Of a stretch of DNA of 64,000 nt, positions 1 to 64,000 are shown one piece after another; the stretch's first letter is position 1; each line of letters starts with the position of its first letter. The stretch lies in the NCBI RefSeq assembly GCF_003568865.1, contig NZ_CP031115.1, forward strand, positions 992,001-1,056,000. The letters are read 5' to 3'. Position numbers and translations under genes: made by a program. The notes under the pieces were generated by a model that saw only the letters and a program-made list of their open reading frames with translations, was not told where the DNA came from and made no database searches. Source of the stretch: Rubrobacter indicoceani. Lineage in GTDB: Bacteria; Actinomycetota; Rubrobacteria; Rubrobacterales; Rubrobacteraceae.

Positions 1-383
1 TTTGCGTTCGCCTTCGCGACCTTTGCGTAGAGGCTTCTGGCCCAGCGGGGGCGTCGCATCCCCGGCGAAGAGTCGCGGAGGTGGTGGCGGATCTCACCCT
101 CGATCATGGCGTGGGCGTAGGTACTGAACTTCGCCCGCGAGCCGGGCTCGTAGCCGCAGACGGCCTTCATCAGCCCGACGTGGCCGACCTGCAGCAGGTC
201 CTCGTAGGACTCGCCGCTGGAGTCTCTGTAACGCAGTACGACCCCCCGGAGTATCCCCCCGTGCATCGCGAAGAGCCGCGCAAGAGCGCGCCGGTCGTTG
301 CTCTCCCGGTAGGCCGCGAGAAGTCGCCCCGTCCGATCCCACCCCACCTGCGGCCCTGCGACCGTTGCGTGCATAGTTGCCAT
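1..383 (-). CDS. RNA polymerase sigma factor, SigB/SigF type (N-terminal part, cut by window edge)
   Basis: About 127 codons are visible, reading leftward and running off the window. The translation contains a sigma region 2: YEDLLQVGHVGLMKAV, then FSTYAHAMIEGEIRHHLRD, then a proline/arginine-rich stretch (RRPRWAR). This is the pattern of the SigB/SigF/SigG group, where region 2.4 ends in a VPR-like motif. The start is ATG at 381-383, with a second in-frame ATG at 372-374; neither has a strong Shine-Dalgarno. Such factors typically direct general stress or developmental genes, and the target regulon cannot be inferred here. No anti-sigma factor gene lies on the visible side; its usual rsbW/rsbV neighbours could lie beyond the edge. 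Confidence 0.82.
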   Translation of the reverse strand, partial: MATMHATVAGPQVGWDRTGRLLAAYRESNDRRALARLFAMHGGILRGVVLRYRDSSGESYEDLLQVGHVGLMKAVCGYEPGSRAKFSTYAHAMIEGEIRHHLRDSSPGMRRPRWARSLYAKVAKANA

Positions 384-462
384 GCGATGGGTTATCGGGG
401 AAAGGGTATGGGAACTTTAGACGCTCGCCGCCGAACCGGGAAATTTGCGTCTTTCGTACTAG

Positions 463-500
463 TCCGGGACCGCTGAAGCCGGGGTGAAACGGCCCTTCAG
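463..500 (-). other. Hairpin region after the aceE-like gene, with a 17-nt motif also found upstream of pilB
   Basis: CTGAAG (474-479) and CTTCAG (495-500) are complementary and flank a CCG/CGG inner pair, so a hairpin can form just beyond the stop codon of the aceE-like gene. No U-tract follows on the minus strand, so it is a weak terminator candidate. The part TCCGGGACCGCTGAAGC (463-479) recurs with a single inserted base at 8243-8260. Confidence 0.35.
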
Positions 501-2884
501 AAAGAGCCCATCACGTCCAGAGCCGCCCCGACGATGGTCTCCGGGTCGAGGCCGTGGTGCCGGTAGAGGTCGTCCACGCCCCCCGACTGTCCGAACTCCG
601 AGACCCCGAGGTGCGTCGCCGGGACGGTCTGCACCCCTCCCAGAAACGCCAGCGAGTGCGGATGGCCGTCTATAACGCTGACCATCGGGAGCTTTCTGCT
701 TTCCGGGAACAGCCTGTCGAGGATGCCGTACGGGGCGTCCGTCAGCCCCTTCCTCGCCTGCAGCGCCCGAAAGACAAGGCTCGCGCTCGTCAGGCACACC
801 ACGTCCGCCCCGATTGCGCCCTCTTCCTCCAGCAGGTCGGCGGCCCGGATAACCTCCGGCATCATCGCCCCGACCCCGACAAGCGTTACCTGCGGCCTCA
901 GGCCGCGCTCCTGTGCATCCCGGAGCCGGTAGCCGCCGCTTAAAACCTGCCGCCGGCGACTTTCGCGGTCTTCTCTGTTCCCGGGAGCGGGGGAGAGGGA
1001 CTGCTCGACCGGGCGGGTCGAGAGCCGGAAGTAGTGTGAGGCGCCGCCCTTCTCCGGGGGTTTGCCGAGGCGGGAGAGGGCGTACAGAAGCGTCCATTCA
1101 AGGTCCTGGCCGAAGGCCGGTTCCCACGCGATACAGCCGGGTTGTTCGAGGCCGATGGACGGGGTGCTTATGGACTGGTGCGCGCCGCCCTCCGGGGCCA
1201 GCGTAACCCCCGAGGGGGTGCCGACGAGGATGGACTGACCGCCACCGTAGATGCCGAACGACCAGGGTTCAAGGGTTCGGTTCACGAAGGGGTCGTAGAT
1301 CGTTCCGATGGGCAGGAGCGGCTGGCCGCTTCTTCTCCACTCGTAGCCGAGCTCCCCTATAAGCCCGGCGAGGTTGACCTCCGCGATGCCGAGTTCTATG
1401 TGCTGGCCCGTGCCCGTCTCGCGCCAGCGGAGAAGGGTCTCGGGGTCGTCCGAGAACCAGTCGCGGCGTTCCTCGGTGGACCAGATACCGACCTTGTTGA
1501 TCCAGCCCCCGAGGTTCGTCGAGGACGCCACGTCCGGGCTGACGGTTACTATCCGCTCGGCGACCTCCGGCGCGAGCCTCGGAAGCTCCGTTACCGTACG
1601 ACCGAACTCCTGCTGCGTCGAGGTCTCGCCCCTGTAAGCGCGCCCCGTCTCCACCGGAACCTCCGGCGGCGGGGCTGGCGCGGACTCCGGCTTTGCAAGC
1701 CTCTCCGAGACCTCCCCGCAGAGCTTCGATTCCTCGCTGTTTTCGTTGAACGTCTCCCACGGGTCTTCCGGGTCGAAGCCGTACTCTTCTGCGAGTTCTC
1801 CGTACTGCTCGAGCGTGAGGAGCGCGGAGTGGTTGGAGGGGTGGCCCTCTATCGGGAGCCGCCTACCCTTGATGGTGTAGGCGAAGACGACGGAGGGGCG
1901 GTCGGTTGCGGCGTCGGCCTCGCGGTATGCCTCGACGAGGCTCTCGAGGTCGTGGCCGCCGAGGTCGCGGAAGGCGCGGGCGAGGTCGGCGTCCTCCACT
2001 CTGTCTATGACCTTCCTTATATCGTTCTTCATGTCGCCCTCGACTTCGGGGAGGCGTTCGCGCAGCTCGTCGGTCGTGCCGCGAAGAAGCCGCTGGTACT
2101 CGGAGTTCTTCATGTCGTTGATGCGCCGCTCCAGGGCCTCGCCGCCGGGGCGGGCGAAGAGTTGGCGCAGCCCGCGTCCGTACTTCACGTTCACCGTGTG
2201 CCAGCCCGCCGCCTCGAACATGTTCATGAGGCGGCCGATCGCGATCTCCGGCACCACCCGGTCGAGCGTCTGACGGTTCAGGTCAACGACCCACAGGACC
2301 TCGCCGAGCCGCGAGACGGTCGGGTCGGCGATCGCCTCCCAGCACGCCCCCTCGTCAAGCTCCGCGTCGCCGATCAGAGCGACCTTTCGGGAGATGTCTT
2401 CGCCCTGATCCTCCACCTCCCCGAACCTCCCCCGAACGTAGCGGCTGGAGATAGCGGCCCAGATAGGAGCCGTCGCCCCGAGCCCGACGCTCCCGGTCGA
2501 GAAATCAACCGGGTACGGGTCCTTTGTCCGGCTCGGGTAGCTCTGAAGCCCGCCGTAAGACCGGAGCTCCGTCAGGTATTTCCGGTCCAGGTTGCCGAGC
2601 AGGTACTGGATAGCCTGCAGAACGGGCGAGGCGTGCGGCTTTACGGAGACGTGATCCCCGGCTCGCAGATGCTCGAACCACAGCGCCGTCATTATGGAGG
2701 TCATGGACGCGCTCGACGCCTGATGCCCCCCGACCTTTACCCCCGACGGGTTCGGCCTGACCCGGTTCGCATGATGCACGATGGAGGTCGCGAGCCACAG
2801 CACCCGCCGCTCTATCCCTTCGAGCGCACCAAGCCGCTCTGCCCCGAGAACCTCACCCTTCGACCCGACCCGACCCGTCTCCAA
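497..2884 (-). CDS. AceE-like homodimeric E1 (pyruvate dehydrogenase-type) thiamine diphosphate enzyme
   Basis: This is a 795-aa transketolase-fold protein of the AceE type. Recognisable segments are GGHQASSASM near residue 52, KPHASPVLQA near 82, and a TPP-binding segment GDAELDEGACWEA near 172 followed about 28 residues later by DLNRQTLD. AceE of E. coli has GDGEMDEP at this point, so the usual GDG is GDA here. It is also shorter than typical AceE (about 885 aa). The start is TTG (2882-2884) with a GGGGG run about 7 nt upstream. No E2/E3 or lipoyl-domain genes lie nearby, so the substrate (pyruvate or another 2-oxoacid or ketose) is not certain. The reverse strand carries long shadow frames typical of GC-rich genes. 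Confidence 0.8.
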   Translation of the reverse strand: METGRVGSKGEVLGAERLGALEGIERRVLWLATSIVHHANRVRPNPSGVKVGGHQASSASMTSIMTALWFEHLRAGDHVSVKPHASPVLQAIQYLLGNLDRKYLTELRSYGGLQSYPSRTKDPYPVDFSTGSVGLGATAPIWAAISSRYVRGRFGEVEDQGEDISRKVALIGDAELDEGACWEAIADPTVSRLGEVLWVVDLNRQTLDRVVPEIAIGRLMNMFEAAGWHTVNVKYGRGLRQLFARPGGEALERRINDMKNSEYQRLLRGTTDELRERLPEVEGDMKNDIRKVIDRVEDADLARAFRDLGGHDLESLVEAYREADAATDRPSVVFAYTIKGRRLPIEGHPSNHSALLTLEQYGELAEEYGFDPEDPWETFNENSEESKLCGEVSERLAKPESAPAPPPEVPVETGRAYRGETSTQQEFGRTVTELPRLAPEVAERIVTVSPDVASSTNLGGWINKVGIWSTEERRDWFSDDPETLLRWRETGTGQHIELGIAEVNLAGLIGELGYEWRRSGQPLLPIGTIYDPFVNRTLEPWSFGIYGGGQSILVGTPSGVTLAPEGGAHQSISTPSIGLEQPGCIAWEPAFGQDLEWTLLYALSRLGKPPEKGGASHYFRLSTRPVEQSLSPAPGNREDRESRRRQVLSGGYRLRDAQERGLRPQVTLVGVGAMMPEVIRAADLLEEEGAIGADVVCLTSASLVFRALQARKGLTDAPYGILDRLFPESRKLPMVSVIDGHPHSLAFLGGVQTVPATHLGVSEFGQSGGVDDLYRHHGLDPETIVGAALDVMGSF

Positions 2885-3062
2885 AGCAACCCCCGTAAAT
2901 CCTCTGCAGCCCGAAACAACGGCCCTTCCTGTACCGGCGAAAATACACTACGGAAGAGAAAGGGACAAGCATAACTCATGCATAGCTGGTCGGGGGCTCT
3001 ACTATGACGGGTGCCTCCATCTCGCCGCAGCCACCCTGCACGTCAGTCCAAAAGACCGAAGA

Positions 3063-3092
3063 AGCCCCGCAGCCTCTAGAGGCTGCGGGGCT
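3063..3092 (-). terminator. Rho-independent terminator of the Asp-rich protein gene
   Basis: A perfect 30-nt palindrome runs from AGCCCCGCAGCCTC to its complement, centred on TAGA. It lies about 30 nt beyond the stop of the leftward gene ending at 3124. On the minus strand it is followed by a short T-rich stretch (GGTCTTTTGG). It would also act as a hairpin in the other direction, but no rightward gene ends here. Confidence 0.75.
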
Positions 3093-3123
3093 CTCCGGGG
3101 CCAGCGCCTCGGGCGAGGGGCGG

Positions 3124-3771
3124 CTAGTCGTCGTCTCGATCGTCGCCGTTGTCGTCGTCATCCTCGTCGTCTTCGTCTTCGAGGCCGTCGCAGTCGTCGT
3201 CCTCGTCGTCATCGTCGTCATCGCCGTCGTCGCTGCCGTTGGAGTCCCCGTCTTCGTCGCCGTCCGCTATGCCGTCGCCGTCCGAGTCGGGGTTGTTGGG
3301 GTTGTTACCGAAGTCGTTCTCGTCTTCATCGTCGAGGTCGTCGGAGTCCGTATCCTGGTCCGCGTCGTCCTCTACCCCGGAGCGGCACTCGTCTGCGGAG
3401 ACTTCTCCATCGTCCTCGTCTTCGTTATCCGTGCCGTCCCGGTCTCTATCCTCGTCGCCGTCCTTGATCCTGTCGTCGTCGGAGTCGGCGTCGTTCATCC
3501 TCGTGCCGAGCCTGAGTTCGTTGGTGTTGTCCGTACCGTCGCGGTCTCTGTCCTCGTCGCCGTCTTTGATCCCGTCCCCGTCGGAGTCCGCTTTGTTCGG
3601 GTTGGTCTTCGTTATGTTTTTCTCCTGCCCGTTTGTCAGCCCGTCGCGGTCTCTGTCCGGGCTGGCGGCCTCTGCGGGGACCACCATCAGGGAGAACACG
3701 AAGGCGAAGGCGATGGCGACAGCCAGCAGATTTCGCAGGTTCGTCCTTAATACTGCACCGAGCAACCCCAT
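3124..3771 (-). CDS. Secreted Asp-rich calcium-repeat (thrombospondin type 3-like) protein
   Basis: This is a 215-aa protein with an N-terminal signal peptide (positive MGLLGAVLRTNLR, hydrophobic core to about residue 30, then VPAEAA). The mature part is almost entirely repeats of the form D-x-D-x-D-G-x-x-D, for example DSDGDGIKDGDEDRDRDG, which is the thrombospondin type 3 / EF-hand-like loop pattern that binds Ca2+. The C-terminal 50 residues are nearly all Asp, Glu and Gly. It has SD AAAGGAG before ATG 3771. It is monocistronic, ends at a strong terminator, and lies next to the pilus operon. It is probably an exported or wall-associated Ca2+-binding protein of unknown role. Confidence 0.75.
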   Translation of the reverse strand: MGLLGAVLRTNLRNLLAVAIAFAFVFSLMVVPAEAASPDRDRDGLTNGQEKNITKTNPNKADSDGDGIKDGDEDRDRDGTDNTNELRLGTRMNDADSDDDRIKDGDEDRDRDGTDNEDEDDGEVSADECRSGVEDDADQDTDSDDLDDEDENDFGNNPNNPDSDGDGIADGDEDGDSNGSDDGDDDDDDEDDDCDGLEDEDDEDDDDNGDDRDDD

Positions 3772-3972
3772 ACGTACTCCTTTATCTCGATCCGACGATG
3801 CGGATGATTGTCTTTACCTCCGGCTTTTATCGACCTGAACGGACGAATACTTTACGCCGGGGTCTTTATTGCGGGCCGCAGCGTAAAAACAAGTGGACCC
3901 AGCGCTCGCGGGTTGCCTCGAAAGGGGCTGTCCGGGCGTCTCTGCTCTGCCGGTGCGATCATGCAGGCGGGG

Positions 3973-5184
3973 TTATTCGATCAGCTCGAAGATCTTGAAC
4001 ATCGGGAGGTACATCGCGATTATGATGCCGCCGACGATGCCTCCCACGACGACGATCATGAGCGGCTCTATGATGCTCGTCAGTGCTTTGACGCTAGCGT
4101 CCACCTCGGACTCGTAGAAGTCGGCGATCTTCTCCAGCATCTCCTCGGTCTCGCCGGTCTCCTCCCCGACGGCGAGCATCCTCGTTACCATCGTCGGAAA
4201 GACGGGTTCTTCCTCCAGCGGCAGGTAGAGCGGACGGCCTTCCTTTATGGCGTCGCGGCTTCGGAGCAGGGCCGACTCGATAACGTAGTTGCCCGAGGCG
4301 TTGGCGGTTATCTCGAGGGCCTGGAGGATCGGAACGCCCGCCGAGCCGAGGGAGGAGAGGGTTCGGGCGAAGCGGGCCATCGCGCCCTTCTGGACGATGT
4401 CGCCTATTTTGGCCGGGATCTTCAGTACGATGCGGCCCCAGACCTTCCGGCCGTTCTCGGTCTTTATCCAGCGCAGAAAAAAGACGACCCCGCCTATCGC
4501 GGCGAGGCCGAAGATGATCCCGAAGATGCTTGTCAGGAGGTCCGAGATGCCGATGGCGATCCGTGTCGGGAGCGGGAGAACCCCGCCGAGGTCGGTGAAC
4601 ATCCGGGCGAAGATCGGGACGATGAAGATCAGCATCGCCGCCCCGGTCACGAGCGCCAGGATAAGGACGACCGTCGGGTAGGTCATCGCGCTCTTGACCT
4701 TTCTTCTGAGTTCCTGATCCTTTTCCAGTTGCGTGGCGACGCGCAGCAGCACCGTATCGAGGACGCCGCCTACCTCACCGGCCCGCACCATCTCGATGTA
4801 GAGCTTGCTGAAGATCTCCGGGTGCCTGGCCATCGCTTCGGAGAGCGAGTAGCCGCTCTCCACGTCGGAGCGGATGGCGTCGAGGGCGTCGCGGAGCTTT
4901 TTGTTCTGGGTCTGATCGGTCAGGGCGCGAAGGGCGCGGACTATGGGGAGGCCGGCGTTGATCATGGTCGCGAACTGCCGGGTGAAGACAACGAGGTCGC
5001 CCAGCTTTACCGTCTTGAACGGCTCCAGGATATCTTTCTGCCCGACGTTCTGCTCTTTGACGTCTATAACGAGCAGACCCTCGCTTCTGAGGGTGGCCGC
5101 CACCGTTGCAACGTCGTTGCCCTCGATGGTGTCCTCGTGAACCTGCCCGCGTCGGTCGCGCGCCCTGTACGTAAAGACGCTCAT
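3973..5184 (-). CDS. pilC: Type IV pilus / type II secretion inner-membrane platform protein PilC (GspF family)
   Basis: This 403-aa protein begins MSVFTYRARDRRG, the usual PilC/GspF opening. It carries two T2SSF domains (about residues 70-190 and 275-395), each opening with a conserved stretch (FTRQFATMINAGLPIVRAL; FARTLSSLGSAGVPILQAL), and three hydrophobic helices near 170-190, 220-245 and 370-395. PilC links the cytoplasmic ATPases to the pilin. The gene overlaps pilT by 4 nt (ATGA), so the two are translationally coupled. No pilin, prepilin peptidase or PilM/N/O gene is visible downstream; the next leftward gene is the Asp-rich protein. Confidence 0.95.
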   Translation of the reverse strand: MSVFTYRARDRRGQVHEDTIEGNDVATVAATLRSEGLLVIDVKEQNVGQKDILEPFKTVKLGDLVVFTRQFATMINAGLPIVRALRALTDQTQNKKLRDALDAIRSDVESGYSLSEAMARHPEIFSKLYIEMVRAGEVGGVLDTVLLRVATQLEKDQELRRKVKSAMTYPTVVLILALVTGAAMLIFIVPIFARMFTDLGGVLPLPTRIAIGISDLLTSIFGIIFGLAAIGGVVFFLRWIKTENGRKVWGRIVLKIPAKIGDIVQKGAMARFARTLSSLGSAGVPILQALEITANASGNYVIESALLRSRDAIKEGRPLYLPLEEEPVFPTMVTRMLAVGEETGETEEMLEKIADFYESEVDASVKALTSIIEPLMIVVVGGIVGGIIIAMYLPMFKIFELIE

Positions 5185-6323
5185 CTGCGACCCCCGACCA
5201 GCCCGTTACGAGACCCGCCCCGCGCGGACGGGGGCCCGGCACCGAGCATCCTGTGCACCTCTTCGGGGTTCGAGGACTTCTTCAGGGCGCTCTCCTTTGA
5301 GATCTCACCCCGCCTCACAAGGTCCACCAGGCTCGCGTCCATCGTCACCATCCCCACCCCGGCTCCGGTCTGCATCGCGGAGTAGATCTGGTGGTTCTTC
5401 CCCTCCCTTATAAGGTTCCTTACCCCGCTTGTTGCGACCATCACCTCCGCCGCTACCACCCGCCCGCCGCCTCTCTCCTCTCTTCTTTGCACCAGCGTCT
5501 GCGTTACTACCCCCTCAAGAGCGTTTGAGAGCTGCGTCCTTACCTGCTGCTGCTGGTGGGGCGGAAAGACGTCTATCACCCGGTCTACCGTCTGCGGGGC
5601 GTCCTGGGTGTGAAGCGTTGCAAAGACCATGTGCCCGGTCTCGGCGGCGGTGATGGCAAGCTGTATGGTCTCGAGGTCTCGCATCTCGCCTACAAGGATC
5701 ACGTCCGGGTCCTGCCTCAGGACGTGCTTCAGGGCGTTTGCAAAGGAGCGGGTATCCTGGCCCACCTCGCGCTGGTTTACAAGGCACTTCTTGTGGAAGT
5801 GAAGAAACTCTATCGGGTCCTCCACGCTCATTATGTGCTCTTCACGCACCTCGTTTATGCGGTCTATCATCGCAGCGAGGGTCGTTGACTTGCCGCTCCC
5901 CGTAGGGCCCGTGACAAGGACAAGGCCCCGGGGGCGGTCTGCAAGGTCTGCGACCACCTTCGGCAGGCCGAGGTCCTCTAGGGGGGTGATGCTGTGCGGG
6001 ATCATCCGAAAAGCCGCCCCGAGAGAGCCCCTCTGCACGTACACGTTCACCCGAAAACGCGAGAGGTTTGCGACGGTGTAGGAGAAGTCAAGCTCGAGGT
6101 CCTCCTCCAGGCGCTTGCGCTGGCGGTCGGTGAGGATGCCGTAGATCACATCCCTTGCGTGAGAGGGGGAGACGGGCGGGCAGGGGGCGCCGCCCTCAGA
6201 AAGCAGGGGCCGGACCCGCCCGGAGACCCTCACCGACGGCGGAGCCCCCACCGTCAGGTGCAGGTCGCTCGCCTCGAGCCGGTGGGCAGCGAAGAGGTAG
6301 TCGTTGAGGCCGTTCTCTGTCAT
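5181..6323 (-). CDS. pilT: Pilus retraction ATPase PilT (first copy)
   Basis: A 380-aa hexameric secretion ATPase of the PilT class. Motifs are SDLHLTVGAPPSVR at the N terminus, Walker A GPTGSGKSTT, an Asp box (EDPIEF), Walker B (DPDVILVGEMRD) and a His box (GHMVFATLHT). It drives pilus depolymerisation and twitching. It lies in a pilB-pilT-pilC operon, 27 nt after pilB and overlapping pilC. A second pilT (8452-9549) is transcribed the other way on the far side of pilB. The C-terminal tail is extended and Gly/Arg-rich. Confidence 0.95.
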   Translation of the reverse strand: MTENGLNDYLFAAHRLEASDLHLTVGAPPSVRVSGRVRPLLSEGGAPCPPVSPSHARDVIYGILTDRQRKRLEEDLELDFSYTVANLSRFRVNVYVQRGSLGAAFRMIPHSITPLEDLGLPKVVADLADRPRGLVLVTGPTGSGKSTTLAAMIDRINEVREEHIMSVEDPIEFLHFHKKCLVNQREVGQDTRSFANALKHVLRQDPDVILVGEMRDLETIQLAITAAETGHMVFATLHTQDAPQTVDRVIDVFPPHQQQQVRTQLSNALEGVVTQTLVQRREERGGGRVVAAEVMVATSGVRNLIREGKNHQIYSAMQTGAGVGMVTMDASLVDLVRRGEISKESALKKSSNPEEVHRMLGAGPPSARGGSRNGLVGGRR

Positions 6324-6350
6324 GGTCTTGCAGTCTCCTTTTGCGGTTCG

Positions 6351-8105
6351 CTATACAACGGTTCTCAGGACTTCCTCGATCGTTGTTAGGCCCCTTGCGG
6401 CCTTGTAGAGGCCGTCTTCCTTGAGCCGGACCATGCCCGAGCCCTCCGCGACGCGGGCGATGTCGTCGTTTGACGCGCGGGAGAGGACCATTCGCTTTAT
6501 CTCCTCGGTCATCACCATAAGCTCGTAGATGCCGAGCCGCCCCGAGTAACCCGTGCCGCCGCACCGGTCGCAGCCCGCTGCCTCGTGGAAGTCCGGGGCC
6601 GAAAGGCCCCCCGGCTGAAACCCCGAGTTTTCAAGGACGTCCGGTTCTATCTCCACCGGGCGTTTGCAGTGCGGACACAGCTTTCTTGCGAGCCGCTGGG
6701 CGATCACGCAGTCCACCGCCGACGAGGTGAGAAACGGCTCGACCCCCATGTCCGTCAGGCGGTTGAGGGCCGAGGAGGCGTCGTTGGTGTGAAGCGTCGC
6801 AAGGACCAGATGTCCCGTCAGGGCTGACTCGACCGCTATCTTCGCCGTCTCGTGGTCCCTTATCTCCCCGATCATCACTATGTCCGGGTCGCTCCTTAAG
6901 ATGTTCCGGAGCGCGCTTGCAAACGTCAGGCCGACCTTTGCGTTTGTCTGGACCTGGTTTATGCCGCCTATCCGGTACTCGACCGGGTCTTCGACGGTGA
7001 TGATGTTCTTCTCCGGGGTGTTGAGCTCGTTGAGCGTGGCGTAGAGCGTCGTTGATTTGCCGCTCCCCGTCGGCCCGGTCACGAGGATGGCCCCGTATGG
7101 CCGGGTAAAGACGTCGCGGTACTTTTCGTAGACTTCGGGGGCGAACCCGAGGTCGGTGAGCTTCATGAGCACGTTGGAGGTTTCAAGGAGCCGGAGGACC
7201 ATCTTCTCCCCGAAGACCGTCGGCAGGGTGGAGACGCGGAGGTCCACCTTCTTGCCGCCGACCTTTACGCTGAACCGTCCGTCCTGCGGGAGCCGCTTCT
7301 CGGCGATGTTCAGGTTCGAGAGGATCTTGAACCTGGCGGTGACCCCGTTCTGGAGCTTCTGCGGGATCGTCATAACCTCGCGCAGTATCCCGTCCACCCG
7401 GAAACGGATGATGAGGTGGTTCTGGCGCGGCTCGACGTGGATGTCCGAAGCGCCGTCGCTTATGGCCTGCTGCAGAACGGAGCTTACAAGGCGGATCACC
7501 GGCCTCTCGTCCGGCCTCGCCCCGATACCGAGGTCGAGTTCCCCGACCTCCTCGACCTCTTCCACGTTTGCGCCGTCGAGGATGCTCGAGACGTCCTCCC
7601 CGGCGGCGAAGAGCTTGATGAGGGCCTTGTCTATGGCCTCTTCGTCTGCGACGACGGGTAAGATGGAGTGTCGGGAGGACATCCGCAGGTCTTCGAGGGC
7701 CTGGATGTTCAGCGGGTCTCCGAGGGCCACGACGAGCTTGCCCTCCTCGACGGCGAGGGGGAGGGCGCGGTACTTGCGGAGAACGTTCTCGGGCACGAGG
7801 TTCACCACGGAGCGGTCGAGGTCGAGCCCGGCGAGCTCGACGTAGCGAAGCCGGAGCCGCCGGGATCTCGCCCGCCCTATCTCCTCGGCGGTGACAAAGT
7901 TGAGGGAGACCAGGATCTTGCCGAGGTCCCTCGGGTCGTCGCGCTGCATGTCGCGGGCCTGCTGAAGCTGCGCCTCCGAGATGATCCCCTCCGAGACGAG
8001 CGTATCCCAGATGCTCTTGCCGAGCGTCCCCGAACGGCCCGGCCCGGCGGCGGGCCTCACCGTCGGGTCGGCGTCCTGTCTTGCGCCGCCCTGTTGTCTG
8101 AGCAT
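6351..8105 (-). CDS. pilB: Pilus assembly ATPase PilB (GspE family)
   Basis: A 584-aa extension ATPase. The N-terminal MshEN-type domain (about 30-190, with ARDMQRDDPRDLGKILV) is a fold that binds c-di-GMP in MshE-like proteins. The ATPase core has Walker A GPTGSGKSTT, Asp box EDPVEY, Walker B DPDIVMIGEIRD and His box GHLVLATLHT. A four-cysteine zinc motif (CPHC...CDRCGG) near residues 465-515 is typical of PilB/GspE. It leads the pilB-pilT-pilC operon. The 346-nt upstream region is shared with the divergent second pilT and is rich in inverted repeats. Confidence 0.95.
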   Translation of the reverse strand: MLRQQGGARQDADPTVRPAAGPGRSGTLGKSIWDTLVSEGIISEAQLQQARDMQRDDPRDLGKILVSLNFVTAEEIGRARSRRLRLRYVELAGLDLDRSVVNLVPENVLRKYRALPLAVEEGKLVVALGDPLNIQALEDLRMSSRHSILPVVADEEAIDKALIKLFAAGEDVSSILDGANVEEVEEVGELDLGIGARPDERPVIRLVSSVLQQAISDGASDIHVEPRQNHLIIRFRVDGILREVMTIPQKLQNGVTARFKILSNLNIAEKRLPQDGRFSVKVGGKKVDLRVSTLPTVFGEKMVLRLLETSNVLMKLTDLGFAPEVYEKYRDVFTRPYGAILVTGPTGSGKSTTLYATLNELNTPEKNIITVEDPVEYRIGGINQVQTNAKVGLTFASALRNILRSDPDIVMIGEIRDHETAKIAVESALTGHLVLATLHTNDASSALNRLTDMGVEPFLTSSAVDCVIAQRLARKLCPHCKRPVEIEPDVLENSGFQPGGLSAPDFHEAAGCDRCGGTGYSGRLGIYELMVMTEEIKRMVLSRASNDDIARVAEGSGMVRLKEDGLYKAARGLTTIEEVLRTVV

Positions 8106-8451
8106 CTGTACTGGGTCCGCCTCTCTTGTTCTCTCCGACCGTCCCGAAATACTCGCGGCCCACCGCGAGGTTTCTCTGCGCGTCTGCCCGACCGTCTGTT
8201 CTTCTCCCGGATGGTTCGCATCGAAGCGGCGACCTTGCGCGCTCCGGGAACCGCTGAAGCGGGTTATCGTCCGGTGAATCCGGGGCCTTTAGCTAAAGCT
8301 CGCGGCCTCCGGCGACGATAAGACCGGCTAGCGTCGCTTGACTTGCCGAAGGCGGGGTTTCTGCCGGGGGGAGGAGACCCTGCCGCCGGGCGGGCGCGAG
8401 CGGACGCAGACGGGCGAGGATCAGACGGGCAAAGATCAGACGGAGGTAGCT
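8106..8451. promoter_or_regulatory. Divergent pilB / pilT2 intergenic region with nested inverted repeats
   Basis: This non-coding 346 nt separates the two divergent pilus ATPase genes. It holds a small hairpin CCGCT-ga-AGCGG (8251-8262). A larger stem TTATCGTC (8264-8271) pairs with GACGATAA (8314-8321). Inside it, GGCC/GGCC boxes flank a TTTAGCTAAA palindrome. GGTGAATCC inside the stem resembles segments found in several riboswitch cores. I could not match it to c-di-GMP-I, c-di-AMP or cobalamin consensus elements, so it is listed only as a structured regulatory candidate. Confidence 0.45.
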
Positions 8452-9549
8452 TTGACGGGGATGATAGACGTGCTGGTCGGGGAGCTTGTCGCGCTCGGGG
8501 GGAGCGACCTGCACCTGAAGGTCGGGTCGGTCCCGGCGGCGAGGATGAACGGCGAGCTGGTGCGCCTCGAGGATTACAACATCCTTCGCCCCGAGGATAC
8601 CGAGGGCCTGCTCGCGGATATGATGCCCCCGTTCTCTCACGAGGTCTTCGCCAGAGACGGCGAAGCGGACTTCTCCTACATAGCGGAGGACGTCGGACGG
8701 CTGCGGGTCAACGCCTTCCGGCAGCGCGGCTCGGTGAGCATCGTTATGAGGATCATCCCCTTCGAGGTCCCAAACCTCGACAACCTCGCCCTCCCGGACG
8801 CCATCTCGAAGCTCTCCGGCGAGGAGCGCGGCCTGGTCTTTGTGACCGGCTCCACCGGCAGCGGTAAATCAACGACCCTCGCCGCGATGATAGACCGCAT
8901 AAACCGAAGCGAAGCAAAGCATATCGTCACCATCGAGGACCCCATAGAGTTTCTTCACAAGGACAAGCTGAGCATCATAAACCAGCGCGAGGTTGGTCAG
9001 GACACCGCCTCGTTTTCACAGGCCCTCCGCCGCGCCCTCCGGCAGGACCCGGACGTGATCCTTGTAGGTGAGATCCGGGACGCCGAAACCGCCCGCATAG
9101 CCCTCTCCGCCGCCGAGACCGGTCACCTCGTGCTCTCCACCCTCCACACGATGGACACGACGGAGACGGTGAACCGCATGATAGACCTCTTCCCGCCCGG
9201 CGAACGCGGCCAGGTTCGTGCGATGCTCTCCGGCACGCTCAAGGGCGTTATCGGCCAGCGGCTCGTTCGCACAAAGGACGGTGAGGGACGCGCCGCCGCC
9301 GTCGAGGTGATGATAACGACCGGGCGCGTCCGGGACTACATCCTCGACCCCGAGAAGACCGATGAGATCCAGGAAGTCATCTCCGAGGGCGAGTACTATG
9401 GGATGCAGACCTACGACCAGGCCCTCCTCAAGCTGGTCGCCGCCGACCTCGTGACCTTTGAAACCGCCCTGCAGGCCGCCAGCCAGCCTCAGAACTTCCG
9501 CCTTATGGTTCAGACCCTCGGCTCCGGACTCCAGCACTCGTCGTTCTGA
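8452..9549 (+). CDS. pilT: Pilus retraction ATPase PilT (second copy)
   Basis: A 365-aa PilT paralogue. It has GGSDLHLKVGS at the N terminus, Walker A GSTGSGKSTT, Asp box EDPIEF, Walker B DPDVILVGEIRD and His box GHLVLSTLHT. The start is TTG 8452 with GGAGG five bases upstream (8442-8446); ATG 8461 is an in-frame alternative. It is a close relative of the first PilT and is transcribed away from it, so it may be separately controlled or act as a PilU-type accessory motor. The C terminus (about 340-365) is rich in Gln and Ser and ends QHSSF. Confidence 0.93.
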   Translation: MTGMIDVLVGELVALGGSDLHLKVGSVPAARMNGELVRLEDYNILRPEDTEGLLADMMPPFSHEVFARDGEADFSYIAEDVGRLRVNAFRQRGSVSIVMRIIPFEVPNLDNLALPDAISKLSGEERGLVFVTGSTGSGKSTTLAAMIDRINRSEAKHIVTIEDPIEFLHKDKLSIINQREVGQDTASFSQALRRALRQDPDVILVGEIRDAETARIALSAAETGHLVLSTLHTMDTTETVNRMIDLFPPGERGQVRAMLSGTLKGVIGQRLVRTKDGEGRAAAVEVMITTGRVRDYILDPEKTDEIQEVISEGEYYGMQTYDQALLKLVAADLVTFETALQAASQPQNFRLMVQTLGSGLQHSSF

Positions 9550-9561
9550 AGCCGCCCCCGC

Positions 9562-10347
9562 TCAGACGCGCCAGCCCCCCCGAAGCTCGCGGGACCTCTC
9601 GCTGAGGTCTTCCGGGAGAGCTGTCTCCGTCAGGGCGTAGCGGGCCGCCACCTCGGCCTCCAGAGCCTCGACGATCCCCCGGCGACCGGCCTCCACGTCG
9701 CCGAGGCACGCCGCCCTGAAGGGCTTGTCCAGAGCGGCGTAGACGCTCTTCAGCACCGGGACGAGTTCCCGTGTCCCCTCCGCCAGCACGAGGGCTTCTA
9801 TCCTTGCCGCCCGCTTTGTAACCCTCTGAGCCAGCCCCGCATGCTTGACCCCCGCCCAGCCGCCGGACCTCACCGAGTACGCCCCCGGGCAGAACTCACC
9901 CTCGACCTCGCCGCCCTCGGCCGCGACCCCGACCCGCCGGAGCGCGGCGGCGACCACCTCGACGCCCTCGTCGTACCGCTCGTAGAGCCCCTGCCGCAGG
10001 TCCGCTACCGGGAAGGTCAGGGAAAAGGAGACGCTCCCCTCGTTTGCGGCCACCGCGCCGCCGCCGGAATTTCTGACCATCACCGGAAACCCGAGCGTCC
10101 GCGCCCGCGACACCGCCGCCCCGAAACCCGCCGACCGGGCCTCCAGCCGCGTAGCGGCCACGTACGGAGAGGAACTCCACAAAAGCATCGTCGCCCCCAG
10201 ACGCCCCGTCCCGACCGCCTCCAGAACGGCCTGCTGCAGACCGAACCCGTCCTCCGGCTCCGAAAAGCAGACAAACGGCAGGGAGTAGAGCTTCAAAATC
10301 CCTCCGGAAAAGTCTCTTTGCGGGAGAAAGGTCTTTGAGACCGCCAT
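9562..10347 (-). CDS. lipL: Lipoate-protein ligase A family octanoyltransferase (LipL-like)
   Basis: A 261-aa BPL/LplA-fold protein. The motif RNSGGGAVAANEGSVSFSL corresponds to the RRxSGGGAVxHDxG signature. GEFCPGAYSV, followed by GVKHAGLAQR, matches the LipL catalytic-cysteine block (GSYCPGSYDL ... GKKFAGISQR) better than the LipM one. LipL moves octanoyl groups from GcvH to E2 proteins. An LplA-type activity or a general BPL_LplA_LipB protein cannot be excluded from sequence alone. It is monocistronic, convergent with pilT2, and divergent from the F420 genes across a 253-nt region carrying repeats. Confidence 0.75.
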   Translation of the reverse strand: MAVSKTFLPQRDFSGGILKLYSLPFVCFSEPEDGFGLQQAVLEAVGTGRLGATMLLWSSSPYVAATRLEARSAGFGAAVSRARTLGFPVMVRNSGGGAVAANEGSVSFSLTFPVADLRQGLYERYDEGVEVVAAALRRVGVAAEGGEVEGEFCPGAYSVRSGGWAGVKHAGLAQRVTKRAARIEALVLAEGTRELVPVLKSVYAALDKPFRAACLGDVEAGRRGIVEALEAEVAARYALTETALPEDLSERSRELRGGWRV

Positions 10348-10426
10348 CCACGCCCCGGCTCGAAGACCCCGCCTACGGCCCCGCCGGGAACAGGGGCGGC
10401 GGATAAGCCTCTACGTCCGGTCGATA

Positions 10427-10470
10427 TTACCTTTGACGTGAGGTATACGGTAGACGTCAGGTAAAGGTAC
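10427..10470. repeat. Paired 18-nt direct repeats and overlapping inverted repeat upstream of cofD
   Basis: GACGTGAGGTATACGGTA (10435-10452) is followed at once by GACGTCAGGTAAAGGTAC (10453-10470). They share GACGT-N-AGGTA-N-A. The outer bases also form an inverted repeat: TTACC-tt-TGACGT against ACGTCAGGTAA. The region lies between the divergent lipL and cofD genes and looks like a regulator binding site with half-sites two helical turns apart. Confidence 0.5.
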
Positions 10471-10600
10471 AACAGGTGTCTCTGGCCTTTCGCGTGCCGG
10501 TTGGCGGGTTCGGGGCAGGGCGGTCGGGGTGTTCTGCGGTGCTAAGATAGCACCTGTTACGGACGGTTTTGCGTGAGTTTCTCTGCGGAGACGGACCTTT

Positions 10601-11584
10601 TTGCCGGAGGAGGGCGGGATCACGGAGTTCGAAGGGCTAAGGGTTGTGGCCGTTGCTGGCGGGGTCGGCGGGGCGAAGATGGCCGCCGGGCTGGAGGGGG
10701 TCTCCGGAGGCGAGGGGCTTTCGGTGGTCGTCAACACCGCCGACGACTTCGAGTTGTGGGGTCTTCACATCTCGCCGGACGTGGACACGGTTATGTATAC
10801 GCTTGCCGGGCTTGCGAACCCGGAGACCGGGTGGGGGATACGGTCGGAGACCTTTGCGGCCCTTGAGATGATCTCGGCCTACGGCGAGAAGCCGTGGTTC
10901 AGGCTCGGCGACCGGGACTTTGCGACGCATATCCTGAGGACGGAGCGGTTGCGTTCCGGCGAGTCGCTGACGGGGGTAACGGCGAGCCTGGGCGCCGCGC
11001 TTGGGGTCAGGAGCCGGGTGCTGCCTATGACGGATGCCCCGGTCGCGACCGTTATAGAGACGCCGGAGGGGAAGCTGAACTTCCAGGACTACTTTGTGGG
11101 GCGCGGTCAGCGGGACGAGGTGATCGGGGTCGAGTTCCTGGGGATGGGCGAGGCGCGTCCGACGCGGGAGGTGCTTAAGGCGGTGAGGGAGGCGGAGGCG
11201 ATCGTACTCTGCCCGTCGAACCCGGTCGTGAGCGTAGGCCCGGTGCTTGAGCTGGCGGGTATGCGGGAGGCGATATCCGGTCTGAGGGCTCCGAAGGTTG
11301 CCGTGAGCCCGATAGTCGGGGGCCGGGCGCTGAAGGGGCCGGCGGGGAAGATGCTCGCCTCGCTCGGACACGAAGCCTCCGCCGCCGGGGTGGCGCGGAT
11401 GTACGCCGGGCTGGTGGACGGCTTTGTCGTTGACCACGCCGACGCGGGTGGGCGGAGGGAGATAGAGTCGCTCGGGCTGGAGGTTCTTGTCACGGACGCG
11501 GTGATGAAAGACGAAGGGGACCGGGTGCGACTCGGGCGCGAGGTGCTGGAGTTCGCGGTCGGGCTGTCGGGTCGGGCGGGTTGA
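10601..11584 (+). CDS. fbiA: 2-phospho-L-lactate / phosphoenolpyruvate transferase CofD (FbiA), F420 biosynthesis
   Basis: About 327 aa. It transfers the lactyl- or PEP-phosphate moiety from the guanylylated donor to FO, giving F420-0 or dehydro-F420-0. The N-terminal GGVGGAKMAAGL is the family nucleotide-binding signature, followed by VVNTADDFELWGLHISPDVDTVMYTL, and the C-terminal half has LCPSNPVVSVGPVL and VSPIVGGRALKGPAGKM. The TTG start at 10601 is uncertain. A strong GGAGGAGGG (10605-10613) lies inside this frame, and GTG 10646, right before the GGVGGAK strand, is an alternative. The stop overlaps the next gene (TTGATGG), indicating coupling to cofC. Confidence 0.93.
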   Translation: MPEEGGITEFEGLRVVAVAGGVGGAKMAAGLEGVSGGEGLSVVVNTADDFELWGLHISPDVDTVMYTLAGLANPETGWGIRSETFAALEMISAYGEKPWFRLGDRDFATHILRTERLRSGESLTGVTASLGAALGVRSRVLPMTDAPVATVIETPEGKLNFQDYFVGRGQRDEVIGVEFLGMGEARPTREVLKAVREAEAIVLCPSNPVVSVGPVLELAGMREAISGLRAPKVAVSPIVGGRALKGPAGKMLASLGHEASAAGVARMYAGLVDGFVVDHADAGGRREIESLGLEVLVTDAVMKDEGDRVRLGREVLEFAVGLSGRAG

Positions 11585-12222
11585 TGGCGGGCATCCCCTG
11601 CAGGGACGTGCTGGTCGTAGTTCCGGTAAAAGACCTTGCCGGCACAAAGAGCAGGCTCGCCCCGATCCTCGACCCCGACGCCCGCGCCGGGCTCACCATC
11701 TACATGATGCGCCGGGTTGTCGGGGCCGCCCGGTCGGCGGGGGTCGGAGAGGTCTGTGTCGTCAGCCCGGACGTGGTGGTGCTAGCCGAAGCGGAATCGG
11801 TCGGGGCGACCGCCGTTATGCAGCGCGGTCGGGGCCTGAACGCCGCCCTTGAAAGCGAGGGGCTGAGCTTTGCGGCCGGGCGCGCCGCCGCGGCCATGCT
11901 CGTCCTTCCGGCCGACCTGCCGCTCCTGGAGCCGGAGGACGTGGCCGGGGTGCTAGAGCGAGCCGCTGACAGACAGGTCGTTATCTCGCCGGACGGCTCA
12001 CGAACCGGAACAAACGCCCTGCTTCTCGCGCCGCCGGACGCGATGGGGGGGTTCCGGTTCGGGATCGGCAGCTTCGACCTGCACCGCGAGGCCGCCCGCG
12101 AGGCCGGGGTCTCCGTTGTCGAGTACGAGAACGCCCACCTCGCCTTTGATCTGGACACCGGGCTCGATCTCGCCCGGCTGGGGCGTCTGGAGCCGGGGGG
12201 CGCGACGCGGCGCCGGGCGTAG
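11584..12222 (+). CDS. fbiD: 2-phospholactate / PEP guanylyltransferase CofC (FbiD), F420 biosynthesis
   Basis: A 212-aa MobA-like nucleotidyltransferase. VVVPVKDLAGTKSRLAPIL is the CofC N-terminal signature, MLVLPADLPLLEPEDV holds the metal-binding Asp pair, and AHLAFDLDTGLDLA closes the domain. It activates 2-phospholactate or, as in mycobacteria, PEP with GTP to make the unstable donor used by CofD. The ATG shares one base with the cofD stop. The DAHP synthase directly downstream also consumes PEP. Confidence 0.92.
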   Translation: MAGIPCRDVLVVVPVKDLAGTKSRLAPILDPDARAGLTIYMMRRVVGAARSAGVGEVCVVSPDVVVLAEAESVGATAVMQRGRGLNAALESEGLSFAAGRAAAAMLVLPADLPLLEPEDVAGVLERAADRQVVISPDGSRTGTNALLLAPPDAMGGFRFGIGSFDLHREAAREAGVSVVEYENAHLAFDLDTGLDLARLGRLEPGGATRRRA

Positions 12223-12325
12223 GACTCACCGGGGGCCGCCGGCCCGCCTTATAACTCCCGTCAGTTTCGGTAGACTCATGCGGGTTGGAGAAGGATCAGG
12301 GAAAAACCGTCGAAGAGGTAGGCCG

Positions 12326-13441
12326 TTGAACGAGACCGAAGAGAAGCAGACCGCGAGCCGGGGCCGGGAGGCCGCACGTTCTCTGACGACAAGTGACCTG
12401 CGCGTCAGAAGCATCCGCCCGCTTATAGCCCCCGCAATCCTCCACGAGCAGTTTCCGCTCTCGCCCGAGGGGGCGGATCTGGTGCAGAAGACGCGGGGTG
12501 AGATAGCCGCGATCCTTAACGGTGAGGATGATCGGCTCATAGCCGTCGTCGGGCCGTGTTCCATTCACGACCCGGAGGCCGCCCTCGACTACGCCGCGCG
12601 CCTCGCCAAGGTGCGCGACGAGCTCTCCGAAGACCTGCTAGTCGTGATGCGCGTCTACTTCGAGAAGCCGCGTACGACCGTCGGCTGGAAGGGCCTGATC
12701 AACGACCCGTACCTCGACGAGAGCTACGCCGTCAACGACGGCCTCTCCATCGGGCGGCGGCTCGTCCTTGACCTCGCGGGGATGGGTATCCCCGCAGCGA
12801 CGGAGTTTCTTGACCCGATCACCCCGCAGTTTTTCTCGGACATTCTGGTCTGGTCGGCTATCGGGGCCCGCACCACCGAATCTCAGGTCCACCGCCAGCT
12901 CGCGAGCGGCCTCTCGATGCCGGTCGGGTTCAAGAACGGCACGGGCGGCGGGGTTCAGATAGCCGTTGACGCGGTCGGCGCGTCCATACACCCGCACAGT
13001 TTTCTCGGGGTTACGGATCAGGGCCTCGCCGGTATCGTGACCACCGAGGGCAACCCCGACTGCCACATCATCCTCCGGGGCGGCAAGAACGGCCCGAACT
13101 ACGACGCCGGAAACGTCGCTTCCACCCTAGATCTCCTCGAGAAGGCGAAGCTACCGCGCCGGGTGATGATCGATGCAAGCCACGCAAACTCGGAGAAGGA
13201 CTACAGAAACCAGCCGAAGGTCGTCTCCGACATCTCGGAGCAGATAAGGAACGGCCAGCGGGAGATAGTCGGCGTGATGATGGAGAGCTTTATAGAGGAC
13301 GGGGCGCAGTCGCTCGGCGGTAAAACCGGCCGGGACGACCTTACCTACGGACAGTCCGTAACCGACTCGTGCATGGGCTGGTCCATGACCGTCCCGACCC
13401 TCCGCGAACTCGCTTCGGCCGTCCGTGACCGTCGCGCCTGA
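12326..13441 (+). CDS. aroG: 3-deoxy-7-phosphoheptulonate (DAHP) synthase, class I
   Basis: A 371-aa enzyme for the first step of the shikimate pathway (PEP plus erythrose 4-phosphate). Recognisable motifs are VVGPCSIHDPEAAL, YFEKPRTTVGWKGLINDP, ATEFLDPITPQFF, GARTTESQVHRQLASGL, FKNGTGG and DASHANSEKDY, all typical of AroF/G/H. The start is TTG 12326 with AGAGGT six bases upstream; ATG 12278 is in frame but poorly placed. It sits between cofC and cofE and overlaps cofE by 17 nt, so it is part of the F420 operon. Tyrosine from this pathway is a precursor of FO, which may explain the grouping. Confidence 0.93.
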   Translation: MNETEEKQTASRGREAARSLTTSDLRVRSIRPLIAPAILHEQFPLSPEGADLVQKTRGEIAAILNGEDDRLIAVVGPCSIHDPEAALDYAARLAKVRDELSEDLLVVMRVYFEKPRTTVGWKGLINDPYLDESYAVNDGLSIGRRLVLDLAGMGIPAATEFLDPITPQFFSDILVWSAIGARTTESQVHRQLASGLSMPVGFKNGTGGGVQIAVDAVGASIHPHSFLGVTDQGLAGIVTTEGNPDCHIILRGGKNGPNYDAGNVASTLDLLEKAKLPRRVMIDASHANSEKDYRNQPKVVSDISEQIRNGQREIVGVMMESFIEDGAQSLGGKTGRDDLTYGQSVTDSCMGWSMTVPTLRELASAVRDRRA

Positions 13442-14204
13442 AAATATCCCCGCGTTGAACGGCGGAATCCACATCCTCCCCGTAGCTCGAATGCCGGAGG
13501 TGCGCCCCGGCGACGACCTGAACGAGGCGATCCTGAACTCCGCCGGAAACGACCTCCGGGACGGCGATATCCTTATCGTTACGCACAAGGTCATCAGCAA
13601 GGCCGAGGGCAGGCTCGTCGCCCTGGCGGACGTCGAACCGTCGCCCTTTGCTCGTGATTTCGCCGCCCGCAACGGCAAGGACGCCCGGCAGGTCGAGGTT
13701 GTCCTGCGCGAGTCAAAGCGCATCGTGCGCATGGTCGGTGGCCTGATCATCGCCGAGACGCGCCACGGCTTTATCTGCGCAAACGCCGGGGTGGACGCCT
13801 CGAACGTCCCGGGCAACGATACGGTCTGCCTTCTCCCCGAAGACCCGGACGCCTCCGCCCGTCGCATCCTGGCCGCCGTGAAAGATCGCCTCGGCCTGAG
13901 CCGCGTCGCCGTGATAGCCACGGACTCGTTCGGGCGCCCGTGGCGGGCGGGCATAACGAACATCGCCGTGGGAGTCGCAGGCATCTCACCGCTCACTGAC
14001 TACCGGGGCGGCAAGGACCCGCACGGCTACGACCTTGAAGCAAGCGTCCTCGCCGTCGCCGACGAACTCGCCGCCGCCTCCGAACTCGTCATGAACAAGG
14101 TCGACGCCGTCCCCGCCGCCATAGTCCGCGGCTACCCGTTCAAGGCCGCCGAAGGCTCCGCAACGGAGCTCGTCATGCCCCCCGAAAGAGACCTTTTTCG
14201 GTAG
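13425..14204 (+). CDS. cofE: Coenzyme F420-0:L-glutamate ligase (CofE; stand-alone)
   Basis: A 259-aa gamma-glutamyl ligase that adds glutamates to F420-0 with GTP. It has GDDLNEAI, DGDILIVTHKVISKAEGR, ICANAGVDASNVPG, IATDSFGRPWRAGITNIAVG and the C-terminal ATELVMPPERDLF, all hallmarks of the CofE family. In mycobacteria this domain is fused to a nitroreductase domain (FbiB). Here it ends after the ligase domain, and a nitroreductase domain of that type occurs separately, fused to a PPOX domain, at 24693-25868. The GTG start lies inside the end of aroG. Confidence 0.92.
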   Translation: MTVAPENIPALNGGIHILPVARMPEVRPGDDLNEAILNSAGNDLRDGDILIVTHKVISKAEGRLVALADVEPSPFARDFAARNGKDARQVEVVLRESKRIVRMVGGLIIAETRHGFICANAGVDASNVPGNDTVCLLPEDPDASARRILAAVKDRLGLSRVAVIATDSFGRPWRAGITNIAVGVAGISPLTDYRGGKDPHGYDLEASVLAVADELAAASELVMNKVDAVPAAIVRGYPFKAAEGSATELVMPPERDLFR

Positions 14205-14291
14205 AGAAAGCGATGTAGAACCGGGTAACATACGGCGCAAAGTCAGCGATATACCGGCGTTTTTCGCTGATTCGGGGAGAAATTTTCTAAA

Positions 14292-14310
14292 CCCGACAAA
14301 AAATGTCGGG
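14292..14310. promoter_or_regulatory. Sulfur-regulator operator candidate, site 1 (dyad upstream of cysH promoter)
   Basis: CCCGAC (14292-14297) and GTCGGG (14305-14310) form a perfect 6+6 dyad around an A/T-only 6-nt core plus T. It ends 8 bases before the -35 hexamer. The same architecture (CCCGAC, W-rich 7-nt spacer, GTCGG) recurs at 28813-28831. The pattern resembles Rrf2-family (IscR type 1-like) sites, CCCGACTAAA-type half-sites. The regulator itself is not in the window. Confidence 0.6.
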
Positions 14311-14317
14311 ATTAGCA

Positions 14318-14346
14318 TTGACGCTCCGGTGAGCGGTGCATAACAT
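14318..14346 (+). promoter_or_regulatory. Promoter of the cysH operon
   Basis: TTGACG (14318-14323), a 17-nt spacer, then TAACAT (14341-14346). A start site about seven bases after the -10 would fall at 14353-14354, on the ATG of a small upstream ORF, so the transcript would begin with a start codon. Confidence 0.65.
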
Positions 14347-14353
14347 CAGGCGC

Positions 14354-14476
14354 ATGGATCATTCGAGGTTGTTCGAGAGGAATCCTGAAAGAGTATTTAC
14401 CCCCGGCCCGGGCTTTTCACCGGGCTTTTCCATCGTGCCCGCGCGAGCGTGTCGGGTTCGATGTCGCGCCGGGTAG
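14354..14476 (+). CDS. Leaderless upstream ORF in the cysH leader, two Cys codons (possible leader peptide)
   Basis: ATG 14354 opens a 40-codon ORF ending TAG 14474-14476. The product begins MDHSRLFERNPERVF and ends ARACRVRCRAG, with TGT codons at positions 33 and 37. The predicted transcription start coincides with the ATG, so translation would be leaderless. Mycobacteria are known to use small Cys-containing upstream ORFs to sense cysteinyl-tRNA ahead of sulfur genes. This ORF has only two Cys codons and they are not adjacent, so the role is inference. A terminator-like hairpin lies inside the ORF, so ribosome movement would affect its folding. Confidence 0.45.
   Translation: MDHSRLFERNPERVFTPGPGFSPGFSIVPARACRVRCRAG
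14406..14429 (+). terminator. Terminator-like hairpin inside the cysH leader (attenuator candidate)
   Basis: GCCCGG (14406-14411), an 8-nt loop, CCGGGC (14420-14425), then TTTTCC. It lies about 55 nt after the predicted start site and 150 nt before cysH, so it could abort transcription early unless a translating ribosome disrupts it. Confidence 0.45.
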
Positions 14477-14579
14477 ACGCCGCCGGGCCGACCGGCCGGT
14501 CTCCGCGCGTTGGAGCGGGGGCAATCCAAGACTTCCGTATTTACAGAGAAACCGCAAGATTTCATATTCAGGAGGGGCA

Positions 14580-15356
14580 ATGAGCGAAGCGTCCACAGCC
14601 GCACGGCAGCAACGCAAGACGAAGATGCTTGGGGAAGAAGAGGTCGCATCGACCTCGGGTCGGCTTGAAGGGGCCGATGCGGAGGAGGTGATCCGCTGGG
14701 CTCTGGAGCACTACGGGGATGAGTTGACCCTCTCGGTCTCCTTCGGCGGGGCGGAGGGGATGGTGCTCCTCGACATCCTTGCCCGGCAGATGGAGCAGAC
14801 TGGGATAGACGCGTGGGTCTACACGCTCGACACGGGCTTTCTTTTCGAGGCGACCGTCGACTACCGCGAGCGGGTGCTTGCCCAGTACCCGAACATAAAG
14901 TTCAAGGTCGTTCAGCCGGAGCTCACCGTCGAGGAGCAGGTCAAGAAGTACGGGCCGGAACTGTGGAGTTGCGCCCCGGACCTCTGCTGCCAGGTCAGGA
15001 AGATCGAACCGCAGCAGCGATGGCTCGCGGACTTCTCCGCGTGGATGACGGGGATTCGCCGAGAGCAGACAACGGCCCGGGCGGACACGGCCATCGTGGA
15101 CCGGGACGAGTTCTTCGAGGTGGATAAGCTGGCACCCTTGGCCGGATGGTCGAAGGAGGACGTGGACGGCTACGTCGAGGAGCATGGGCTGGAGCTCAAC
15201 CCGCTTCTCTCGCAGGGCTACAAGAGCATCGGCTGCGAGCCCTGCACCCGTCCGGTCTCCGACGACGAAGATTACCGCGCCGGTCGCTGGTCGGAGTCGG
15301 GCAAGGTCGAATGCGGGCTGCACATAGTCAACGGGAAGGTCGGCAGGGCATCTTGA
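14580..15356 (+). CDS. cysH: Assimilatory APS (adenylyl-sulfate) reductase, CysH family
   Basis: A 258-aa ATP-pyrophosphatase-fold reductase that makes sulfite from activated sulfate using thioredoxin. The N half has SVSFGGAEGMVLLDI (a PP-loop variant) and YTLDTGFLFEAT. The C half has CAPDLCCQVRKIEP and GCEPCTRPV. Together these give the CC...CxxC pattern that binds [4Fe-4S] and marks enzymes acting on APS rather than PAPS. The catalytic KVECGLH motif lies near the C terminus. The ATG has a strong AGGAGGGG. Its stop overlaps the TTG of the sulfite reductase (TTGA), so translation is coupled. Confidence 0.93.
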   Translation: MSEASTAARQQRKTKMLGEEEVASTSGRLEGADAEEVIRWALEHYGDELTLSVSFGGAEGMVLLDILARQMEQTGIDAWVYTLDTGFLFEATVDYRERVLAQYPNIKFKVVQPELTVEEQVKKYGPELWSCAPDLCCQVRKIEPQQRWLADFSAWMTGIRREQTTARADTAIVDRDEFFEVDKLAPLAGWSKEDVDGYVEEHGLELNPLLSQGYKSIGCEPCTRPVSDDEDYRAGRWSESGKVECGLHIVNGKVGRAS

Positions 15357-17002
15357 GGTCGCTAAGGTACTCGCAGGACGAGTTAAACAAGCAGGAAAAG
15401 GACAAGATCGAGCGGCATCCGCTTGAGATCTACGACGCTATAAGGAACACCTACGCGGACGACCTCTCGAAGATCCACGAGGTTCCGGGTGAGATGGACC
15501 GTCTGAAGTGGGCCGGGATCTACCCGCAGAAGCAGGGCGGCGACAACTTCATGATGCGCGTCAAGGTTCCGGGCGGGGTCCTGACGGCGGAGCAGACAAA
15601 GGTTATCGGGAAGATAGCTCAGGACTTCGCCGGAGGTCCGCAGCCCAACCCCGTCTTCGGGGACAACTTCCTTGACATCACCACGCGTCAGGATATCCAG
15701 ATGCACTGGTTTGCGATGTCGGATATACCGAAGATCTGGGACCGCCTCGAGGCCGCCGGGATGACGACGGTCGAGGCGTGCGGCGACTGCGCAAGGAACG
15801 TGCTCTCGTGTCCCGTCTCCGGGCTCGGCAAGGACGAGGTCATAGACGCGCTCCCGGTCGCGCGGGAGGTCTCGGACTTCTTTACCGGAAACTGGGAGTA
15901 CGGGAACCTGCCGCGTAAGTTCAAGATGAGCATCACCGGCTGCTGCGAGGACTGCGCTCAGGCCGAGATCAACGACGTAGGCATGCTGCCGGCCCGCAAC
16001 GCCGACGGCGAGATAGGCTTCAACCTCCGGGTCGGCGGCGGGCTCTCGGACGGGCCGCGCATGGCCTCGGACATAGACGTGTTCGTGAGGCCGGAGGACG
16101 CCGTGGAGATAACCCGCGGCATCGCAAAGGTTTTCGGGGAGCTCGGCAACCGCAACAACCGCTGGCTTGCGAGGATGCGCTACCTGGTGCAGGAACTCGG
16201 ACCGGAGCGGTTCCGCGCCGAACTCGAAGCGCGGGTCAACATCCCGCTCGAACCCGCCGGGGAGGACCTGACGAACGGCTACCGGGGGGATCACACCGGG
16301 GTTCACGAGCAGCGCGACGGCAACTTCTACGTCGGCCTGAACGTCCCAGTCGGCCGGATGAGCGGCCTTGAGTTCGAGGAGGCCGGTCGGCTGGCCGAGG
16401 AGTACGGCCGGGACGTGCGCCTCGCAACCGACCAGAACCTCATCATCACCGGGGTTCCGGCGGACAGGCTCGACGACCTGCTCGCCGAAGAGCTGCTCGT
16501 GAAGTATTCCCCGAACCCGGGGCCGTTCAGCCGGGGCATCGTGGCCTGCACCGGGACGGAGTTCTGCCGCTTCGCCATCGTGGAGACAAAGATGCGGGCG
16601 GTCAGGTGGGCGCGTGAGATGGACGAGCGCGTCGGCGACGAGGTAAAAGAGGCCGGGCAGGACGTGGTGCGGATGCACTTCTCTGGGTGCTCGGCGAGCT
16701 GCGCTCAGCCCCAGATCGGGGACATCGGCTTCCGGGGCGAGACCGCCAAGGACCGCAGGGGGCTTGTCGAGGGCGTGGACATCGGGATGGGCGGTTCGCT
16801 CGGCCACGACGCCGCCTTTATAGACTGGGTCGAGGGTGCAAAGCCCGTCGAGGAGGTTCCGGACGCCCTTGAGCGGGTCTTTTTGGCCTTCAAGGACGAC
16901 CACAACGAGGGCGAGAAGTTCCACGAGTGGGCGCGGCGCAAGGACAACCCCGAGCTGCGCGACATCCTCCGGGACAGACAGACCACCGGGGCGAGGGGGT
17001 AG
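15353..17002 (+). CDS. sir: Siroheme [4Fe-4S] sulfite reductase (NirA/SirA family)
   Basis: A 549-aa assimilatory sulfite/nitrite reductase; the CysH context argues for sulfite. It has two ferredoxin-like halves and the siroheme/[4Fe-4S] ligand set C399-x5-C405 and C446-x3-C450 (CTGTEFC; GCSASC). An SCPVSG stretch (C153) and an upstream IYPQK tyrosine (Y57) occupy the positions that form a Tyr-Cys crosslink in the mycobacterial enzyme; this equivalence is by eye. Extra cysteines (EACGDCARN, TGCCEDCAQ) are unusual. TTG 15353 overlaps the cysH stop. Family members usually take electrons from ferredoxin. Here the next gene, 3 nt away, encodes an F420-type dehydrogenase subunit. Confidence 0.92.
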   Translation: MRSLRYSQDELNKQEKDKIERHPLEIYDAIRNTYADDLSKIHEVPGEMDRLKWAGIYPQKQGGDNFMMRVKVPGGVLTAEQTKVIGKIAQDFAGGPQPNPVFGDNFLDITTRQDIQMHWFAMSDIPKIWDRLEAAGMTTVEACGDCARNVLSCPVSGLGKDEVIDALPVAREVSDFFTGNWEYGNLPRKFKMSITGCCEDCAQAEINDVGMLPARNADGEIGFNLRVGGGLSDGPRMASDIDVFVRPEDAVEITRGIAKVFGELGNRNNRWLARMRYLVQELGPERFRAELEARVNIPLEPAGEDLTNGYRGDHTGVHEQRDGNFYVGLNVPVGRMSGLEFEEAGRLAEEYGRDVRLATDQNLIITGVPADRLDDLLAEELLVKYSPNPGPFSRGIVACTGTEFCRFAIVETKMRAVRWAREMDERVGDEVKEAGQDVVRMHFSGCSASCAQPQIGDIGFRGETAKDRRGLVEGVDIGMGGSLGHDAAFIDWVEGAKPVEEVPDALERVFLAFKDDHNEGEKFHEWARRKDNPELRDILRDRQTTGARG

Positions 17003-17005
17003 CGC

Positions 17006-18346
17006 GTGGCCGGTTTCGACATTCGCGACATGATGAGCTCCGTCGAGGAAGCGCCGGGCAAGGTGTGGTTCTGGGACCTTGAAAAAGCCGTTATAGACGC
17101 CGACCGCTGCGTGCAGTGCGGGGCGTGCGTGGCGGCCTGCCCGACCGACTCCATCGGCATCGCCGACGACGACCTGCCGACGCTCGTAAAGATGTGCACG
17201 GGGTGTTCTCTGTGCTGGGACTTCTGCCCGAGGGGCGGGATGCGCCACGAGGCGACCTGGAAGCTCGACGACGCGGAGCTTGAAGGCGAAGAACTCTTCC
17301 GGGAGGAGACCGAGAAAGAGGAGAACGACGAGAGCCTCGACCGGCTGGAGGACCAGAACCTGGAGAAGATCACGGGCGACAACGCCGCCGCGGCCCGCGC
17401 TCGCGGCCTCGGTCTGCCGCAGGGCATCTCCGGCACCGGGCTCGGGACGGTGCGCGAGACGTACACCGCAAGGGTCAAAAAAGACCTCCCCGGAGTTCAG
17501 GACGGCGGCGTGGTCAGCGCGCTGCTGATATCGCTGCTGGAGAACGACGAGATAGACGGTGCGCTTCTCGCCCGCGAGAGCAAGACCGAGGCGTGGAAGG
17601 GCGAGGCTTTTCTCGCGACCACGCCGCAGGACGTAATAGACTGCGCCGGGTCGTTCTACAACCAGACGCTCGCGCTCGGCCACCTCGACCTGAAGGGCTA
17701 CGACCTGCCCCCGAACCCGCGCATCGCGGTCGTGGGCACGCCGTGCGAGACGGAGGCGATAAAGGCGATGCAGGCGCGTCCGTGGACCTGGGGCTCGTCG
17801 CAGGTCGAGGCCGTTACCCTGACCATCGCGCTGCTCTGCACCAAGTCCTTTGACTACGAGCGGCTGATGGTTGAGGAGGTCTCCAGGGAGCGGGGTGTTC
17901 CGCTCTCCGACATCGGGCGGGTGGACATCATCCGGGGCAAGTTCATCGTGCAGGGCCACGACGGCGAGACCATCTTCGAGGAGCCCATAAAGAACTTCCA
18001 CGGCGCGGCCCTGAAGGGCTGCGACGAGTGCGCGGACTTCATGGGACACGCGGCGGACATCTCGGTCGGGAGCGTCGGGAGCGCGGACGGCTACTCCTCG
18101 GTTCTCGTGAGGTCCGAAGAAGGCGTGATGGCCTTCGAGAACGTCCGGGAGAAGCTTGAGATGCGCGACCTCGATAACCCGGAGGCTCTGGACAAGCTGG
18201 ACGGTCTGGACAAGAGGATCGCCCTGAAGACCCTTCAGCGCGAGTTCGACCCGGACGCGCCGCTTTTCATAGACTTCGAGGAGCATCTGGAGAACTACGC
18301 CGGGACCGACCGCGCCCCGGTCGTTCACGATGCTGTGAGGTACTAA
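17006..18346 (+). CDS. FrhB/FpoF-type F420H2 dehydrogenase subunit with two [4Fe-4S] motifs (probable electron donor to the sulfite reductase)
   Basis: 446 aa. Residues 30-80 hold two full CxxCxxCxxxC motifs (C35/38/41/45 and C64/67/70/74). An acidic linker spans about 85-145. FrhB N- and C-terminal domains follow, with DGGVVSALLISLLE, VVGTPCETEAIKAM, CTKSFDYERLM, GCDECADFMGHAADISVGSVGSADGYSS. FrhB domains bind FAD and exchange hydride with F420. The ferredoxin-FrhB order is that of FpoF/FqoF and of the N half of methanogen F420-dependent sulfite reductase (Fsr). It lies between sulfite reductase (3 nt gap) and a small unknown gene that abuts its stop. The family call is secure; the partnership is inference from position and architecture. 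Confidence 0.88.
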   Translation: MAGFDIRDMMSSVEEAPGKVWFWDLEKAVIDADRCVQCGACVAACPTDSIGIADDDLPTLVKMCTGCSLCWDFCPRGGMRHEATWKLDDAELEGEELFREETEKEENDESLDRLEDQNLEKITGDNAAAARARGLGLPQGISGTGLGTVRETYTARVKKDLPGVQDGGVVSALLISLLENDEIDGALLARESKTEAWKGEAFLATTPQDVIDCAGSFYNQTLALGHLDLKGYDLPPNPRIAVVGTPCETEAIKAMQARPWTWGSSQVEAVTLTIALLCTKSFDYERLMVEEVSRERGVPLSDIGRVDIIRGKFIVQGHDGETIFEEPIKNFHGAALKGCDECADFMGHAADISVGSVGSADGYSSVLVRSEEGVMAFENVREKLEMRDLDNPEALDKLDGLDKRIALKTLQREFDPDAPLFIDFEEHLENYAGTDRAPVVHDAVRY

Positions 18347-18679
18347 TTGACGGTCTACGCCGAACCCGAGACGGAGAACCTTGAGCTTTCGCCGCCGGAG
18401 GAGCCGCTGCGCCTGAAGCTCCAGACTCGCGCCGAACTCGAAGGCGATCCGCCCGCCGGGAACGCAAAGGTGAAGGACGCGAGGTTTCTCGCCCAGCCGC
18501 TCTGGCGCGCCTGGGGCGGGGAGCTGCGGGCGCGCGGGATGCAGCGGCGACACTTCTTCGCCATCGCCCGGGGATACTCGGCCGAGATCCGGCTCTGGGT
18601 TGTCGGGGAGCGTCCCTGGGAACACTGCGTCTCCGGCCTCGCCGGGCGCGTCCGGCGGAGGCTCGAAACCCGCGAGTGA
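18347..18679 (+). CDS. Unknown 110-aa protein in the sulfate-assimilation operon
   Basis: The TTG start directly abuts the stop of the FrhB-type gene. I do not recognise the family. It has an acidic, Leu/Pro-rich N half (ENLELSPPEEPLRLKLQ), then a basic C half with aromatic residues (ARFLAQPLWRAWGGEL, RRHFFAIARGYSAEIRLWV, GERPWEHCVSGL, then an Arg-rich tail). It has one cysteine and no signal peptide or membrane helix. The tight operon position suggests a role with the sulfite reductase or F420 subunit, for instance assembly, but the sequence alone does not show this. Confidence 0.75.
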   Translation: MTVYAEPETENLELSPPEEPLRLKLQTRAELEGDPPAGNAKVKDARFLAQPLWRAWGGELRARGMQRRHFFAIARGYSAEIRLWVVGERPWEHCVSGLAGRVRRRLETRE

Positions 18680-18723
18680 GGGCGCGGGAGGGATTTTTCT
18701 GTATCAAACGGTATCATGTAATG

Positions 18724-18739
18724 TGGTCTACGCGGACCA
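18724..18739. promoter_or_regulatory. Inverted repeat upstream of sat
   Basis: TGGTC (18724-18728) and GACCA (18735-18739) flank six bases in the 113-nt gap between the 110-aa gene and ATP sulfurylase. The position suits an operator for an internal promoter, but no clear -35/-10 pair was found. Confidence 0.3.
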
Positions 18740-18792
18740 TGCGAGATGTAGAACACCGAAAAGGCAACGACGGCCAAGCGAGGTTTCCTGAT

Positions 18793-19992
18793 TTGACGGT
18801 AGATACGAAAAGGTGGCAGACAAGCACGCCGCACGGGGGCAGCCTCGTGGACCGGCGGGCGCCGGAGGATGAGCGCGAGGAGCGCAGGCGGCAGGCCGGA
18901 GAGTACAAAAAGGTCTCCGTCGGGGCGCGGCAACTCTCCGACCTCGAGATGATCTCGACGGGGGTTTTCTCCCCGATCACGGGCTTCATGACCCGGGAGG
19001 ACTACACCTCCGTCGTGGATACGATGCACCTGAAGGACGGAAACGTCTGGAGTCTCCCCATAACCCTCTCTGCCGGGGACGAAGCGAACGCGATCTCCGA
19101 GGGTGAGGAGATCTCCCTGACCGACGGCGACGGGCGCATCGTCGCCACGATGCTGGTCGAGGACAAGTTTTCCTACGACAAAAAGCACGAGGCCAAAGAG
19201 GTCTACCGCACCGACGATGAGGCCCACCCCGGCGTTGCGAACGTCTACGCGCAGGGAGATACGCTTCTCGGCGGCCCGGTTACGCTTGTAGAGGACGAGC
19301 CGAACCCGCGCCCGTTCCCGGCGTACTACTTCGAACCCGCCGAGCTTCGCCGGGCATTCGAGGCGAAGGGCTGGAAGACGATAGTCGGTTTTCAGACCCG
19401 CAACCCCGTCCACCGGGCTCACGAGTACATCCAGAAAAGCGCGCTTGAGATCGTGGACGGCCTGCTCCTGAACCCGCTTGTCGGGGAGACGAAGTCCGAC
19501 GACATAAGCGCGCCGGTCAGGATGAAGTCCTACGAGGTTATCCTCGAGCGGTACTTCCCGCAGGACCGGACGATGCTCGCTGTCTTCCCGGCGGCGATGC
19601 GCTACGCCGGGCCGCGCGAGGCCGTCTTCCACGCGATGTGCCGCAAAAACTACGGCTGCACGCACTTTATAATCGGGCGCGACCACGCCGGGGTCGGAAG
19701 CTACTACGGGACCTATGACGCCCAGCACATCTTCGACGAGTTCAGCGATGACGAGCTCGGTATCACGCTCCTCAAGTACGAGCACGCCTTCTGGTGCAAG
19801 CGCACCATGCAGATGGCGACCACCAAAACCACCCCGAGCACCCCGGAGGAGCAGGTCTTTCTCTCCGGCACGAAGGTCCGGGAGATGCTCGCCCGCGGGG
19901 AGTACCCGCCAAAGGAGTTCTCCCGCCCCGAGGTGGTGAAGGTCCTTATCGAAGGGCTCGAAGCCGAGGGCAAGGCGACTTTCAAAAAGTAA
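18793..19992 (+). CDS. sat: Sulfate adenylyltransferase (ATP sulfurylase, Sat type)
   Basis: A 399-aa single-polypeptide ATP sulfurylase that makes APS from sulfate and ATP. It has PHGGSLVDR near the N terminus, ISTGVFSPITGFM, the catalytic GFQTRNPVHRAHEYIQK (QTRNPxHRxH), then GLLLNPLVGETKSDDI, FPAAMRYAGPREAVFHA and IIGRDHAGVGSYYGTYDAQ. TTG 18793 is chosen because GAGGT lies eight bases upstream and the family begins soon before the PHGG motif; the frame is open further upstream. It is in the same direction as, but 113 nt away from, the cysH-sir block, so it may have its own promoter. Confidence 0.94.
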   Translation: MTVDTKRWQTSTPHGGSLVDRRAPEDEREERRRQAGEYKKVSVGARQLSDLEMISTGVFSPITGFMTREDYTSVVDTMHLKDGNVWSLPITLSAGDEANAISEGEEISLTDGDGRIVATMLVEDKFSYDKKHEAKEVYRTDDEAHPGVANVYAQGDTLLGGPVTLVEDEPNPRPFPAYYFEPAELRRAFEAKGWKTIVGFQTRNPVHRAHEYIQKSALEIVDGLLLNPLVGETKSDDISAPVRMKSYEVILERYFPQDRTMLAVFPAAMRYAGPREAVFHAMCRKNYGCTHFIIGRDHAGVGSYYGTYDAQHIFDEFSDDELGITLLKYEHAFWCKRTMQMATTKTTPSTPEEQVFLSGTKVREMLARGEYPPKEFSRPEVVKVLIEGLEAEGKATFKK

Positions 19993-20030
19993 CGGGAACA
20001 ACGGCGGGGCCGGCCGCAGAAAACAGGGAT

Positions 20031-20059
20031 TTGACGGCCCCGTATCTTTTATCTATAAA
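20031..20059 (+). promoter_or_regulatory. Promoter of cysC
   Basis: TTGACG (20031-20036), a 17-nt spacer, TATAAA (20054-20059). This is one of the closest matches to consensus in the window. The predicted start is near 20066, 20 nt before the ATG, which is preceded by AGGAGG. APS kinase can therefore be expressed apart from the reductive branch. Confidence 0.7.
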
Positions 20060-20083
20060 TCGAGTAGAGAAAACAGGAGGTAG

Positions 20084-20656
<573 letters not shown>

Positions 20657-20955
20657 TTTCAAGACCGCAGGGTCTCCGGGGGCACCGGAGGCCCGGTAGT
20701 TCCATCCCCGCTCTCGCACCCGGCTGCGAGGTCGGGGTTTTACTTTTCTTCCGCTGTTTTCCGTGTCGAAACCCTCTAAGGCGGGAAACATCTTGCAGTG
20801 GGACACCGTAGTCTCACCGGACGGTGCGGCTCTGATCCCCGGAAAATCCGGGCTTGCCGGGCGGCTTCGATGTTCGTTGAACGGCTGGTCCTTTAAAAGG
20901 AGGCAACTCAGTTGAGTAGAGATACAGGCATGAACCCGGATATCGGGGGTCTGTG
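20657..20955 (+). other. Intergenic region cysC-terC
   Basis: Besides the cysC terminator, this 299-nt gap holds a small perfect hairpin CCCGGA-aaa-TCCGGG (near 20840) and an ACTCA-gt-TGAGT inverted repeat (near 20910). TerC genes are often preceded by the manganese (yybP-ykoY) riboswitch. I looked for its conserved GGGGAGUAG loop and did not find it. Confidence 0.3.
20706..20749 (+). terminator. Rho-independent terminator after cysC
   Basis: CCCCG (20706-20710) pairs with CGGGG (20733-20737), and CTCGCA pairs with TGCGAG inside. The stem is followed by TTTTACTTTTCTT. It closes the sulfate-assimilation block. Confidence 0.75.
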
Positions 20956-21939
20956 ATGGGTGGCGGTGCGGATGCGGCGGCCTCGGTCAACTTCCCGATC
21001 TGGGCCTGGTTTTTCTTTGTCGGGCTGGTGGCGCTGCTGCTCTTTATAGACCTGTTCGTGCTGCACCGGAAGGCGCGGGAGATACCTTTCGGCGAGGCTC
21101 TGGTGCTCTCGGGGGCCTGGATCACGATCTCGATTCTGTTCGGCGGGTTTATCTGGGCCCTGTCCAGCCCGGCGGTTGCGGCGGAGTATTACGCCGCGTA
21201 CCTTGTCGAGTGGTCGCTGTCTCTGGACAACGTCTTTGTGTTCTCGGTGATCTTCACAAGCTTCGCCGTGCCGAGGGAGTACCGCTATCACGTTCTTTTC
21301 TGGGGGGTGATGGGGGCGCTGGTCTTCCGGGCCGTCTTTGTCGCCGTCGGGATAAGCCTGCTCTCGGCGTTTGCGTGGCTGGTCTTTGTGTTCGGGGCGT
21401 TTCTGATCTTCACCGGGATAAGAATGTTCCGTCGCAGCGAGAGCGGCTCGGGGGGCGACCCGAAGAACAACCGCGTGCTCAGGGTCTTCCGGCGTTTCTT
21501 TCCGGCGACGGAGGAGTATCACGGGGATAACTTCTTTGTCCGGATGAACGGCAAGCGTTACGCGACGCCGCTTCTGGCAGTGCTGGTCGTTATAGAAGCC
21601 TCCGACCTGCTCTTCGCCATAGACTCCGTCCCGGCGGTGCTATCCATAACCTCCAACACGTTTATCGCGTACTCGGCGGTGGTGTTCGCCGTTCTCGGCC
21701 TGAGGGCGCTGTACTTCGCGCTCGAAGGTCTCGTCGACCGCTTTATATACCTGCACTACGGTCTGGCGGCGATCCTTGTCTTTGTCGGTACGAAGTTCAT
21801 CCTGGAAGGCTTCGGGGTCCATCTCCCGGTAGCGGCCTCGCTGCTCCCGATAGCGGCTATCATCGGGATCTCGATCGGCTACTCGCTCTACGTTACCCGG
21901 GGCGGCGGTGGCGGGAACAGGCCCAGCCGGGTCCGGTAA
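20956..21939 (+). CDS. TerC/Alx family integral membrane protein
   Basis: A 328-aa protein with about eight hydrophobic helices. Family signatures are AAYLVEWSLSLDNVFVFSVIF and, after a cytoplasmic loop (about 165-190), VVIEASDLLFAIDSVPAVLSI; the acidic residues inside these helices are metal ligands in the family. TerC/Alx proteins are linked to Mn2+ export and to metallation of exported proteins. ATG 20956 has GGGGG seven bases upstream; a GTG directly precedes it. It is probably monocistronic, with hairpins on both sides. Confidence 0.9.
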   Translation: MGGGADAAASVNFPIWAWFFFVGLVALLLFIDLFVLHRKAREIPFGEALVLSGAWITISILFGGFIWALSSPAVAAEYYAAYLVEWSLSLDNVFVFSVIFTSFAVPREYRYHVLFWGVMGALVFRAVFVAVGISLLSAFAWLVFVFGAFLIFTGIRMFRRSESGSGGDPKNNRVLRVFRRFFPATEEYHGDNFFVRMNGKRYATPLLAVLVVIEASDLLFAIDSVPAVLSITSNTFIAYSAVVFAVLGLRALYFALEGLVDRFIYLHYGLAAILVFVGTKFILEGFGVHLPVAASLLPIAAIIGISIGYSLYVTRGGGGGNRPSRVR

Positions 21940-21963
21940 ACCACCTGTAACGCGAAAAAACCT

Positions 21964-22004
21964 CCCCCGTCCGGTGTCGAGCAGGTCGCACCGGGCGGGG
22001 GTTT
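21964..22004 (+). terminator. Terminator between terC and gloA
   Basis: CCCCCG-t-CCGGTG (21964-21976) pairs with CACCGG-g-CGGGGG (21989-22001), followed by TTT. The arms extend into AAAAAA/TTT on the outside, so it may work in both directions. Confidence 0.6.
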
Positions 22005-22093
22005 CGCGCGGGCACGCGATGGCAATTGCCTCCGTCAAACAGGTAAAATACCCGGCTAGACGTATGATGGAAAAGCCAGGGAAAGGAAAAGAA

Positions 22094-22513
22094 ATGGCGA
22101 CGAAGTACATCCACACCTGCTACAGGATTCTGGAGCCCGAACGGAGCATAGACTTCTACGTGAACAAGCTCGGCATGAAGAAGGTGGGTGAGATGCACTT
22201 CGACACCGCCACCAACTATTTCTTTGCGATGGAGGAGAGCGCGGACTCCCCGATGCTCGAGCTCACCCACAACCACGACCAGTCCGAGCCTTACGAGATG
22301 GGCAATGGCTACTCGCACGTGGCCTTCACCGTGGACGACCTTGTAGCGACCTGCCGGTCTCTTGAGGAGCAGGGCGTCGAGATAGCCCTCCAGCCAAAGA
22401 CCATGACGGTCGAGGGCCACGACTATCACATCGCCTTTATCGTAGACCCGGACGGATACCGCATCGAGCTTCTCGAAACCGGAACGGTCAAGGTCGGTAA
22501 CATCATCCAGTAG
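22094..22513 (+). CDS. Lactoylglutathione lyase-like glyoxalase (VOC superfamily)
   Basis: A 139-aa protein of two beta-alpha-beta-beta-beta units. The four metal-ligand positions of glyoxalase I are present: His in KYIHTCYRI, Glu in MLELTHN, His in YSHVAFTV and Glu in YRIELLE. It would isomerise a methylglyoxal-thiol hemithioacetal. In an actinobacterium the thiol cofactor is probably not glutathione (mycothiol or another thiol). ATG 22094 follows GGAAAAG; an upstream in-frame ATG pair at about 22064 is less likely. Flanked by terminators on both sides. Confidence 0.88.
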   Translation: MATKYIHTCYRILEPERSIDFYVNKLGMKKVGEMHFDTATNYFFAMEESADSPMLELTHNHDQSEPYEMGNGYSHVAFTVDDLVATCRSLEEQGVEIALQPKTMTVEGHDYHIAFIVDPDGYRIELLETGTVKVGNIIQ

Positions 22514-22541
22514 CTTTACCTTCAGTTAGGCAGGTATTGGC

Positions 22542-22578
22542 GGCTCCCCGGTTTCTCCGGGGGGCTGCTTTGTTGTTT
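22542..22578. terminator. Terminator between gloA and the convergent MerR-like gene
   Basis: GCTCCCCGG and CCGGGGGGC pair around TTTCT, followed by TGCTTTGTTGTTTT on the plus strand. It follows the glyoxalase gene and faces the 3' end of the leftward MerR-like gene at 22604. Confidence 0.65.
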
Positions 22579-22603
22579 TGCACTGACGCTTCTGCGGGGG
22601 CTT

Positions 22604-23479
22604 TTACGCAAGGGTTCCGAGCAGGGCGGGGACAAGGTAAGCGAAAAGCAGGCCGAGAAAGACAAGCAGACCAACGGCCAGCAGGCCGCCGATGATCTTC
22701 CTCCGCCGCCGGGCGAGGGAGCCGTAGTCGGACCTTCTGTGGCGAACGCCGCTTCTCCGGCCCCGTCTTGCGCCGGTGGGGGCTCTATCCGCGGGCGAGG
22801 GGTAGCCGACCCTCTTTTCCGGGCCGGGTCGCCGCCGGGATGAAACCCGCACGGAGCGCGAAGCGGCGAACGTCGTCGGGGTTACGGTCTTCGTCGCCCC
22901 GACCGAATCCGGGTTCGGTCGAACACCGCCCCGGCGGACGCCCCCGGATGCGGAGGACGAGCGGTGCCCGACCGTCGCCAGAGGAACCTCCCGCGAGGTA
23001 TCCCGCAGACCGTGCCTCACGACCGGCGGCTCGGCGGCCTGAGACCTCCGGTGGACCTGCCGACCGCTGGAGCGCATCATCTCCTCCACCATCTCGGTAA
23101 GGTTGATAACGGCCGAGATCAGCAAGGTCTGCCGCGCCAGAAGCGTCCGAACCGCCTGCTCCGAAGAGAGGTTCTCCGGTGGCCTCTCGATCCGCACCCC
23201 CTGAAGCTCGCGCGTGATCCTGTCGAGGCGGTTGGTGATCTCCACCTCATCCGTGTTCTTGGGGGGGGCTTCGATCATGCGCCGCACCGAACCGGTCCCC
23301 ATGCCCTCCCGGTGAAGGTCCCGGACCCGACGAATCTTCTCGACTGACTCCTCCGGGATGGAGATCCTCCCGGACCGCCTCCGACTCGGTATGTCATATT
23401 CCCTCAAGTAACGGTAGAGGGTCGGACGCGGGATAACCAGCAGATCGCTGACCTCATCCACCGAATACGACCGACTCAT
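22604..23479 (-). CDS. Membrane-anchored MerR-type HTH protein
   Basis: 291 aa. Residues 1-70 form a MerR-like winged helix (MSRSYSVDEVSDLLVIPRPTLYRYLREYDIPSRR ... EESVEKIRRVRDLHREGM). A helical stretch at about 70-135 follows, then a long, basic, Ser/Arg/Pro-rich and probably disordered segment (140-260). A single C-terminal membrane helix (GGLLAVGLLVFLGLLFAYLVPALL) ends the protein. Classical MerR regulators are soluble and end in an effector domain, so a membrane tether is unusual. The DNA-binding head would be cytoplasmic. It is divergent from the RlpA-LysM gene and may regulate it. Confidence 0.8.
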   Translation of the reverse strand: MSRSYSVDEVSDLLVIPRPTLYRYLREYDIPSRRRSGRISIPEESVEKIRRVRDLHREGMGTGSVRRMIEAPPKNTDEVEITNRLDRITRELQGVRIERPPENLSSEQAVRTLLARQTLLISAVINLTEMVEEMMRSSGRQVHRRSQAAEPPVVRHGLRDTSREVPLATVGHRSSSASGGVRRGGVRPNPDSVGATKTVTPTTFAASRSVRVSSRRRPGPEKRVGYPSPADRAPTGARRGRRSGVRHRRSDYGSLARRRRKIIGGLLAVGLLVFLGLLFAYLVPALLGTLA

Positions 23480-23642
23480 ACGCTTATCACAGAAATATTA
23501 TCTCCCCGTTCCGCAACCGGGCTCCATGATAACACGACCTTCGCTATCGTCCCGCGACACGCCGGATTCCCTTTTGCAGAGCGGGAAAAACGCTTCATCA
23601 TCACAGAGGACGAGCGTTTGTTTCGTCCGCTAGAGCCCCGGT

Positions 23643-23665
23643 CGGTTATCACGGGGCGATAACCG
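23643..23665. promoter_or_regulatory. 8-bp perfect inverted repeat in the merR/rlpA divergent region
   Basis: CGGTTATC (23643-23650) and GATAACCG (23658-23665) flank a 7-nt spacer. It lies between the membrane-anchored MerR-type gene and the RlpA-LysM gene, 24 bases before the latter's -35. This is the expected layout for an operator bound by the adjacent regulator. The rest of the 306-nt gap (23480-23785) shows no other feature except the promoter. Confidence 0.5.
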
Positions 23666-23688
23666 AAAGGTGTATACCCGTTGCGCCC

Positions 23689-23718
23689 TTGACGGGGTTC
23701 GGCTCTTCGCCATACTTT
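23689..23718 (+). promoter_or_regulatory. Promoter of the RlpA-LysM gene
   Basis: TTGACG (23689-23694), an 18-nt spacer, TACTTT (23713-23718). The start codon is about 60 nt downstream of the predicted start site. Confidence 0.5.
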
Positions 23719-23785
23719 CGAAGTCAAATCGGTTGAAGTTCAAGTTGAGATCACATTGTTCCTGTAGTTGACGGAGGGGGAGTTC

Positions 23786-24574
23786 GTGGCGTTTTCGGGT
23801 ACTGGCAGGTTCTTCGGGATGGTTCGGCTTATGGTCGGGGTCGTCCTGGCGATAATGGCATCCGTTGCGGTGATGGCGTTTTCCGCAGGTGAGGCGAAGG
23901 CCGATACGGCCCTGACATCGTGGTACGGGCCGGGGTTTGCGGGCAACCCGACGGCCAGCGGGGAGATCTACGACCCCTACGGCTACACCGCCGCGCACAA
24001 GACCCTGCCGCTCGGGACCGAGCTCGTGGTGAGCTACGGCGGGAACTCCGTGAACGTGGTCGTCAACGACCGGGGGCCGTACATCGAAGGCCGCGAGCTG
24101 GACCTCTCGCAGGGGGCCGCCGAGTATCTCGGGCTGACCCGGGCCGGGGTGGATTACGTGGATTACTACGTCTCCGGTCAGGGTTACACCGGGGAAGGGA
24201 GCGTCACCTCGGAGCAGAGCGCTGTCTCTGAGCAGAGCACCGGGTCGGTCAGCACGCAGAGCACGAACGTCGGGTCGGGCGGCTACGTCACCAGCCAGAG
24301 CTACGTCTCGTCGGAGAGCACCGTCTACGAGTCCTCCGGCGGGTCGTCGGGCGGCGGGGTGGCGTACTCCGAAGCGAGCAGCAACACCGACGTGAGCGTC
24401 TCCCAGAACGTCGTCAGCTCCGACGGCGGCGGGAGCGGCGCGCACATCGTGCAGTCGGGGGAGACGCTCTCGGAGCTGTCCGGGTCTCTCGGGGTCTCGG
24501 TGGATCACCTCGCGTCGGTGAACGGGATCTACGACGTTGATCACATCCTGAGCGGCCAGACCCTGTACTTTTAG
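23786..24574 (+). CDS. Secreted RlpA-like double-psi beta-barrel protein with LysM domain
   Basis: 262 aa. A signal peptide (hydrophobic VRLMVGVVLAIMASVAVMAF, then GEAKAD) leads into an RlpA/expansin-like barrel (about 42-135): TSWYGPGFAGNPTASGEIYD, AHKTLPLGTELVV, VVVNDRGPYIEGRELDLSQGAAEYLG. A long Ser/Gly/Val-rich linker (145-215) follows, then a C-terminal LysM (HIVQSGETLSELSGSLGVSVDHLASVNGI...ILSGQTLYF) that binds peptidoglycan. It is likely a wall-remodelling enzyme or structural protein. GTG 23786 is chosen because GGAGGGGG lies five bases upstream; a TTG at 23768 is also in frame. Confidence 0.88.
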   Translation: MAFSGTGRFFGMVRLMVGVVLAIMASVAVMAFSAGEAKADTALTSWYGPGFAGNPTASGEIYDPYGYTAAHKTLPLGTELVVSYGGNSVNVVVNDRGPYIEGRELDLSQGAAEYLGLTRAGVDYVDYYVSGQGYTGEGSVTSEQSAVSEQSTGSVSTQSTNVGSGGYVTSQSYVSSESTVYESSGGSSGGGVAYSEASSNTDVSVSQNVVSSDGGGSGAHIVQSGETLSELSGSLGVSVDHLASVNGIYDVDHILSGQTLYF

Positions 24575-24692
24575 CCGGAGCCGGATCTCGGGTCCGAAGG
24601 CTGCGGGTCTTTGCCTGGATGTTCGCCGGGGGGCTTCCCGGGTCGGGAACGGGTTATAAACAGCCCGAAGACCGACCGTGTGGAGGAGGCGA

Positions 24693-25868
24693 ATGTCTGT
24701 AGAAGGCAGAGACCGGGCTTCCGGGCTGTCATCCGGCTCAGGGGCCGGGCACAGCGGGGGAGCGGGGCGCGAGGCTGAGCCGGTGGTATCCGGCGAAGCC
24801 GCCGCCTTTCTCTCTCGCAGCCGGGTCGCCCGGTTTGCAACGCTCGACGGGAACGGCGAGCCGCATCTGGTTCCCGTCTGCTTCGGCGTCGCGCCGGGTG
24901 CGGGACGTATCTACATAGCCCTCGATGAGAAGCCGAAGAGCGTGGACGTCCGACGCCTGAAGCGCGTCAGGAACCTTCTGGAGAACCCGTCCGTCGCCCT
25001 CACCGCCGACCGCTACACCGAAAGCTGGAGACGGCTGGCCTTCGTGATGGTCCGGGGCAAAGCAGGGTTGCTCGAAGCCAGAACCGACGAGCACACCGCC
25101 GCTGTCAGGCTCCTCCGGGGCAAGTACCACCAGTACGAAGCGATGCGGATAGAGAAGAGCCCCGTTATCGCAATCACCCCCGAGAAGGCGACCTCGTGGG
25201 GGGATCTATCACCGTTATCACCGCTGGAAAGCGGATTGTCGGGGGATGATAAAGGCAGGATGCCCAACCTCGAAGACGCCCTGAGGGGCCGCCGCTCGGT
25301 CCGACGCTACCTCGACCTCGACGTGTCGGACGAAAAGGTCGAGCGCGTCCTTGAAGCCGCACGTTACGCCCCGTCGCCACACGGCACGCAACCCTACCGG
25401 CTGGCCGTCCTGCGCTCCGAGCGGACAAAAAAACGCCTCGCCGACGCCATGGGTAACGAGTGGGTCCGCAACCTGGAGCTCGACGAACAGCCCGCCGAAG
25501 TCGTTGAAAAGCGGCTCAGAGGCTCGCGCAGGCGGCTTCTGGGCGCGCCCGTGCTTGTCCTTGTCTGCCTCTACACGGCGGACCTCGACCACTACCCGGA
25601 CGAAAAACGCCAGCGCGACGAAAAAACGATGGCCGTGCAGGCGCTCGGCGCGGCGACCCAGAACATGCTCCTCGCCGCCTACGATGAAGGCCTCGACACC
25701 GGCTGGATGTGCGCCCCGCTCTTTACCCCCGAGACCGTCCTGGAGGCGTTGGGTCTCGGTGAAGACCTTGTACCGCACGCCCTTATAACCCTCGGATACG
25801 CCGACGGCGACCCGCCCAAACGTCGCCCCCGGAGGTTGCTCGAAGACCTCGTGATCTACCGGGACTGA
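24693..25868 (+). CDS. Fusion of Rv0121-type PPOX (F420-binding) domain with FbiB-C-like nitroreductase domain
   Basis: 391 aa. Residues 35-172 are a split-barrel flavin/deazaflavin domain: RVARFATLDGNGEPHLVPVCF, ALDEKPKSVDVRRLKRV, NPSVALTADRY, typical of the Rv0121 PPOX F420 group. Residues 193-391 are a nitroreductase domain: RRSVRRYLDLDVSDEKV, ARYAPSPHGTQPYRLAV, DHYPDEKRQRDEKTMAVQALGAATQNMLL, GLDTGWMCAPLF. The second half matches the C-terminal domain of mycobacterial FbiB, which uses FMNH2 to reduce dehydro-F420-0. CofE is separate in this genome, so this protein is the best candidate for that step. SD GGAGGAGG precedes ATG 24693. Its end overlaps the convergent gene by 13 nt. Confidence 0.85.
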   Translation: MSVEGRDRASGLSSGSGAGHSGGAGREAEPVVSGEAAAFLSRSRVARFATLDGNGEPHLVPVCFGVAPGAGRIYIALDEKPKSVDVRRLKRVRNLLENPSVALTADRYTESWRRLAFVMVRGKAGLLEARTDEHTAAVRLLRGKYHQYEAMRIEKSPVIAITPEKATSWGDLSPLSPLESGLSGDDKGRMPNLEDALRGRRSVRRYLDLDVSDEKVERVLEAARYAPSPHGTQPYRLAVLRSERTKKRLADAMGNEWVRNLELDEQPAEVVEKRLRGSRRRLLGAPVLVLVCLYTADLDHYPDEKRQRDEKTMAVQALGAATQNMLLAAYDEGLDTGWMCAPLFTPETVLEALGLGEDLVPHALITLGYADGDPPKRRPRRLLEDLVIYRD

Positions 25869-26287
25869 TCCCGGAGTCTCGCGGCGCGCGCCTCGAACTC
25901 GGCCAGCTTGCCGTCCGCCGAACGCTGTGAACCCCTCGGCAGACGACCGCTCTTCGCCAGCCGGATAAACGCTTCGGTGACGTGCAGGGCTTCTTCGCTT
26001 CGTCCCTGACGGCCGTAGATGCCGGCCAGCCGCTCGTAGGGGCTGGCGCCGACGAACTCCTCCGCGACGTTCTCTTTATAGAGTGCTTCGGCTGTGCCGG
26101 GGTCGCCGCTCTGCTCCGCTTGCATCGCCTGGAAGTTGCGCTCCGCCTGCCGGTCGTAGTTTTTGAGCAGGTCATCGTCCGTCCCGATGCGCTCCAGCTC
26201 CTCCTGGCCGAGCAGCGGCTCGGAGACGCCGGAAGGCCCCCCGGCGGGCTCGCTGCCCCCGCCGAAGAGCCTCCTGAAAAAACCCAC
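25856..26287 (-). CDS. Small TPR-like protein
   Basis: 143 aa. It begins MGFFRRLFGG, an amphipathic or membrane-contacting start common in small cytosolic TPR proteins. It then has helical pairs resembling tetratricopeptide repeats: AERNFQAMQAEQSGDPGTAEALYKENV, then PYERLAGIYGRQGRSEEALHVTEAFI. Probably a protein-interaction module with no known substrate. It lies 11 nt after the fbiC stop on the same strand, so it is likely cotranscribed, and it overlaps the convergent PPOX-nitroreductase gene by 13 nt. Confidence 0.75.
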   Translation of the reverse strand: MGFFRRLFGGGSEPAGGPSGVSEPLLGQEELERIGTDDDLLKNYDRQAERNFQAMQAEQSGDPGTAEALYKENVAEEFVGASPYERLAGIYGRQGRSEEALHVTEAFIRLAKSGRLPRGSQRSADGKLAEFEARAARLRDQSR

Positions 26288-26298
26288 CGTCCCGAGCC

Positions 26299-28719
26299 TC
26301 AGACGGTCGAGTGCTCGCGCGGCTCCGGCGTGCCGTAGAGCGTGTTGCGAAGGCGCGGCGTACGCCCGAGCTCCCGAATCAGGCCCTCCAGTTCCTCGGG
26401 GAGCATCTCCTGGCCGTGATCCGCCCCGGCGGCCCGGCTTATGCTCTCGTTCATGAGCGTCCCGCCGAGGTCGTTGCAGCCCGACTCAAGAGCGACCTTT
26501 GCGCCCTCTGCGCCGAGCTTGACCCAGCTGACCTGAACGTTGTCTATGTAGCCGTGCAGGGCGAGCCTGCCGACGGCGTGCATCTTTATGGTCTCCGAGA
26601 ACGTCGGCCCGCGGCGGGAGTTCCCCTGCAGAAAGAGCGGCGCGCCCATGTGTACGAACGGCAGCGGGATGAACTCCGTGAAGCCACCCGTCTCGGCCTG
26701 CAGGTCACGCAAAACGAGCAGATGCCGCGCCCAGTTTACGGGCCGGTCCACGTGCCCGAACATGATCGTCGTCGTGGACTGCAACCCGATGGCGTGCGCC
26801 GCCCGCATCACCTCGACCCACTCCCCGGTGTTGACCTTGTCCGGGCAGATGATGGCCCGCACCTCGTCGTCCAGAACCTCCGCCGCCGTACCGGGCAGCG
26901 TCGAAAGCCCGGCGTCCTTCAACTCCGCAAGGAAGTCCTCGATAGAGATGCCGAGCGTCTTCGCCCCCTGCGAGACCTCCAGCGGCGTAAAGGCGTGAAC
27001 GTGCATCCCCGGCACCTCTTCCTTGACCGCCCGCAGGTACTGGAGGTAGTTTTTGCCCGTAAACGAGCCGTGAATGCCGCCGACCATCGTGACCTCGGAG
27101 GCTCCCTTGTCCCACGCTTCTCTGGCGCGCCGGGCGACCTCGTCGGTGTCGAGCAGGTACGGGTCACCCCGCAGGTTGAGCGACTTCGGACCCTTGCTGA
27201 AAGCGCAGAACTTGCAGCGGAAGTAGCACAGGTTTGTGTAGTTGATGTTCCGGTTGACGACGTAGGTTACCTCGTCGCCGTTCACCTCCCGGCGCAGCTC
27301 GTCCGCGACGCGGCAGAGCTCGGAGAGCTCCGTCCCGCGCGCGGTGAACAGAAGCTCTATCTCGTTGAGGTCTAGGTCCCGCTCCCCGACTCTGGCGAGC
27401 ACCTTCGTGAACTCCGGCCTCATCTTCGAGGGACGACCGCCCCGCGCCTCTACTACCTCTTCTCCGGGGATGCCGTACGAGACGCCCGGCGACCAGTCGT
27501 GCGCCCGTGCAAAGCCTTCGGAGTCCATGTCCGCCTTGACCTTCGGCCGGAGTTTTTCGTCCACCCAGCGTTCCACGTCAAGCGCGTAGGCCGGGTGCAG
27601 CGCGAGCCTCTGAAGAAGCAGGTAGCCCTTCGCCTCCGTTGCCGCTTTCAGGGCATCGAGGTGGGGCCAGGGCCTCTCGGGGTTGACGTGGTCGGGGGTA
27701 ACGGGGCTGACGCCGCCCCAGTCGTTGATCCCGGCGTCGATGTAGCGCGTGTACGAAGGGTCGCCGGAGGCGACCTCGTCGTCCCCTTCTCCGGCGAGGT
27801 TCGGCGGGGCCTGCACGGTCATCTCCGGCGGCAGCAGAAGCCGCGCCAGCGCGATGGTCGCGAGCATTTCACGCTCGGACGGCTCGGGGGAACCTTCCAT
27901 GCGCGTCCCCGGCTTGGCCCGGAAGTTCTGGATGATGCACTCCTGAACGTGGCCGTACCGCGAGTTGATGTCCCGGATGGCGAGAAGCGTATCCACCCGT
28001 TCTTCGAGCGTCTCCCCGATGCCGATAAGAATGCCCGTCGTAAACGGCACGCCGAGCTTCCCGGCGTTCTCTAGAGTTTCGAGCCGCTTCTCGGGGTTTT
28101 TGTCCGGCGAGGCCCAGTGCGCGAGGTCCCGCCCGAGGAGCCTGCCGGAGACCTCTTCCATCATGATCCCCTGCGAAACCGAAACGCCCCGCAGCAACTT
28201 CAGATCTTCTTCCGAGAGAACGCCGGGGTTTGCGTGCGGCAACAGCCCCGTCTCCTCGAAGACGAGCCGCGAGCAGTGCGCCAGGTACTCGACGGTCGTT
28301 GCAAAGCCGAGTTCTCCGAGCTCGGCCTTCGCCTCCCCGTAGCGCTTCTCGGGCTTGTCGCCGAGGGTGAAGAGGGCTTCCCTGCAGCCCGCGTCGGCGC
28401 CGACGCGGGCTATCTCCAGTACTTCTTCCGGGGTGAGGTAGGCGCGTTCGCCGGGGCGCGGCCCGTGGGCGAAGGTGCAGTAGCCGCAGTTGTCGCGGCA
28501 GAGCTTGGTAAGCGGGATAAAGACCTTGCGCGAGTAGGTGACGCGCGGCCCGAAGGCGCGGTCGCGGACCTCCGCAGCCGCCTCCATCGCCGGGAGCGGG
28601 TCCTCTACGGCGAACGCCGCCAGCCTGCAGGCGTCTTCGCGAGGGAGACCGCCGGAAGACTGAAGGTCTTTTGCGGTCGAGATCAGGGCCAGGTAATCGT
28701 TTTTGCGGATGGTATCCAT
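26299..28719 (-). CDS. fbiC: 7,8-didemethyl-8-hydroxy-5-deazariboflavin (FO) synthase FbiC (CofG-CofH fusion)
   Basis: 806 aa. Two radical-SAM halves make FO from tyrosine and 5-amino-6-ribitylaminouracil. The N half (CofG type) has CRDNCGYCTFA and the C half (CofH type) has NLCYFRCKFCAFSKG; both are CxxxCxxC. The SAM-domain phrases PHANPGVLSEEDL and GGIHGSF are also present. ATG 28719 is chosen; AGGAG lies 11 nt upstream and a GTG at 28741-28743 is possible. Fusion is the actinobacterial arrangement. It is divergent from the rhodanese gene across a 211-nt region carrying the sulfur-type dyad. Confidence 0.95.
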   Translation of the reverse strand: MDTIRKNDYLALISTAKDLQSSGGLPREDACRLAAFAVEDPLPAMEAAAEVRDRAFGPRVTYSRKVFIPLTKLCRDNCGYCTFAHGPRPGERAYLTPEEVLEIARVGADAGCREALFTLGDKPEKRYGEAKAELGELGFATTVEYLAHCSRLVFEETGLLPHANPGVLSEEDLKLLRGVSVSQGIMMEEVSGRLLGRDLAHWASPDKNPEKRLETLENAGKLGVPFTTGILIGIGETLEERVDTLLAIRDINSRYGHVQECIIQNFRAKPGTRMEGSPEPSEREMLATIALARLLLPPEMTVQAPPNLAGEGDDEVASGDPSYTRYIDAGINDWGGVSPVTPDHVNPERPWPHLDALKAATEAKGYLLLQRLALHPAYALDVERWVDEKLRPKVKADMDSEGFARAHDWSPGVSYGIPGEEVVEARGGRPSKMRPEFTKVLARVGERDLDLNEIELLFTARGTELSELCRVADELRREVNGDEVTYVVNRNINYTNLCYFRCKFCAFSKGPKSLNLRGDPYLLDTDEVARRAREAWDKGASEVTMVGGIHGSFTGKNYLQYLRAVKEEVPGMHVHAFTPLEVSQGAKTLGISIEDFLAELKDAGLSTLPGTAAEVLDDEVRAIICPDKVNTGEWVEVMRAAHAIGLQSTTTIMFGHVDRPVNWARHLLVLRDLQAETGGFTEFIPLPFVHMGAPLFLQGNSRRGPTFSETIKMHAVGRLALHGYIDNVQVSWVKLGAEGAKVALESGCNDLGGTLMNESISRAAGADHGQEMLPEELEGLIRELGRTPRLRNTLYGTPEPREHSTV

Positions 28720-28812
28720 GCCGTCAGTATACTCCTCGCTCACTCCCCCAATGCTTGTGATTATAGGCACGTTCAGGCCCCGCCGTCTGCGTCCGGTCGA
28801 CGGGTCAGCAAT

Positions 28813-28831
28813 CCCGACTAAATTTGTCGGA
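28813..28831. promoter_or_regulatory. Sulfur-regulator operator candidate, site 2 (fbiC / rhodanese divergent region)
   Basis: CCCGAC (28813-28818), a W-only 7-nt spacer, GTCGG (28826-28830) then A. It matches the cysH site at 14292-14310 in both half-sites and in spacer length and composition. It overlaps the -35 of the rhodanese promoter, a position that suits repression, and lies 94 nt upstream of the fbiC start. Confidence 0.6.
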
Positions 28832-28853
28832 GATAGATCTTTTGCGTTACAAT
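28824..28853 (+). promoter_or_regulatory. Promoter of the rhodanese-SufU operon
   Basis: TTGTCG (28824-28829), an 18-nt spacer, TACAAT (28848-28853). Predicted start near 28860. The -35 lies inside the right half of the dyad. SD AAGGAGGAT precedes the ATG at 28931. Confidence 0.55.
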
Positions 28854-28930
28854 ACGGCCCTGTGCGGTCGGATATCCGGCTGCAGGACGCGGAAATGTAA
28901 AAGAGGTTTTCAAGGAGGATCGCGAGCATC

Positions 28931-29803
28931 ATGGCCGATGAGATACAGGATAAAGGCTACGCCCACCCGGACTTTCTGGTTTCGACGGACTGGGTGGCGG
29001 AGCATCTGGACGACAGTTCCATCCGCATCGCCGAGTCCGACGAGGACGTTCTGCTCTACGAGACGGGGCACATCCCGAACGCCGTCAAGCTCGACTGGGT
29101 AGAGGACCTGAACGACCCGCTTGTCAGGGACTACCTCGACCCGGAGCAGTTCGCGAAGCTCATGAACGAGAAGGGCATCACGCCGGATACGACCGTTGTG
29201 TTCTACGGCGACCGGAACAACTGGTGGGCGACGTACGCGCTGTGGGTCTTCCAGCTTTTCGGCCACGACAAGGTCAAGGTCATGGACGGCGGCCGGACCA
29301 AGTGGGAGGCCGAGGGCCGCGAGATGACCACCGACGTTCCGAGCTTCAGCGGCGGCGACTACCCCGTTCCGAGCCGGGACGACTCAAAGATAAGGGCCTT
29401 CAAGGAGGACGTGGAGAAGCACCTCGAGAAGGTCGGCGACGGCGGCTCGATGATAGACGTCCGCTCGCCGGGCGAGTACTCGGGCGAGCTTCTGCACATG
29501 CCGGACTACCCGCAGGAGGGCTCGCTTCGCGGCGGCCACATCCCCGGCGCGGCGAACGTACCGTGGGCGCAGGCCGTGCGCGAGGACGGAACTTTCAAGA
29601 GCGCGGACGAGCTCAAGGAACTCTACGAGGGCAAGGCCGGGCTGAAGTCCGACGACGACGTGATCGCGTACTGCCGCATCGGCGAGCGTTCGAGCCACAC
29701 GTGGTTTGTGCTCAAGTACCTTCTCGGCTACGACAGCGTCCGCAACTACGACGGATCGTGGACCGAGTGGGGCAACGCCGTCCGCGCCCCCATCGAGCGT
29801 TAG
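28931..29803 (+). CDS. sseA: Thiosulfate sulfurtransferase (two-domain rhodanese, CysA/SseA type)
   Basis: 290 aa with two rhodanese domains. The N domain (about 15-135: [34 protein letters not shown]) is inactive. The C domain (about 150-285) has the active loop [14 protein letters not shown] with the persulfide Cys, the same loop as mycobacterial CysA2/CysA3. It transfers sulfane sulfur from thiosulfate or a related donor. It is followed by a SufU-like gene and a terminator. The promoter carries the same dyad as the sulfate-assimilation operon, which supports a sulfur-supply role. Confidence 0.93.
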
Positions 29804-29878
29804 GGCGACAGGCGCAGCTTTTTCGGGGCGGGGAAACCCGCCCCCGTGCATGTCAGGGCTTCTAGAAGGAGATACGTT

Positions 29879-30307
29879 TTGAACCGTAGCGAGCGGGTCG
29901 CGAAACTCGTGGATCACGCAAAGAACCCCCGGTTCTCCGGCGCGCTGGACAGGGCCGATGTGAAGATGCCCGGTGGCAGCCCCGAGTGCGGCGGCTCCGT
30001 GACCGTGTATCTCAAGGGCGACCCCGAGAACCCGGAGAACATCTCCGGCCTCAGCTTCGAGGGACAGGGCGACACCATAAGCATGGGCGCGACGAGCATC
30101 ATCGTGGAGCGCGTCCACGATGAGGGGCTGACGATGGATCAAATCCTCGACCTCGACTACGACGAGCTCGTGCGGAACATCGGCAAGGATATCGTCGGCA
30201 ACCGCACCCGCAACGCCACGATGGGCCTCTCCACGGTCAAGAGCGCGGTAAGGAAATACCGCCGCGACCGCCTCACGGGCGAGAGGCCCGAGTCCGAGGC
30301 CGTGTAG
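29879..30307 (+). CDS. SufU/NifU-like scaffold homologue lacking two of three ligand cysteines
   Basis: 142 aa, TTG start with AAGGAGA upstream. The fold signature is IscU/SufU-like (LVDHAKNPRFSGALDRADV, GGSPECGGSVTVYL, ISGLSFEGQGDTISMGATSIIVE, then a helical C terminus). Cys37 is the only cysteine. The second ligand position reads GQGDTIS (Asp65 instead of Cys) and the third, near residue 112, reads TRNATMGL with no Cys. It therefore cannot assemble a normal [2Fe-2S] cluster. Cys37 could take a persulfide from the neighbouring rhodanese, suggesting a sulfur-carrier role. That role is inference. Confidence 0.82.
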   Translation: MNRSERVAKLVDHAKNPRFSGALDRADVKMPGGSPECGGSVTVYLKGDPENPENISGLSFEGQGDTISMGATSIIVERVHDEGLTMDQILDLDYDELVRNIGKDIVGNRTRNATMGLSTVKSAVRKYRRDRLTGERPESEAV

Positions 30308-30328
30308 CCCGGGACCGTGTAGCCCGGG
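30299..30328 (+). repeat. Tandem duplication across the sufU-like stop codon
   Basis: The stretch CCGTGTAGCCCGGG occurs twice with a 15-nt period (first copy holds the TAG stop). Only two units are present and no function is evident. Confidence 0.5.
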
Positions 30329-30348
30329 GTCAGCAACTCCTTGTCTTC

Positions 30349-30378
30349 GCCGGTCTCTCGCGAGAGGCCGGCGTTTTT
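30349..30378 (+). terminator. Rho-independent terminator of the rhodanese operon
   Basis: GCCGG-t-CTCTC pairs with GAGAG-g-CCGGC around a 2-nt loop (30349-30372), followed by GTTTTTC. The argH -10 begins four bases after the T-run. Confidence 0.8.
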
Positions 30379-30381
30379 CGC

Positions 30382-30387
30382 TAGACT
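30382..30387 (+). promoter_or_regulatory. argH -10 element (leaderless transcript predicted)
   Basis: TAGACT at 30382-30387 ends seven bases before the argH ATG (30395). Transcription starting at the usual distance would begin at or next to the ATG. No convincing Shine-Dalgarno or -35 is present; the preceding bases belong to the terminator stem. Confidence 0.45.
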
Positions 30388-30394
30388 GGTCCGC

Positions 30395-31795
30395 ATGGAC
30401 GAAAACACGAACTCAAACGACACACCGCTCTGGGGCGGTCGGTTTGGCTCGACGCCCGCCGAGGCCTTCGAGCGGGTAAACGCCTCCATCCCCTTTGACG
30501 TTTGCCTTGCTCCCTTCGACATACGAGGCTCCATCGCCCACGCGACGATGCTCGGGGAGCGCGGCATCATCTCGGACGATGAAGCAAAAGAACTGGTGCG
30601 CGGGCTAAAGATCGTTCTAACCGAGGTCGAGGCCGGGGAGTTTGCGTGGACCATCGCGGATGAGGACGTACACACGGCGGTCGAGAGGCGGCTCCGAGAG
30701 CACGCCGGAGCCGTAGCGGCGAAGCTGCACACGGGTCGTTCCAGAAACGATCAGGTCGCGCTCGACTTCCACCTTTTCTGCCGCGAAGCCTCCGAAAAGA
30801 TAATCGCCGCTCTTCTGGAGACGATGCGTGCCTTTGTGGACGTGGCCGAGGCCAACCGCGAGACGGTCATCCCCGGCTACACGCACCTGCAGCGGGCACA
30901 GCCGCTCCTGCTCGCGCACCACCTCCTTGCGCACTTCCAGACGCTCCGGCGCGACGTGAGGCGCTTCGAGGCGGCGCGAGAGGCGGCGAACGTCTCACCG
31001 CTCGGGGCGGCCGCCCTCGGCGGGACGCCTCACCCGACGGACCCGGAGCGCACCGCGGAACTGCTCGGCATGGAGCCGCTCGTTAACTCCCTTGACTCCG
31101 TATCGGAGCGGGACTTCGCCCTCGACCTTCTGTATGCGTGCTCGGTGCTCGGGGTTCACCTCAGCAGGATGGGGGAGGAGTGGGTTCTCTGGACAAGCCA
31201 GGAGTTCGCCTTTGCAACGCTCTCCGACGGGTTCTCGTCCGGGTCGTCCATAATGCCGCAGAAGAAAAACCCCGACGCCTACGAACTCATGCGGGGCAAG
31301 TCCGGACGTCTTATCGGCAACCTGAGCGCGCTCCTCGTCACCCTCAAAGGGCTTCCGCCCGGCTACTCCAAGGACCTCCAGGAGGACAAGGAACCCGTTA
31401 TGGACTCGGTTGGCTCGGTGCTTGCCATGCTTCGCGTTCTGCCGGAGATGCTCCGCACGGCGACGTTCCATCCGAAACAGATGCGGGAGGCCGCCGGGGG
31501 GTTCGCCCTTGCCACGGAGCTTGCGGACTACCTCGCTATGAACGGCGTCGCCTTCCGCGACGCCCACCACGCCGTCGGACGGCTCGTGAGGCGGTGCGAA
31601 GAACTCGGCCTGGAACTGGAGGAGCTGTCGCGGGAAGAACTCGTCTCGGCGCACCCGGAGCTTGCCGGGTTCCCGGGAGAGCTCCTTACGCCGGAGGGGA
31701 GCATCACGAACAAGAAGTCGCTCGGTTCGACCTCGTACAAGTCGGTAGAGCGCCAGCTTGCGGCGGCCAGAGACCTTCTTGAAACGGGGCGGTAG
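30395..31795 (+). CDS. argH: Argininosuccinate lyase
   Basis: A 466-aa member of the fumarase/aspartase superfamily; last step of arginine synthesis. It has LWGGRFGSTPAEAFERVNASI, DEDVHTAVERRL, LHTGRSRNDQVALD, PGYTHLQRAQP and the mobile catalytic loop GSSIMPQKKNPDAYELMRGK. ATG 30395 is the start, with no SD but a -10 just upstream. No argG is adjacent. The next gene on the same strand is a phosphoesterase, after a convergent small gene. Confidence 0.95.
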   Translation: MDENTNSNDTPLWGGRFGSTPAEAFERVNASIPFDVCLAPFDIRGSIAHATMLGERGIISDDEAKELVRGLKIVLTEVEAGEFAWTIADEDVHTAVERRLREHAGAVAAKLHTGRSRNDQVALDFHLFCREASEKIIAALLETMRAFVDVAEANRETVIPGYTHLQRAQPLLLAHHLLAHFQTLRRDVRRFEAAREAANVSPLGAAALGGTPHPTDPERTAELLGMEPLVNSLDSVSERDFALDLLYACSVLGVHLSRMGEEWVLWTSQEFAFATLSDGFSSGSSIMPQKKNPDAYELMRGKSGRLIGNLSALLVTLKGLPPGYSKDLQEDKEPVMDSVGSVLAMLRVLPEMLRTATFHPKQMREAAGGFALATELADYLAMNGVAFRDAHHAVGRLVRRCEELGLELEELSREELVSAHPELAGFPGELLTPEGSITNKKSLGSTSYKSVERQLAAARDLLETGR

Positions 31796-31805
31796 GAGCG
31801 GCCTG

Positions 31806-31994
31806 CTATCCGTCGGCTCCGGTTTTCGGGAGGGGGCGAACGATGTACATCCCCCGCTCCTCGAAGCGAAGGGCCCGGTCCTGGAGCTCCGCGGCCACCT
31901 CGAGCATCTCTTCTCTGTCGCCCTCGAACGGAGTCTTTACGTAGGTCATGGTGTATGGGTAGAAGATATACACGGCGTAGGTGACCGTACTCAT
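31806..31994 (-). CDS. Small conserved-looking protein of unknown function (62 aa)
   Basis: Begins MSTVTYAVYIFYPYTMTYVKTPF, then an amphipathic helix (DREEMLEVAAELQDRALRFEERG) and MYIVRPLPKTG. The ATG at 31992-31994 has GGAG eight bases upstream; a further in-frame ATG lies 36 nt upstream. The aromatic N part could be a beta-hairpin packed on the helix. It is convergent with argH, 10 nt between stops. No family recognised. Confidence 0.5.
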   Translation of the reverse strand: MSTVTYAVYIFYPYTMTYVKTPFEGDREEMLEVAAELQDRALRFEERGMYIVRPLPKTGADG

Positions 31995-32134
31995 GTCTGG
32001 CTCCGCAGGCTCGTCGTGAAATTGCCGCATGGTAACACCGCTGGTAACGAAGGGCATCTTCGAGGGGGCTTTCTCCCGGGACCCCGACGTTGCATAATCC
32101 CCGGGGACGCTTGGGATCTCTGAAGGGAGTACGG

Positions 32135-32941
32135 ATGAGGATAGTTCAGATATCGGATATTCACGTCGGGTCGGGGTTGTTCGACGGGAAGCTCCTGGAC
32201 GCGGCGATAGAAGAGACCAACTCGGCCGGGCCGGATCTCGTCGCCGTCGCCGGGGATCTCTCGATGGAGGGACACCGCTGGGAGTTCGAGGAGGCGAAGC
32301 GTTACCTTGATCGCCTGGAGTGCCCGAACGTCGTGGTCGGGATGGGCAACCACGACGCAAAAAGCGTGGGCTACCGGCACTTCGAAGACCTCTTCGGGAT
32401 GCGTTCGCGGTCGGTTACGGTGCCGTTTGCGGGCGGAGAGGCAAAGGTCGTGAGCGTAGACTCCACCAAGCCCGACCTCGACGACGGTGAGATAGGCCGT
32501 GAATACTATGCCTGGATAGACGAGGAATTCCGTGGCTGGGACCGGGGGCCGAAGATCCTTGTAGTCCACCACCACATCCTCGCCGTTCCGGGGACGGGGC
32601 GCGACGTGAACATCCTTCTCGACGCGGGCGACGTGATGGCGATGCTCCGGGAACTCAAGGTCGACCTCGTGCTCTCCGGGCACCGGCACGTGCCGTACGT
32701 CTGGAGCATCTCCGGGGTCAGGATAGTCCACTCGGGGACCGTGTCGAGCTACCGGGTTCGCGGGACGATGCCGCCGTCCTACAATGTTATCGAGTTCGAC
32801 GAGGAGGCCGTGAGGATCACGCTCCGGCAGCCGGGCGGGGGCGAGGAGCCGCTCGCCGAGTTCTCCCGGCACCCGGTGACGAGCAGCAAGTTCCACCCCG
32901 CCCTCGAGAGATACGTCCGCTACGAGAAGCTGCCCTTCTAA
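32135..32941 (+). CDS. Calcineurin-like metallophosphoesterase
   Basis: 268 aa. All five metallophosphoesterase motifs are visible: DIHVGS (DxH), VAGDLS (GDx2), GMGNHD (GNHD), VVHHHIL and SGHRHVPY (GHxH), giving a dinuclear metal centre. Class III phosphodiesterases such as CpdA/Rv0805 have this layout, so a cyclic nucleotide or other phosphodiester could be the substrate. AAGGGAG lies five bases before the ATG. Convergent with the glutaminase gene. Confidence 0.9.
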   Translation: MRIVQISDIHVGSGLFDGKLLDAAIEETNSAGPDLVAVAGDLSMEGHRWEFEEAKRYLDRLECPNVVVGMGNHDAKSVGYRHFEDLFGMRSRSVTVPFAGGEAKVVSVDSTKPDLDDGEIGREYYAWIDEEFRGWDRGPKILVVHHHILAVPGTGRDVNILLDAGDVMAMLRELKVDLVLSGHRHVPYVWSISGVRIVHSGTVSSYRVRGTMPPSYNVIEFDEEAVRITLRQPGGGEEPLAEFSRHPVTSSKFHPALERYVRYEKLPF

Positions 32942-33029
32942 CGAGGTCGGGGAGAACCGCCGGGCGGCCTGGAATTGCATCTCGACCGTAGAGCAAAGGG
33001 GTCTCTTACGGACTCTGTGGCCTTGCGGG

Positions 33030-34016
33030 TTATTTCTCCGGGTCGGCGGCGTGCAGGAGGAGGTCTTCGGTCTCGTCGGCAAAGACGTGGAGGCCGAGGT
33101 CTTCGCTTATCTCCCGGCAGACCCTCACCCCGCGAACGCTGTTTCCGTAGTCGTCCAGGCCGGGGGAGAAAACGCCGAGGCCGAGCTTGCCCGGCACGAC
33201 GGCGAGGATGCCGCCGCTGACGCCGCTCTTTGCGGGAATTCCGACTTCGTAGGCCCACTGTCCGGCGGCGTCGTACATGCCGCAGGTGTGCATGACGCTC
33301 AGGACGTCGCGGACGTATCGGCGGTCGAGGGCGCGTTTTCCCGTCCTGGGGTTTACGCCGCCGTTGGCGAGCGTCGCGGCCATCAGGGAGAGTTCCTCTG
33401 CGGTAACGTGCACCGAGCACTGCCTGCCGTACAGGGCGAGGTTAGGCTCGATGTCGTCCGAGATCATCCCGAAGGACCGCATCAGATACGATATGGCCCG
33501 GTTTCTGTCCGTTGACTGACCCTGCGGGTCGAGGATGCTCTCGTCTATTTCCAACTCCGGGTTTCCGGCGTAGGCGCGGAGTTTGTCGAGGATCCTCCGT
33601 AGTTGCTCGTCTTTGTTTTCTCCGGCGACGAGGTCGGTCGTCACGAGCGCGCCGGCGTTCACCATCGGGTTGTGCGGTCGGTTCATCCGGTTGTCGAAGG
33701 TGATCGAATTAAAAGCATCCCCGCTCGGCTCCACCCCGACGCTCTCCAGTACCCGATCCCGCCCGTTGTCTTCCAGCGCGAGGCCGTAGGTGAAGACCTT
33801 TGAGATGGACTGCAGCGGGAAGGCGTGGTCGCAATCGCCGGTCTGGTAGGTGCCGCCGCCGTCAACGACGCAGAGGCTTATAGCGAACAGGTCTTTGCTA
33901 TCCTCCATCTCGGGCGGGTAGTAGCGGGCGACCGAGCCTTCGGGTTCTTCGCGGTGTCGCCTGTAGAGGTCTTCGAGGCGCGAGTTTATCTGGTCGTGTA
34001 TCTTCTGCGTCGGCAA
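33030..34016 (-). CDS. glsA: Glutaminase (GlsA family)
   Basis: A 328-aa serine-dependent beta-lactamase-fold glutaminase (Gln to Glu plus ammonia). It has the catalytic QSISKVF (SxxK), NSITFDNRMNRPHNPMVNAGAL, a Tyr-containing MYDAAGQWAYEVGIPAKSGVSGGI and the C-terminal GVRVCREIS. TTG 34014-34016 is chosen since AGGAG lies seven bases upstream; the frame is open a further 23 codons. No glutamine transporter or antiporter sits next to it, so metabolic rather than acid-resistance use is likely. Confidence 0.93.
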   Translation of the reverse strand: MPTQKIHDQINSRLEDLYRRHREEPEGSVARYYPPEMEDSKDLFAISLCVVDGGGTYQTGDCDHAFPLQSISKVFTYGLALEDNGRDRVLESVGVEPSGDAFNSITFDNRMNRPHNPMVNAGALVTTDLVAGENKDEQLRRILDKLRAYAGNPELEIDESILDPQGQSTDRNRAISYLMRSFGMISDDIEPNLALYGRQCSVHVTAEELSLMAATLANGGVNPRTGKRALDRRYVRDVLSVMHTCGMYDAAGQWAYEVGIPAKSGVSGGILAVVPGKLGLGVFSPGLDDYGNSVRGVRVCREISEDLGLHVFADETEDLLLHAADPEK

Positions 34017-34110
34017 GCGCGGGCTCCTGACTCTGGGGTTTTCGGGCTCGTATCCGGCTGTCCCGGAGCCTGCCGGAGGTTCCACCCGACCGGGATATCC
34101 GAGACCGAGG

Positions 34111-34482
34111 CTACAGGTACTTGAAGCCTTCGGGCTGGCCTGTCTTCTCGAAGGCTCGCCTTAGAAGCTCGCGGCCCTCTTCGCGCTCCTCGGCAGAGCG
34201 GGTCTTGGAGAGAACGACATGGACGGATTCTTCGATAGATTCGTCCTCGAACTTTATGTTCGGCAGGGTGATGACTATTTCGCGGATCTGACGAAAGATA
34301 AAGTCCGGCTCCCCGGCGTACACCCACGCCTTGCGCGAGAGAACCCACGCCCAGCCCTTCATCCTGACGGTGTTCTCGATGTCTTCGTCGTCGAGGTGAC
34401 GCATCTCCATGCGCATCCGGCCTTCGGTGAGAACCTCGGGTTTTACGCGTACCTCCACTACCTTTTTCCTGTTCTCTGTCAT
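34111..34482 (-). CDS. Conserved hypothetical protein (123 aa)
   Basis: I do not recognise the family. It is soluble, with a beta-rich N half (KKVVEVRVKPEVL, RMRMEMRHLDDED, MKGWAWVLSRKAWVYAGEPDFIFRQI), a strand IVITLPNIKF, and a helical C terminus (SAEEREEGRELLRRAFEKTGQPEGFKYL). It has no cysteine, signal peptide or membrane helix. ATG 34482 starts the frame. It lies between the osmoprotectant operon's terminator and glutaminase on the same strand. Confidence 0.7.
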   Translation of the reverse strand: MTENRKKVVEVRVKPEVLTEGRMRMEMRHLDDEDIENTVRMKGWAWVLSRKAWVYAGEPDFIFRQIREIVITLPNIKFEDESIEESVHVVLSKTRSAEEREEGRELLRRAFEKTGQPEGFKYL

Positions 34483-34523
34483 GCGGTTCAGTTTAGCAAG
34501 CGTGGGGCCCGGAGAACGGAAAA

Positions 34524-34547
34524 GGAGGGTCCGAAGACCCTCCCGGC
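34524..34547 (-). terminator. Terminator of the osmoprotectant ABC operon
   Basis: GGAGGGTC (34524-34531) and GACCCTCC (34536-34543) form a perfect 8-bp stem; on the minus strand the loop is TTCG and TTTTCC follows. It lies 28 nt beyond the substrate-binding protein's stop. Confidence 0.8.
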
Positions 34548-34570
34548 GGTACGGATAAAGCTGCGTCCGC

Positions 34571-35521
34571 CTAGATTATGCCCGCTTCTTCGAGGTGGCC
34601 GCGGGCGACGTCTTCATAGCTCTCCTGTTCAAGGTCAACCGCGCCGTTGAGCTCGCGCATGGTGTCCGCGTCGAGGCTTGCGGAGACTTCGTTGAGGATC
34701 TCTTCGGCGTCCGGGTTAGCGTCGAGGAGTTCCTGCGTAACGACCGGGGCCGGGTAGTAGAACGGCCAGATGGCGTTCGGGTCCTCGATGACTTCGAGTT
34801 GATCCGAAGCGAGCTGACCGTCGGTGGTGAACCCGATGGCTACGTCCGCCTCGCCCTCGGCGAGCGCCTGGTAGCGGATGCCGAGGTCGTTGACTATAAC
34901 GATGTCCTGGAACTCGAAGCCGTTGTCGTAGGACTCCTGCATGTTCGGGAAGCCGTCCGAGCGGTTCTGGAACTCGGAGTACGAGGAGAAGACGAGTTCG
35001 CTGGAGTTGTCGGCGAGGTCCTGGAGGTTCTCGATGCCGAGTTCCTCGGCCTGCTCGGTGCGCATCACGATGCCGTAGTTGTTGTCGAACGGCGCGGGCG
35101 TGAGCATCTGCATCGGGGTGTCCTCGCGGTTCGCGTAGAACTCCTGAACTATCTCGGTCGTCTCCTCCGGGGTGTCGGGCGCGTCGTCCGGGTTCTCCTC
35201 CAGGATGGCGACAAAGGCCGTTCCGGTGTACTCGGGGTAGACGTCTATCGTACCGTCCTGCATGGAGCGGTCCATAACCTGCTCCGAGCCGAGGTCGAGG
35301 TTCCGCTCGACGTTGTAGTCGGCCGCCTCGAACGCCTGAGCGTACATCTCGCCCAGGAGGATCTGCTCGGTGAACTGCTTTGAACCGACCGAGACCGTCG
35401 GGGCGTCCGCGCTACCACCGCCACCGCCGCCACCACCGCCACCGCAGGAGGCGAGCATCGCCACAACCGCCGCCGCCGCTACGGCGGTAACTGTCCTTAC
35501 GTAAGTCTTGTTCCTATTCAC
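34571..35521 (-). CDS. opuCC: Osmoprotectant (glycine betaine/choline-type) ABC transporter substrate-binding lipoprotein
   Basis: About 316 aa. A lipoprotein signal (RNKTYVRTVTAVAAAAVVAMLASC) with lipobox LASC is followed by a Gly-rich tether. The mature part starts TVSVGSKQFTEQILLGEMYAQAFEAADYNVERNLDLGSE, typical of OpuC/ProX-like binding proteins; VYPEYTGTAF and GIRYQALAEGEADVAIGFTTDGQL complete the family pattern. GTG 35521 (AAGGAG upstream) gives an ideal signal length; ATG 35551 and 35557 are alternatives. Last gene of the four-gene operon. Confidence 0.92.
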   Translation of the reverse strand: MNRNKTYVRTVTAVAAAAVVAMLASCGGGGGGGGGGSADAPTVSVGSKQFTEQILLGEMYAQAFEAADYNVERNLDLGSEQVMDRSMQDGTIDVYPEYTGTAFVAILEENPDDAPDTPEETTEIVQEFYANREDTPMQMLTPAPFDNNYGIVMRTEQAEELGIENLQDLADNSSELVFSSYSEFQNRSDGFPNMQESYDNGFEFQDIVIVNDLGIRYQALAEGEADVAIGFTTDGQLASDQLEVIEDPNAIWPFYYPAPVVTQELLDANPDAEEILNEVSASLDADTMRELNGAVDLEQESYEDVARGHLEEAGII

Positions 35522-35577
35522 GCTGTTCTTTCTCCTTGATCCGTACTTCATCAACATTGCGTTTCTGCCGACGCCCG

Positions 35578-36237
35578 CTACTTTCTGCGTCGGCCCCGTT
35601 TCTGGGCGATCTTGAGTCCCTTCGGCGTAAAGGCGCGCTCCGCGCCGCCGAAGATAAACTCCGTCCCGATGGCTAGCACCGCGACCGAGAGCGCGCCCGC
35701 CAGGGCGATCTCGGTGCTGCCGCGCTGGTAGCCCTCGACGATGTAGTCCCCGAGGCCGCCGCCCCCGATAAACGTCGCCAGCGTCACGCTCGCCACCACC
35801 TGAACGGCGGAGGTGCGGATGCCGGCGAAGATGATCGGGGCCGCTATCGGGACCTGCACCCCGGTCAGGATCTGCTTCCCCGAAAGCCCCATGCCCTTCG
35901 CCGCGTCTATCACCTGCGGGCTGACCTGCCGGAGGCCGACGATGGCGTTTATAAGGATCGGGCTTATCGCGATAAGCGTCAGGGCGACGAGCGCGTTGTC
36001 GAAGCCGAGGCCGAAGACCGGGATCATGAGCACCAGCACCGCGAGCGACGGCACCGCCCGCCCGATGTTGCCGATGTTGATCGCAAGGTTCGAGGCCGCG
36101 TCCGAGCGGTTCACCAGGATGGCGACCGGAAGAGCGATAAGGATGCCCAGCACGACCGAGAGCGCCGAGAGCTGGATGTGAATTATAAAGTTTCTTACGA
36201 AATCGTCGCGCTGGAGTACGCTGAGGAACTCCTCCAT
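35578..36237 (-). CDS. opuCD: Osmoprotectant ABC transporter permease (second)
   Basis: 219 aa, about five or six membrane helices. The EAA loop reads QVIDAAKGMGLSGKQILTGVQVPIAAPIIFAGIR, and IGGGGLGDYIVEGYQRGSTE follows, as in ProW/OpuC-type permeases. The N part RNFIIHIQLSALSVVLGILIALPVAILVNR is the first helix. The start ATG lies one base after the stop of the other permease. It forms a heterodimeric channel with the preceding gene product. Confidence 0.93.
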   Translation of the reverse strand: MEEFLSVLQRDDFVRNFIIHIQLSALSVVLGILIALPVAILVNRSDAASNLAINIGNIGRAVPSLAVLVLMIPVFGLGFDNALVALTLIAISPILINAIVGLRQVSPQVIDAAKGMGLSGKQILTGVQVPIAAPIIFAGIRTSAVQVVASVTLATFIGGGGLGDYIVEGYQRGSTEIALAGALSVAVLAIGTEFIFGGAERAFTPKGLKIAQKRGRRRK

Positions 36238-36238
36238 C

Positions 36239-36988
36239 TCAGACCCTCCTTGCCCGTTTGGTCCAGGGGCTCAACGCTCGCTCCATCACTACAAAGAACC
36301 GGTCCGAGACTATAGCCAGCAAGGTCGCGAGCACGGCCCCCGTCACGTAGAGCGTCGGGAACTGCCTGCTCACCCCGTCGAAGATGGGGTCACCGAGTCC
36401 CCCGGCCCCGATGTACGCCCCCAGCACGGCGATGCCGATGACCGTTACAATCGCTATCCGCATCCCCGCCACGATAACGGGCAGGGCGAGCGGAAGCTCG
36501 ACGTTCCAGAGGATCTGCCGGTCGGTCAGGCCCATGCCCCGCGCCGCGTCTATCGTCTCGACCGGGACCGAGTCGAGGCCCGTAACGACGTTCCGGACAA
36601 GGATCAGAAGCGAGTACGCCACCAGCGCGATAATGGCCGGCGCGGTCCCGACGCTCATCCCGAAGACAAAGAGCAGGATGGTGAAGAACGAGAAGCTCGG
36701 TATCGTGTACAGGAAACCCGTCACAACGGTGAGCGGGGCATAGAGCGGCCTGTAACGGGCCGCCAGAATCCCGAGCGGGAGGGAGATGGCGATGGCTATG
36801 GCCAGCGAGACAAAGCACAGGACTATGTGCTCGAAAAACGAGGGGAGGATCTGGTCCACGAAGTTCTCCCTGAGCCAGCCCCAGTCTATAAACGCCCGCT
36901 CCTCCTCCGCGACAAAGAAGTCCTGAAGTACGAGGCCGAGGTTCAGCACGGCGGTCGGAGGGTCGTCTCCGACGGAGACGTTATCCAC
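36239..36988 (-). CDS. opuCB: Osmoprotectant ABC transporter permease (first)
   Basis: 249 aa with about six helices. The EAA loop is ETIDAARGMGLTDRQILWNVELPLALPVIVAGMR, with IPSFSFFTILLFVFGM and LGAYIGAGGLGDPIFDGV typical of the OpuC/ProW family. The GTG start (36986-36988) overlaps the end of the ATPase gene by 8 nt. An extra hydrophilic N terminus (residues 1-40) precedes the first helix. Confidence 0.93.
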   Translation of the reverse strand: MDNVSVGDDPPTAVLNLGLVLQDFFVAEEERAFIDWGWLRENFVDQILPSFFEHIVLCFVSLAIAIAISLPLGILAARYRPLYAPLTVVTGFLYTIPSFSFFTILLFVFGMSVGTAPAIIALVAYSLLILVRNVVTGLDSVPVETIDAARGMGLTDRQILWNVELPLALPVIVAGMRIAIVTVIGIAVLGAYIGAGGLGDPIFDGVSRQFPTLYVTGAVLATLLAIVSDRFFVVMERALSPWTKRARRV

Positions 36989-37985
36989 GCGTGTCCCCGT
37001 TCGACGGCTCCTTCCGAAGCGGAACGTCCGCGCCGTGGGAGATCTTCCGGATCGTGTCGAGCGTCAGCGTGCCCTTGGAGGAACCGCCGTTGTTCTCCGT
37101 TACGACTATCCCCCGGTCCGTGCCCGCGCCGATGATCTCCGAGAGCGCGTCCCGAAGCGTCCAGCCCTCCCCGATGCGCGGCAGCTCGCCCGAGCCGCCG
37201 TTCGCCGGTTCGAGCTGCATGTCCCCGACCCGCGTGAGGGAGAGCCGCTTCAGGACCCGGTCGCCGCCCACAAACGAGGAGACGAAGTCGCTCGCCGGGT
37301 TGACAAGGATGTTCTCCGGCGTGTCGTACTGCGCCAGAACCCCGCCTTCCTTCAGGATGGCGATGCGGTCGCCCATCTTTATCGCCTCGTCTATGTCGTG
37401 CGTGACAAAAACGATGGTCTTTTTTATGTCCTTCTGGATGTTCAGGAACTCTTCCTGGAGCCGGTCGCGGGTTATCGGGTCCACCGCCCCGAACGGCTCG
37501 TCCATGAGCATTATCGGCGGGTCGGCGGCCAGAGCGCGGGCGACCCCGACGCGCTGCTGCTGACCGCCCGAGAGCTCCGCCGGATAGCGGCTGCGGTACT
37601 GCTCCGGGTCAAGGCCGACGAGGCCGAGCAGGGTGTCCGTGCGATCGCTCGTACGGTTCTTCTCCCAGTTCAGAAGCCCCGGAACGGTCCCGACGTTCTC
37701 GGCGATCGTACGGTGGGGAAAGAGCCCTATCTGCTGGATGGCGTAGCCGATCTTCCGCCGGAGCTGGGTCCCGCTCATCGAGGTGTTCGACTGCCCGTCT
37801 ATCAGGATCTCACCCTCGGACGGCTCGATGAGGCGGTTGATCATCCGCATCGTCGTTGTCTTGCCGCAGCCGCTGGGGCCGACGAAGACGCATATCTCCC
37901 CGTCTTCTATCTCGAAGGACAGGTTGTCCACGACCGGGCTGTCTGCGCCGGGGTAGGTCTTGCTGACTTCTCTAAACTCGATCAT
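36981..37985 (-). CDS. opuCA: Osmoprotectant ABC transporter ATP-binding protein (ProV/OpuCA type)
   Basis: 334 aa. Walker A GPSGCGKTTT, Q-loop region IGYAIQQIGLFPHRTIAENV, signature LSGGQQQRVGVARAL and Walker B PIMLMDEPFGAVDP are followed by a C-terminal segment with one CBS-like unit (about 260-320). In this class the CBS part senses ionic strength. First gene of the operon; AGGAG lies seven bases before ATG 37985. A TATACT hexamer on the minus strand near 38115 could be its -10, but no clear -35 pairs with it. Confidence 0.94.
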   Translation of the reverse strand: MIEFREVSKTYPGADSPVVDNLSFEIEDGEICVFVGPSGCGKTTTMRMINRLIEPSEGEILIDGQSNTSMSGTQLRRKIGYAIQQIGLFPHRTIAENVGTVPGLLNWEKNRTSDRTDTLLGLVGLDPEQYRSRYPAELSGGQQQRVGVARALAADPPIMLMDEPFGAVDPITRDRLQEEFLNIQKDIKKTIVFVTHDIDEAIKMGDRIAILKEGGVLAQYDTPENILVNPASDFVSSFVGGDRVLKRLSLTRVGDMQLEPANGGSGELPRIGEGWTLRDALSEIIGAGTDRGIVVTENNGGSSKGTLTLDTIRKISHGADVPLRKEPSNGDTRG

Positions 37986-38378
37986 TGCATCTCCTGTAGG
38001 CCCACTTGTGCCAGGTACTGCCGGTACTTCGGATGCTTCGTCTCATGCGGAGGTCTCCTCTCACCGGATAGCGACTACTCCTTGCCGCTCCGAAAATGAT
38101 TGCAGGCAGTATACGGGATACTTTTCTTTTCTTCCTCTTGCGGCCGGGCTTTTTGCATTTTGGATTGCATCCCGACGATGTTTCTTCCGGCGCCGGTGTC
38201 GCTCGGGGGTCGAACTTCTCGGTGAAGCATCCGGTTACCTCTCTCCAGCCTCTACGCCGGATATTTCCGGTCTCCGTACCCTGCGGGCAGGATGTATCCT
38301 CACCGGCATGCACGAATATTCCCCCGACCGTATATGCATTAAACCGACCCGCTCGCCGCACCGGAGGTCGGAGAACCA
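37986..38378. other. Divergent intergenic region opuCA / NDH-like gene
   Basis: A 393-nt non-coding gap. It contains a pyrimidine-rich patch (38120-38165) and the minus-strand TATACT noted for opuCA. No convincing ORF with an SD, riboswitch motif or repeat was recognised. Confidence 0.4.
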
Positions 38379-39452
38379 TTGCGTATAGTACTCGTCGGTG
38401 CCGGACACGCCCACCTCTACACCCTCAAGCACGCCGGAGAACTCACCGGACGCGGCCACGAGGTTGTTCTTGTCAACCCCTCCCGGTACCTTGACTACTC
38501 CGGGATGGCGACCGGGGTACTCTCGGGCAGGTACCGCCCCGACGAAGCGAGGATCAACGCCGCCGCGCTTGTCGAGAGGGGCGGCGGGGGGTTTGTGGAC
38601 GGCGCGGTGGCGGGGATCTCGCCCGCCGGTAAAACCCTGCGGCTCGCCTCCGGAGCCTCGCTGGACTACGACCTCGTCTCTTTTGCGACCGGAAGCTCGA
38701 CGAGCCTCCCCGACGCTCTGAAACCGGCGGACGGAAACCTTTTCCCGGTGAAGCCCGTCGGGAACCTTGTCCGGCTCCGCAGGAGGCTGCTCGGCGGTTC
38801 GGGATTTCGGGGCGGTCGTATCCTTGTTGTCGGCGGCGGGGCCGCCGGATGCGAGGTCGCCGCCAACCTCGCCGCGCTCCACGCATCACAGGGGGCGAGA
38901 GCGGGGCGCATTGCCCTTGTGGAGACCGCACGGAGGCTGCTGCCGTCGGCCCCCGAGAGGGCTTCGCGCCTGATGCGCCGACACCTCGAAGGCGCGGGGG
39001 TCGAGGTGGTCATCGGCTCGCAGGCGGCGGGCGGCGGGCCGGAGGCCGGAACGGTGGTCGCCGCGACGGGCGTCCGGGCGCCGGAGCTTTTCGCGAGGAG
39101 CGGCCTTTCGTCGGGCGCGGGCGGCGGGCTTCTCGTGGACCAACACCTGCGTTCGGTGGACAACGCAAACGTCTTCGGCGGCGGGGACTCCGTCTCGGTC
39201 GGGCGGAAGGGGCTTCCGGGGTTCGGGGTGTATGCCATCCGGCAGGGACCGGTGCTCTTCGAGAACCTCGCGGCCGCCGCAGACGGCGGGGCGTTGCGCC
39301 GTTTCAGGCCGCAGAAGCGGAACCTCTACATCATGAACCTCGGCGACGGTACCGGTCTCGGGGTATACGGCGGCCTCGTATGGAAGGGGCGTTCGGCGCG
39401 GCTGGCAAAAGACTACATAGACCTGCGTTTCATCCGCGACTACCGGGTGTAG
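38379..39452 (+). CDS. NDH-2-like FAD-dependent pyridine nucleotide-disulfide oxidoreductase
   Basis: 357 aa. The FAD-binding start RIVLVGAGHAHLYTLKHA, with GAGHAH instead of the common GGGxxG, is typical of the NDH-like family found alone or fused to SelD. The second Rossmann motif ILVVGGGAAGCEVAANLAAL binds NAD(P)H, and DNANVFGGGDSVSV is the FAD ribityl motif. No redox-active CxxxxC is present. It is probably a membrane-associated quinone or dye oxidoreductase. TTG 38379 with GGAG six bases upstream. Confidence 0.85.
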   Translation: MRIVLVGAGHAHLYTLKHAGELTGRGHEVVLVNPSRYLDYSGMATGVLSGRYRPDEARINAAALVERGGGGFVDGAVAGISPAGKTLRLASGASLDYDLVSFATGSSTSLPDALKPADGNLFPVKPVGNLVRLRRRLLGGSGFRGGRILVVGGGAAGCEVAANLAALHASQGARAGRIALVETARRLLPSAPERASRLMRRHLEGAGVEVVIGSQAAGGGPEAGTVVAATGVRAPELFARSGLSSGAGGGLLVDQHLRSVDNANVFGGGDSVSVGRKGLPGFGVYAIRQGPVLFENLAAAADGGALRRFRPQKRNLYIMNLGDGTGLGVYGGLVWKGRSARLAKDYIDLRFIRDYRV

Positions 39453-39453
39453 G

Positions 39454-39729
39454 CTACTCCCGACCGACCCCGAGCAGCACGTAGACAACGAAGTACATCC
39501 CGGCGGCGGTCAGGGCCACGGTATAGAAACCCGTCGGGTCCATAAAGCCGGGCAGCCAGGAGCCGAGCGCGGAGAGGATAAACGGCGCCGGTGACTCAAG
39601 AAGCGCCCCGAGACCGTAGACGGACTGCGTAACGACGTTCGCGGCCTGCTCCACACCGAGGTAGACGAGCACGATGTGGGTGAGGATCAGGAGCACCACA
39701 AGCCCCACTATCGTTCTGAGAAGCCCCAC
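39454..39729 (-). CDS. Small membrane protein of unknown function (91 aa)
   Basis: Hydrophobic helices at about 5-28 (TIVGLVVLLILTHIVLVYLG) and 66-88 (GFYTVALTAAGMYFVVYVLLG), with a hydrophobic re-entrant or third stretch near 45-60. It lies 4 nt after another membrane-protein gene on the same strand, so the two form a pair. Ends one base from the convergent NDH-like gene's stop. Family not recognised. Confidence 0.7.
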   Translation of the reverse strand: MGLLRTIVGLVVLLILTHIVLVYLGVEQAANVVTQSVYGLGALLESPAPFILSALGSWLPGFMDPTGFYTVALTAAGMYFVVYVLLGVGRE

Positions 39730-39733
39730 GCCG

Positions 39734-40087
39734 CTAGGAGGCCTTTCTGCGGTGACCGCCCCGTCTCGGGGTCTCGGCGGCCGTGCGCTCGGTTACCCGG
39801 CGACTCCGGCGATCGTTCGTCCTCTGAGCCCCCTCGGCCCGCACGCTCCGGTTCTCCAGCAAAAAGACCCCGCCTGCCACAACAAAGCAGATCGCCCCGA
39901 CGGTGAAGGTAACGCTATCGCGCGTGATGATGCCGCTCGCCGCCGCCGTGCCGGGAACCCACCAGAGCGCGAAGTACTTCCCGGACTGCCGGGTCTTCCG
40001 GTTCAGGGCCATAAGAACGCCGAATGCTACAAGAGCGAGGCTCACCGCCAGCAGAAGAAACCCGAACGTGCTCAGGAAAAAGCTCAT
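39734..40087 (-). CDS. Membrane protein of unknown function (117 aa)
   Basis: Two to three N-terminal helices (FFLSTFGFLLLAVSLALVAFGVLMAL; a middle hydrophobic stretch; FTVGAICFVVAGGVFLL) end in a very basic cytoplasmic tail (RTNDRRSRRVTERTAAETPRRGGHRRK). ATG 40087. First of the two-gene membrane-protein unit. Function unknown. Confidence 0.65.
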   Translation of the reverse strand: MSFFLSTFGFLLLAVSLALVAFGVLMALNRKTRQSGKYFALWWVPGTAAASGIITRDSVTFTVGAICFVVAGGVFLLENRSVRAEGAQRTNDRRSRRVTERTAAETPRRGGHRRKAS

Positions 40088-40156
40088 GGATAGATCCTAC
40101 AAGACCGAAACCGGCTTTTCATATCCTTCAGCACGGATGCAGCGGCCTCAGGGGGC

Positions 40157-40546
40157 TCAACGCCCCGCCATCTCCCGCCGGTACAGACGCATCTCGGCCT
40201 CCAGTTCTTCCCAGCCCTTCTCCGGACACTCGATACGGTTGCCGTAGAGCGCGAACTTGTGGACCAGCTCGTGGCGGGCCGAAGCCGTCTCGGAGAGACA
40301 CCTCGGGTCGCAGGCGACAAGAACCGCCCAGTCCTCGAGCTCCTTGACGTTTCTGATGGCTTCTTTAAGAGCGGGCTTGTGGTAGAGGAATTCGCCCGGC
40401 GCCCCCCGGTCCTCGTAGCTGGCCACGACCTCGTAACCGCACCGGGCCGCGTACCCGATGACCGAGGCGAGTTGCCTGTCGCGGTCCGGGAGTGAGGAGT
40501 TCGAACCGTTGGGGGCGGTTCTTATGTAGGTGGCTGCTCGCGTCAA
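40157..40546 (-). CDS. Stand-alone, probably inactive serine-recombinase N-domain protein
   Basis: 129 aa. It resembles the resolvase catalytic fold: AATYIRTAPNGS at the N-terminal strand, DRQLASVIGYAARCGYEVVASYEDRGAPGEFLYHKPALKEAIRNV, WAVLVACDPRCLSE, then a C-terminal helix. The catalytic Ser after YIR is replaced (TAP), the DRLSR-like motif is CDPRCLSE, and no DNA-binding domain follows. So it is unlikely to recombine DNA. It may be a decayed recombinase or a repurposed regulator or dimerisation protein. The TTG start at 40544-40546 has a weak SD. Confidence 0.6.
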   Translation of the reverse strand: MTRAATYIRTAPNGSNSSLPDRDRQLASVIGYAARCGYEVVASYEDRGAPGEFLYHKPALKEAIRNVKELEDWAVLVACDPRCLSETASARHELVHKFALYGNRIECPEKGWEELEAEMRLYRREMAGR

Positions 40547-40636
40547 TTCGATGCCATGATAGCACGGGGTCCGGGCGGGTCCCTCCGGGCGGGTCCCGGG
40601 ACGGCCTCCGTGCTATGTTATATTTTCACCGGGCGT

Positions 40637-40713
40637 CGGGACGTGGCGCAGTCTGGTAGCGCACTCGGCTGGGGGCCGAGTGGTCGCCGGTTCGAATCCG
40701 GCCGTCCCGACCA
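40637..40713 (+). tRNA. tRNA-Pro (GGG anticodon)
   Basis: Full cloverleaf: acceptor CGGGACG / CGTCCCG, D-arm GCGC...GCGC with GGTAGCG, anticodon stem CTCGG/CCGAG around loop CTGGGGG (anticodon GGG), T-arm GCCGG-TTCGAAT-CCGGC, discriminator A and encoded CCA at 40711-40713. Confidence 0.97.
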
Positions 40714-40743
40714 CTTTTCGTCCGTAACGGCAGAGGAGCTTCG

Positions 40744-40863
40744 GTGGAGACTATCTGGTTGCTTGTCAGCATAATAGGGTTTATCTCGCTGCTCGCCGGC
40801 TTCTTTTTCGGCGGTTTCGTCCTGCTCGACTTTATCTGGGGTCGGAACAACGGCGACACCTGA
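40744..40863 (+). CDS. 39-aa single-helix membrane miniprotein
   Basis: GTG 40744 with GAGGAG five bases upstream. The product VETIWLLVSIIGFISLLAGF continues as a hydrophobic helix (FFGGFVLLDFIW) and ends in a polar tail (GRNNGDT). It begins 30 nt after tRNA-Pro. The ideal SD and clean membrane segment support a real gene. Function unknown. Confidence 0.6.
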   Translation: METIWLLVSIIGFISLLAGFFFGGFVLLDFIWGRNNGDT

Positions 40864-40903
40864 TACGCGGACCGCAGGTGATCTCGTTCTGTGCGGGGGG
40901 CGT

Positions 40904-41758
40904 TTGAAACCCCCGAAGATACCGGGCTCGCTCTCCGAGCTCGGCACCCTTTGCCTCGTACGCTCGGACTCGCTGCTCCTGCACGAAGCCCACGACCCGG
41001 CGCGTCTGCTCCGGCTCCGGGAACGGATCGTCTCGGAGGGGGTTCAGGCCAACCCGATCATAGCCTCAAGGGTCGGTCCGGCAGGTTCCGCTGCGGGTTT
41101 TCTTGTTCTCGACGGGGCGCACCGGGCCGAGACGCTTCGCGCCCTCGGCTGCAGGCTCGCGCTTGTACAGCTTGTCGAGCTGCCGACCTGCGCCGAAGGC
41201 TGGCGGCACCTCATCGGGCTTGGAGCGTCGGGGCCGGACGATGCACGCTCCTTGCTGGAGAAGGCCCTCTCCGGGAGCGCAGAGATCTCGGAAGGCCGGC
41301 GCTCGGCAAGCCCGGGCTCACCCGGTCGTCCGGTAGCCGGGCTCCTGCTCTCGGGTGGGGTTTCCCTGGAGGTCGTCGCCGCCGGGCCGGGGGTGCGGGG
41401 GCTTGCGGCGGCTCTTTGGGGCGTTCAGAACATATACCCCGGCGGCTCCGGCGGCGGGGTCGTGCGGCGGCTCGCGCCGGGCGAGAACGTCGAGCCGTCT
41501 GAGGGCGAGGTCGTTATATCGTACCGACCGTTCCCGACAGCGGGGATAGTCGAGGAGATCTCGGCCGGAAGAACCCTGCCCGCCGGGGTTACGCGCTTCA
41601 CCGTCCCGGGGCGCGTCCTCGGGGTCGGGATGCCGATCGAACTGCTCGTTCGGGGAGACAGCTCCCGGGCGCGGCTCTGGCTTGACCGGAAGGTCGCCGG
41701 GCACCTCGGGGAGAACCGTATCCGCCGCTACGACGAGCCGGTAACGCTCTTTGAATAA
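40904..41758 (+). CDS. ParB/sulfiredoxin-fold protein, possible SerK-like serine kinase
   Basis: 284 aa. Residues 10-105 form a ParB-N-type fold: [30 protein letters not shown] then [29 protein letters not shown]. The LDGAHR block is shared with ParB-fold ADP/ATP-dependent serine kinases (SerK, SbnI), which have HE...DP and LDGxHR. There is no HTH of a chromosomal ParB, and the rest (about 150-284) is a separate beta-rich domain. It could be a free-serine kinase making O-phosphoserine, linking to cysteine synthesis. That role is inference. TTG start with GGGGGG upstream. Confidence 0.6.
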
Positions 41759-41793
41759 GCGGCTTTTCCGGACCGATGCACCCGGTTCAAATC

Positions 41794-41808
41794 GCACAAC
41801 CCATGTGC
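41794..41808. promoter_or_regulatory. Inverted repeat in the purA upstream region
   Basis: GCACA (41794-41798) and TGTGC (41804-41808) lie between a weak -35-like TTCAAA and TAAGGT spaced 17 nt. This could be an operator at the head of the purine operon, but the promoter elements are poor. Confidence 0.3.
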
Positions 41809-41967
41809 TAAGGTACTCCGCGTGGCAGCGACGGAAGCGTACGGATGGCGTCTCACGGACCCTCCGGCGGGGTATATCCGCATTCCGCGGGGCGGCGAGT
41901 TCCCTCCGGTGTTCCCGGAAATACTAGACCTTTCGGAGAATCTGACGGCGATTTCGGAGGTAGTTTC

Positions 41968-43254
41968 TTGACGGCGACGGTCGTGCTTGGCCTGGCGTGG
42001 GGCGATGAGGGCAAGGGGCGGGTCTGCGATGTCCTGGCCCACGACGTTGATTTCGTCTCCCGGTACTCCGGCGGCAACAACGCCGGACACACGGTGCGCG
42101 TCGGAGAGGAGGAGTTCAAGCTCCATCTCGTACCGTCCGGCATCGTGCGCGAGGGTGTGACCTGCACCATCGGAAACGGTGTCGTCGTTGACCCGGAGGT
42201 GCTCAGGCAGGAGGTCGAGGCGCTTGAGAGCCGGGGCTACGACGCGCGCGGACGCCTGAAGGTAGACGGTCGGGCGCACCTTATAATGCCGTACCACATC
42301 GCCCTCGACTCCCACCGGGAGATAGGGCTCGGCGATCAGAAAATAGGCACGACAAACCGGGGCATCGGCCCGACCTACGAGGACAAGGTCGCCCGCTCCG
42401 GCATCCGGGTTCAGGACATCCTCGATAAAGGAATTCTGCACCGGAAGCTGAAGGCCGCGCTGCGGGAGAAAAACGCCATCTTCGAGAACGTCTACGGTGA
42501 GTCGCCGTACAACGTGGACGAGATGGTCGCGTGGCTGGAATCGTACCGGGATTTCATCGAGCCCATGATCTCGGACACCGGGACGATGCTGCGGGAAGGG
42601 CTCGACGAGGGCAAGAAGGTCCTGCTCGAAGGCGGACAGGCCGCGCTTCTGGACAACGACCACGGCACTTATCCGTTTGTAACGTCTTCGAACCCGACCA
42701 TCGGCGGCGCTGTTACGGGGAGCGGTATCTCCCTGAAGCACGTCGAGAACGTTGTCGGGGTAACAAAGGCGTACACGACGCGGGTCGGGGACGGGCCGAT
42801 GCCGACGGAGCTTCACGACGCGACGGGCGACCGCATCCGCGAGGTCGGGCGGGAGTTCGGGACCACGACCGGCAGGCCGCGTCGCGTCGGGTGGCTCGAC
42901 CTCCCGGCGATAAAGTACGCCGCCGACCTGAACGGCGTAACCCACGTCGCCCTGACGCTGCTCGACGTTCTCTCCGAGGTGGAGACGCTCAACGTCTGCA
43001 CGGGCTACAGGATAGACGGGGAAGAGGTCGCAGGCTATCCGATGCACCAGACAGACCTGCACCACGCAAAGCCCGTCTACCGCTCTCTTCCGGGCTGGCA
43101 GGAGGATATCACCGGGTGCCGGATGCGCGGGGACCTGCCGGGGGCCGCCAGGGATTTCGTTGAGTGGGTCGAGGCCGAGGTTGGCGCGCCGCTCTCGATG
43201 ATCTCGGTCGGGCCCGAGCGTGATCAGGCCATCGTAGAGAAGATCGGCAGCTAG
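41968..43254 (+). CDS. purA: Adenylosuccinate synthetase
   Basis: 428 aa; IMP plus Asp to adenylosuccinate with GTP. It has the P-loop [26 protein letters not shown], the active-site [38 protein letters not shown] and [17 protein letters not shown] 41968 is chosen with CGGAGGT six bases upstream, placing the P-loop at the usual distance from the N terminus. First gene of a run of 15 purine-related and interleaved genes with overlaps or tiny gaps. Confidence 0.96.
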
Positions 43255-43257
43255 CCG

Positions 43258-44532
43258 GTGCGCGTCCTCGTGGTCGGCGGCGGCGGCCGTGAACACGCCC
43301 TGGTCGAGGCGATAGCAGCGTCGCATCTGGAGCCGGAGGTTTTCTGCGCGCCCGGAAACCCGGGGATAGCCAGGATCGCGGAGGTCGTGGATATTCCGGT
43401 GGACGACCTTGTCGCGCTGCGGGACTTCGCCGTTTCGCGGAGCATAGACCTGACCGTGGTCGGCCCCGAGATTCCGCTTATAAACGGCATCTCGGAGTGC
43501 TTCTGGGAGGAGGGCCTTCAGGTTTTCGGGCCGTCGCGGGCGGCGGCGAGGATCGAGGGCTCGAAGGTCTTTTCCAAGGAGATGATGCGCCACGCGGGCG
43601 TTCCGACGGCGGAGTTCGAGGTCTTTGACCGGGAGGACCGCGCCCTGGACTATCTGCACCGCAGAAACGAGTTTCCGATCGTCCTGAAGGCCGACGGCGT
43701 CGCTTCGGGCAAGGGCGTTACGGTAGCGAAGACGCCGGAGGAGGCGGAGTCGGCGGTCCGGGAGGTTTTCGGGGGGCGGTTCGGGGCGGCGGGGGAGCGC
43801 ATCCTTATAGAGGAGTGCCTTGTCGGGCGCGAAGCGTCTATCTTTGTCGTGACGGACGGGGAGAACATCCTGCCGTTTCTTCCTGCGCAGGACTACAAGC
43901 GCATCGGCGACGGCGACGAGGGGCCGAACACGGGCGGGATGGGGGCGTACTCGCCGCTTCTGTGGATGGAGCCCGCAACCTACGGACAGATAGTGGAGGA
44001 GATCATCCGCCCGACCCTGCACCAGCTGGCCCTGATCGGCGCCCCCTACACCGGGCTGCTCTACGCCGGGGTGATGGTCACCGAGGACGGCCCGAAGGCC
44101 CTTGAGTTCAACTGCCGCTTCGGCGACCCGGAGACGCAGGCGATACTGCCGCGCCTCGGGAGCGACCTGCTCGAGCTCATGGTCGCGACCAGCGACGGGA
44201 CCCTCGCCGGGCGGGAGATTTCGTGGTCGTCGGACAAGGCGGTCTGCGTCGTGCTGGCGTCGGAGGGTTACCCGGAGTCTTCTCACTCGGGGGATGAGAT
44301 CAGCGGCCTCGGAGACCTGCCGGCGGGCGTGTACGTGTATCACGCCGGTACAAGCGAGCGGGACGGCAGGTTCTACACGAACGGCGGGCGCGTCCTGAAC
44401 ATCATCGGGACGGGTCCGAACGTTCTCGAGGCGCGGGCGCGGGCCTACGCCGCCGTCGAGTCCATCCACTTCGAGGGGATGCAGTACCGGACGGATATTG
44501 CTTTGGAAGCTATAGAGTTGGAGGAGATCTAG
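43258..44532 (+). CDS. purD: Phosphoribosylamine-glycine ligase (GAR synthetase)
   Basis: 424 aa. The N domain opens [19 protein letters not shown]. The ATP-grasp core has [47 protein letters not shown] and [20 protein letters not shown] 43258 follows purA by 3 nt. Standard length for PurD. Confidence 0.96.
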
Positions 44533-44533
44533 C

Positions 44534-44971
44534 ATGAGCGAGAGCGCACCACTGGTCGGGATACTCGTCGGGAGCAAGTCCGACTTGCCCGTGATGGAGA
44601 AATGTACCGCGAAGCTCGAAGAACTGGGCGTAGCGCACGAGTTGCACGTGAAATCGGCCCACCGAAACCCGGAGGACGTGGCGGAGTACGTCGGGACGGC
44701 CAAAGAGCGCGGCCTGAAGGTCATCATCTGCGCCGCCGGGATGGCCGCGCACCTCGCCGGGGCGGTCGCCGGACGAACAGACCTGCCGGTTATCGGCATC
44801 CCGATAGCAGCCGGAAACCTGAACGGCCTCGACGCGCTGCTGGCTACGGTCCAGATGCCGTCGGGCGTCCCGGTCGCCACGGTGGCCATAAACGGCTCGA
44901 CGAACGCGGCGGTGCTTGCGGCTCAGATCCTCGCCCTGTCGGACGAGGGTATCGCCGGGAGGCTCGGCTAG
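44534..44971 (+). CDS. purE: N5-carboxyaminoimidazole ribonucleotide mutase
   Basis: 145 aa, class I PurE. It has [49 protein letters not shown] and [26 protein letters not shown] 44534 overlaps the purD stop (TAGCATG region). Class I enzymes need PurK to make N5-CAIR; purK is not in this window and must be elsewhere. Confidence 0.95.
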
Positions 44972-44972
44972 G

Positions 44973-45446
44973 TTGACGGCCAGGGCGCGAGTGGAACGTT
45001 CAAGCGGCGGGACGGCGATAAGGTTTGTCTCGCCGGTCGTGTACGCGCTGGCCCTGTTCCCGGCGGTTGCGGTGACGGTCGCGCTCGGGAGCGTGCTTGC
45101 GGGCTTTGTCGGTCGGGGGGCGCTCTGGTACGCGCTCCTCGTGGTGGCGGGGCTTGTAGTCGGGGCGGTGGTCTACGGCGGGATCGGACGCCTCCTGATA
45201 GCCGCCGAACGTCTCCGCCGGACGGGGTTCTCAGACCACCTTCGCCGGTGCGTCGGTCTCTACCTCGCCCTTGCCGTGACCCTTGTGTGGGGGATGTTTT
45301 CGTTTGCCTCGACGGGTGGCGCCGGCTGGCCGACCTTCGCCACCGAGATGCAGCTCCACATCCTCTCCGTCGTCCTTGCCGCGCTTGCCACAGACAGGCT
45401 TGTCGCATCAGGCATCGCTCAGACCCCGACCGGAGGTACCCGTTGA
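44973..45446 (+). CDS. Membrane protein of unknown function within the purine operon (157 aa)
   Basis: TTG 44973 starts one base after the purE stop. Four hydrophobic stretches (about 24-48 ALALFPAVAVTVALGSVLAGF, 52-75 LWYALLVVAGLVVGAVVYGG, 95-115 YLALAVTLVWGMFSFA, 128-148 HILSVVLAALATDRLV). No family recognised. Coupled to purB (TTGA overlap), so cotranscribed with the purine genes although no link to purine synthesis is visible. Confidence 0.75.
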   Translation: MTARARVERSSGGTAIRFVSPVVYALALFPAVAVTVALGSVLAGFVGRGALWYALLVVAGLVVGAVVYGGIGRLLIAAERLRRTGFSDHLRRCVGLYLALAVTLVWGMFSFASTGGAGWPTFATEMQLHILSVVLAALATDRLVASGIAQTPTGGTR

Positions 45447-46753
45447 TAGACCGCTACACTTTGCCGGAGATAGGCGACCTCTGGACGGATGAAGCCAGGT
45501 ACCGGGGCTGGCTCAGGGTCGAGATCGCGGTCTGCCGCGCCCGCGCGAAACTGAACGAGATCCCCTCCTCCGAAGTCGAGGAACTCGCCCGAAAAGCCGA
45601 CTTTACCGTAGAGCGGATAAAGGAAATAGAAGAAGAAACGAACCACGACGTCATCGCCTTTGTCTCCACCGTCGCCGAGCACGTGGACAGCCCCGTGAGC
45701 CGCCACTTCCACTTCGGCCTGACTTCCTCCGATGTGCTGGATACGGCCGGCGCGCTCCAGCTACGCGATTCGCTCGACCTCATCGTCCGCGATACAGAGG
45801 CGATGACCCTGCTGCTCGCGGAGATGTCCCTTGAACACCGCGACACGGTGATGGTCGGCAGGACGCACGGCGTTCACGCCGAACCCACGACGCTCGGGCA
45901 CAAGATAGCGGTCTGGGCCTTTGAGATGGAGCGGAACCTGGAGCGTCTGAGACGAGCGCGCGAAGCCGTGTCCGTCGGGAAGATCAGCGGCGCGGTCGGC
46001 TCCTACGGGAACGTCGACCCCGAGGTGGAGCGGCTGACCTGCGAGTCGCTCGGTCTTACCCCGGCCTTTGCCTCGACCCAGATAGTCCAGCGCGACCGGC
46101 ACGCCGAAGTCCTCTCGGCGATCGCCATACTCGGCTCGACGATGGAGAAAATAGCCCTTGAGATACGCGGCGCACAGCGAACCGAAGTCCGCGAACTCGC
46201 CGAACCTTTCGGTCGCGGCCAGAAGGGCTCCTCCGCGATGCCTCACAAACGAAACCCGATCCTCACGGAACGCCTCTGCGGCATGGCCCGCGTCCTGCGG
46301 GCAAACACCGTGGTCGGCTTCGAGGACAACGCCCTCTGGCAGGAGCGCGACATAAGCCACTCCTCCGCGGAGAGGGTCGTGCTGCCGGACTCGACGATCC
46401 TCGCCTTCTACATGCTCCGCCAGACGAGGCGCGTCCTTGAAGGCCTGCAGGTGGATAAAGAGAAGATGCAGGAGAACATGAACTCCGGCGGCGGCATCGT
46501 GTTTTCCGGTCGGGTGCTGCTCGCGCTCGTCGAGGCCGGGATGAGCCGCGATGATGCGTACGCGGTCGTTCAGGGGGCGGCGATGCAGGCGTGGGCCGGA
46601 GAGGGCGGGTTCCGCGAACTTCTTGAAGAACGCGAAGAAGTCCGGGAACACCTCGGACACGACCTCGACGGATACTTCGACCCGTCGTACGCAATCAGAA
46701 ACCTCGGCGTTATATTCGACCGGGTAGAACAACTACAAGGGAGGCTCGCTTAA
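45443..46753 (+). CDS. purB: Adenylosuccinate lyase
   Basis: 436 aa. It has HFGLTSSDVLDTAGALQLRDS, VMVGRTHGVHAEPTTLGHK and the flexible catalytic loop KGSSAMPHKRNPILTERL. It acts twice in purine synthesis (SAICAR and adenylosuccinate). TTG 45443 with CGGAGGT five bases upstream, overlapping the previous stop as TTGA; the purC ATG overlaps its TAA. Confidence 0.96.
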   Translation: MIDRYTLPEIGDLWTDEARYRGWLRVEIAVCRARAKLNEIPSSEVEELARKADFTVERIKEIEEETNHDVIAFVSTVAEHVDSPVSRHFHFGLTSSDVLDTAGALQLRDSLDLIVRDTEAMTLLLAEMSLEHRDTVMVGRTHGVHAEPTTLGHKIAVWAFEMERNLERLRRAREAVSVGKISGAVGSYGNVDPEVERLTCESLGLTPAFASTQIVQRDRHAEVLSAIAILGSTMEKIALEIRGAQRTEVRELAEPFGRGQKGSSAMPHKRNPILTERLCGMARVLRANTVVGFEDNALWQERDISHSSAERVVLPDSTILAFYMLRQTRRVLEGLQVDKEKMQENMNSGGGIVFSGRVLLALVEAGMSRDDAYAVVQGAAMQAWAGEGGFRELLEEREEVREHLGHDLDGYFDPSYAIRNLGVIFDRVEQLQGRLA

Positions 46754-47466
46754 TGGCGGATCAGACAGACAACCTGCTCTACGAAGGCAAGGCGAAAAGG
46801 GTCTTTACGACCGATGACGCAAAAGTATTGCTACATACATACAAGGATGATGCGACGGCGTTCAACGCAAAGAAGCGCGGAAGCTGGGAGGGCAAGGGCA
46901 AAACAAACGCGACGATGAGCGCGGCGCTCTTCTCGTACCTGGAGGCGAACGGGGTGCCGACGCACTTTATCGAGCAGGTGGACGACACGACCATCAAGAC
47001 CAAGTACCTGACGATGCTACCCGTTGAGATCGTGGTCAGGAACCTTGCGACGGGTTCCATAAAGCGGATGCTCGACTTCGAGGAGGGGCGGAAGTTCAAG
47101 GCCCCGATCGTCGAGCTCTGCTACAAGGACGACTCGCTCGACGACCCGCTCGTCAACTGGTACCACCTGCGCGAGCTCGGCGTCTCGGACGAAGACCTCG
47201 AGTTCTGCGAGGAGCTCGGGCTGAAGGTCAACTCCGTGCTCGCGCCGTTCTTCGACGAGCGGGGGATCATCCTCGTGGACTTCAAGATCGAGGTCGGAAA
47301 AGACGAGAGCGGACAGGCGATGCTCGCCGATGAGATCAGCCCGGACACGTGCCGGTTCTGGGATAAGGAGACAAACGAGAAGCTCGACAAGGACCGCTTC
47401 AGAAACGATATGGGCGGGGTCGAGGACGCGTACGCGGAGATGCTAAGGAGGGTCACGGCGTCTTGA
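46753..47466 (+). CDS. purC: SAICAR synthase
   Basis: 237 aa. It begins LLYEGKAKRVFTTDD, with SWEGKGKTNATMSAALF, TKYLTMLPVEIVVRNLATGSI, DFKIEVGKD and ADEISPDTCRFWDKETNEKLDKD, all typical PurC motifs. Its ATG overlaps the purB stop (TAATG), and its stop overlaps the purS TTG. Confidence 0.96.
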   Translation: MADQTDNLLYEGKAKRVFTTDDAKVLLHTYKDDATAFNAKKRGSWEGKGKTNATMSAALFSYLEANGVPTHFIEQVDDTTIKTKYLTMLPVEIVVRNLATGSIKRMLDFEEGRKFKAPIVELCYKDDSLDDPLVNWYHLRELGVSDEDLEFCEELGLKVNSVLAPFFDERGIILVDFKIEVGKDESGQAMLADEISPDTCRFWDKETNEKLDKDRFRNDMGGVEDAYAEMLRRVTAS

Positions 47467-47687
47467 AGGTCCGAGTCCTCGTCAGGCCGAAGCCCGGCAT
47501 CCTGGACCCGCAGGGCGAGGCCGTGAAGGGGGCATTGCCCGCGCTCGGCTTCACGGGCGTAGAGACGGTGCACGTCGGGCGGCTCATCGAGCTTGAGGTC
47601 GAGCGAGATGACGAGATAGACGCGATGTGCCGTAGGCTGCTCGCAAACCCGACGACCGAAGAGTACGAGTGGGAGGTCGTCGGTTGA
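47463..47687 (+). CDS. purS: FGAM synthase subunit PurS
   Basis: 74 aa, the usual size. VRVLVRPKPGILDPQGEAVKGALPALGF and VETVHVGRLIELEVERDDE are characteristic. It forms the PurLQS complex with the next two gene products. TTG 47463 overlaps the purC stop and its own stop overlaps the purQ TTG (both TTGA). Confidence 0.95.
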   Translation: MKVRVLVRPKPGILDPQGEAVKGALPALGFTGVETVHVGRLIELEVERDDEIDAMCRRLLANPTTEEYEWEVVG

Positions 47688-48361
47688 CGGTCCGCATCGG
47701 CATAACCGTTTTCCCCGGCTCCAACTGCGACCGGGACGCCATGCATGCCGTCGGGGTTCTGGGGCGGATGGGGGCCGAGGCGGTGGAACTCTGGCACGCA
47801 GACGCCGACCTCAAGGGCGTTGACGCCGTTGTGGTTCCGGGCGGTTTCTCCTACGGGGACTACCTGCGGCCCGGCGCGATCGCCCGGTTTGCAAACGTCA
47901 TGGGCGAGGTCGAGCGGTTCGCCGCAGACGGCGGTCCGGTCGTCGGCATCTGCAACGGCTTTCAGGTTTTGACGGAGGCGCACCTGCTTCCGGGCGCGCT
48001 TCTTCAGAACACGAGCCTCCGCTTTGTATCGAAGCGGGTTCGGTGTCGGGTCGAAAGGACGGATACACCGTGGACGGCGGCGTGCGGGGTCGGCGAAGAA
48101 CTCGTGCTTCCCGTCGCGCACAACGAGGGCAATTATTTCGCGGACGCCGCCACGCTCGCGCGGCTCGAAGACGAGGGGCGGGTCGTGCTGCGCTATGTGG
48201 ACAACCCGAACGGCTCGGTAAACGACATCGCCGGGGTCTGCAGCGAGGGACGGAACGTCGTCGGGATCATGCCGCACCCGGAGCGTGTCTCGGACGACGA
48301 CCTCGGCTCCGCCGAAGGGTTGAAGATCCTTGCGTCGGTGCTTGTCGGGGCGGCGGTCTAG
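47684..48361 (+). CDS. purQ: FGAM synthase glutaminase subunit PurQ
   Basis: 225-aa class I glutamine amidotransferase. [17 protein letters not shown] opens it. The nucleophile Cys is in [14 protein letters not shown], and IMPHPERV holds the catalytic His and Glu. It supplies ammonia to PurL. TTG 47684 overlaps the purS stop. Confidence 0.96.
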
Positions 48362-48362
48362 C

Positions 48363-50591
48363 GTGGACGAGCTGACCACGAAAGACACCTATACCGCCCT
48401 CGGGCTCTCGGACTTCGAGTACGACCGCATTCTGGAGCTGATGGAACGCCCGCCGAACTACCTGGAGCTTTCTCTGTTCTCGGTGATGTGGAGCGAGCAC
48501 TGCGGCTACAAGAACTCGCGGCCGCTTCTGCGCCGGTTCCCGAACACGGGACCTCGCGTGCTGCAGGGGCCGGGGGAGAACGCCGGCGTCGTGGACGTCG
48601 GGGACGGCTGGGCGCTCGCGTTCAAGATGGAGAGCCACAACCACCCCTCGGCGGTCGAGCCGTACGAGGGCGCGGCGACGGGCGCGGGCGGCATCATCCG
48701 CGACATCCTCGCGATGGGTGCGCGGCCGGTCGCGCTGCTCGACAGTTTGCGCTTCGGGCCGACTGAAGGAGATTCGTCCGAGGCGTCGAGGAATCGCTAC
48801 CTGCTGCGCGAAGTCGTGCGCGGCATCGGTGGTTACGGGAACGCCGTCGGGGTGCCGACGGTGGGCGGGGAGGTTGTTTTCGATTCGTCGTACTCCGGGA
48901 ACCCGCTCGTGAACGCGATGTGCGTCGGGCTTATACGCATCAAGGACATCGTAACGGCGCAGGCGACGGGTGAAGGGAACCTGGTTGTCCTGATCGGCTC
49001 TAAAACAGGGCGCGACGGCATCCACGGCGCGACCTTCGCCTCGGACGAACTCTCGGAAGAGTCCGAGTCGAAGCGGTCCAACGTGCAGGTCGGCGACCCG
49101 TTCACGGAGAAGATGGTGATAGAGTGCTGCCTGAAGCTGCTCGAAGAAGGGCTGCTGGTTTCTCTGCAGGATCTCGGGGCGGCCGGGATCACGTCCTCTG
49201 CTTCGGAGATGGCGGCGAAGGGCGGGGTCGGGGTCGAGATCGAGACGGACAGGGTCCCGCTGCGCGAGACGGGCATGGAGCCGTGGGAGATCATGATAAG
49301 CGAGTCCCAGGAGCGGATGCTCGCCGTCGTCGAACCGCAGAGGATAGATAGAGTCCTTGCCTTCACCGAACGTTACGGTCTCGTCGGGGCGGTCGTCGGG
49401 CGCGTCGCTTCTCACGGCGAACTCCGGGTCATCCACGACGGTGAAATAATGGGCGGCGTTCAGGCCGAACACCTCGCCGACGCCCCGACTTACGAACGCG
49501 ACGTGATACGTCCTGAGTACCTCGACGAGCTGCCGGAGGTAGAACTCGACAGGCTCCCCGAGCCGGACGATTACAACGAAGCGCTGCTGAAGATGCTCGC
49601 GAGCCCGAACCTCCGCTCGAAAGGGTCCGTCTACGAGCAGTACGACCACGAGGTGCAGACGAACACGGTTGTCCGGCCGGGCGCGGACGCGGCGGTGATA
49701 CGGATAAAAGGCACGCGACGAGGCTTCGCGGTGACGACGGACGGACGCGGCAGGCATTGCTATCTGGACCCGCGCGGCGGCGGGGCGGCGACGGTCGCCG
49801 AGGCGTACCGGAACCTGAGCTGCGTCGGGGCCGAGCCGGTCGCCGTAACGGACTGTCTGAACTTCGGCAACCCGGAGAAGCCCGACGGTTACTACCAGCT
49901 TGGGGAGTGCATCGAGGGCATCAGCGCCGCGTGTGAGGCGTTCGGGACGCCCGTCGTGAGCGGGAACGTCAGCCTCTTCAACGAGACGGAGCGCGGCGCC
50001 ATCCACCCGACCCCGATAGTCGGGATGGTCGGGGTCCTCGACGATGTAGGCCGCCACGCTACGCCCGGCTTCAAGCGCGAGGGGGATATGGTCGTCTTGG
50101 TCGGGAGCGGAACCAGCATCGAACTCGACGGCTCGGAGTACCTGGCGACGATGCACGGCGGGGCCTACGGCAGGCCCTCGGCTCCGGACCTGAAGGCGGA
50201 GAAGAAGACCGCCGATCTCATCCGGGAGATGGTCCGTTCCGGCCTTATAGATACCGCTCACGACATCTCCGGTGGGGGCGAGGTCGTCGCGCTCGCGGAG
50301 ATGGCTCTGGCCGGGGGGCTCGGCCTCCGGTACGAAGATGGCGAGGCCAAACGCTGGATCGCAGCCCGGGGAAAGGGAAGGGCTGACCTGGCGTTCTTCG
50401 GAGAGAATTCAGGCTCGTTCGTGATCGCCTTCCCCAAGGAGAGGTGGGAGAGGGTTCAAGACGCGCTCGGCGGAGAATATGCCTGCGATCGGGTCGGCAC
50501 GGTCGCAGGCGACCGCTTCACCATCCCCGGCTACATCGACCTGCCGCTAGCCGGGATAAGGGAAGCCTACGAGCGTGACCTCTTCGAGTAA
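48363..50591 (+). CDS. purL: FGAM synthase subunit PurL (small type)
   Basis: 742 aa, the size of PurL in the PurLQS system. [67 protein letters not shown]-type [18 protein letters not shown] and [18 protein letters not shown] are conserved. GTG 48363 is one base after the purQ stop. The end overlaps the GTG of the cupin gene by 17 nt. Confidence 0.96.
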
Positions 50592-50964
50592 CCCCCCGGA
50601 TATCCAGAAGGTCAACGTCGGGGAGAAGCTCTCGCTCTTCCGGGAGACGTGGACCCCGAAGGTCGTGGGCGCGCTGAACGGGCAGCACGTCAAGGTGGCG
50701 AAGCTCCTCGGTGAGTTTGTCTGGCATCACCACGAGGATGAGGACGAGTTGTTTCTCGTGGTGAAGGGGAAGCTCGACATCGAGTTCCGGGACCGGGAGG
50801 CCATGAAGCTCGGTGAGGGGGAGTTCGTGGTCGTGCCTCGCGGGGTGGAGCATCGTCCGGTGGCGAAGGAAGAGGCGCACGTGCTTCTCTTCGAGCCGGA
50901 CTCGACCCTTAACACCGGGAACGTGCGGGATAGACTAACGATAGATTCGCCGGATAAGCTATAG
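50575..50964 (+). CDS. Cupin-domain protein
   Basis: 129 aa. Cupin motif 1 is [23 protein letters not shown] (HxH...E...G) and motif 2 is [19 protein letters not shown] (PxxxxH), giving a mononuclear metal site. The GTG start is inside purL. Specific activity unknown. It is cotranscribed with purL and could be a small-molecule sensor or isomerase; the sequence does not decide. Confidence 0.85.
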
Positions 50965-50983
50965 ATTCGGAGCCTGAACAGAG

Positions 50984-51541
50984 ATGCTGCCCGCTGAGAT
51001 CCCCCGCCGACACTTCGACGTAGACGAGTATCACAGGATGCTCGAAGTCGGCCTGCTCACCGAAAATGACCGGGTGGAACTTATCCGGGGGGAGTTGGTG
51101 GACATGAACCCGATCGGCGTAGCCCACATGAGCGTCGTGACCAACCTGACCCACCTGCTCGTTTCCAAAGCGTCGAAACGAGGTCTGATGGTCAGCGTCC
51201 GGAACCCTGTTCGATTCGATAGAGACAGCGAACCCGAGCCCGACATCGCGCTCATCGCTAGCGGGCCGCGCACCGAGCTGCCGTCACCGGACGACACGTT
51301 CCTTATCATCGAAGTCTCCGATTTCACGCTCGACTACGACCGGGACGTAAAGCTTCCGCTCTACGCCGGGGCGTGTATCCAGGAGATCTGGATCGTCAAC
51401 CTCCAGGCCCGGAACATCGAGGTCCATGCACACCCCGAACTCGACACCTACCGCGAGAAAAGGACTTTCGGACGCGGCGAGGGTACGGTCTCCGCGACGC
51501 TCGACACGCTGACCATACCGGTGGACGAGGTGCTCCTGTGA
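50984..51541 (+). CDS. Uma2-family (DUF820) PD-(D/E)XK-type putative endonuclease
   Basis: 185 aa. It has the layout of Uma2 proteins: FDVDEYHRMLEVGLLTENDRVELIRGELVDM, EPEPDIALI (acidic site residue), FLIIEVSDFTLDYDRDVKLPLYAGACIQEIWIVNLQARNIEV (E...D...K). The family is common in Cyanobacteria and Rubrobacter-like bacteria; the nuclease role is predicted from fold, with no known target. It interrupts purL and purF, and its stop overlaps the purF GTG (GTGA). Confidence 0.85.
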   Translation: MLPAEIPRRHFDVDEYHRMLEVGLLTENDRVELIRGELVDMNPIGVAHMSVVTNLTHLLVSKASKRGLMVSVRNPVRFDRDSEPEPDIALIASGPRTELPSPDDTFLIIEVSDFTLDYDRDVKLPLYAGACIQEIWIVNLQARNIEVHAHPELDTYREKRTFGRGEGTVSATLDTLTIPVDEVLL

Positions 51542-53034
51542 AGAGACCCCTGCCGATGGCGAACAGGCCTGCAGACCCGCGCACCGACTACACCGACATC
51601 TCCTCTGAAAAGCCAAAGGAGGCCTGCGGGGTCTTCGGCATCTATTCGCGCGAACTCTCCGGGGAGCTTGCCCAGCGGACGTACTTCGGGCTGTACGCGC
51701 TGCAGCACCGGGGGCAGGAGTCCGCCGGAATAGCCATCTCGGACGGAGAGCGCACGACCGCCATACGGGACATGGGGCTTGTCTCGCAGGTCTTTGACCC
51801 CGCCAAGCTCGCCGCCCTTGAATCCGGACACATCGCTCTCGGACACGTCCGGTACTCGACAACGGGGTCGGCGTCGTGGGAGAACGCCCAGCCGGAGTTC
51901 CACGGACGCGGCGACGTGAACGTCGCCGTCGCCCACAACGGGAACCTAGTCAACACCGATGGCCTGCGCGATGAGCTCACAAGCGAGGGCTTCGAGTTCA
52001 ACTCCACGAGCGACACGACGTTTATCGCCGCCGCCGCCGTCTCGGAGCTTGAGAAGGGCCATGAAGAGCCGGGGGAAGCAGTTAAGCTTGCGATGCGCCG
52101 GATGGAGGGGGCGTACTCGGTGGCCATGATCTTCCGGGACAAGCTCGTCGCCTTCCGCGACCCGTACGGCTTCCGGCCGCTCGTGATCGGCAAGGTCGAG
52201 GGCGGCTACGTTGTATCGAGCGAGACCTGCGGCCTCGACATCATCGGGGCGGAGTTCGTACGCGTAGTCAAGCCCGGCGAGGTCGTCGTGATGGACGACT
52301 CGGGCCTGACGAGCTATCAGGCCGAGAGCCCTCGCTCGGCCCTCTGCGTCTTTGAGTACGTGTACTTCGCGAGGCCGGATTCCCGCTTCGACGGGAGGGA
52401 GATCGCCGGCTCCCGGCAGCGGATGGGGGAGCTTCTCGCCGAGGAAGCCCCGGCGGAGGCCGACGTCGTTATCCCGGTGCCGGACTCCGGGATCATGGCC
52501 GCCGTCGGTTATTCGCGCGCCAGCGGCATCCCCTACGCCGAGGGCCTCATAAAGAACCGCTACGTCGGACGGACGTTTATCCAGCCCACGGACGGCATGC
52601 GCCAGCTCGGCATCCGCCTGAAGCTGAACCCGCTCCCCTCCGTTATAAAAGGCCAGCGCGTCGTTGTCGTGGACGACTCGATAGTCCGGGGTAACACCTC
52701 CCGCAAGCTTGTCGAGCTTCTCTACGAGGCGGGGGCGGAGGAGGTCCACCTGCGCGTATCGTCGCCGCCGGTTACGGGGCCGTGCTACTACGGCATAGAC
52801 ATGGACAGCCCGGATCAACTCATCGGCGCGAAGTATTCCGTGGAGGAGATCCGGGAGCAGATAGGCGCTACGAGCCTCGCCTATATCTCCGTTGATGCGA
52901 TGGTCGCGGCGACGATGCAGCCGAAGGCGAACCTCTGCCGCGCCTGCTTTGACGGTGAGTACCCTACGAGGGGAACGACACGCAAGTTCGGGCTGGAGAA
53001 CGCCGAATACTGCGCAACCTTGGCGGACAAGTAG
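51538..53034 (+). CDS. purF: Amidophosphoribosyltransferase
   Basis: 498 aa; committed step of purine synthesis. After the propeptide the Ntn nucleophile Cys is at KEACGVFGIYS. YALQHRGQESAGIA and GHVRYSTTGSASWENAQP mark the glutaminase domain, and VVVVDDSIVRGNTSRKLVELL is the PRPP loop. Cysteines near CPDSG-free stretches and CRACFDGEYPT are consistent with the [4Fe-4S] form seen in Bacillus. GTG 51538 overlaps the Uma2 stop; ATG 51556 is an alternative. Confidence 0.96.
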   Translation: MKRPLPMANRPADPRTDYTDISSEKPKEACGVFGIYSRELSGELAQRTYFGLYALQHRGQESAGIAISDGERTTAIRDMGLVSQVFDPAKLAALESGHIALGHVRYSTTGSASWENAQPEFHGRGDVNVAVAHNGNLVNTDGLRDELTSEGFEFNSTSDTTFIAAAAVSELEKGHEEPGEAVKLAMRRMEGAYSVAMIFRDKLVAFRDPYGFRPLVIGKVEGGYVVSSETCGLDIIGAEFVRVVKPGEVVVMDDSGLTSYQAESPRSALCVFEYVYFARPDSRFDGREIAGSRQRMGELLAEEAPAEADVVIPVPDSGIMAAVGYSRASGIPYAEGLIKNRYVGRTFIQPTDGMRQLGIRLKLNPLPSVIKGQRVVVVDDSIVRGNTSRKLVELLYEAGAEEVHLRVSSPPVTGPCYYGIDMDSPDQLIGAKYSVEEIREQIGATSLAYISVDAMVAATMQPKANLCRACFDGEYPTRGTTRKFGLENAEYCATLADK

Positions 53035-53528
53035 TGTCCGAAGCAGCGCCGAGAACGCTGGCGCCCTGTCTTCGTCGCTACCGCCCCGAAGACAAGGAAG
53101 CGGTCATCTCCCTCCATTTCCGCGCCCTTGAAGAAGTAGGGGCCTACGCCGAAGAACTCGCGGACTACCTCGACCGCGACCTCGACGACGTCGAGGGTTG
53201 CTATCTGTCGAACGGCGGGGAGTTTCTTGTCGGGACGCTGGACGGTGAGGTCGTCGCGATGGGCGCGCTGCGCCGCGTCTCCGACCGCGAAGCCGAGCTC
53301 AAGCGCATGCGGGTCGAGCCGGGGTGTCAAAGGCGCGGCTTCGGACGGATGCTGCTGGCGAGGCTCGAAGAACGCGCCGCAGAACTCGGGATATCCACCC
53401 TCGAACTCGATACGACGGCGGGGCAGACCGGGGCGCGGCGGTTGTACGAAGGCGCGGGGTATGTGTTCGCCGGAACGGGCGTTATCGGCTCGTTCGAGTG
53501 TCTTTTCTACAGAAAGACGCTCGCGTGA
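53034..53528 (+). CDS. GNAT-family N-acetyltransferase
   Basis: 164 aa. It has the acetyl-CoA loop MRVEPGCQRRGFGRMLLARLEERA (R/QxxGxG/A) and TGARRLYEGAGYVFAG near the C terminus. The GTG overlaps the purF stop base, and its own stop overlaps the purM GTG. The substrate is unknown; position inside the purine operon may be incidental. Confidence 0.88.
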   Translation: MSEAAPRTLAPCLRRYRPEDKEAVISLHFRALEEVGAYAEELADYLDRDLDDVEGCYLSNGGEFLVGTLDGEVVAMGALRRVSDREAELKRMRVEPGCQRRGFGRMLLARLEERAAELGISTLELDTTAGQTGARRLYEGAGYVFAGTGVIGSFECLFYRKTLA

Positions 53529-54553
53529 GCGGCCCCGGCAACTCCTACGAGGCCGCCGGTGTCTCCCTGGAGCGCGGGGAGAAGAGCGTTGAGTTGATGC
53601 AGGATGCGGTGCGCCGGACGCACGACGGGAACGTTCTCGGGGCGGCGGGCGGCTTCGCCGGGCTGTACGCGCTGGGCGGTTACAGGGAACCCGTCCTCGC
53701 CTCGACGATAGACGGCGTCGGGACCAAGGTGATGGTGGCGAACGCGCTGGGCAAGCACGCCTCGCTCGGTCACGACATCGTTAACCACTGCGCAAACGAC
53801 GTGCTAACGAGCGGGGCGAGGCCGCACATCTTTCTCGACTACCTCGCAAGCTCTCGCCTCGACCCCGAAGCCGTCTCCGAGACCGTCCGCGGGGCGGCCG
53901 AAGCCTGCGAGAAGCTTGGAATTGCCCTTGTCGGCGGGGAGACGGCGGAGATGCCGGGGGTGTACTCCGGCGGGGAGTTCGACATCGTCGGGGTGTGCGT
54001 TGGCGCGGCGGAGCGGAGCGCGCTCGTGACCGGGGAAACCGTGCGCCCCGGCGACGCCGTTATAGGACTCGCGTCGAGTGGCCTGCATACAAACGGATAC
54101 ACGCTCGCCCGGAAGGCTGTCTCGGATGCGGGGCTGTCGATGTCCGAAGCGCACGAGCTTCTTCCCGGCTCGATAACGATAGGCGAGGCGTACGTCGAGC
54201 CGCACCGGGCTTACGTGGATGAGGTATTCGCGCTTCGTGAAGAGGTCGAGGTGCGGGGGATGGCGCACATCACCGGCGGGGGACTGCCGGGGAACCTGCC
54301 GCGCTGCCTGAACGGGCTTGGGGCGCGGCTCGATCCCTCGTCGTGGCCCGAGCCGGGGGTGTTCGGTTTCATCCGCTCGGCCGGGAAGGTCTCCGGGGAC
54401 GAGATGCGCCGGGTCTTCAACCTCGGGGTCGGGTTCTGTGTGGTGGTGAGGGAGAGAGACGCGGGCCGGAGCGCAGAGCTTCTGAACGACCTCGGATGCC
54501 CGGCCTGGCGCATCGGGACGGTGACGGAGAGAGCCGGGGTCCTGTTTGTCTGA
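53525..54553 (+). CDS. purM: Phosphoribosylformylglycinamidine cyclo-ligase (AIR synthetase)
   Basis: 342 aa. The first conserved run is STIDGVGTKVMVANALGKHASLGHDIVNHCANDVLTSGARPHIFLDY. GGETAEMPGVYSGGEFDIVG and MAHITGGGLPGNLPRCL follow. GTG 53525 overlaps the GNAT stop; the end overlaps purN by 8 nt. Confidence 0.96.
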   Translation: MSGPGNSYEAAGVSLERGEKSVELMQDAVRRTHDGNVLGAAGGFAGLYALGGYREPVLASTIDGVGTKVMVANALGKHASLGHDIVNHCANDVLTSGARPHIFLDYLASSRLDPEAVSETVRGAAEACEKLGIALVGGETAEMPGVYSGGEFDIVGVCVGAAERSALVTGETVRPGDAVIGLASSGLHTNGYTLARKAVSDAGLSMSEAHELLPGSITIGEAYVEPHRAYVDEVFALREEVEVRGMAHITGGGLPGNLPRCLNGLGARLDPSSWPEPGVFGFIRSAGKVSGDEMRRVFNLGVGFCVVVRERDAGRSAELLNDLGCPAWRIGTVTERAGVLFV

Positions 54554-55127
54554 GACGCTCCCCGCCGGGGCGCGGTTCGCCGTGCTTGCATCGGGTTCCG
54601 GCTCCAACCTTCAGGCCCTTCTCGACGCCTACCCGGAGAACGTCGCGGTCGTCGGGGGGGACCGGGCCGGGGCGTTCGCGTTCAGGCGGGCGAAAAAGGC
54701 CGGGGTTCCGGTGGTGCACCTCGATCCCGGAGACTACAGAACCCGCGAGGACTTCGACCGGGAGTTTGCCGGACGCATCGCCGCTTACGACGTGTCGCTC
54801 GTTGTGGGGGCGGGGTATATGAGGATTCTCTCGCCCGTCTTTCTCGCCCGCTTCCCGGCGGTCCTGAACGTGCACCCGTCGCTGCTCCCGGCTTTTCGGG
54901 GCCTCGACGCGCCGGGGCAGGCGCTTCGGGCCGGGGTCGAGCAGACGGGCGTCAGCGTCCACTTCATGGTCGAGGAGGTGGATGCGGGTCCGGTGGTGGC
55001 TCAGGAGGCCGTGCCGGTCCTGCCGGGGGATACGCGGGAGACGCTTCTGGAGCGGATGCACCCGGTGGAGCACCGGCTCCTCGTCGGGGCGGTCAGGGAT
55101 CATTTTCAGGGAAAGTCCGGTTTTTGA
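54546..55127 (+). CDS. purN: Phosphoribosylglycinamide formyltransferase (folate-dependent)
   Basis: 193 aa. VLASGSGSNLQALLDA, the active-site NVHPSLLPAFRGLDAPGQAL and TGVSVHFMVEEVDAGPVVAQEAVPVLPGDT are PurN hallmarks. TTG 54546 lies inside the purM end. purH begins 13 nt later. Confidence 0.96.
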   Translation: MSETLPAGARFAVLASGSGSNLQALLDAYPENVAVVGGDRAGAFAFRRAKKAGVPVVHLDPGDYRTREDFDREFAGRIAAYDVSLVVGAGYMRILSPVFLARFPAVLNVHPSLLPAFRGLDAPGQALRAGVEQTGVSVHFMVEEVDAGPVVAQEAVPVLPGDTRETLLERMHPVEHRLLVGAVRDHFQGKSGF

Positions 55128-55140
55128 ACAGGGGGTCTGT

Positions 55141-56700
55141 ATGACGGAGGGTGCTACGGCGGGGAAGGTAGAGAGCACGTCGAGGCGGGCGCTTATAAGC
55201 GTCTCGGACAAGACGGGCGTGGTCGGGTTCGCCAGGATACTGTCCGAGATCGGCTTTGAGATCGTCTCGACCGGCGGGACGGCGCGGGCGATCTCCGGGG
55301 CCGGAATCCCGGTCACGAAGGTCGCGGACGTAACGGGCGCGCCGGAGATTCTGGACGGAAGGGTGAAGACGCTACACCCGAAGGTCCACGGCGGCCTCCT
55401 CGCCGACCGGCGCAACCCGGATCACGTCCGCGAGCTGGAGGAGCAGTCCATCACCCCGGTAGACCTGGTCTGCATAAACCTCTACCCGTTCGAGCAGACC
55501 GTCGCCGGAGACCCCTCCGAAGACGAAGCGCTAGAGAACATAGACATCGGCGGCCCGGCGATGCTTCGGGCCTCGGCAAAGAACTTCCACTCCGTGACCG
55601 TCGTCCCGGGGCCGGAGTACTACGAGGAAGTCCTGCGCGAGCTCGAAGACGGCGAGGTCTCGCTAAAGACGCGCCGCAGGCTCGCGCAGGCGACCTTCCG
55701 CCGGACCGCCGAGTACGATGCGGCGATCTCTGCCTGGATGTCCCGGGACGGCTCGGAGGCGCACCTCCCCGATACCCTCTCGCTGCGCTACGAGAAGTCC
55801 CTCGACCTGCGCTACGGCGAGAACCCGCACCAGAGCGCGGCCTACTACTCGGAGAGCGACGGCGAACACCTTCTCTCCGGCGTAGAGAAGCTTCAGGGCA
55901 AGGACCTCTCGTTCAACAACCTCTACGACGTGGACGCGGCCCGCAAGCTCCTTGCGGAATTCGCGGGGGAACCGGCGGCCGTGATCATCAAACATGCCAA
56001 CCCGTGCGGCGCGGCGGTCGGAGAGACGCTCGCAGATGCGTACGAAAAGGCCCTTGCCTCCGATCCGGTCTCGGCGTTCGGTGGCATCGTCGCCCTGAAC
56101 CGGGAGCTCGATGGCGATCTCGCATCAAAGATTGCAAAAATCTTCACCGAAGTGCTCATCGCCCCTTCCTTCACCCCCGAAGCCCGCGAGGTCTTCGCCG
56201 CCAAGCCGAACGCCGTCTTGCTGGAGGCCGGAGAACTGGCTCAGCCGTCGGTGTTCTACAAGCCGGTAACGGGCGGGCTTCTCGTGCAGGACGCCGACGT
56301 CGTCGAGGATTCCTCGGGGTACAGGGTCGTGACGACAGACAGGCCCTCGGACGAGCAGATGCGCGATCTGCTCTTTGCGTGGCGGGTAGCCAGACACGTC
56401 AAGAGCAACGCGATAGTGCTGGCGAAAGACGGTGCGACGGTCGGGGTCGGGGCGGGTCAGATGAGCCGGGTTGATTCCTCGAAGATAGCTATAAAGAAAG
56501 CCGGGGAGAAGGTGCGCGGCGCGGTCGCCGCCTCGGATGCGTTCTTTCCGTTCGCCGATGGGGTGGAGGTCCTGACGGACGCCGGGGTCGCGGCGATCGC
56601 CGAACCCGGCGGCTCGAAGCGCGACAGGGAAGTCATAGAGGCCGCCGACGCCGCCGGAGCCGCGATGATCTTCACCGGACGCCGACACTTCCTGCACTAG
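55141..56700 (+). CDS. purH: Bifunctional AICAR transformylase / IMP cyclohydrolase
   Basis: 519 aa. The N-terminal cyclohydrolase domain has RALISVSDKTGVVGFARIL, STGGTARAI and GRVKTLHPKVHGGLLADR. The C-terminal transformylase domain has LRYGENPHQSAAYY, IKHANPCGAAVGE, SDPVSAFGGIVALNREL and a final VAASDAFFPFADGVE ... RHFLH. Last gene of the purine run. A GCCCCG/CGGGGC stem near 56724-56752 follows without a U-tract. Confidence 0.96.
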   Translation: MTEGATAGKVESTSRRALISVSDKTGVVGFARILSEIGFEIVSTGGTARAISGAGIPVTKVADVTGAPEILDGRVKTLHPKVHGGLLADRRNPDHVRELEEQSITPVDLVCINLYPFEQTVAGDPSEDEALENIDIGGPAMLRASAKNFHSVTVVPGPEYYEEVLRELEDGEVSLKTRRRLAQATFRRTAEYDAAISAWMSRDGSEAHLPDTLSLRYEKSLDLRYGENPHQSAAYYSESDGEHLLSGVEKLQGKDLSFNNLYDVDAARKLLAEFAGEPAAVIIKHANPCGAAVGETLADAYEKALASDPVSAFGGIVALNRELDGDLASKIAKIFTEVLIAPSFTPEAREVFAAKPNAVLLEAGELAQPSVFYKPVTGGLLVQDADVVEDSSGYRVVTTDRPSDEQMRDLLFAWRVARHVKSNAIVLAKDGATVGVGAGQMSRVDSSKIAIKKAGEKVRGAVAASDAFFPFADGVEVLTDAGVAAIAEPGGSKRDREVIEAADAAGAAMIFTGRRHFLH

Positions 56701-57065
56701 AGCGACGCCGCGGCAGAACTTTGCGCCCCGTCGGGAACTTTATCGTCCGGGGCCTCCGGCTACTGCGGCTTCTTGACGAGCGCCACGCGAGGTTTAACCG
56801 GCCGCGATCTGAGCCGGGATCCGAATATCTTTCGAGCATCGTCGGTGGATGCCGGCCCCCCGCCCGGCGCGTTATCCCTGCCGGGAGCGCGGACAACGCC
56901 TGCTCCCCGAACCCCCGACCCGACAGCGCCCGGCCAGACACGCAAAGCCTCTCCCCGCCTTTCACACGGTTTTTACCGACGGTGGAAACCTCAGGGTTTA
57001 AAATGTACATATGTGCATAAAACATTTACAAACGGCGGAAGTCGTCCGGGGCATACGGGGGTTTC
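56701..57065 (+). other. Intergenic region purH-patatin, with an AT-rich palindrome before the patatin gene
   Basis: A 365-nt non-coding gap, GC-rich except for 56990-57030. That patch holds TGTACATATGTGCA (57004-57017), a 14-nt palindrome with one mismatch, then ATAAAA and ACATTTAC. It is likely the promoter and operator region of the patatin gene. Several short frames here lack coding character. Confidence 0.45.
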
Positions 57066-58163
57066 ATGGTAGCTGACGGGCGGCGGGTTGCGGTTGCGTG
57101 TCAGGGCGGGGGGAGTCATACGGCGTTCACGGCGGGGGTGTTGCGGCGTCTTCTGGCCGAGGACGATGTGGAGATAGTGGGGTTGAGCGGGGCTTCCGGG
57201 GGTGCGGTGTGTGCGCTTCTGGTGCATTACGGGTTGTTGACCGGGGGACGGGGGGTTGCCGGGGAGTTGCTGCGGGGGTTCTGGGAGGCGAACTCGGTCG
57301 GGGGCGGGCCGGGGGCGTTCTTTAACTTCGCGGCGGTTCAGGCTCAGCGGGTGGAGGCGACCGTCGGGGTCACGCCCGCGATGGACCCTTATCTCGTGCC
57401 GGAGCGGGCTCGGGAGGGTTTAAGCCGGTTGCTGGGGTCGCAGGTTGATTTTGGACGTCTGGCGGGGCTTGCGGGCGGTTCTCCGAGGCTGTTTGTCGGG
57501 GCGGTGGAGGTTCTGAGCGGGGAAGAGCGGGCGTTTGACTCCGACGCCGGGGAGATCACGCTCGAAGCCGTTCTCGCTTCGTGCGCGGTGCCGAGTTTGT
57601 TTCGGGCGGTGCGGGTCGGGGAGGGGCTTTACTGGGACGGGCTGTTCTCGCAGAACCCGCCGCTTCGGGGTTTGCCGGAGACTGGGTGTGATGAGATCTG
57701 GGTCGTGCAGATAGACCCGAAGAGCCGGGAGGCGGAGCCGAGAAACTCTGCCGAGATCCTTGACCGCAGAAACCAGCTTGCGGCGAACCTGTCTCTTGAG
57801 CAGGAGGTGAACTCCATAGAGACCATAAACCGACTTGTGGATCGGGGGAGCCTCGTCGGGGAGCGGTACCGTCGGATACCGGTCAGAAGGATACCGCTCG
57901 AAAGAAACCTCGACTCCGCCTCCAAGACGGACCGGGACCGGGACTTCATACTCGGGCTGTTCGACGAGGGCGAGCGCGCGGCGGAGGCGTTTCTCGGACG
58001 ACTTGAAGCGGCGGGGCCGGGGGCTCCGTCCGGACCGGAGAGGCCCCCGGAGAAGAGGCGGGCGAGCCCCGGCTTCGGGGGATGGGTGGCGGCTTTCGTT
58101 GAAACGCTCCTGCAGAAAGCCACGAGCGTGTTCGGCGGGTCCAGGTCCGGTGACGCCGGATAG
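57066..58163 (+). CDS. Patatin-like phospholipase family protein
   Basis: 365 aa. The oxyanion-hole motif is CQGGGSHTAFTAGVL (GGGxxx). The nucleophile elbow is GLSGASGGAVCALLVHYG (GxSxG as GASGG), and the catalytic Asp is in YWDGLFSQNPPL (DG). These are all three patatin blocks. The C terminus (about 305-365) is Pro/Arg/Gly-rich and ends in an amphipathic helix. It has no signal peptide, so it probably acts on membrane lipids from the cytosol. GTG-like ATG 57066 follows a GGGGGT stretch. Confidence 0.9.
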   Translation: MVADGRRVAVACQGGGSHTAFTAGVLRRLLAEDDVEIVGLSGASGGAVCALLVHYGLLTGGRGVAGELLRGFWEANSVGGGPGAFFNFAAVQAQRVEATVGVTPAMDPYLVPERAREGLSRLLGSQVDFGRLAGLAGGSPRLFVGAVEVLSGEERAFDSDAGEITLEAVLASCAVPSLFRAVRVGEGLYWDGLFSQNPPLRGLPETGCDEIWVVQIDPKSREAEPRNSAEILDRRNQLAANLSLEQEVNSIETINRLVDRGSLVGERYRRIPVRRIPLERNLDSASKTDRDRDFILGLFDEGERAAEAFLGRLEAAGPGAPSGPERPPEKRRASPGFGGWVAAFVETLLQKATSVFGGSRSGDAG

Positions 58164-58243
58164 CGAAAGAGAAGACGGTTAGAATCCATCTTCAGAGCCG
58201 GAGGAGGTCGTTTCGTGGTCGAAGGCATAGGAGTCTCGGGATC

Positions 58244-59203
58244 TTGAAAAGCGCGGTAAGTGCGGTCGCCCGGAGGTTCGGGGCGGAGGAAAAGCTGAGG
58301 GAGATCTCCGTCAAAGCCCGGCGGTTCAGGGTGGGTTTCGAGGAGCCGAAGGTGCTGCCCGAGAACATGGTCTGGGTTTTCGGGACGGGGCGGAGCGGGA
58401 GCACCTGGATCTCGCGCATGATGCGCGACCTGAGCGGGTTTGCGCTGTGGAACGAGCCGCTCGTGGGGCACATGATCGGCCACCTCTACCATCAGCGCGG
58501 ATCGGAGATACAGCACCTGCGCAACTTCATGTTCGGCGGCGACGAGTCGCTGTGGCTGCCGCCGCTCCGGGAGTATATCCTCTCCGCCGCGACCGCGAAA
58601 TATCCCCAGAACGCCGGGGAGTCCAGACGGTACCTTGTCGTCAAGGAGCCGCACGGCTCCATCGGGGCCGACCTTATAAGCCGTGCCCTGCCGGAGAGCC
58701 GGATGGTTCTGCTTGTGCGCGACCCGAGGGACGTAACCGCCTCCAAGCTCGACGCCCACAGGCCGGACGGCTGGGCCAGAAAAGGGCGACTCTACAGCGA
58801 CCTGAGCGGCGACGAGACAAAGTACGTAACGGCCCGGGCCGAGGGGTACGCCGTGGACATGGACAACGCTCATCGGGCCTACCGAGTTCATCCCGGACCG
58901 AAAGCCACCGTTCGCTACGAAGACGTAAGGGCCGAGCCGGAAGAGCATCTGAGGAGGCTCCTCGAAGAACTGCGGCTCCCGGTCAGGCCCGCCGACATAG
59001 CGGCGACTGTCCGCAAGCACGACTGGTCAAAGGTACCGGAGGCCGAGAAGGGGCGGGGCAAGATCCGCCGCAAGGCCCGGCCCGGCGGCTGGCAGGAGGA
59101 TCTGACCGAAGAGCAGATCCTCGCCGTCGAGAGCGCGACCGCAAAGTACCTCGACCTGTACTACCCGGACTTCCCCCGGATGCAGCCCGGCGGGGTCGCT
59201 TGA
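58244..59203 (+). CDS. PAPS-dependent sulfotransferase family protein (first)
   Basis: 319 aa. The 5'-phosphosulfate loop is VFGTGRSGSTWISRMM, and the 3'-phosphate site is MVLLVRDPRDVTASKLDAH (Arg ... Ser spaced as in sulfotransferases). KEPHGSIGADLISRALPES lies between. It transfers sulfate from PAPS to an unknown acceptor, probably a glycan or lipid given the neighbouring glycosyltransferases. TTG start, SD weak. The next gene follows after 10 nt. Confidence 0.88.
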   Translation: MKSAVSAVARRFGAEEKLREISVKARRFRVGFEEPKVLPENMVWVFGTGRSGSTWISRMMRDLSGFALWNEPLVGHMIGHLYHQRGSEIQHLRNFMFGGDESLWLPPLREYILSAATAKYPQNAGESRRYLVVKEPHGSIGADLISRALPESRMVLLVRDPRDVTASKLDAHRPDGWARKGRLYSDLSGDETKYVTARAEGYAVDMDNAHRAYRVHPGPKATVRYEDVRAEPEEHLRRLLEELRLPVRPADIAATVRKHDWSKVPEAEKGRGKIRRKARPGGWQEDLTEEQILAVESATAKYLDLYYPDFPRMQPGGVA

Positions 59204-59213
59204 GAAACCCCGC

Positions 59214-60188
59214 ATGAAGACCTCGGTGGTCATACCGACCCTTAACGCCGGGCCGGAGTTCGACGACCTGCTCGGCGCGCTCTACGCGCAGCACAGAGAT
59301 TTCGACCTTGAAGTGCTGATCATAGACTCCGGCTCCGACGACGGGACGCCGGAGCGCGCCGGGAGCTACGGGGCGAGGGTCTGCAGCATCCCGAAGTCCG
59401 AGTTCAACCACGGGGCGACCCGCAACCTCGGCGTATCGCTGACGGACGGCGAGTTCGTCGTGATGCTGGTGCAGGACGCTGTACCCTGTGGCCCGGGGTG
59501 GCTCGCCTCGCTTGTCGGAGCCGTTTCAGAGGACGGGCGCGTGGCCGGGGCGTACTCCCGGCAGGTCGCCCGACCGGACGCCGACCCGGTTACCCGCGCC
59601 CTCCTGAACGGCAGGGCCTCCGGTAGAGACGAGCGCCGGGAGCAGCGGTCGGAGGGGGGATACGGGGAGCTGCCGCCCGCAAAGAAACGTCGCCTCGCCG
59701 CCTTCGACAACGTCAGCTCGTGCCTGAGGCGTTCGGTCTGGGAGGGCCATCCCTTCGAGACGGAGCGTTTCGGGGAGGACATCCGGTGGGGGAAGGCCGT
59801 AGTCGAGGCGGGGTACACCATCGTCTACGAGCCGCGCTCGGTCGTCGTGCATTCCCACGAGCGGGGTGCTCTGTACGACCTTAAGCGCTACTACGCCGAC
59901 GCCGGAGTTCTCGCCGAACTCTTCGAGCTCCGCAGCACAAAGAGCCTCCCGGGGCTTTTTCGAAACATAGCCGCGGTAACGGTGCGGCTGTACCCCGACC
60001 TCGTGCGCGACGAGCGAGTCTCCGGCAAGGGCAGCTCCTTCGCCTCGGCCCACGCGCTTCTGCTTGCCCTCGGCTACGCGGTGGTCTCACAGGTCGGCAG
60101 CTACCTTGGGGCGAACTCCGGACGCATCCGGAAGGCCAGCCCGAAGCTCTACGCCCGGCTCGACGCCCTTCTCGGGCGCGGGGTATAG
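59214..60188 (+). CDS. Family 2 glycosyltransferase (rhamnosyltransferase-like)
   Basis: 324 aa, GT-A fold. KTSVVIPTLNAGPEFDDLLGAL opens it, LIIDSGSDDGTPERAGSYGA is the nucleotide-sugar site, and PKSEFNHGATRNLGV is a motif common in rhamnosyltransferases. A DXD-like position reads VQDAVPCG. ERFGEDIRWGKAVVEAGYTIVYEP is the acceptor/base region (ED). Soluble with a C-terminal amphipathic part. Likely builds the surface glycan that the flanking sulfotransferases modify. Confidence 0.9.
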   Translation: MKTSVVIPTLNAGPEFDDLLGALYAQHRDFDLEVLIIDSGSDDGTPERAGSYGARVCSIPKSEFNHGATRNLGVSLTDGEFVVMLVQDAVPCGPGWLASLVGAVSEDGRVAGAYSRQVARPDADPVTRALLNGRASGRDERREQRSEGGYGELPPAKKRRLAAFDNVSSCLRRSVWEGHPFETERFGEDIRWGKAVVEAGYTIVYEPRSVVVHSHERGALYDLKRYYADAGVLAELFELRSTKSLPGLFRNIAAVTVRLYPDLVRDERVSGKGSSFASAHALLLALGYAVVSQVGSYLGANSGRIRKASPKLYARLDALLGRGV

Positions 60189-60192
60189 CCCT

Positions 60193-60221
60193 GTGGCAAT
60201 CGGTTGCGCTCTCCGTATAAT
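60193..60221 (+). promoter_or_regulatory. Promoter of the second sulfotransferase gene
   Basis: GTGGCA (60193-60198), a 17-nt spacer, perfect TATAAT (60216-60221). It follows the glycosyltransferase stop directly, showing that the downstream genes can be expressed separately. Confidence 0.65.
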
Positions 60222-60272
60222 CCTGCGGGTGAATCCGGAAGGAGTCTGGTAACGCTGAACGTATCTGCCGTC

Positions 60273-61403
60273 ATGGAACAGTTGAGGGACTACCGGGCGA
60301 GAAGCAGACGCTTCGACCGTCTGGTCGGGGTCTGGATGTCCAACGAAGCCGTCGCGGGGGCTGTGAGATCCTCCGTTCTCGGAGCCGACGGGCTGACAAG
60401 GAAGCTGCGATCGAAGATGTCGGGGAGCGGCTACAGCTCGGTCTTTTTCGTGGCCGGGGAGATGCGGAGCGGCACGTCGTGGCTCCGGCGGACCATCAGC
60501 GCACACCCGGAGATCTCCTGCGGCGGGGAGGGGAGCTTCTTCGGGCGGGACTACGACCACGAGGGAATCCCCGTGTACTCGGGGCCGGTATCGAGCCTCA
60601 CCCGCCCCTTCGCGCTCTCGGAGGATAGCTTCCGGGCCTGGCACGGGATGCCGTGGAACGCCTGGGCCGGGGACGCCGACGAAGATTTAAAGAACATCGT
60701 CCGGCGGTCGGTCGACTATTTCCTTGAAAAGGAAGTCGAGCGGACCGGGAAAAGGATAATCGGGGACAAAAGCCCGCAGCACACGGAGAACCTCGATGAG
60801 ATCCACGCCTACTACCCGGACGCAAAGGTTATCCACATAATCCGCGACGGTCGCGACGTGGCCGTGAGCGCGATGAACCACTGGTGGCGGCTGGCTCAGG
60901 ACTCCGGCCAGCCCGACTTCCACCTGACGGACAAAGAACTGAAGAAGCGCGACGCCTACCGCGCCGACCGAGAAGCTTTCATCGCGAGCGGCAGCTCGAT
61001 CTTCGCCGGGGATCGCCTCGCTCAGCTTGCCCGCCGCTGGAACTACCGGGTCGAGAAGGCCCGCCGCGATGGCCCGAGCCACTTCGGTGAGAACTACCTC
61101 GAACTCCGCTACGAGGACCTCCTTGCGCGGAGCGAGGAGACCGTAGAGCGCACCCTCGACTTTCTCGGGGCCGCAAGCGGAGATGAGCTCGTAAAGCGGT
61201 GCATCCGGGCTTCGAGCTTCGAGAACGCATCGAGTCGCCGGCAGGGCGAGGAAGATTCCTCTTCGTTCTTCAGGAAGGGCATCGCCGGGGACTGGAAAAA
61301 CGTCTTCACCGAGCGCGACCGCGAGGTATACGAGGAGATAGCCGGGGGGCTTCTGCGGGAAGCCGGCTACGGAGTCGGCCGTGAAGTCGGGGAGCGAGCG
61401 TGA
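60273..61403 (+). CDS. PAPS-dependent sulfotransferase family protein (second)
   Basis: 376 aa. FFVAGEMRSGTSWLRRTI is the 5'-phosphosulfate loop. KRIIGDKSPQHTENL, VIHIIRDGRDVAVSAMNHWW (3'-phosphate site) and the C-terminal FFRKGIAGDWKNVFTERDREVYEEIAGG (GxxGDWKxxFT) are the classical cytosolic-type sulfotransferase signatures. The start is uncertain: AAGGAG sits at about 60239-60244 with no standard codon close behind, and ATG 60273 is the first good one. The stop overlaps the next GTG. Confidence 0.9.
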   Translation: MEQLRDYRARSRRFDRLVGVWMSNEAVAGAVRSSVLGADGLTRKLRSKMSGSGYSSVFFVAGEMRSGTSWLRRTISAHPEISCGGEGSFFGRDYDHEGIPVYSGPVSSLTRPFALSEDSFRAWHGMPWNAWAGDADEDLKNIVRRSVDYFLEKEVERTGKRIIGDKSPQHTENLDEIHAYYPDAKVIHIIRDGRDVAVSAMNHWWRLAQDSGQPDFHLTDKELKKRDAYRADREAFIASGSSIFAGDRLAQLARRWNYRVEKARRDGPSHFGENYLELRYEDLLARSEETVERTLDFLGAASGDELVKRCIRASSFENASSRRQGEEDSSSFFRKGIAGDWKNVFTERDREVYEEIAGGLLREAGYGVGREVGERA

Positions 61404-62773
61404 GGATCCTCTTTGCGGCGCATCAGTTCTTTCCGGAGCACTACGCGGGGGTCGAGATCATCACCCTCGGTCTTGCAAAGGAGCTTCGCCGTCGCGGCCA
61501 CGAGACTTTCGTCCTTGCCCCGAAGCGGAGCATCCCCGTAAGCGACCTCGGCCCCGGCGAGGTGGAGGAGTACGAGTTCGAGGGCGTCCCGGTGCGGCGT
61601 GTCGGCCGCCCGACCGAGGGGCTCGGAAGACCCTACCGGCTCGACTTCGACAACGGGGTCATGGCCGAGCGGGCGGGCGAGTACCTGGACGAGATCCAAC
61701 CCGACGTTATCCACGCGGAGCATTTTCAGGGTCTGTCCGCGAGCGTTATCGGGGTTTTCTCCGGGTACGACGCGCCGCTCGTCTACACGGCGACGGACTT
61801 CTGGACGGTCTGCCCGGTCGTTGACCTGCGCCGCCACGACGGGACGATGTGCACCGGCCCCGACCTCCCGGAGTGCATGAAGTGCATCGCCAGCCGGTAC
61901 CCGGGGTCGAGGATGAAGCTTGTCGTGGACAGCGTCCCCAAGCCCGTCGCCCGGCTTGCGGAGAAGGTCGCCCGGACGCCGGTCGGGGAGAAGATGCCGG
62001 TGCTCGGGCAGGTGCGCGCTCTGAGCGAACGCCCCGGTTTTATCCGCGAGAAGATGCGCGGCGTCGACCACGTCGTTGCCTACACCCGGCTTATGGAGGA
62101 TATCCTTGAGCGCAACGGCATCGGCGAGGGGAAGGTGGAGGTCTCGCCCTACGGCATAGACACGAGCCGCATCAAAGCCCGAAGCCCGCAGCCGGGGCCG
62201 GACGGACCGCTCCGCATCGGGTTTATCGGGACGCTCGCGCCTCACAAGGGCTGCGACATCCTTATAAAAGCCGTAACGAGGATAGAGAATGCCGACGTGA
62301 AGCTCGACATCTACGGAAACCTTGAGCGGTTCAAGCCGTTTATAGAGCGCATGCGGGAGACGACGGGCGGCGACGGACGGGTGAACTTCGCCGGACCGTT
62401 TCAGCGCGAGCGGGTCGGGGAGGTTCTGGGTTCGCTGGACGTTCTGGTCGTGCCGTCGCGGTGGTACGAGAATCAGCCGGGGGTGATCCTCGAAGCCTTC
62501 GCAAGCGGCATCCCGGTCGTTGCAACGGACCTCGGCGGGATGAGCGAGTTTGTCCACCACGAGAAAAACGGCCTGCTCTTCGCCTTAGACGACGCGGAAG
62601 ACCTCTCAAAACAGCTGACGCGGCTGGCAAGCGAGCCGGGCCTGCTGCAGAGGCTCCGCGACGGCATAGGCCCGGTCAAGACGGTCTCCGACGACGCCGA
62701 CGAGCTCGAGGCGCTCTACGCAAAACTGCTGGAGGACCGCCGGGCTTCCGCCGTCGAAAGCAGGCTCTCCTGA
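61400..62773 (+). CDS. Family 4 glycosyltransferase
   Basis: 457 aa, GT-B fold. The N domain opens RILFAAHQFFPEHYAGVEIITLGLAKELRRRGHE. The C domain has VSPYGIDTSRIKA, LRIGFIGTLAPHKGCDILIKAV, VLVVPSRWYENQPGVILEAFASGIPVVATDLGGMSEFV (ExFxxGxP..E motif region). GTG 61400 overlaps the preceding sulfotransferase stop (GTGA) and its own stop overlaps the next ATG. Probably transfers a sugar within the same sulfated glycan pathway. Confidence 0.92.
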   Translation: MRILFAAHQFFPEHYAGVEIITLGLAKELRRRGHETFVLAPKRSIPVSDLGPGEVEEYEFEGVPVRRVGRPTEGLGRPYRLDFDNGVMAERAGEYLDEIQPDVIHAEHFQGLSASVIGVFSGYDAPLVYTATDFWTVCPVVDLRRHDGTMCTGPDLPECMKCIASRYPGSRMKLVVDSVPKPVARLAEKVARTPVGEKMPVLGQVRALSERPGFIREKMRGVDHVVAYTRLMEDILERNGIGEGKVEVSPYGIDTSRIKARSPQPGPDGPLRIGFIGTLAPHKGCDILIKAVTRIENADVKLDIYGNLERFKPFIERMRETTGGDGRVNFAGPFQRERVGEVLGSLDVLVVPSRWYENQPGVILEAFASGIPVVATDLGGMSEFVHHEKNGLLFALDDAEDLSKQLTRLASEPGLLQRLRDGIGPVKTVSDDADELEALYAKLLEDRRASAVESRLS

Positions 62774-63957
62774 TGCCCGGCAAGCCCGGCGGCGTGCGCT
62801 CCCTGGCGAGTAAAACGGGCCGGAGGGTGGCTTCGGGGGCTATATCGAAGCTGAGGGACTTTCCGGGCTTCGAGCGGCGGGTGAGCGACCTTTTCTGGAG
62901 CTCGGACGATGGTCGGCGCGTCCGGCGGCAGATAGCGGAGCAGGACCGCGAGATAGCGTTTCTGAAAGAGCGCCTGACGAGCCTCTCAGGCGAGGCGGAG
63001 GTCAGCTACGGCTCGCCGGTCTTCTTTGTCCAGGGAAACCAGAAGTCCGGTACGACGTGGCTGATGAAGATGCTCGACGCGCACCCGGAGGTCCTGTGCC
63101 GGGGGGAGGGTCGTCCGTTCGGCAGGAACTTCAGCAAGGCCGGAAGGAGCGGCTACCCGGCGGCCTCGCTGTACAACACGCTCTCCTCCTCCGAAAAGCT
63201 CGAGACCTGGATAAAGAACTCCGTCTGGAGCAAGCGCGACGACCCCGAGCGCCACATAGACAGCCTCAGCGGCCTCGCCATCGAGTACTTCCTCAAGGAC
63301 AAGCTTCTGAAGTCGGGCAAGAAGTTCGTCGGGGACAAAACGGTCCTGCTCGGGCCGGACGTGATGAAGGAGGTCTCCCGCCTGACGCCCCGCTCGAAGG
63401 TTATCCACATCGTCCGCGACGGACGCGACGTGGCGGTCTCCACAACCCACCACATCTGGAACCAGGCCGAAGACCGGGGCGGGAACACGGCCATCACCCC
63501 GGAGCAGGTCTCCCGGCGCGAAGCGTACGAGCGCGACCCGCAGTCCGTTATAGCTTCCGGGGGGATCTTCGTCGAAGGCTGGCTCGAGAGATACGCCGGC
63601 CGGTGGAGCGCCCTGATACAGAACAACATCCGCGACGGGCGGGAGATCCTCGGCGACAACTACACCGAAGTCCGCTACGAAGACCTGATAGCCACCCCCG
63701 AGCGGGAGATGGCGCGCCTCTTCGGGTTCCTCGGAGCCGACCAGAGCCCCGAAACCGTGCGGAGCTGCGTCGCCGCCGCGAGCTTCGAGAAGCTCTCGGA
63801 AGGCCGTAAACCCGGCGAAGAGGCCGCCTCGTTTTTCAGGAAAGGCATCGCCGGGGACTGGAAGAACGTCTTCACCGAGCGCAACAAGCGCGAGTTCAAA
63901 GCCGGGGCGGGCCGGTTGCTCATAGACCTCGGCTACGAATGCGACGAAGGATGGTAG
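62773..63957 (+). CDS. PAPS-dependent sulfotransferase family protein (third)
   Basis: 394 aa. An N-terminal segment with a short coiled coil (RRQIAEQDREIAFLKERLTSL) leads to VFFVQGNQKSGTTWLMKML (5'-phosphosulfate loop), KKFVGDKTVLLG, VIHIVRDGRDVAVSTTHHIW (3'-phosphate site) and FFRKGIAGDWKNVFTERNKREF. It is clearly paralogous to the second sulfotransferase; the insert between the motifs differs, suggesting a different acceptor. ATG overlaps the glycosyltransferase stop (TGATG). Confidence 0.92.
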   Translation: MPGKPGGVRSLASKTGRRVASGAISKLRDFPGFERRVSDLFWSSDDGRRVRRQIAEQDREIAFLKERLTSLSGEAEVSYGSPVFFVQGNQKSGTTWLMKMLDAHPEVLCRGEGRPFGRNFSKAGRSGYPAASLYNTLSSSEKLETWIKNSVWSKRDDPERHIDSLSGLAIEYFLKDKLLKSGKKFVGDKTVLLGPDVMKEVSRLTPRSKVIHIVRDGRDVAVSTTHHIWNQAEDRGGNTAITPEQVSRREAYERDPQSVIASGGIFVEGWLERYAGRWSALIQNNIRDGREILGDNYTEVRYEDLIATPEREMARLFGFLGADQSPETVRSCVAAASFEKLSEGRKPGEEAASFFRKGIAGDWKNVFTERNKREFKAGAGRLLIDLGYECDEGW

Positions 63958-64000
63958 ACGAAACCGACCGGCGCATACGGCCCGCACCGACCTCTGGATT
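63951..64000 (+). CDS. Possible start of a further gene, cut by the window edge
   Basis: ATG 63951 overlaps the last sulfotransferase codons (ATGGTAG) and stays open to the edge (MVDETDRRIRPAPTSG). The operon style of overlapping starts makes this plausible, but only 16 codons are visible and the GAAGG upstream is too close for a normal SD. Confidence 0.3.
   Translation, partial: MVDETDRRIRPAPTSG

Follow-up and report, generated by a model that had tools for sequence, protein, structure and literature searches.

The window analysed here is a stretch of 64,000 nucleotides from the genome of Rubrobacter indicoceani, and positions 24693–25868 of its forward strand hold a single uninterrupted open reading frame of 391 amino acids in which an N-terminal split barrel of the PPOX/FDOR-B2 type is fused to a C-terminal FbiE/FbiB-C-like nitroreductase (NTR) domain. 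A possible other start is offered by a GTG codon in frame 15 nt upstream, and the first 30 residues of the protein show no conservation. The split barrel (residues 35–169; 24795–25199, forward strand) matches TIGR03668, the model of Rv0121-type PPOX proteins, with 157.3 bits and thus above the curated cut-off of 119.15; its nearest solved structures by both sequence and fold are those of MSMEG_6526 (PDB 4zky as well as 5jv4 with F420 bound). The NTR domain (residues 193–389; 25269–25859, forward strand) matches TIGR03553, the model of the FbiB C-terminal domain, over residues 196–389 with 135.4 bits (E 2e-39), which misses the cut-off of 249.55 so that this half is not filed as FbiB; stand-alone NTRs of Chloroflexota score at the same level (138–149 bits). 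Its best PDB match by sequence and fold is nonetheless the C-terminal domain of FbiB in complex with F420 (4xoq; ca. 35% identity), and a further match to the FMN complex 4xoo gives it the fold of the NTR superfamily including the FMN site. Pfam models for PNPOx_N and Nitroreductase (PF00881, 110 bits) were found on the same protein, and an AlphaFold2 model built with 52 relatives (mean pLDDT 86.9, pTM 0.63) consists of two confident domains connected by a linker (residues 170–192; 25200–25268, forward strand) that is of low confidence at residues 183–191. The original prediction of a Rv0121-type PPOX domain and an FbiB-C-like nitroreductase in one protein is therefore borne out; the motif that it had given as DYPDEKR actually reads HYPDEKR. 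Intact homologues in ca. 65 other loci rule out a chance reading frame or artefact, and the stops inside three rubrobacterial matches sit upstream of the start. An RNA family search and a promoter scan around the fusion gene yielded nothing useful.

The same window encodes much of the F420 pathway. An FO transferase gene, cofD (10601–11584, forward strand; TIGR01819, 309.7 bits, above cut-off), is overlapped at its stop by a guanylyltransferase gene, cofC (11584–12222, forward strand; 212 aa), which was read from the sequence and has a homologous open reading frame adjoining cofE or cofD in relatives. The F420:gamma-glutamyl ligase gene cofE (13425–14204, forward strand; TIGR01916, 280.5 bits, above cut-off) encodes 259 aa that match only residues 10–243 of the 449-residue FbiB model, i.e., its ligase part without any NTR domain, so CofE indeed stands alone as had been proposed. 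The space between cofC and cofE is taken up by a DAHP synthase gene, aroG (12386–13441, forward strand), whose end overlaps the beginning of cofE, while cofC and cofE are adjacent without aroG in the relatives where both genes were read (loci L058, L061, and L068). PEP is a substrate common to DAHP synthase and to CofC (in the PEP route). Convergent with the fusion gene lies fbiC (cofGH), encoding FO synthase (26299–28932, reverse strand; NF006687, 1102.8 bits, above cut-off).

Several further neighbours of the fusion gene were recorded. Its 3′ end overlaps by 13 bases with a convergent open reading frame of 143 aa (25856–26287, reverse strand) that is kept in several Rubrobacteria and had no NCBIfam match. 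Directly upstream of the fusion, most Rubrobacteria carry a gene for a luciferase-like (LLM) oxidoreductase (L055:7665–8786 and homologues), which abuts the fusion in 20 of 26 named rubrobacterial loci; in the R. indicoceani window no LLM gene is found at this place, which is taken by an RlpA/LysM-like gene (23768–24574). One such luciferase-like protein scored 154 bits with TIGR03619 and therefore below the cut-off of 166.9, so that this protein may use either F420 or FMN.

The fusion is a recurrent architecture. It was found full-length or nearly so in about 30 of 40 Rubrobacteria genomes (62–69% identical), and a few others gave partial matches in which the fusion is cut at contig ends; the genomes without it are drafts. 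No fused match was detected outside Rubrobacteria among 150 sampled Actinomycetota, where the NTR belongs to FbiB or adjoins cofE. A scan of 84,980 species then placed about 35–36 fused loci from outside Rubrobacteria, nearly all of them in Chloroflexota, among its best 80 loci, together with stand-alone NTRs from Ktedonobacteria and relatives that are 54–61% identical to the C-terminal half. In nearly all fused loci found, both domains share one open frame, and their order (PPOX, then NTR) was constant across the loci read. The search for this architecture in other genomes, which had been suggested as a check, thus revealed it repeatedly in two groups, Rubrobacteria and Chloroflexota. Fusion is not required, since many relatives have an unfused NTR and a PPOX gene elsewhere: in the class of genome G177, the fusion is present in ca. 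24 of 150 genomes, and the NTR stands alone in most of the remainder, frequently alongside a TIGR03668-type gene at another site. The fusions of two metagenome-assembled genomes titled Rubrobacter sp. (loci L104 and L106) cluster with Chloroflexota sequences of the Thermobaculaceae type, and these titles may be wrong.

The ancestry of both halves was studied in trees calculated with a quick method. In the NTR tree (137 rows, with plain NTRs as outgroup), the NTR half groups with FbiE and FbiB-C proteins and not with other NTRs. In a single clade (SH-aLRT 100), the NTRs of Rubrobacteria sit among the FbiE-type NTRs of Chloroflexota; a separate group (SH-aLRT 99) is made up of actinobacterial FbiB-C domains and stand-alone NTRs. 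This placement rules out that the domain was relocated from FbiB, as the original prediction had it; the NTR half is of Chloroflexota type, and its gene looks to have passed between Chloroflexota and Rubrobacteria and not to have been excised from an actinobacterial FbiB. For the PPOX half (85 rows, 144 columns), a single origin of all fusions was rejected (AU p=0.0015), while the NTR half did not contradict it (AU p=0.555), both values coming from a quick search with few columns. The simplest reading of these trees would be that the same two families have been joined, or parted, more than once.

What the NTR half might do is indicated by its residues, its setting, and the rest of the genome. 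Docking assigned P289 and M372 of FbiB to the pocket for the enolpyruvyl group and R337 to a contact with the carboxylate (PMC6450877). In our alignment, P289 and M372 correspond to P229 and M313 of the NTR half and are both missing from plain NTRs, so two of the three docked-substrate residues are kept with R337 as the exception: its column holds Gly277 in all 29 rubrobacterial proteins. The same column varies among stand-alone NTRs as well and is occupied by K, R, G, or others in Chloroflexota, where the local alignment contains a one-residue gap; R274 (FbiB R334), which lies near Gly277, is present in 129 of 133 rows. Seven further residues (R204, H230, W257, D264, Y301, G319, and F344) are invariant in the 133 FbiE/FbiB-C rows and variable in four plain NTRs. 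Strong TIGR03553 matches in the Actinomycetota sample were FbiB fusions, NTR genes adjoining cofE, or the rubrobacterial PPOX fusions, and CofE was present in 40 of the 42 genomes with such a match. Ktedonobacteraceae carry a stand-alone NTR that is 56–61% identical to the C-terminal half in clusters of the order cofE-NTR-cofD-cofC, and dehydro-F420 reductase activity is reported for the stand-alone NTRs of Thermomicrobia (PMC8498797, PMC8764529). Among 84 CofE-positive genomes of the Actinomycetota sample, 44 gave no FbiE/FbiB-C match at E≤1e-20.

The R. indicoceani genome is 99.99% complete and contains a single FbiE-type gene; the next NTR, a plain nitroreductase without the FbiE-specific residues, reaches only 51 bits with TIGR03553. 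A second FbiB-C-like gene, which had been named as the finding that would speak against the original prediction, is therefore absent, and the fusion is the best and the only candidate dehydro-F420 reductase found in this genome. The missed TIGR03553 cut-off and the replacement of R337 by glycine count against this assignment and would suit a generic nitroreductase with no part in F420 maturation, but an FbiE is favoured by the clade, the neighbourhood, the FbiE-specific columns, and the nearest structure alike, which makes the generic enzyme very improbable. We conclude that the cell very probably has its dehydro-F420 reductase in the NTR half and assign a probability of roughly 0.85 to FMN-dependent dehydro-F420 reduction as the predicted activity of the fusion protein. 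It is likely, too, that this activity comes together with a split barrel that in one way or another works as its functional partner.

The contribution of the split barrel might lie in the supply of electrons. FbiB assays required Fre, FMN, and NADH to yield FMNH2 (PMC6450877), and no in vivo electron donor for FbiB was stated in the open literature that we searched. By analogy to the pathway in other bacteria, CofC and CofD would make dehydro-F420-0 from PEP and FO, the FbiE-type NTR with its FMN would hydrogenate the enolpyruvyl double bond, and the stand-alone CofE would add the glutamate tail. The split barrel, as a member of the FDOR-B2 family, would bind F420H2 and keep the FMN of the NTR half in its reduced state; the final reduction in the making of new F420 would then be paid for by F420H2 that is already mature. 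We tentatively prefer this transfer of electrons from F420H2 to the FMN of the NTR half among the roles considered for the split barrel, at somewhat less than even odds, and the occurrence of the pairing in two phyla suggests how the last step of F420 synthesis may obtain its electrons. Circumstantial support comes from the nearest solved relative, which binds F420, and from the PPOX half itself, which retains 25 of the 28 columns that are conserved among separate members of its family, including D78, K80, K82, R91, N94, D106, Y108, W112, Y145, Y148, and W169. Across genomes, TIGR03668 proteins co-occur with CofE (39 of 42 genomes, Fisher p=3e-9). Indirect support is provided by gene order in Chloroflexota: at loci L102 and L106, cofD-cofC-cofE are followed by an FGD-family gene (TIGR03557, above cut-off), a TIGR03560 LLM gene, and then the fusion, and at L193 a TIGR03560 gene overlaps the fusion start by eight bases. 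Since the FGD-family proteins of L102 and L106 score still higher with TIGR03885, an FMN-dependent sister model, though below its cut-off, their cofactor is not settled. Fno (TIGR01915) as a source of F420H2 had no match above cut-off in the 40 Rubrobacteria genomes. In the FDOR enzymes known so far, hydride moves from F420H2 straight to small substrates and not to protein-bound FMN (PMC8498797), and this speaks against its transfer to a second flavin bound by protein.

This direct mode of transfer to diverse substrates (PMC8498797, PMC5449967) would agree with a split barrel that is an independent F420H2-dependent reductase with a substrate of its own, joined to the NTR for co-expression only. 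Many Chloroflexota carry the two families at unlinked sites, and TIGR03668 and FbiE/B show no significant co-occurrence among CofE-positive non-rubrobacterial Actinomycetota genomes (p=0.09). However, the PPOX half indicates that these two families were fused or split apart more than once, which together with the constant domain order favours a functional link, and we consider mere co-expression rather unlikely. Alternatively, with the NTR half acting as reductase, the split barrel could only bind and hold F420 or dehydro-F420, raising its local concentration or handing it over to CofE or F420-dependent enzymes. Such holding, which the original prediction had put forward, can likewise draw on the retained columns and on the F420 bound to the nearest solved relative, as well as on the reported co-purification of FbiA with dehydro-F420-0, which implies that intermediates can be protein-held (PMC7253369). 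It would leave the FGD-family and LLM genes that adjoin the fusion in some Chloroflexota unaccounted for, and we judge it an unlikely sole function; electron supply fits the split barrel at least as well as holding substrate or product. We are far more sceptical of a split barrel that acts as second dehydro-F420 reductase by transferring hydride from F420H2 directly onto the enolpyruvyl double bond: FDOR enzymes do hydrogenate electron-poor alkenes with F420H2, but MSMEG_6526, the nearest solved relative, reportedly has a small pocket and belongs to a class that is weakly active on non-quinone substrates (PMC5449967), and an FbiE-type NTR is already there. Returning to electron supply, its furthest extension would see the fused protein as a self-contained F420H2-driven dehydro-F420 reductase in a self-reinforcing loop and the separate FDOR-B2 proteins of other F420 producers as the missing electron donors of FbiB and FbiE, a combination that we regard as quite a long shot.

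Present in two phyla and apparently formed or split more than once, the fusion links two questions that can be tested with one protein, namely how FbiB is supplied with FMNH2 and what the physiological substrate of FDOR-B2 proteins is. As a single gene for the maturation step, it could also be of use where F420 is produced in E. coli. Stand-alone reductases of the FbiE type and FDOR-B2 proteins are each known singly, while their fusion is apparently undescribed: as the original prediction had surmised, neither a description of the PPOX-NTR architecture nor a characterised enzyme with this domain pair was found in the open-access literature searched.

Braga et al. (2020) reportedly described FbiE as the stand-alone dehydro-F420 reductase of Thermomicrobia. 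The system studied here shares with it an FbiE-type NTR next to a stand-alone CofE, and the NTR half falls among Chloroflexota-type FbiE sequences, but the Thermomicrobia enzymes are described as stand-alone NTRs (the T. roseum enzyme is likened by description) whereas a PPOX/FDOR-B2 domain occupies the N-terminus here. Compared to the C-terminal domain of M. tuberculosis FbiB (4XOM, 4XOO, and 4XOQ), the closest match in the PDB, the NTR half keeps both P289 and M372 but differs by the glycine in place of R337, by its TIGR03553 score (135 vs. 249.55 bits), and by its partner, since the FbiB domain is joined to CofE, which is a separate protein in R. indicoceani. The N-terminal half resembles FDOR-B2/TIGR03668 proteins (the Rv0121 family with MSMEG_6526; 4ZKY, 5JV4) in model score and conserved columns, though the characterised member is a single-domain protein whose physiological substrate is not known (PMC8498797). 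Gene fusion itself recurs in F420 biosynthesis, as seen for FbiC (CofG-CofH) and FbiB (CofE-NTR), but these two proteins each join two enzymes of the pathway, whereas in the rubrobacterial protein an enzyme of the pathway is combined with a member of a family that uses F420.
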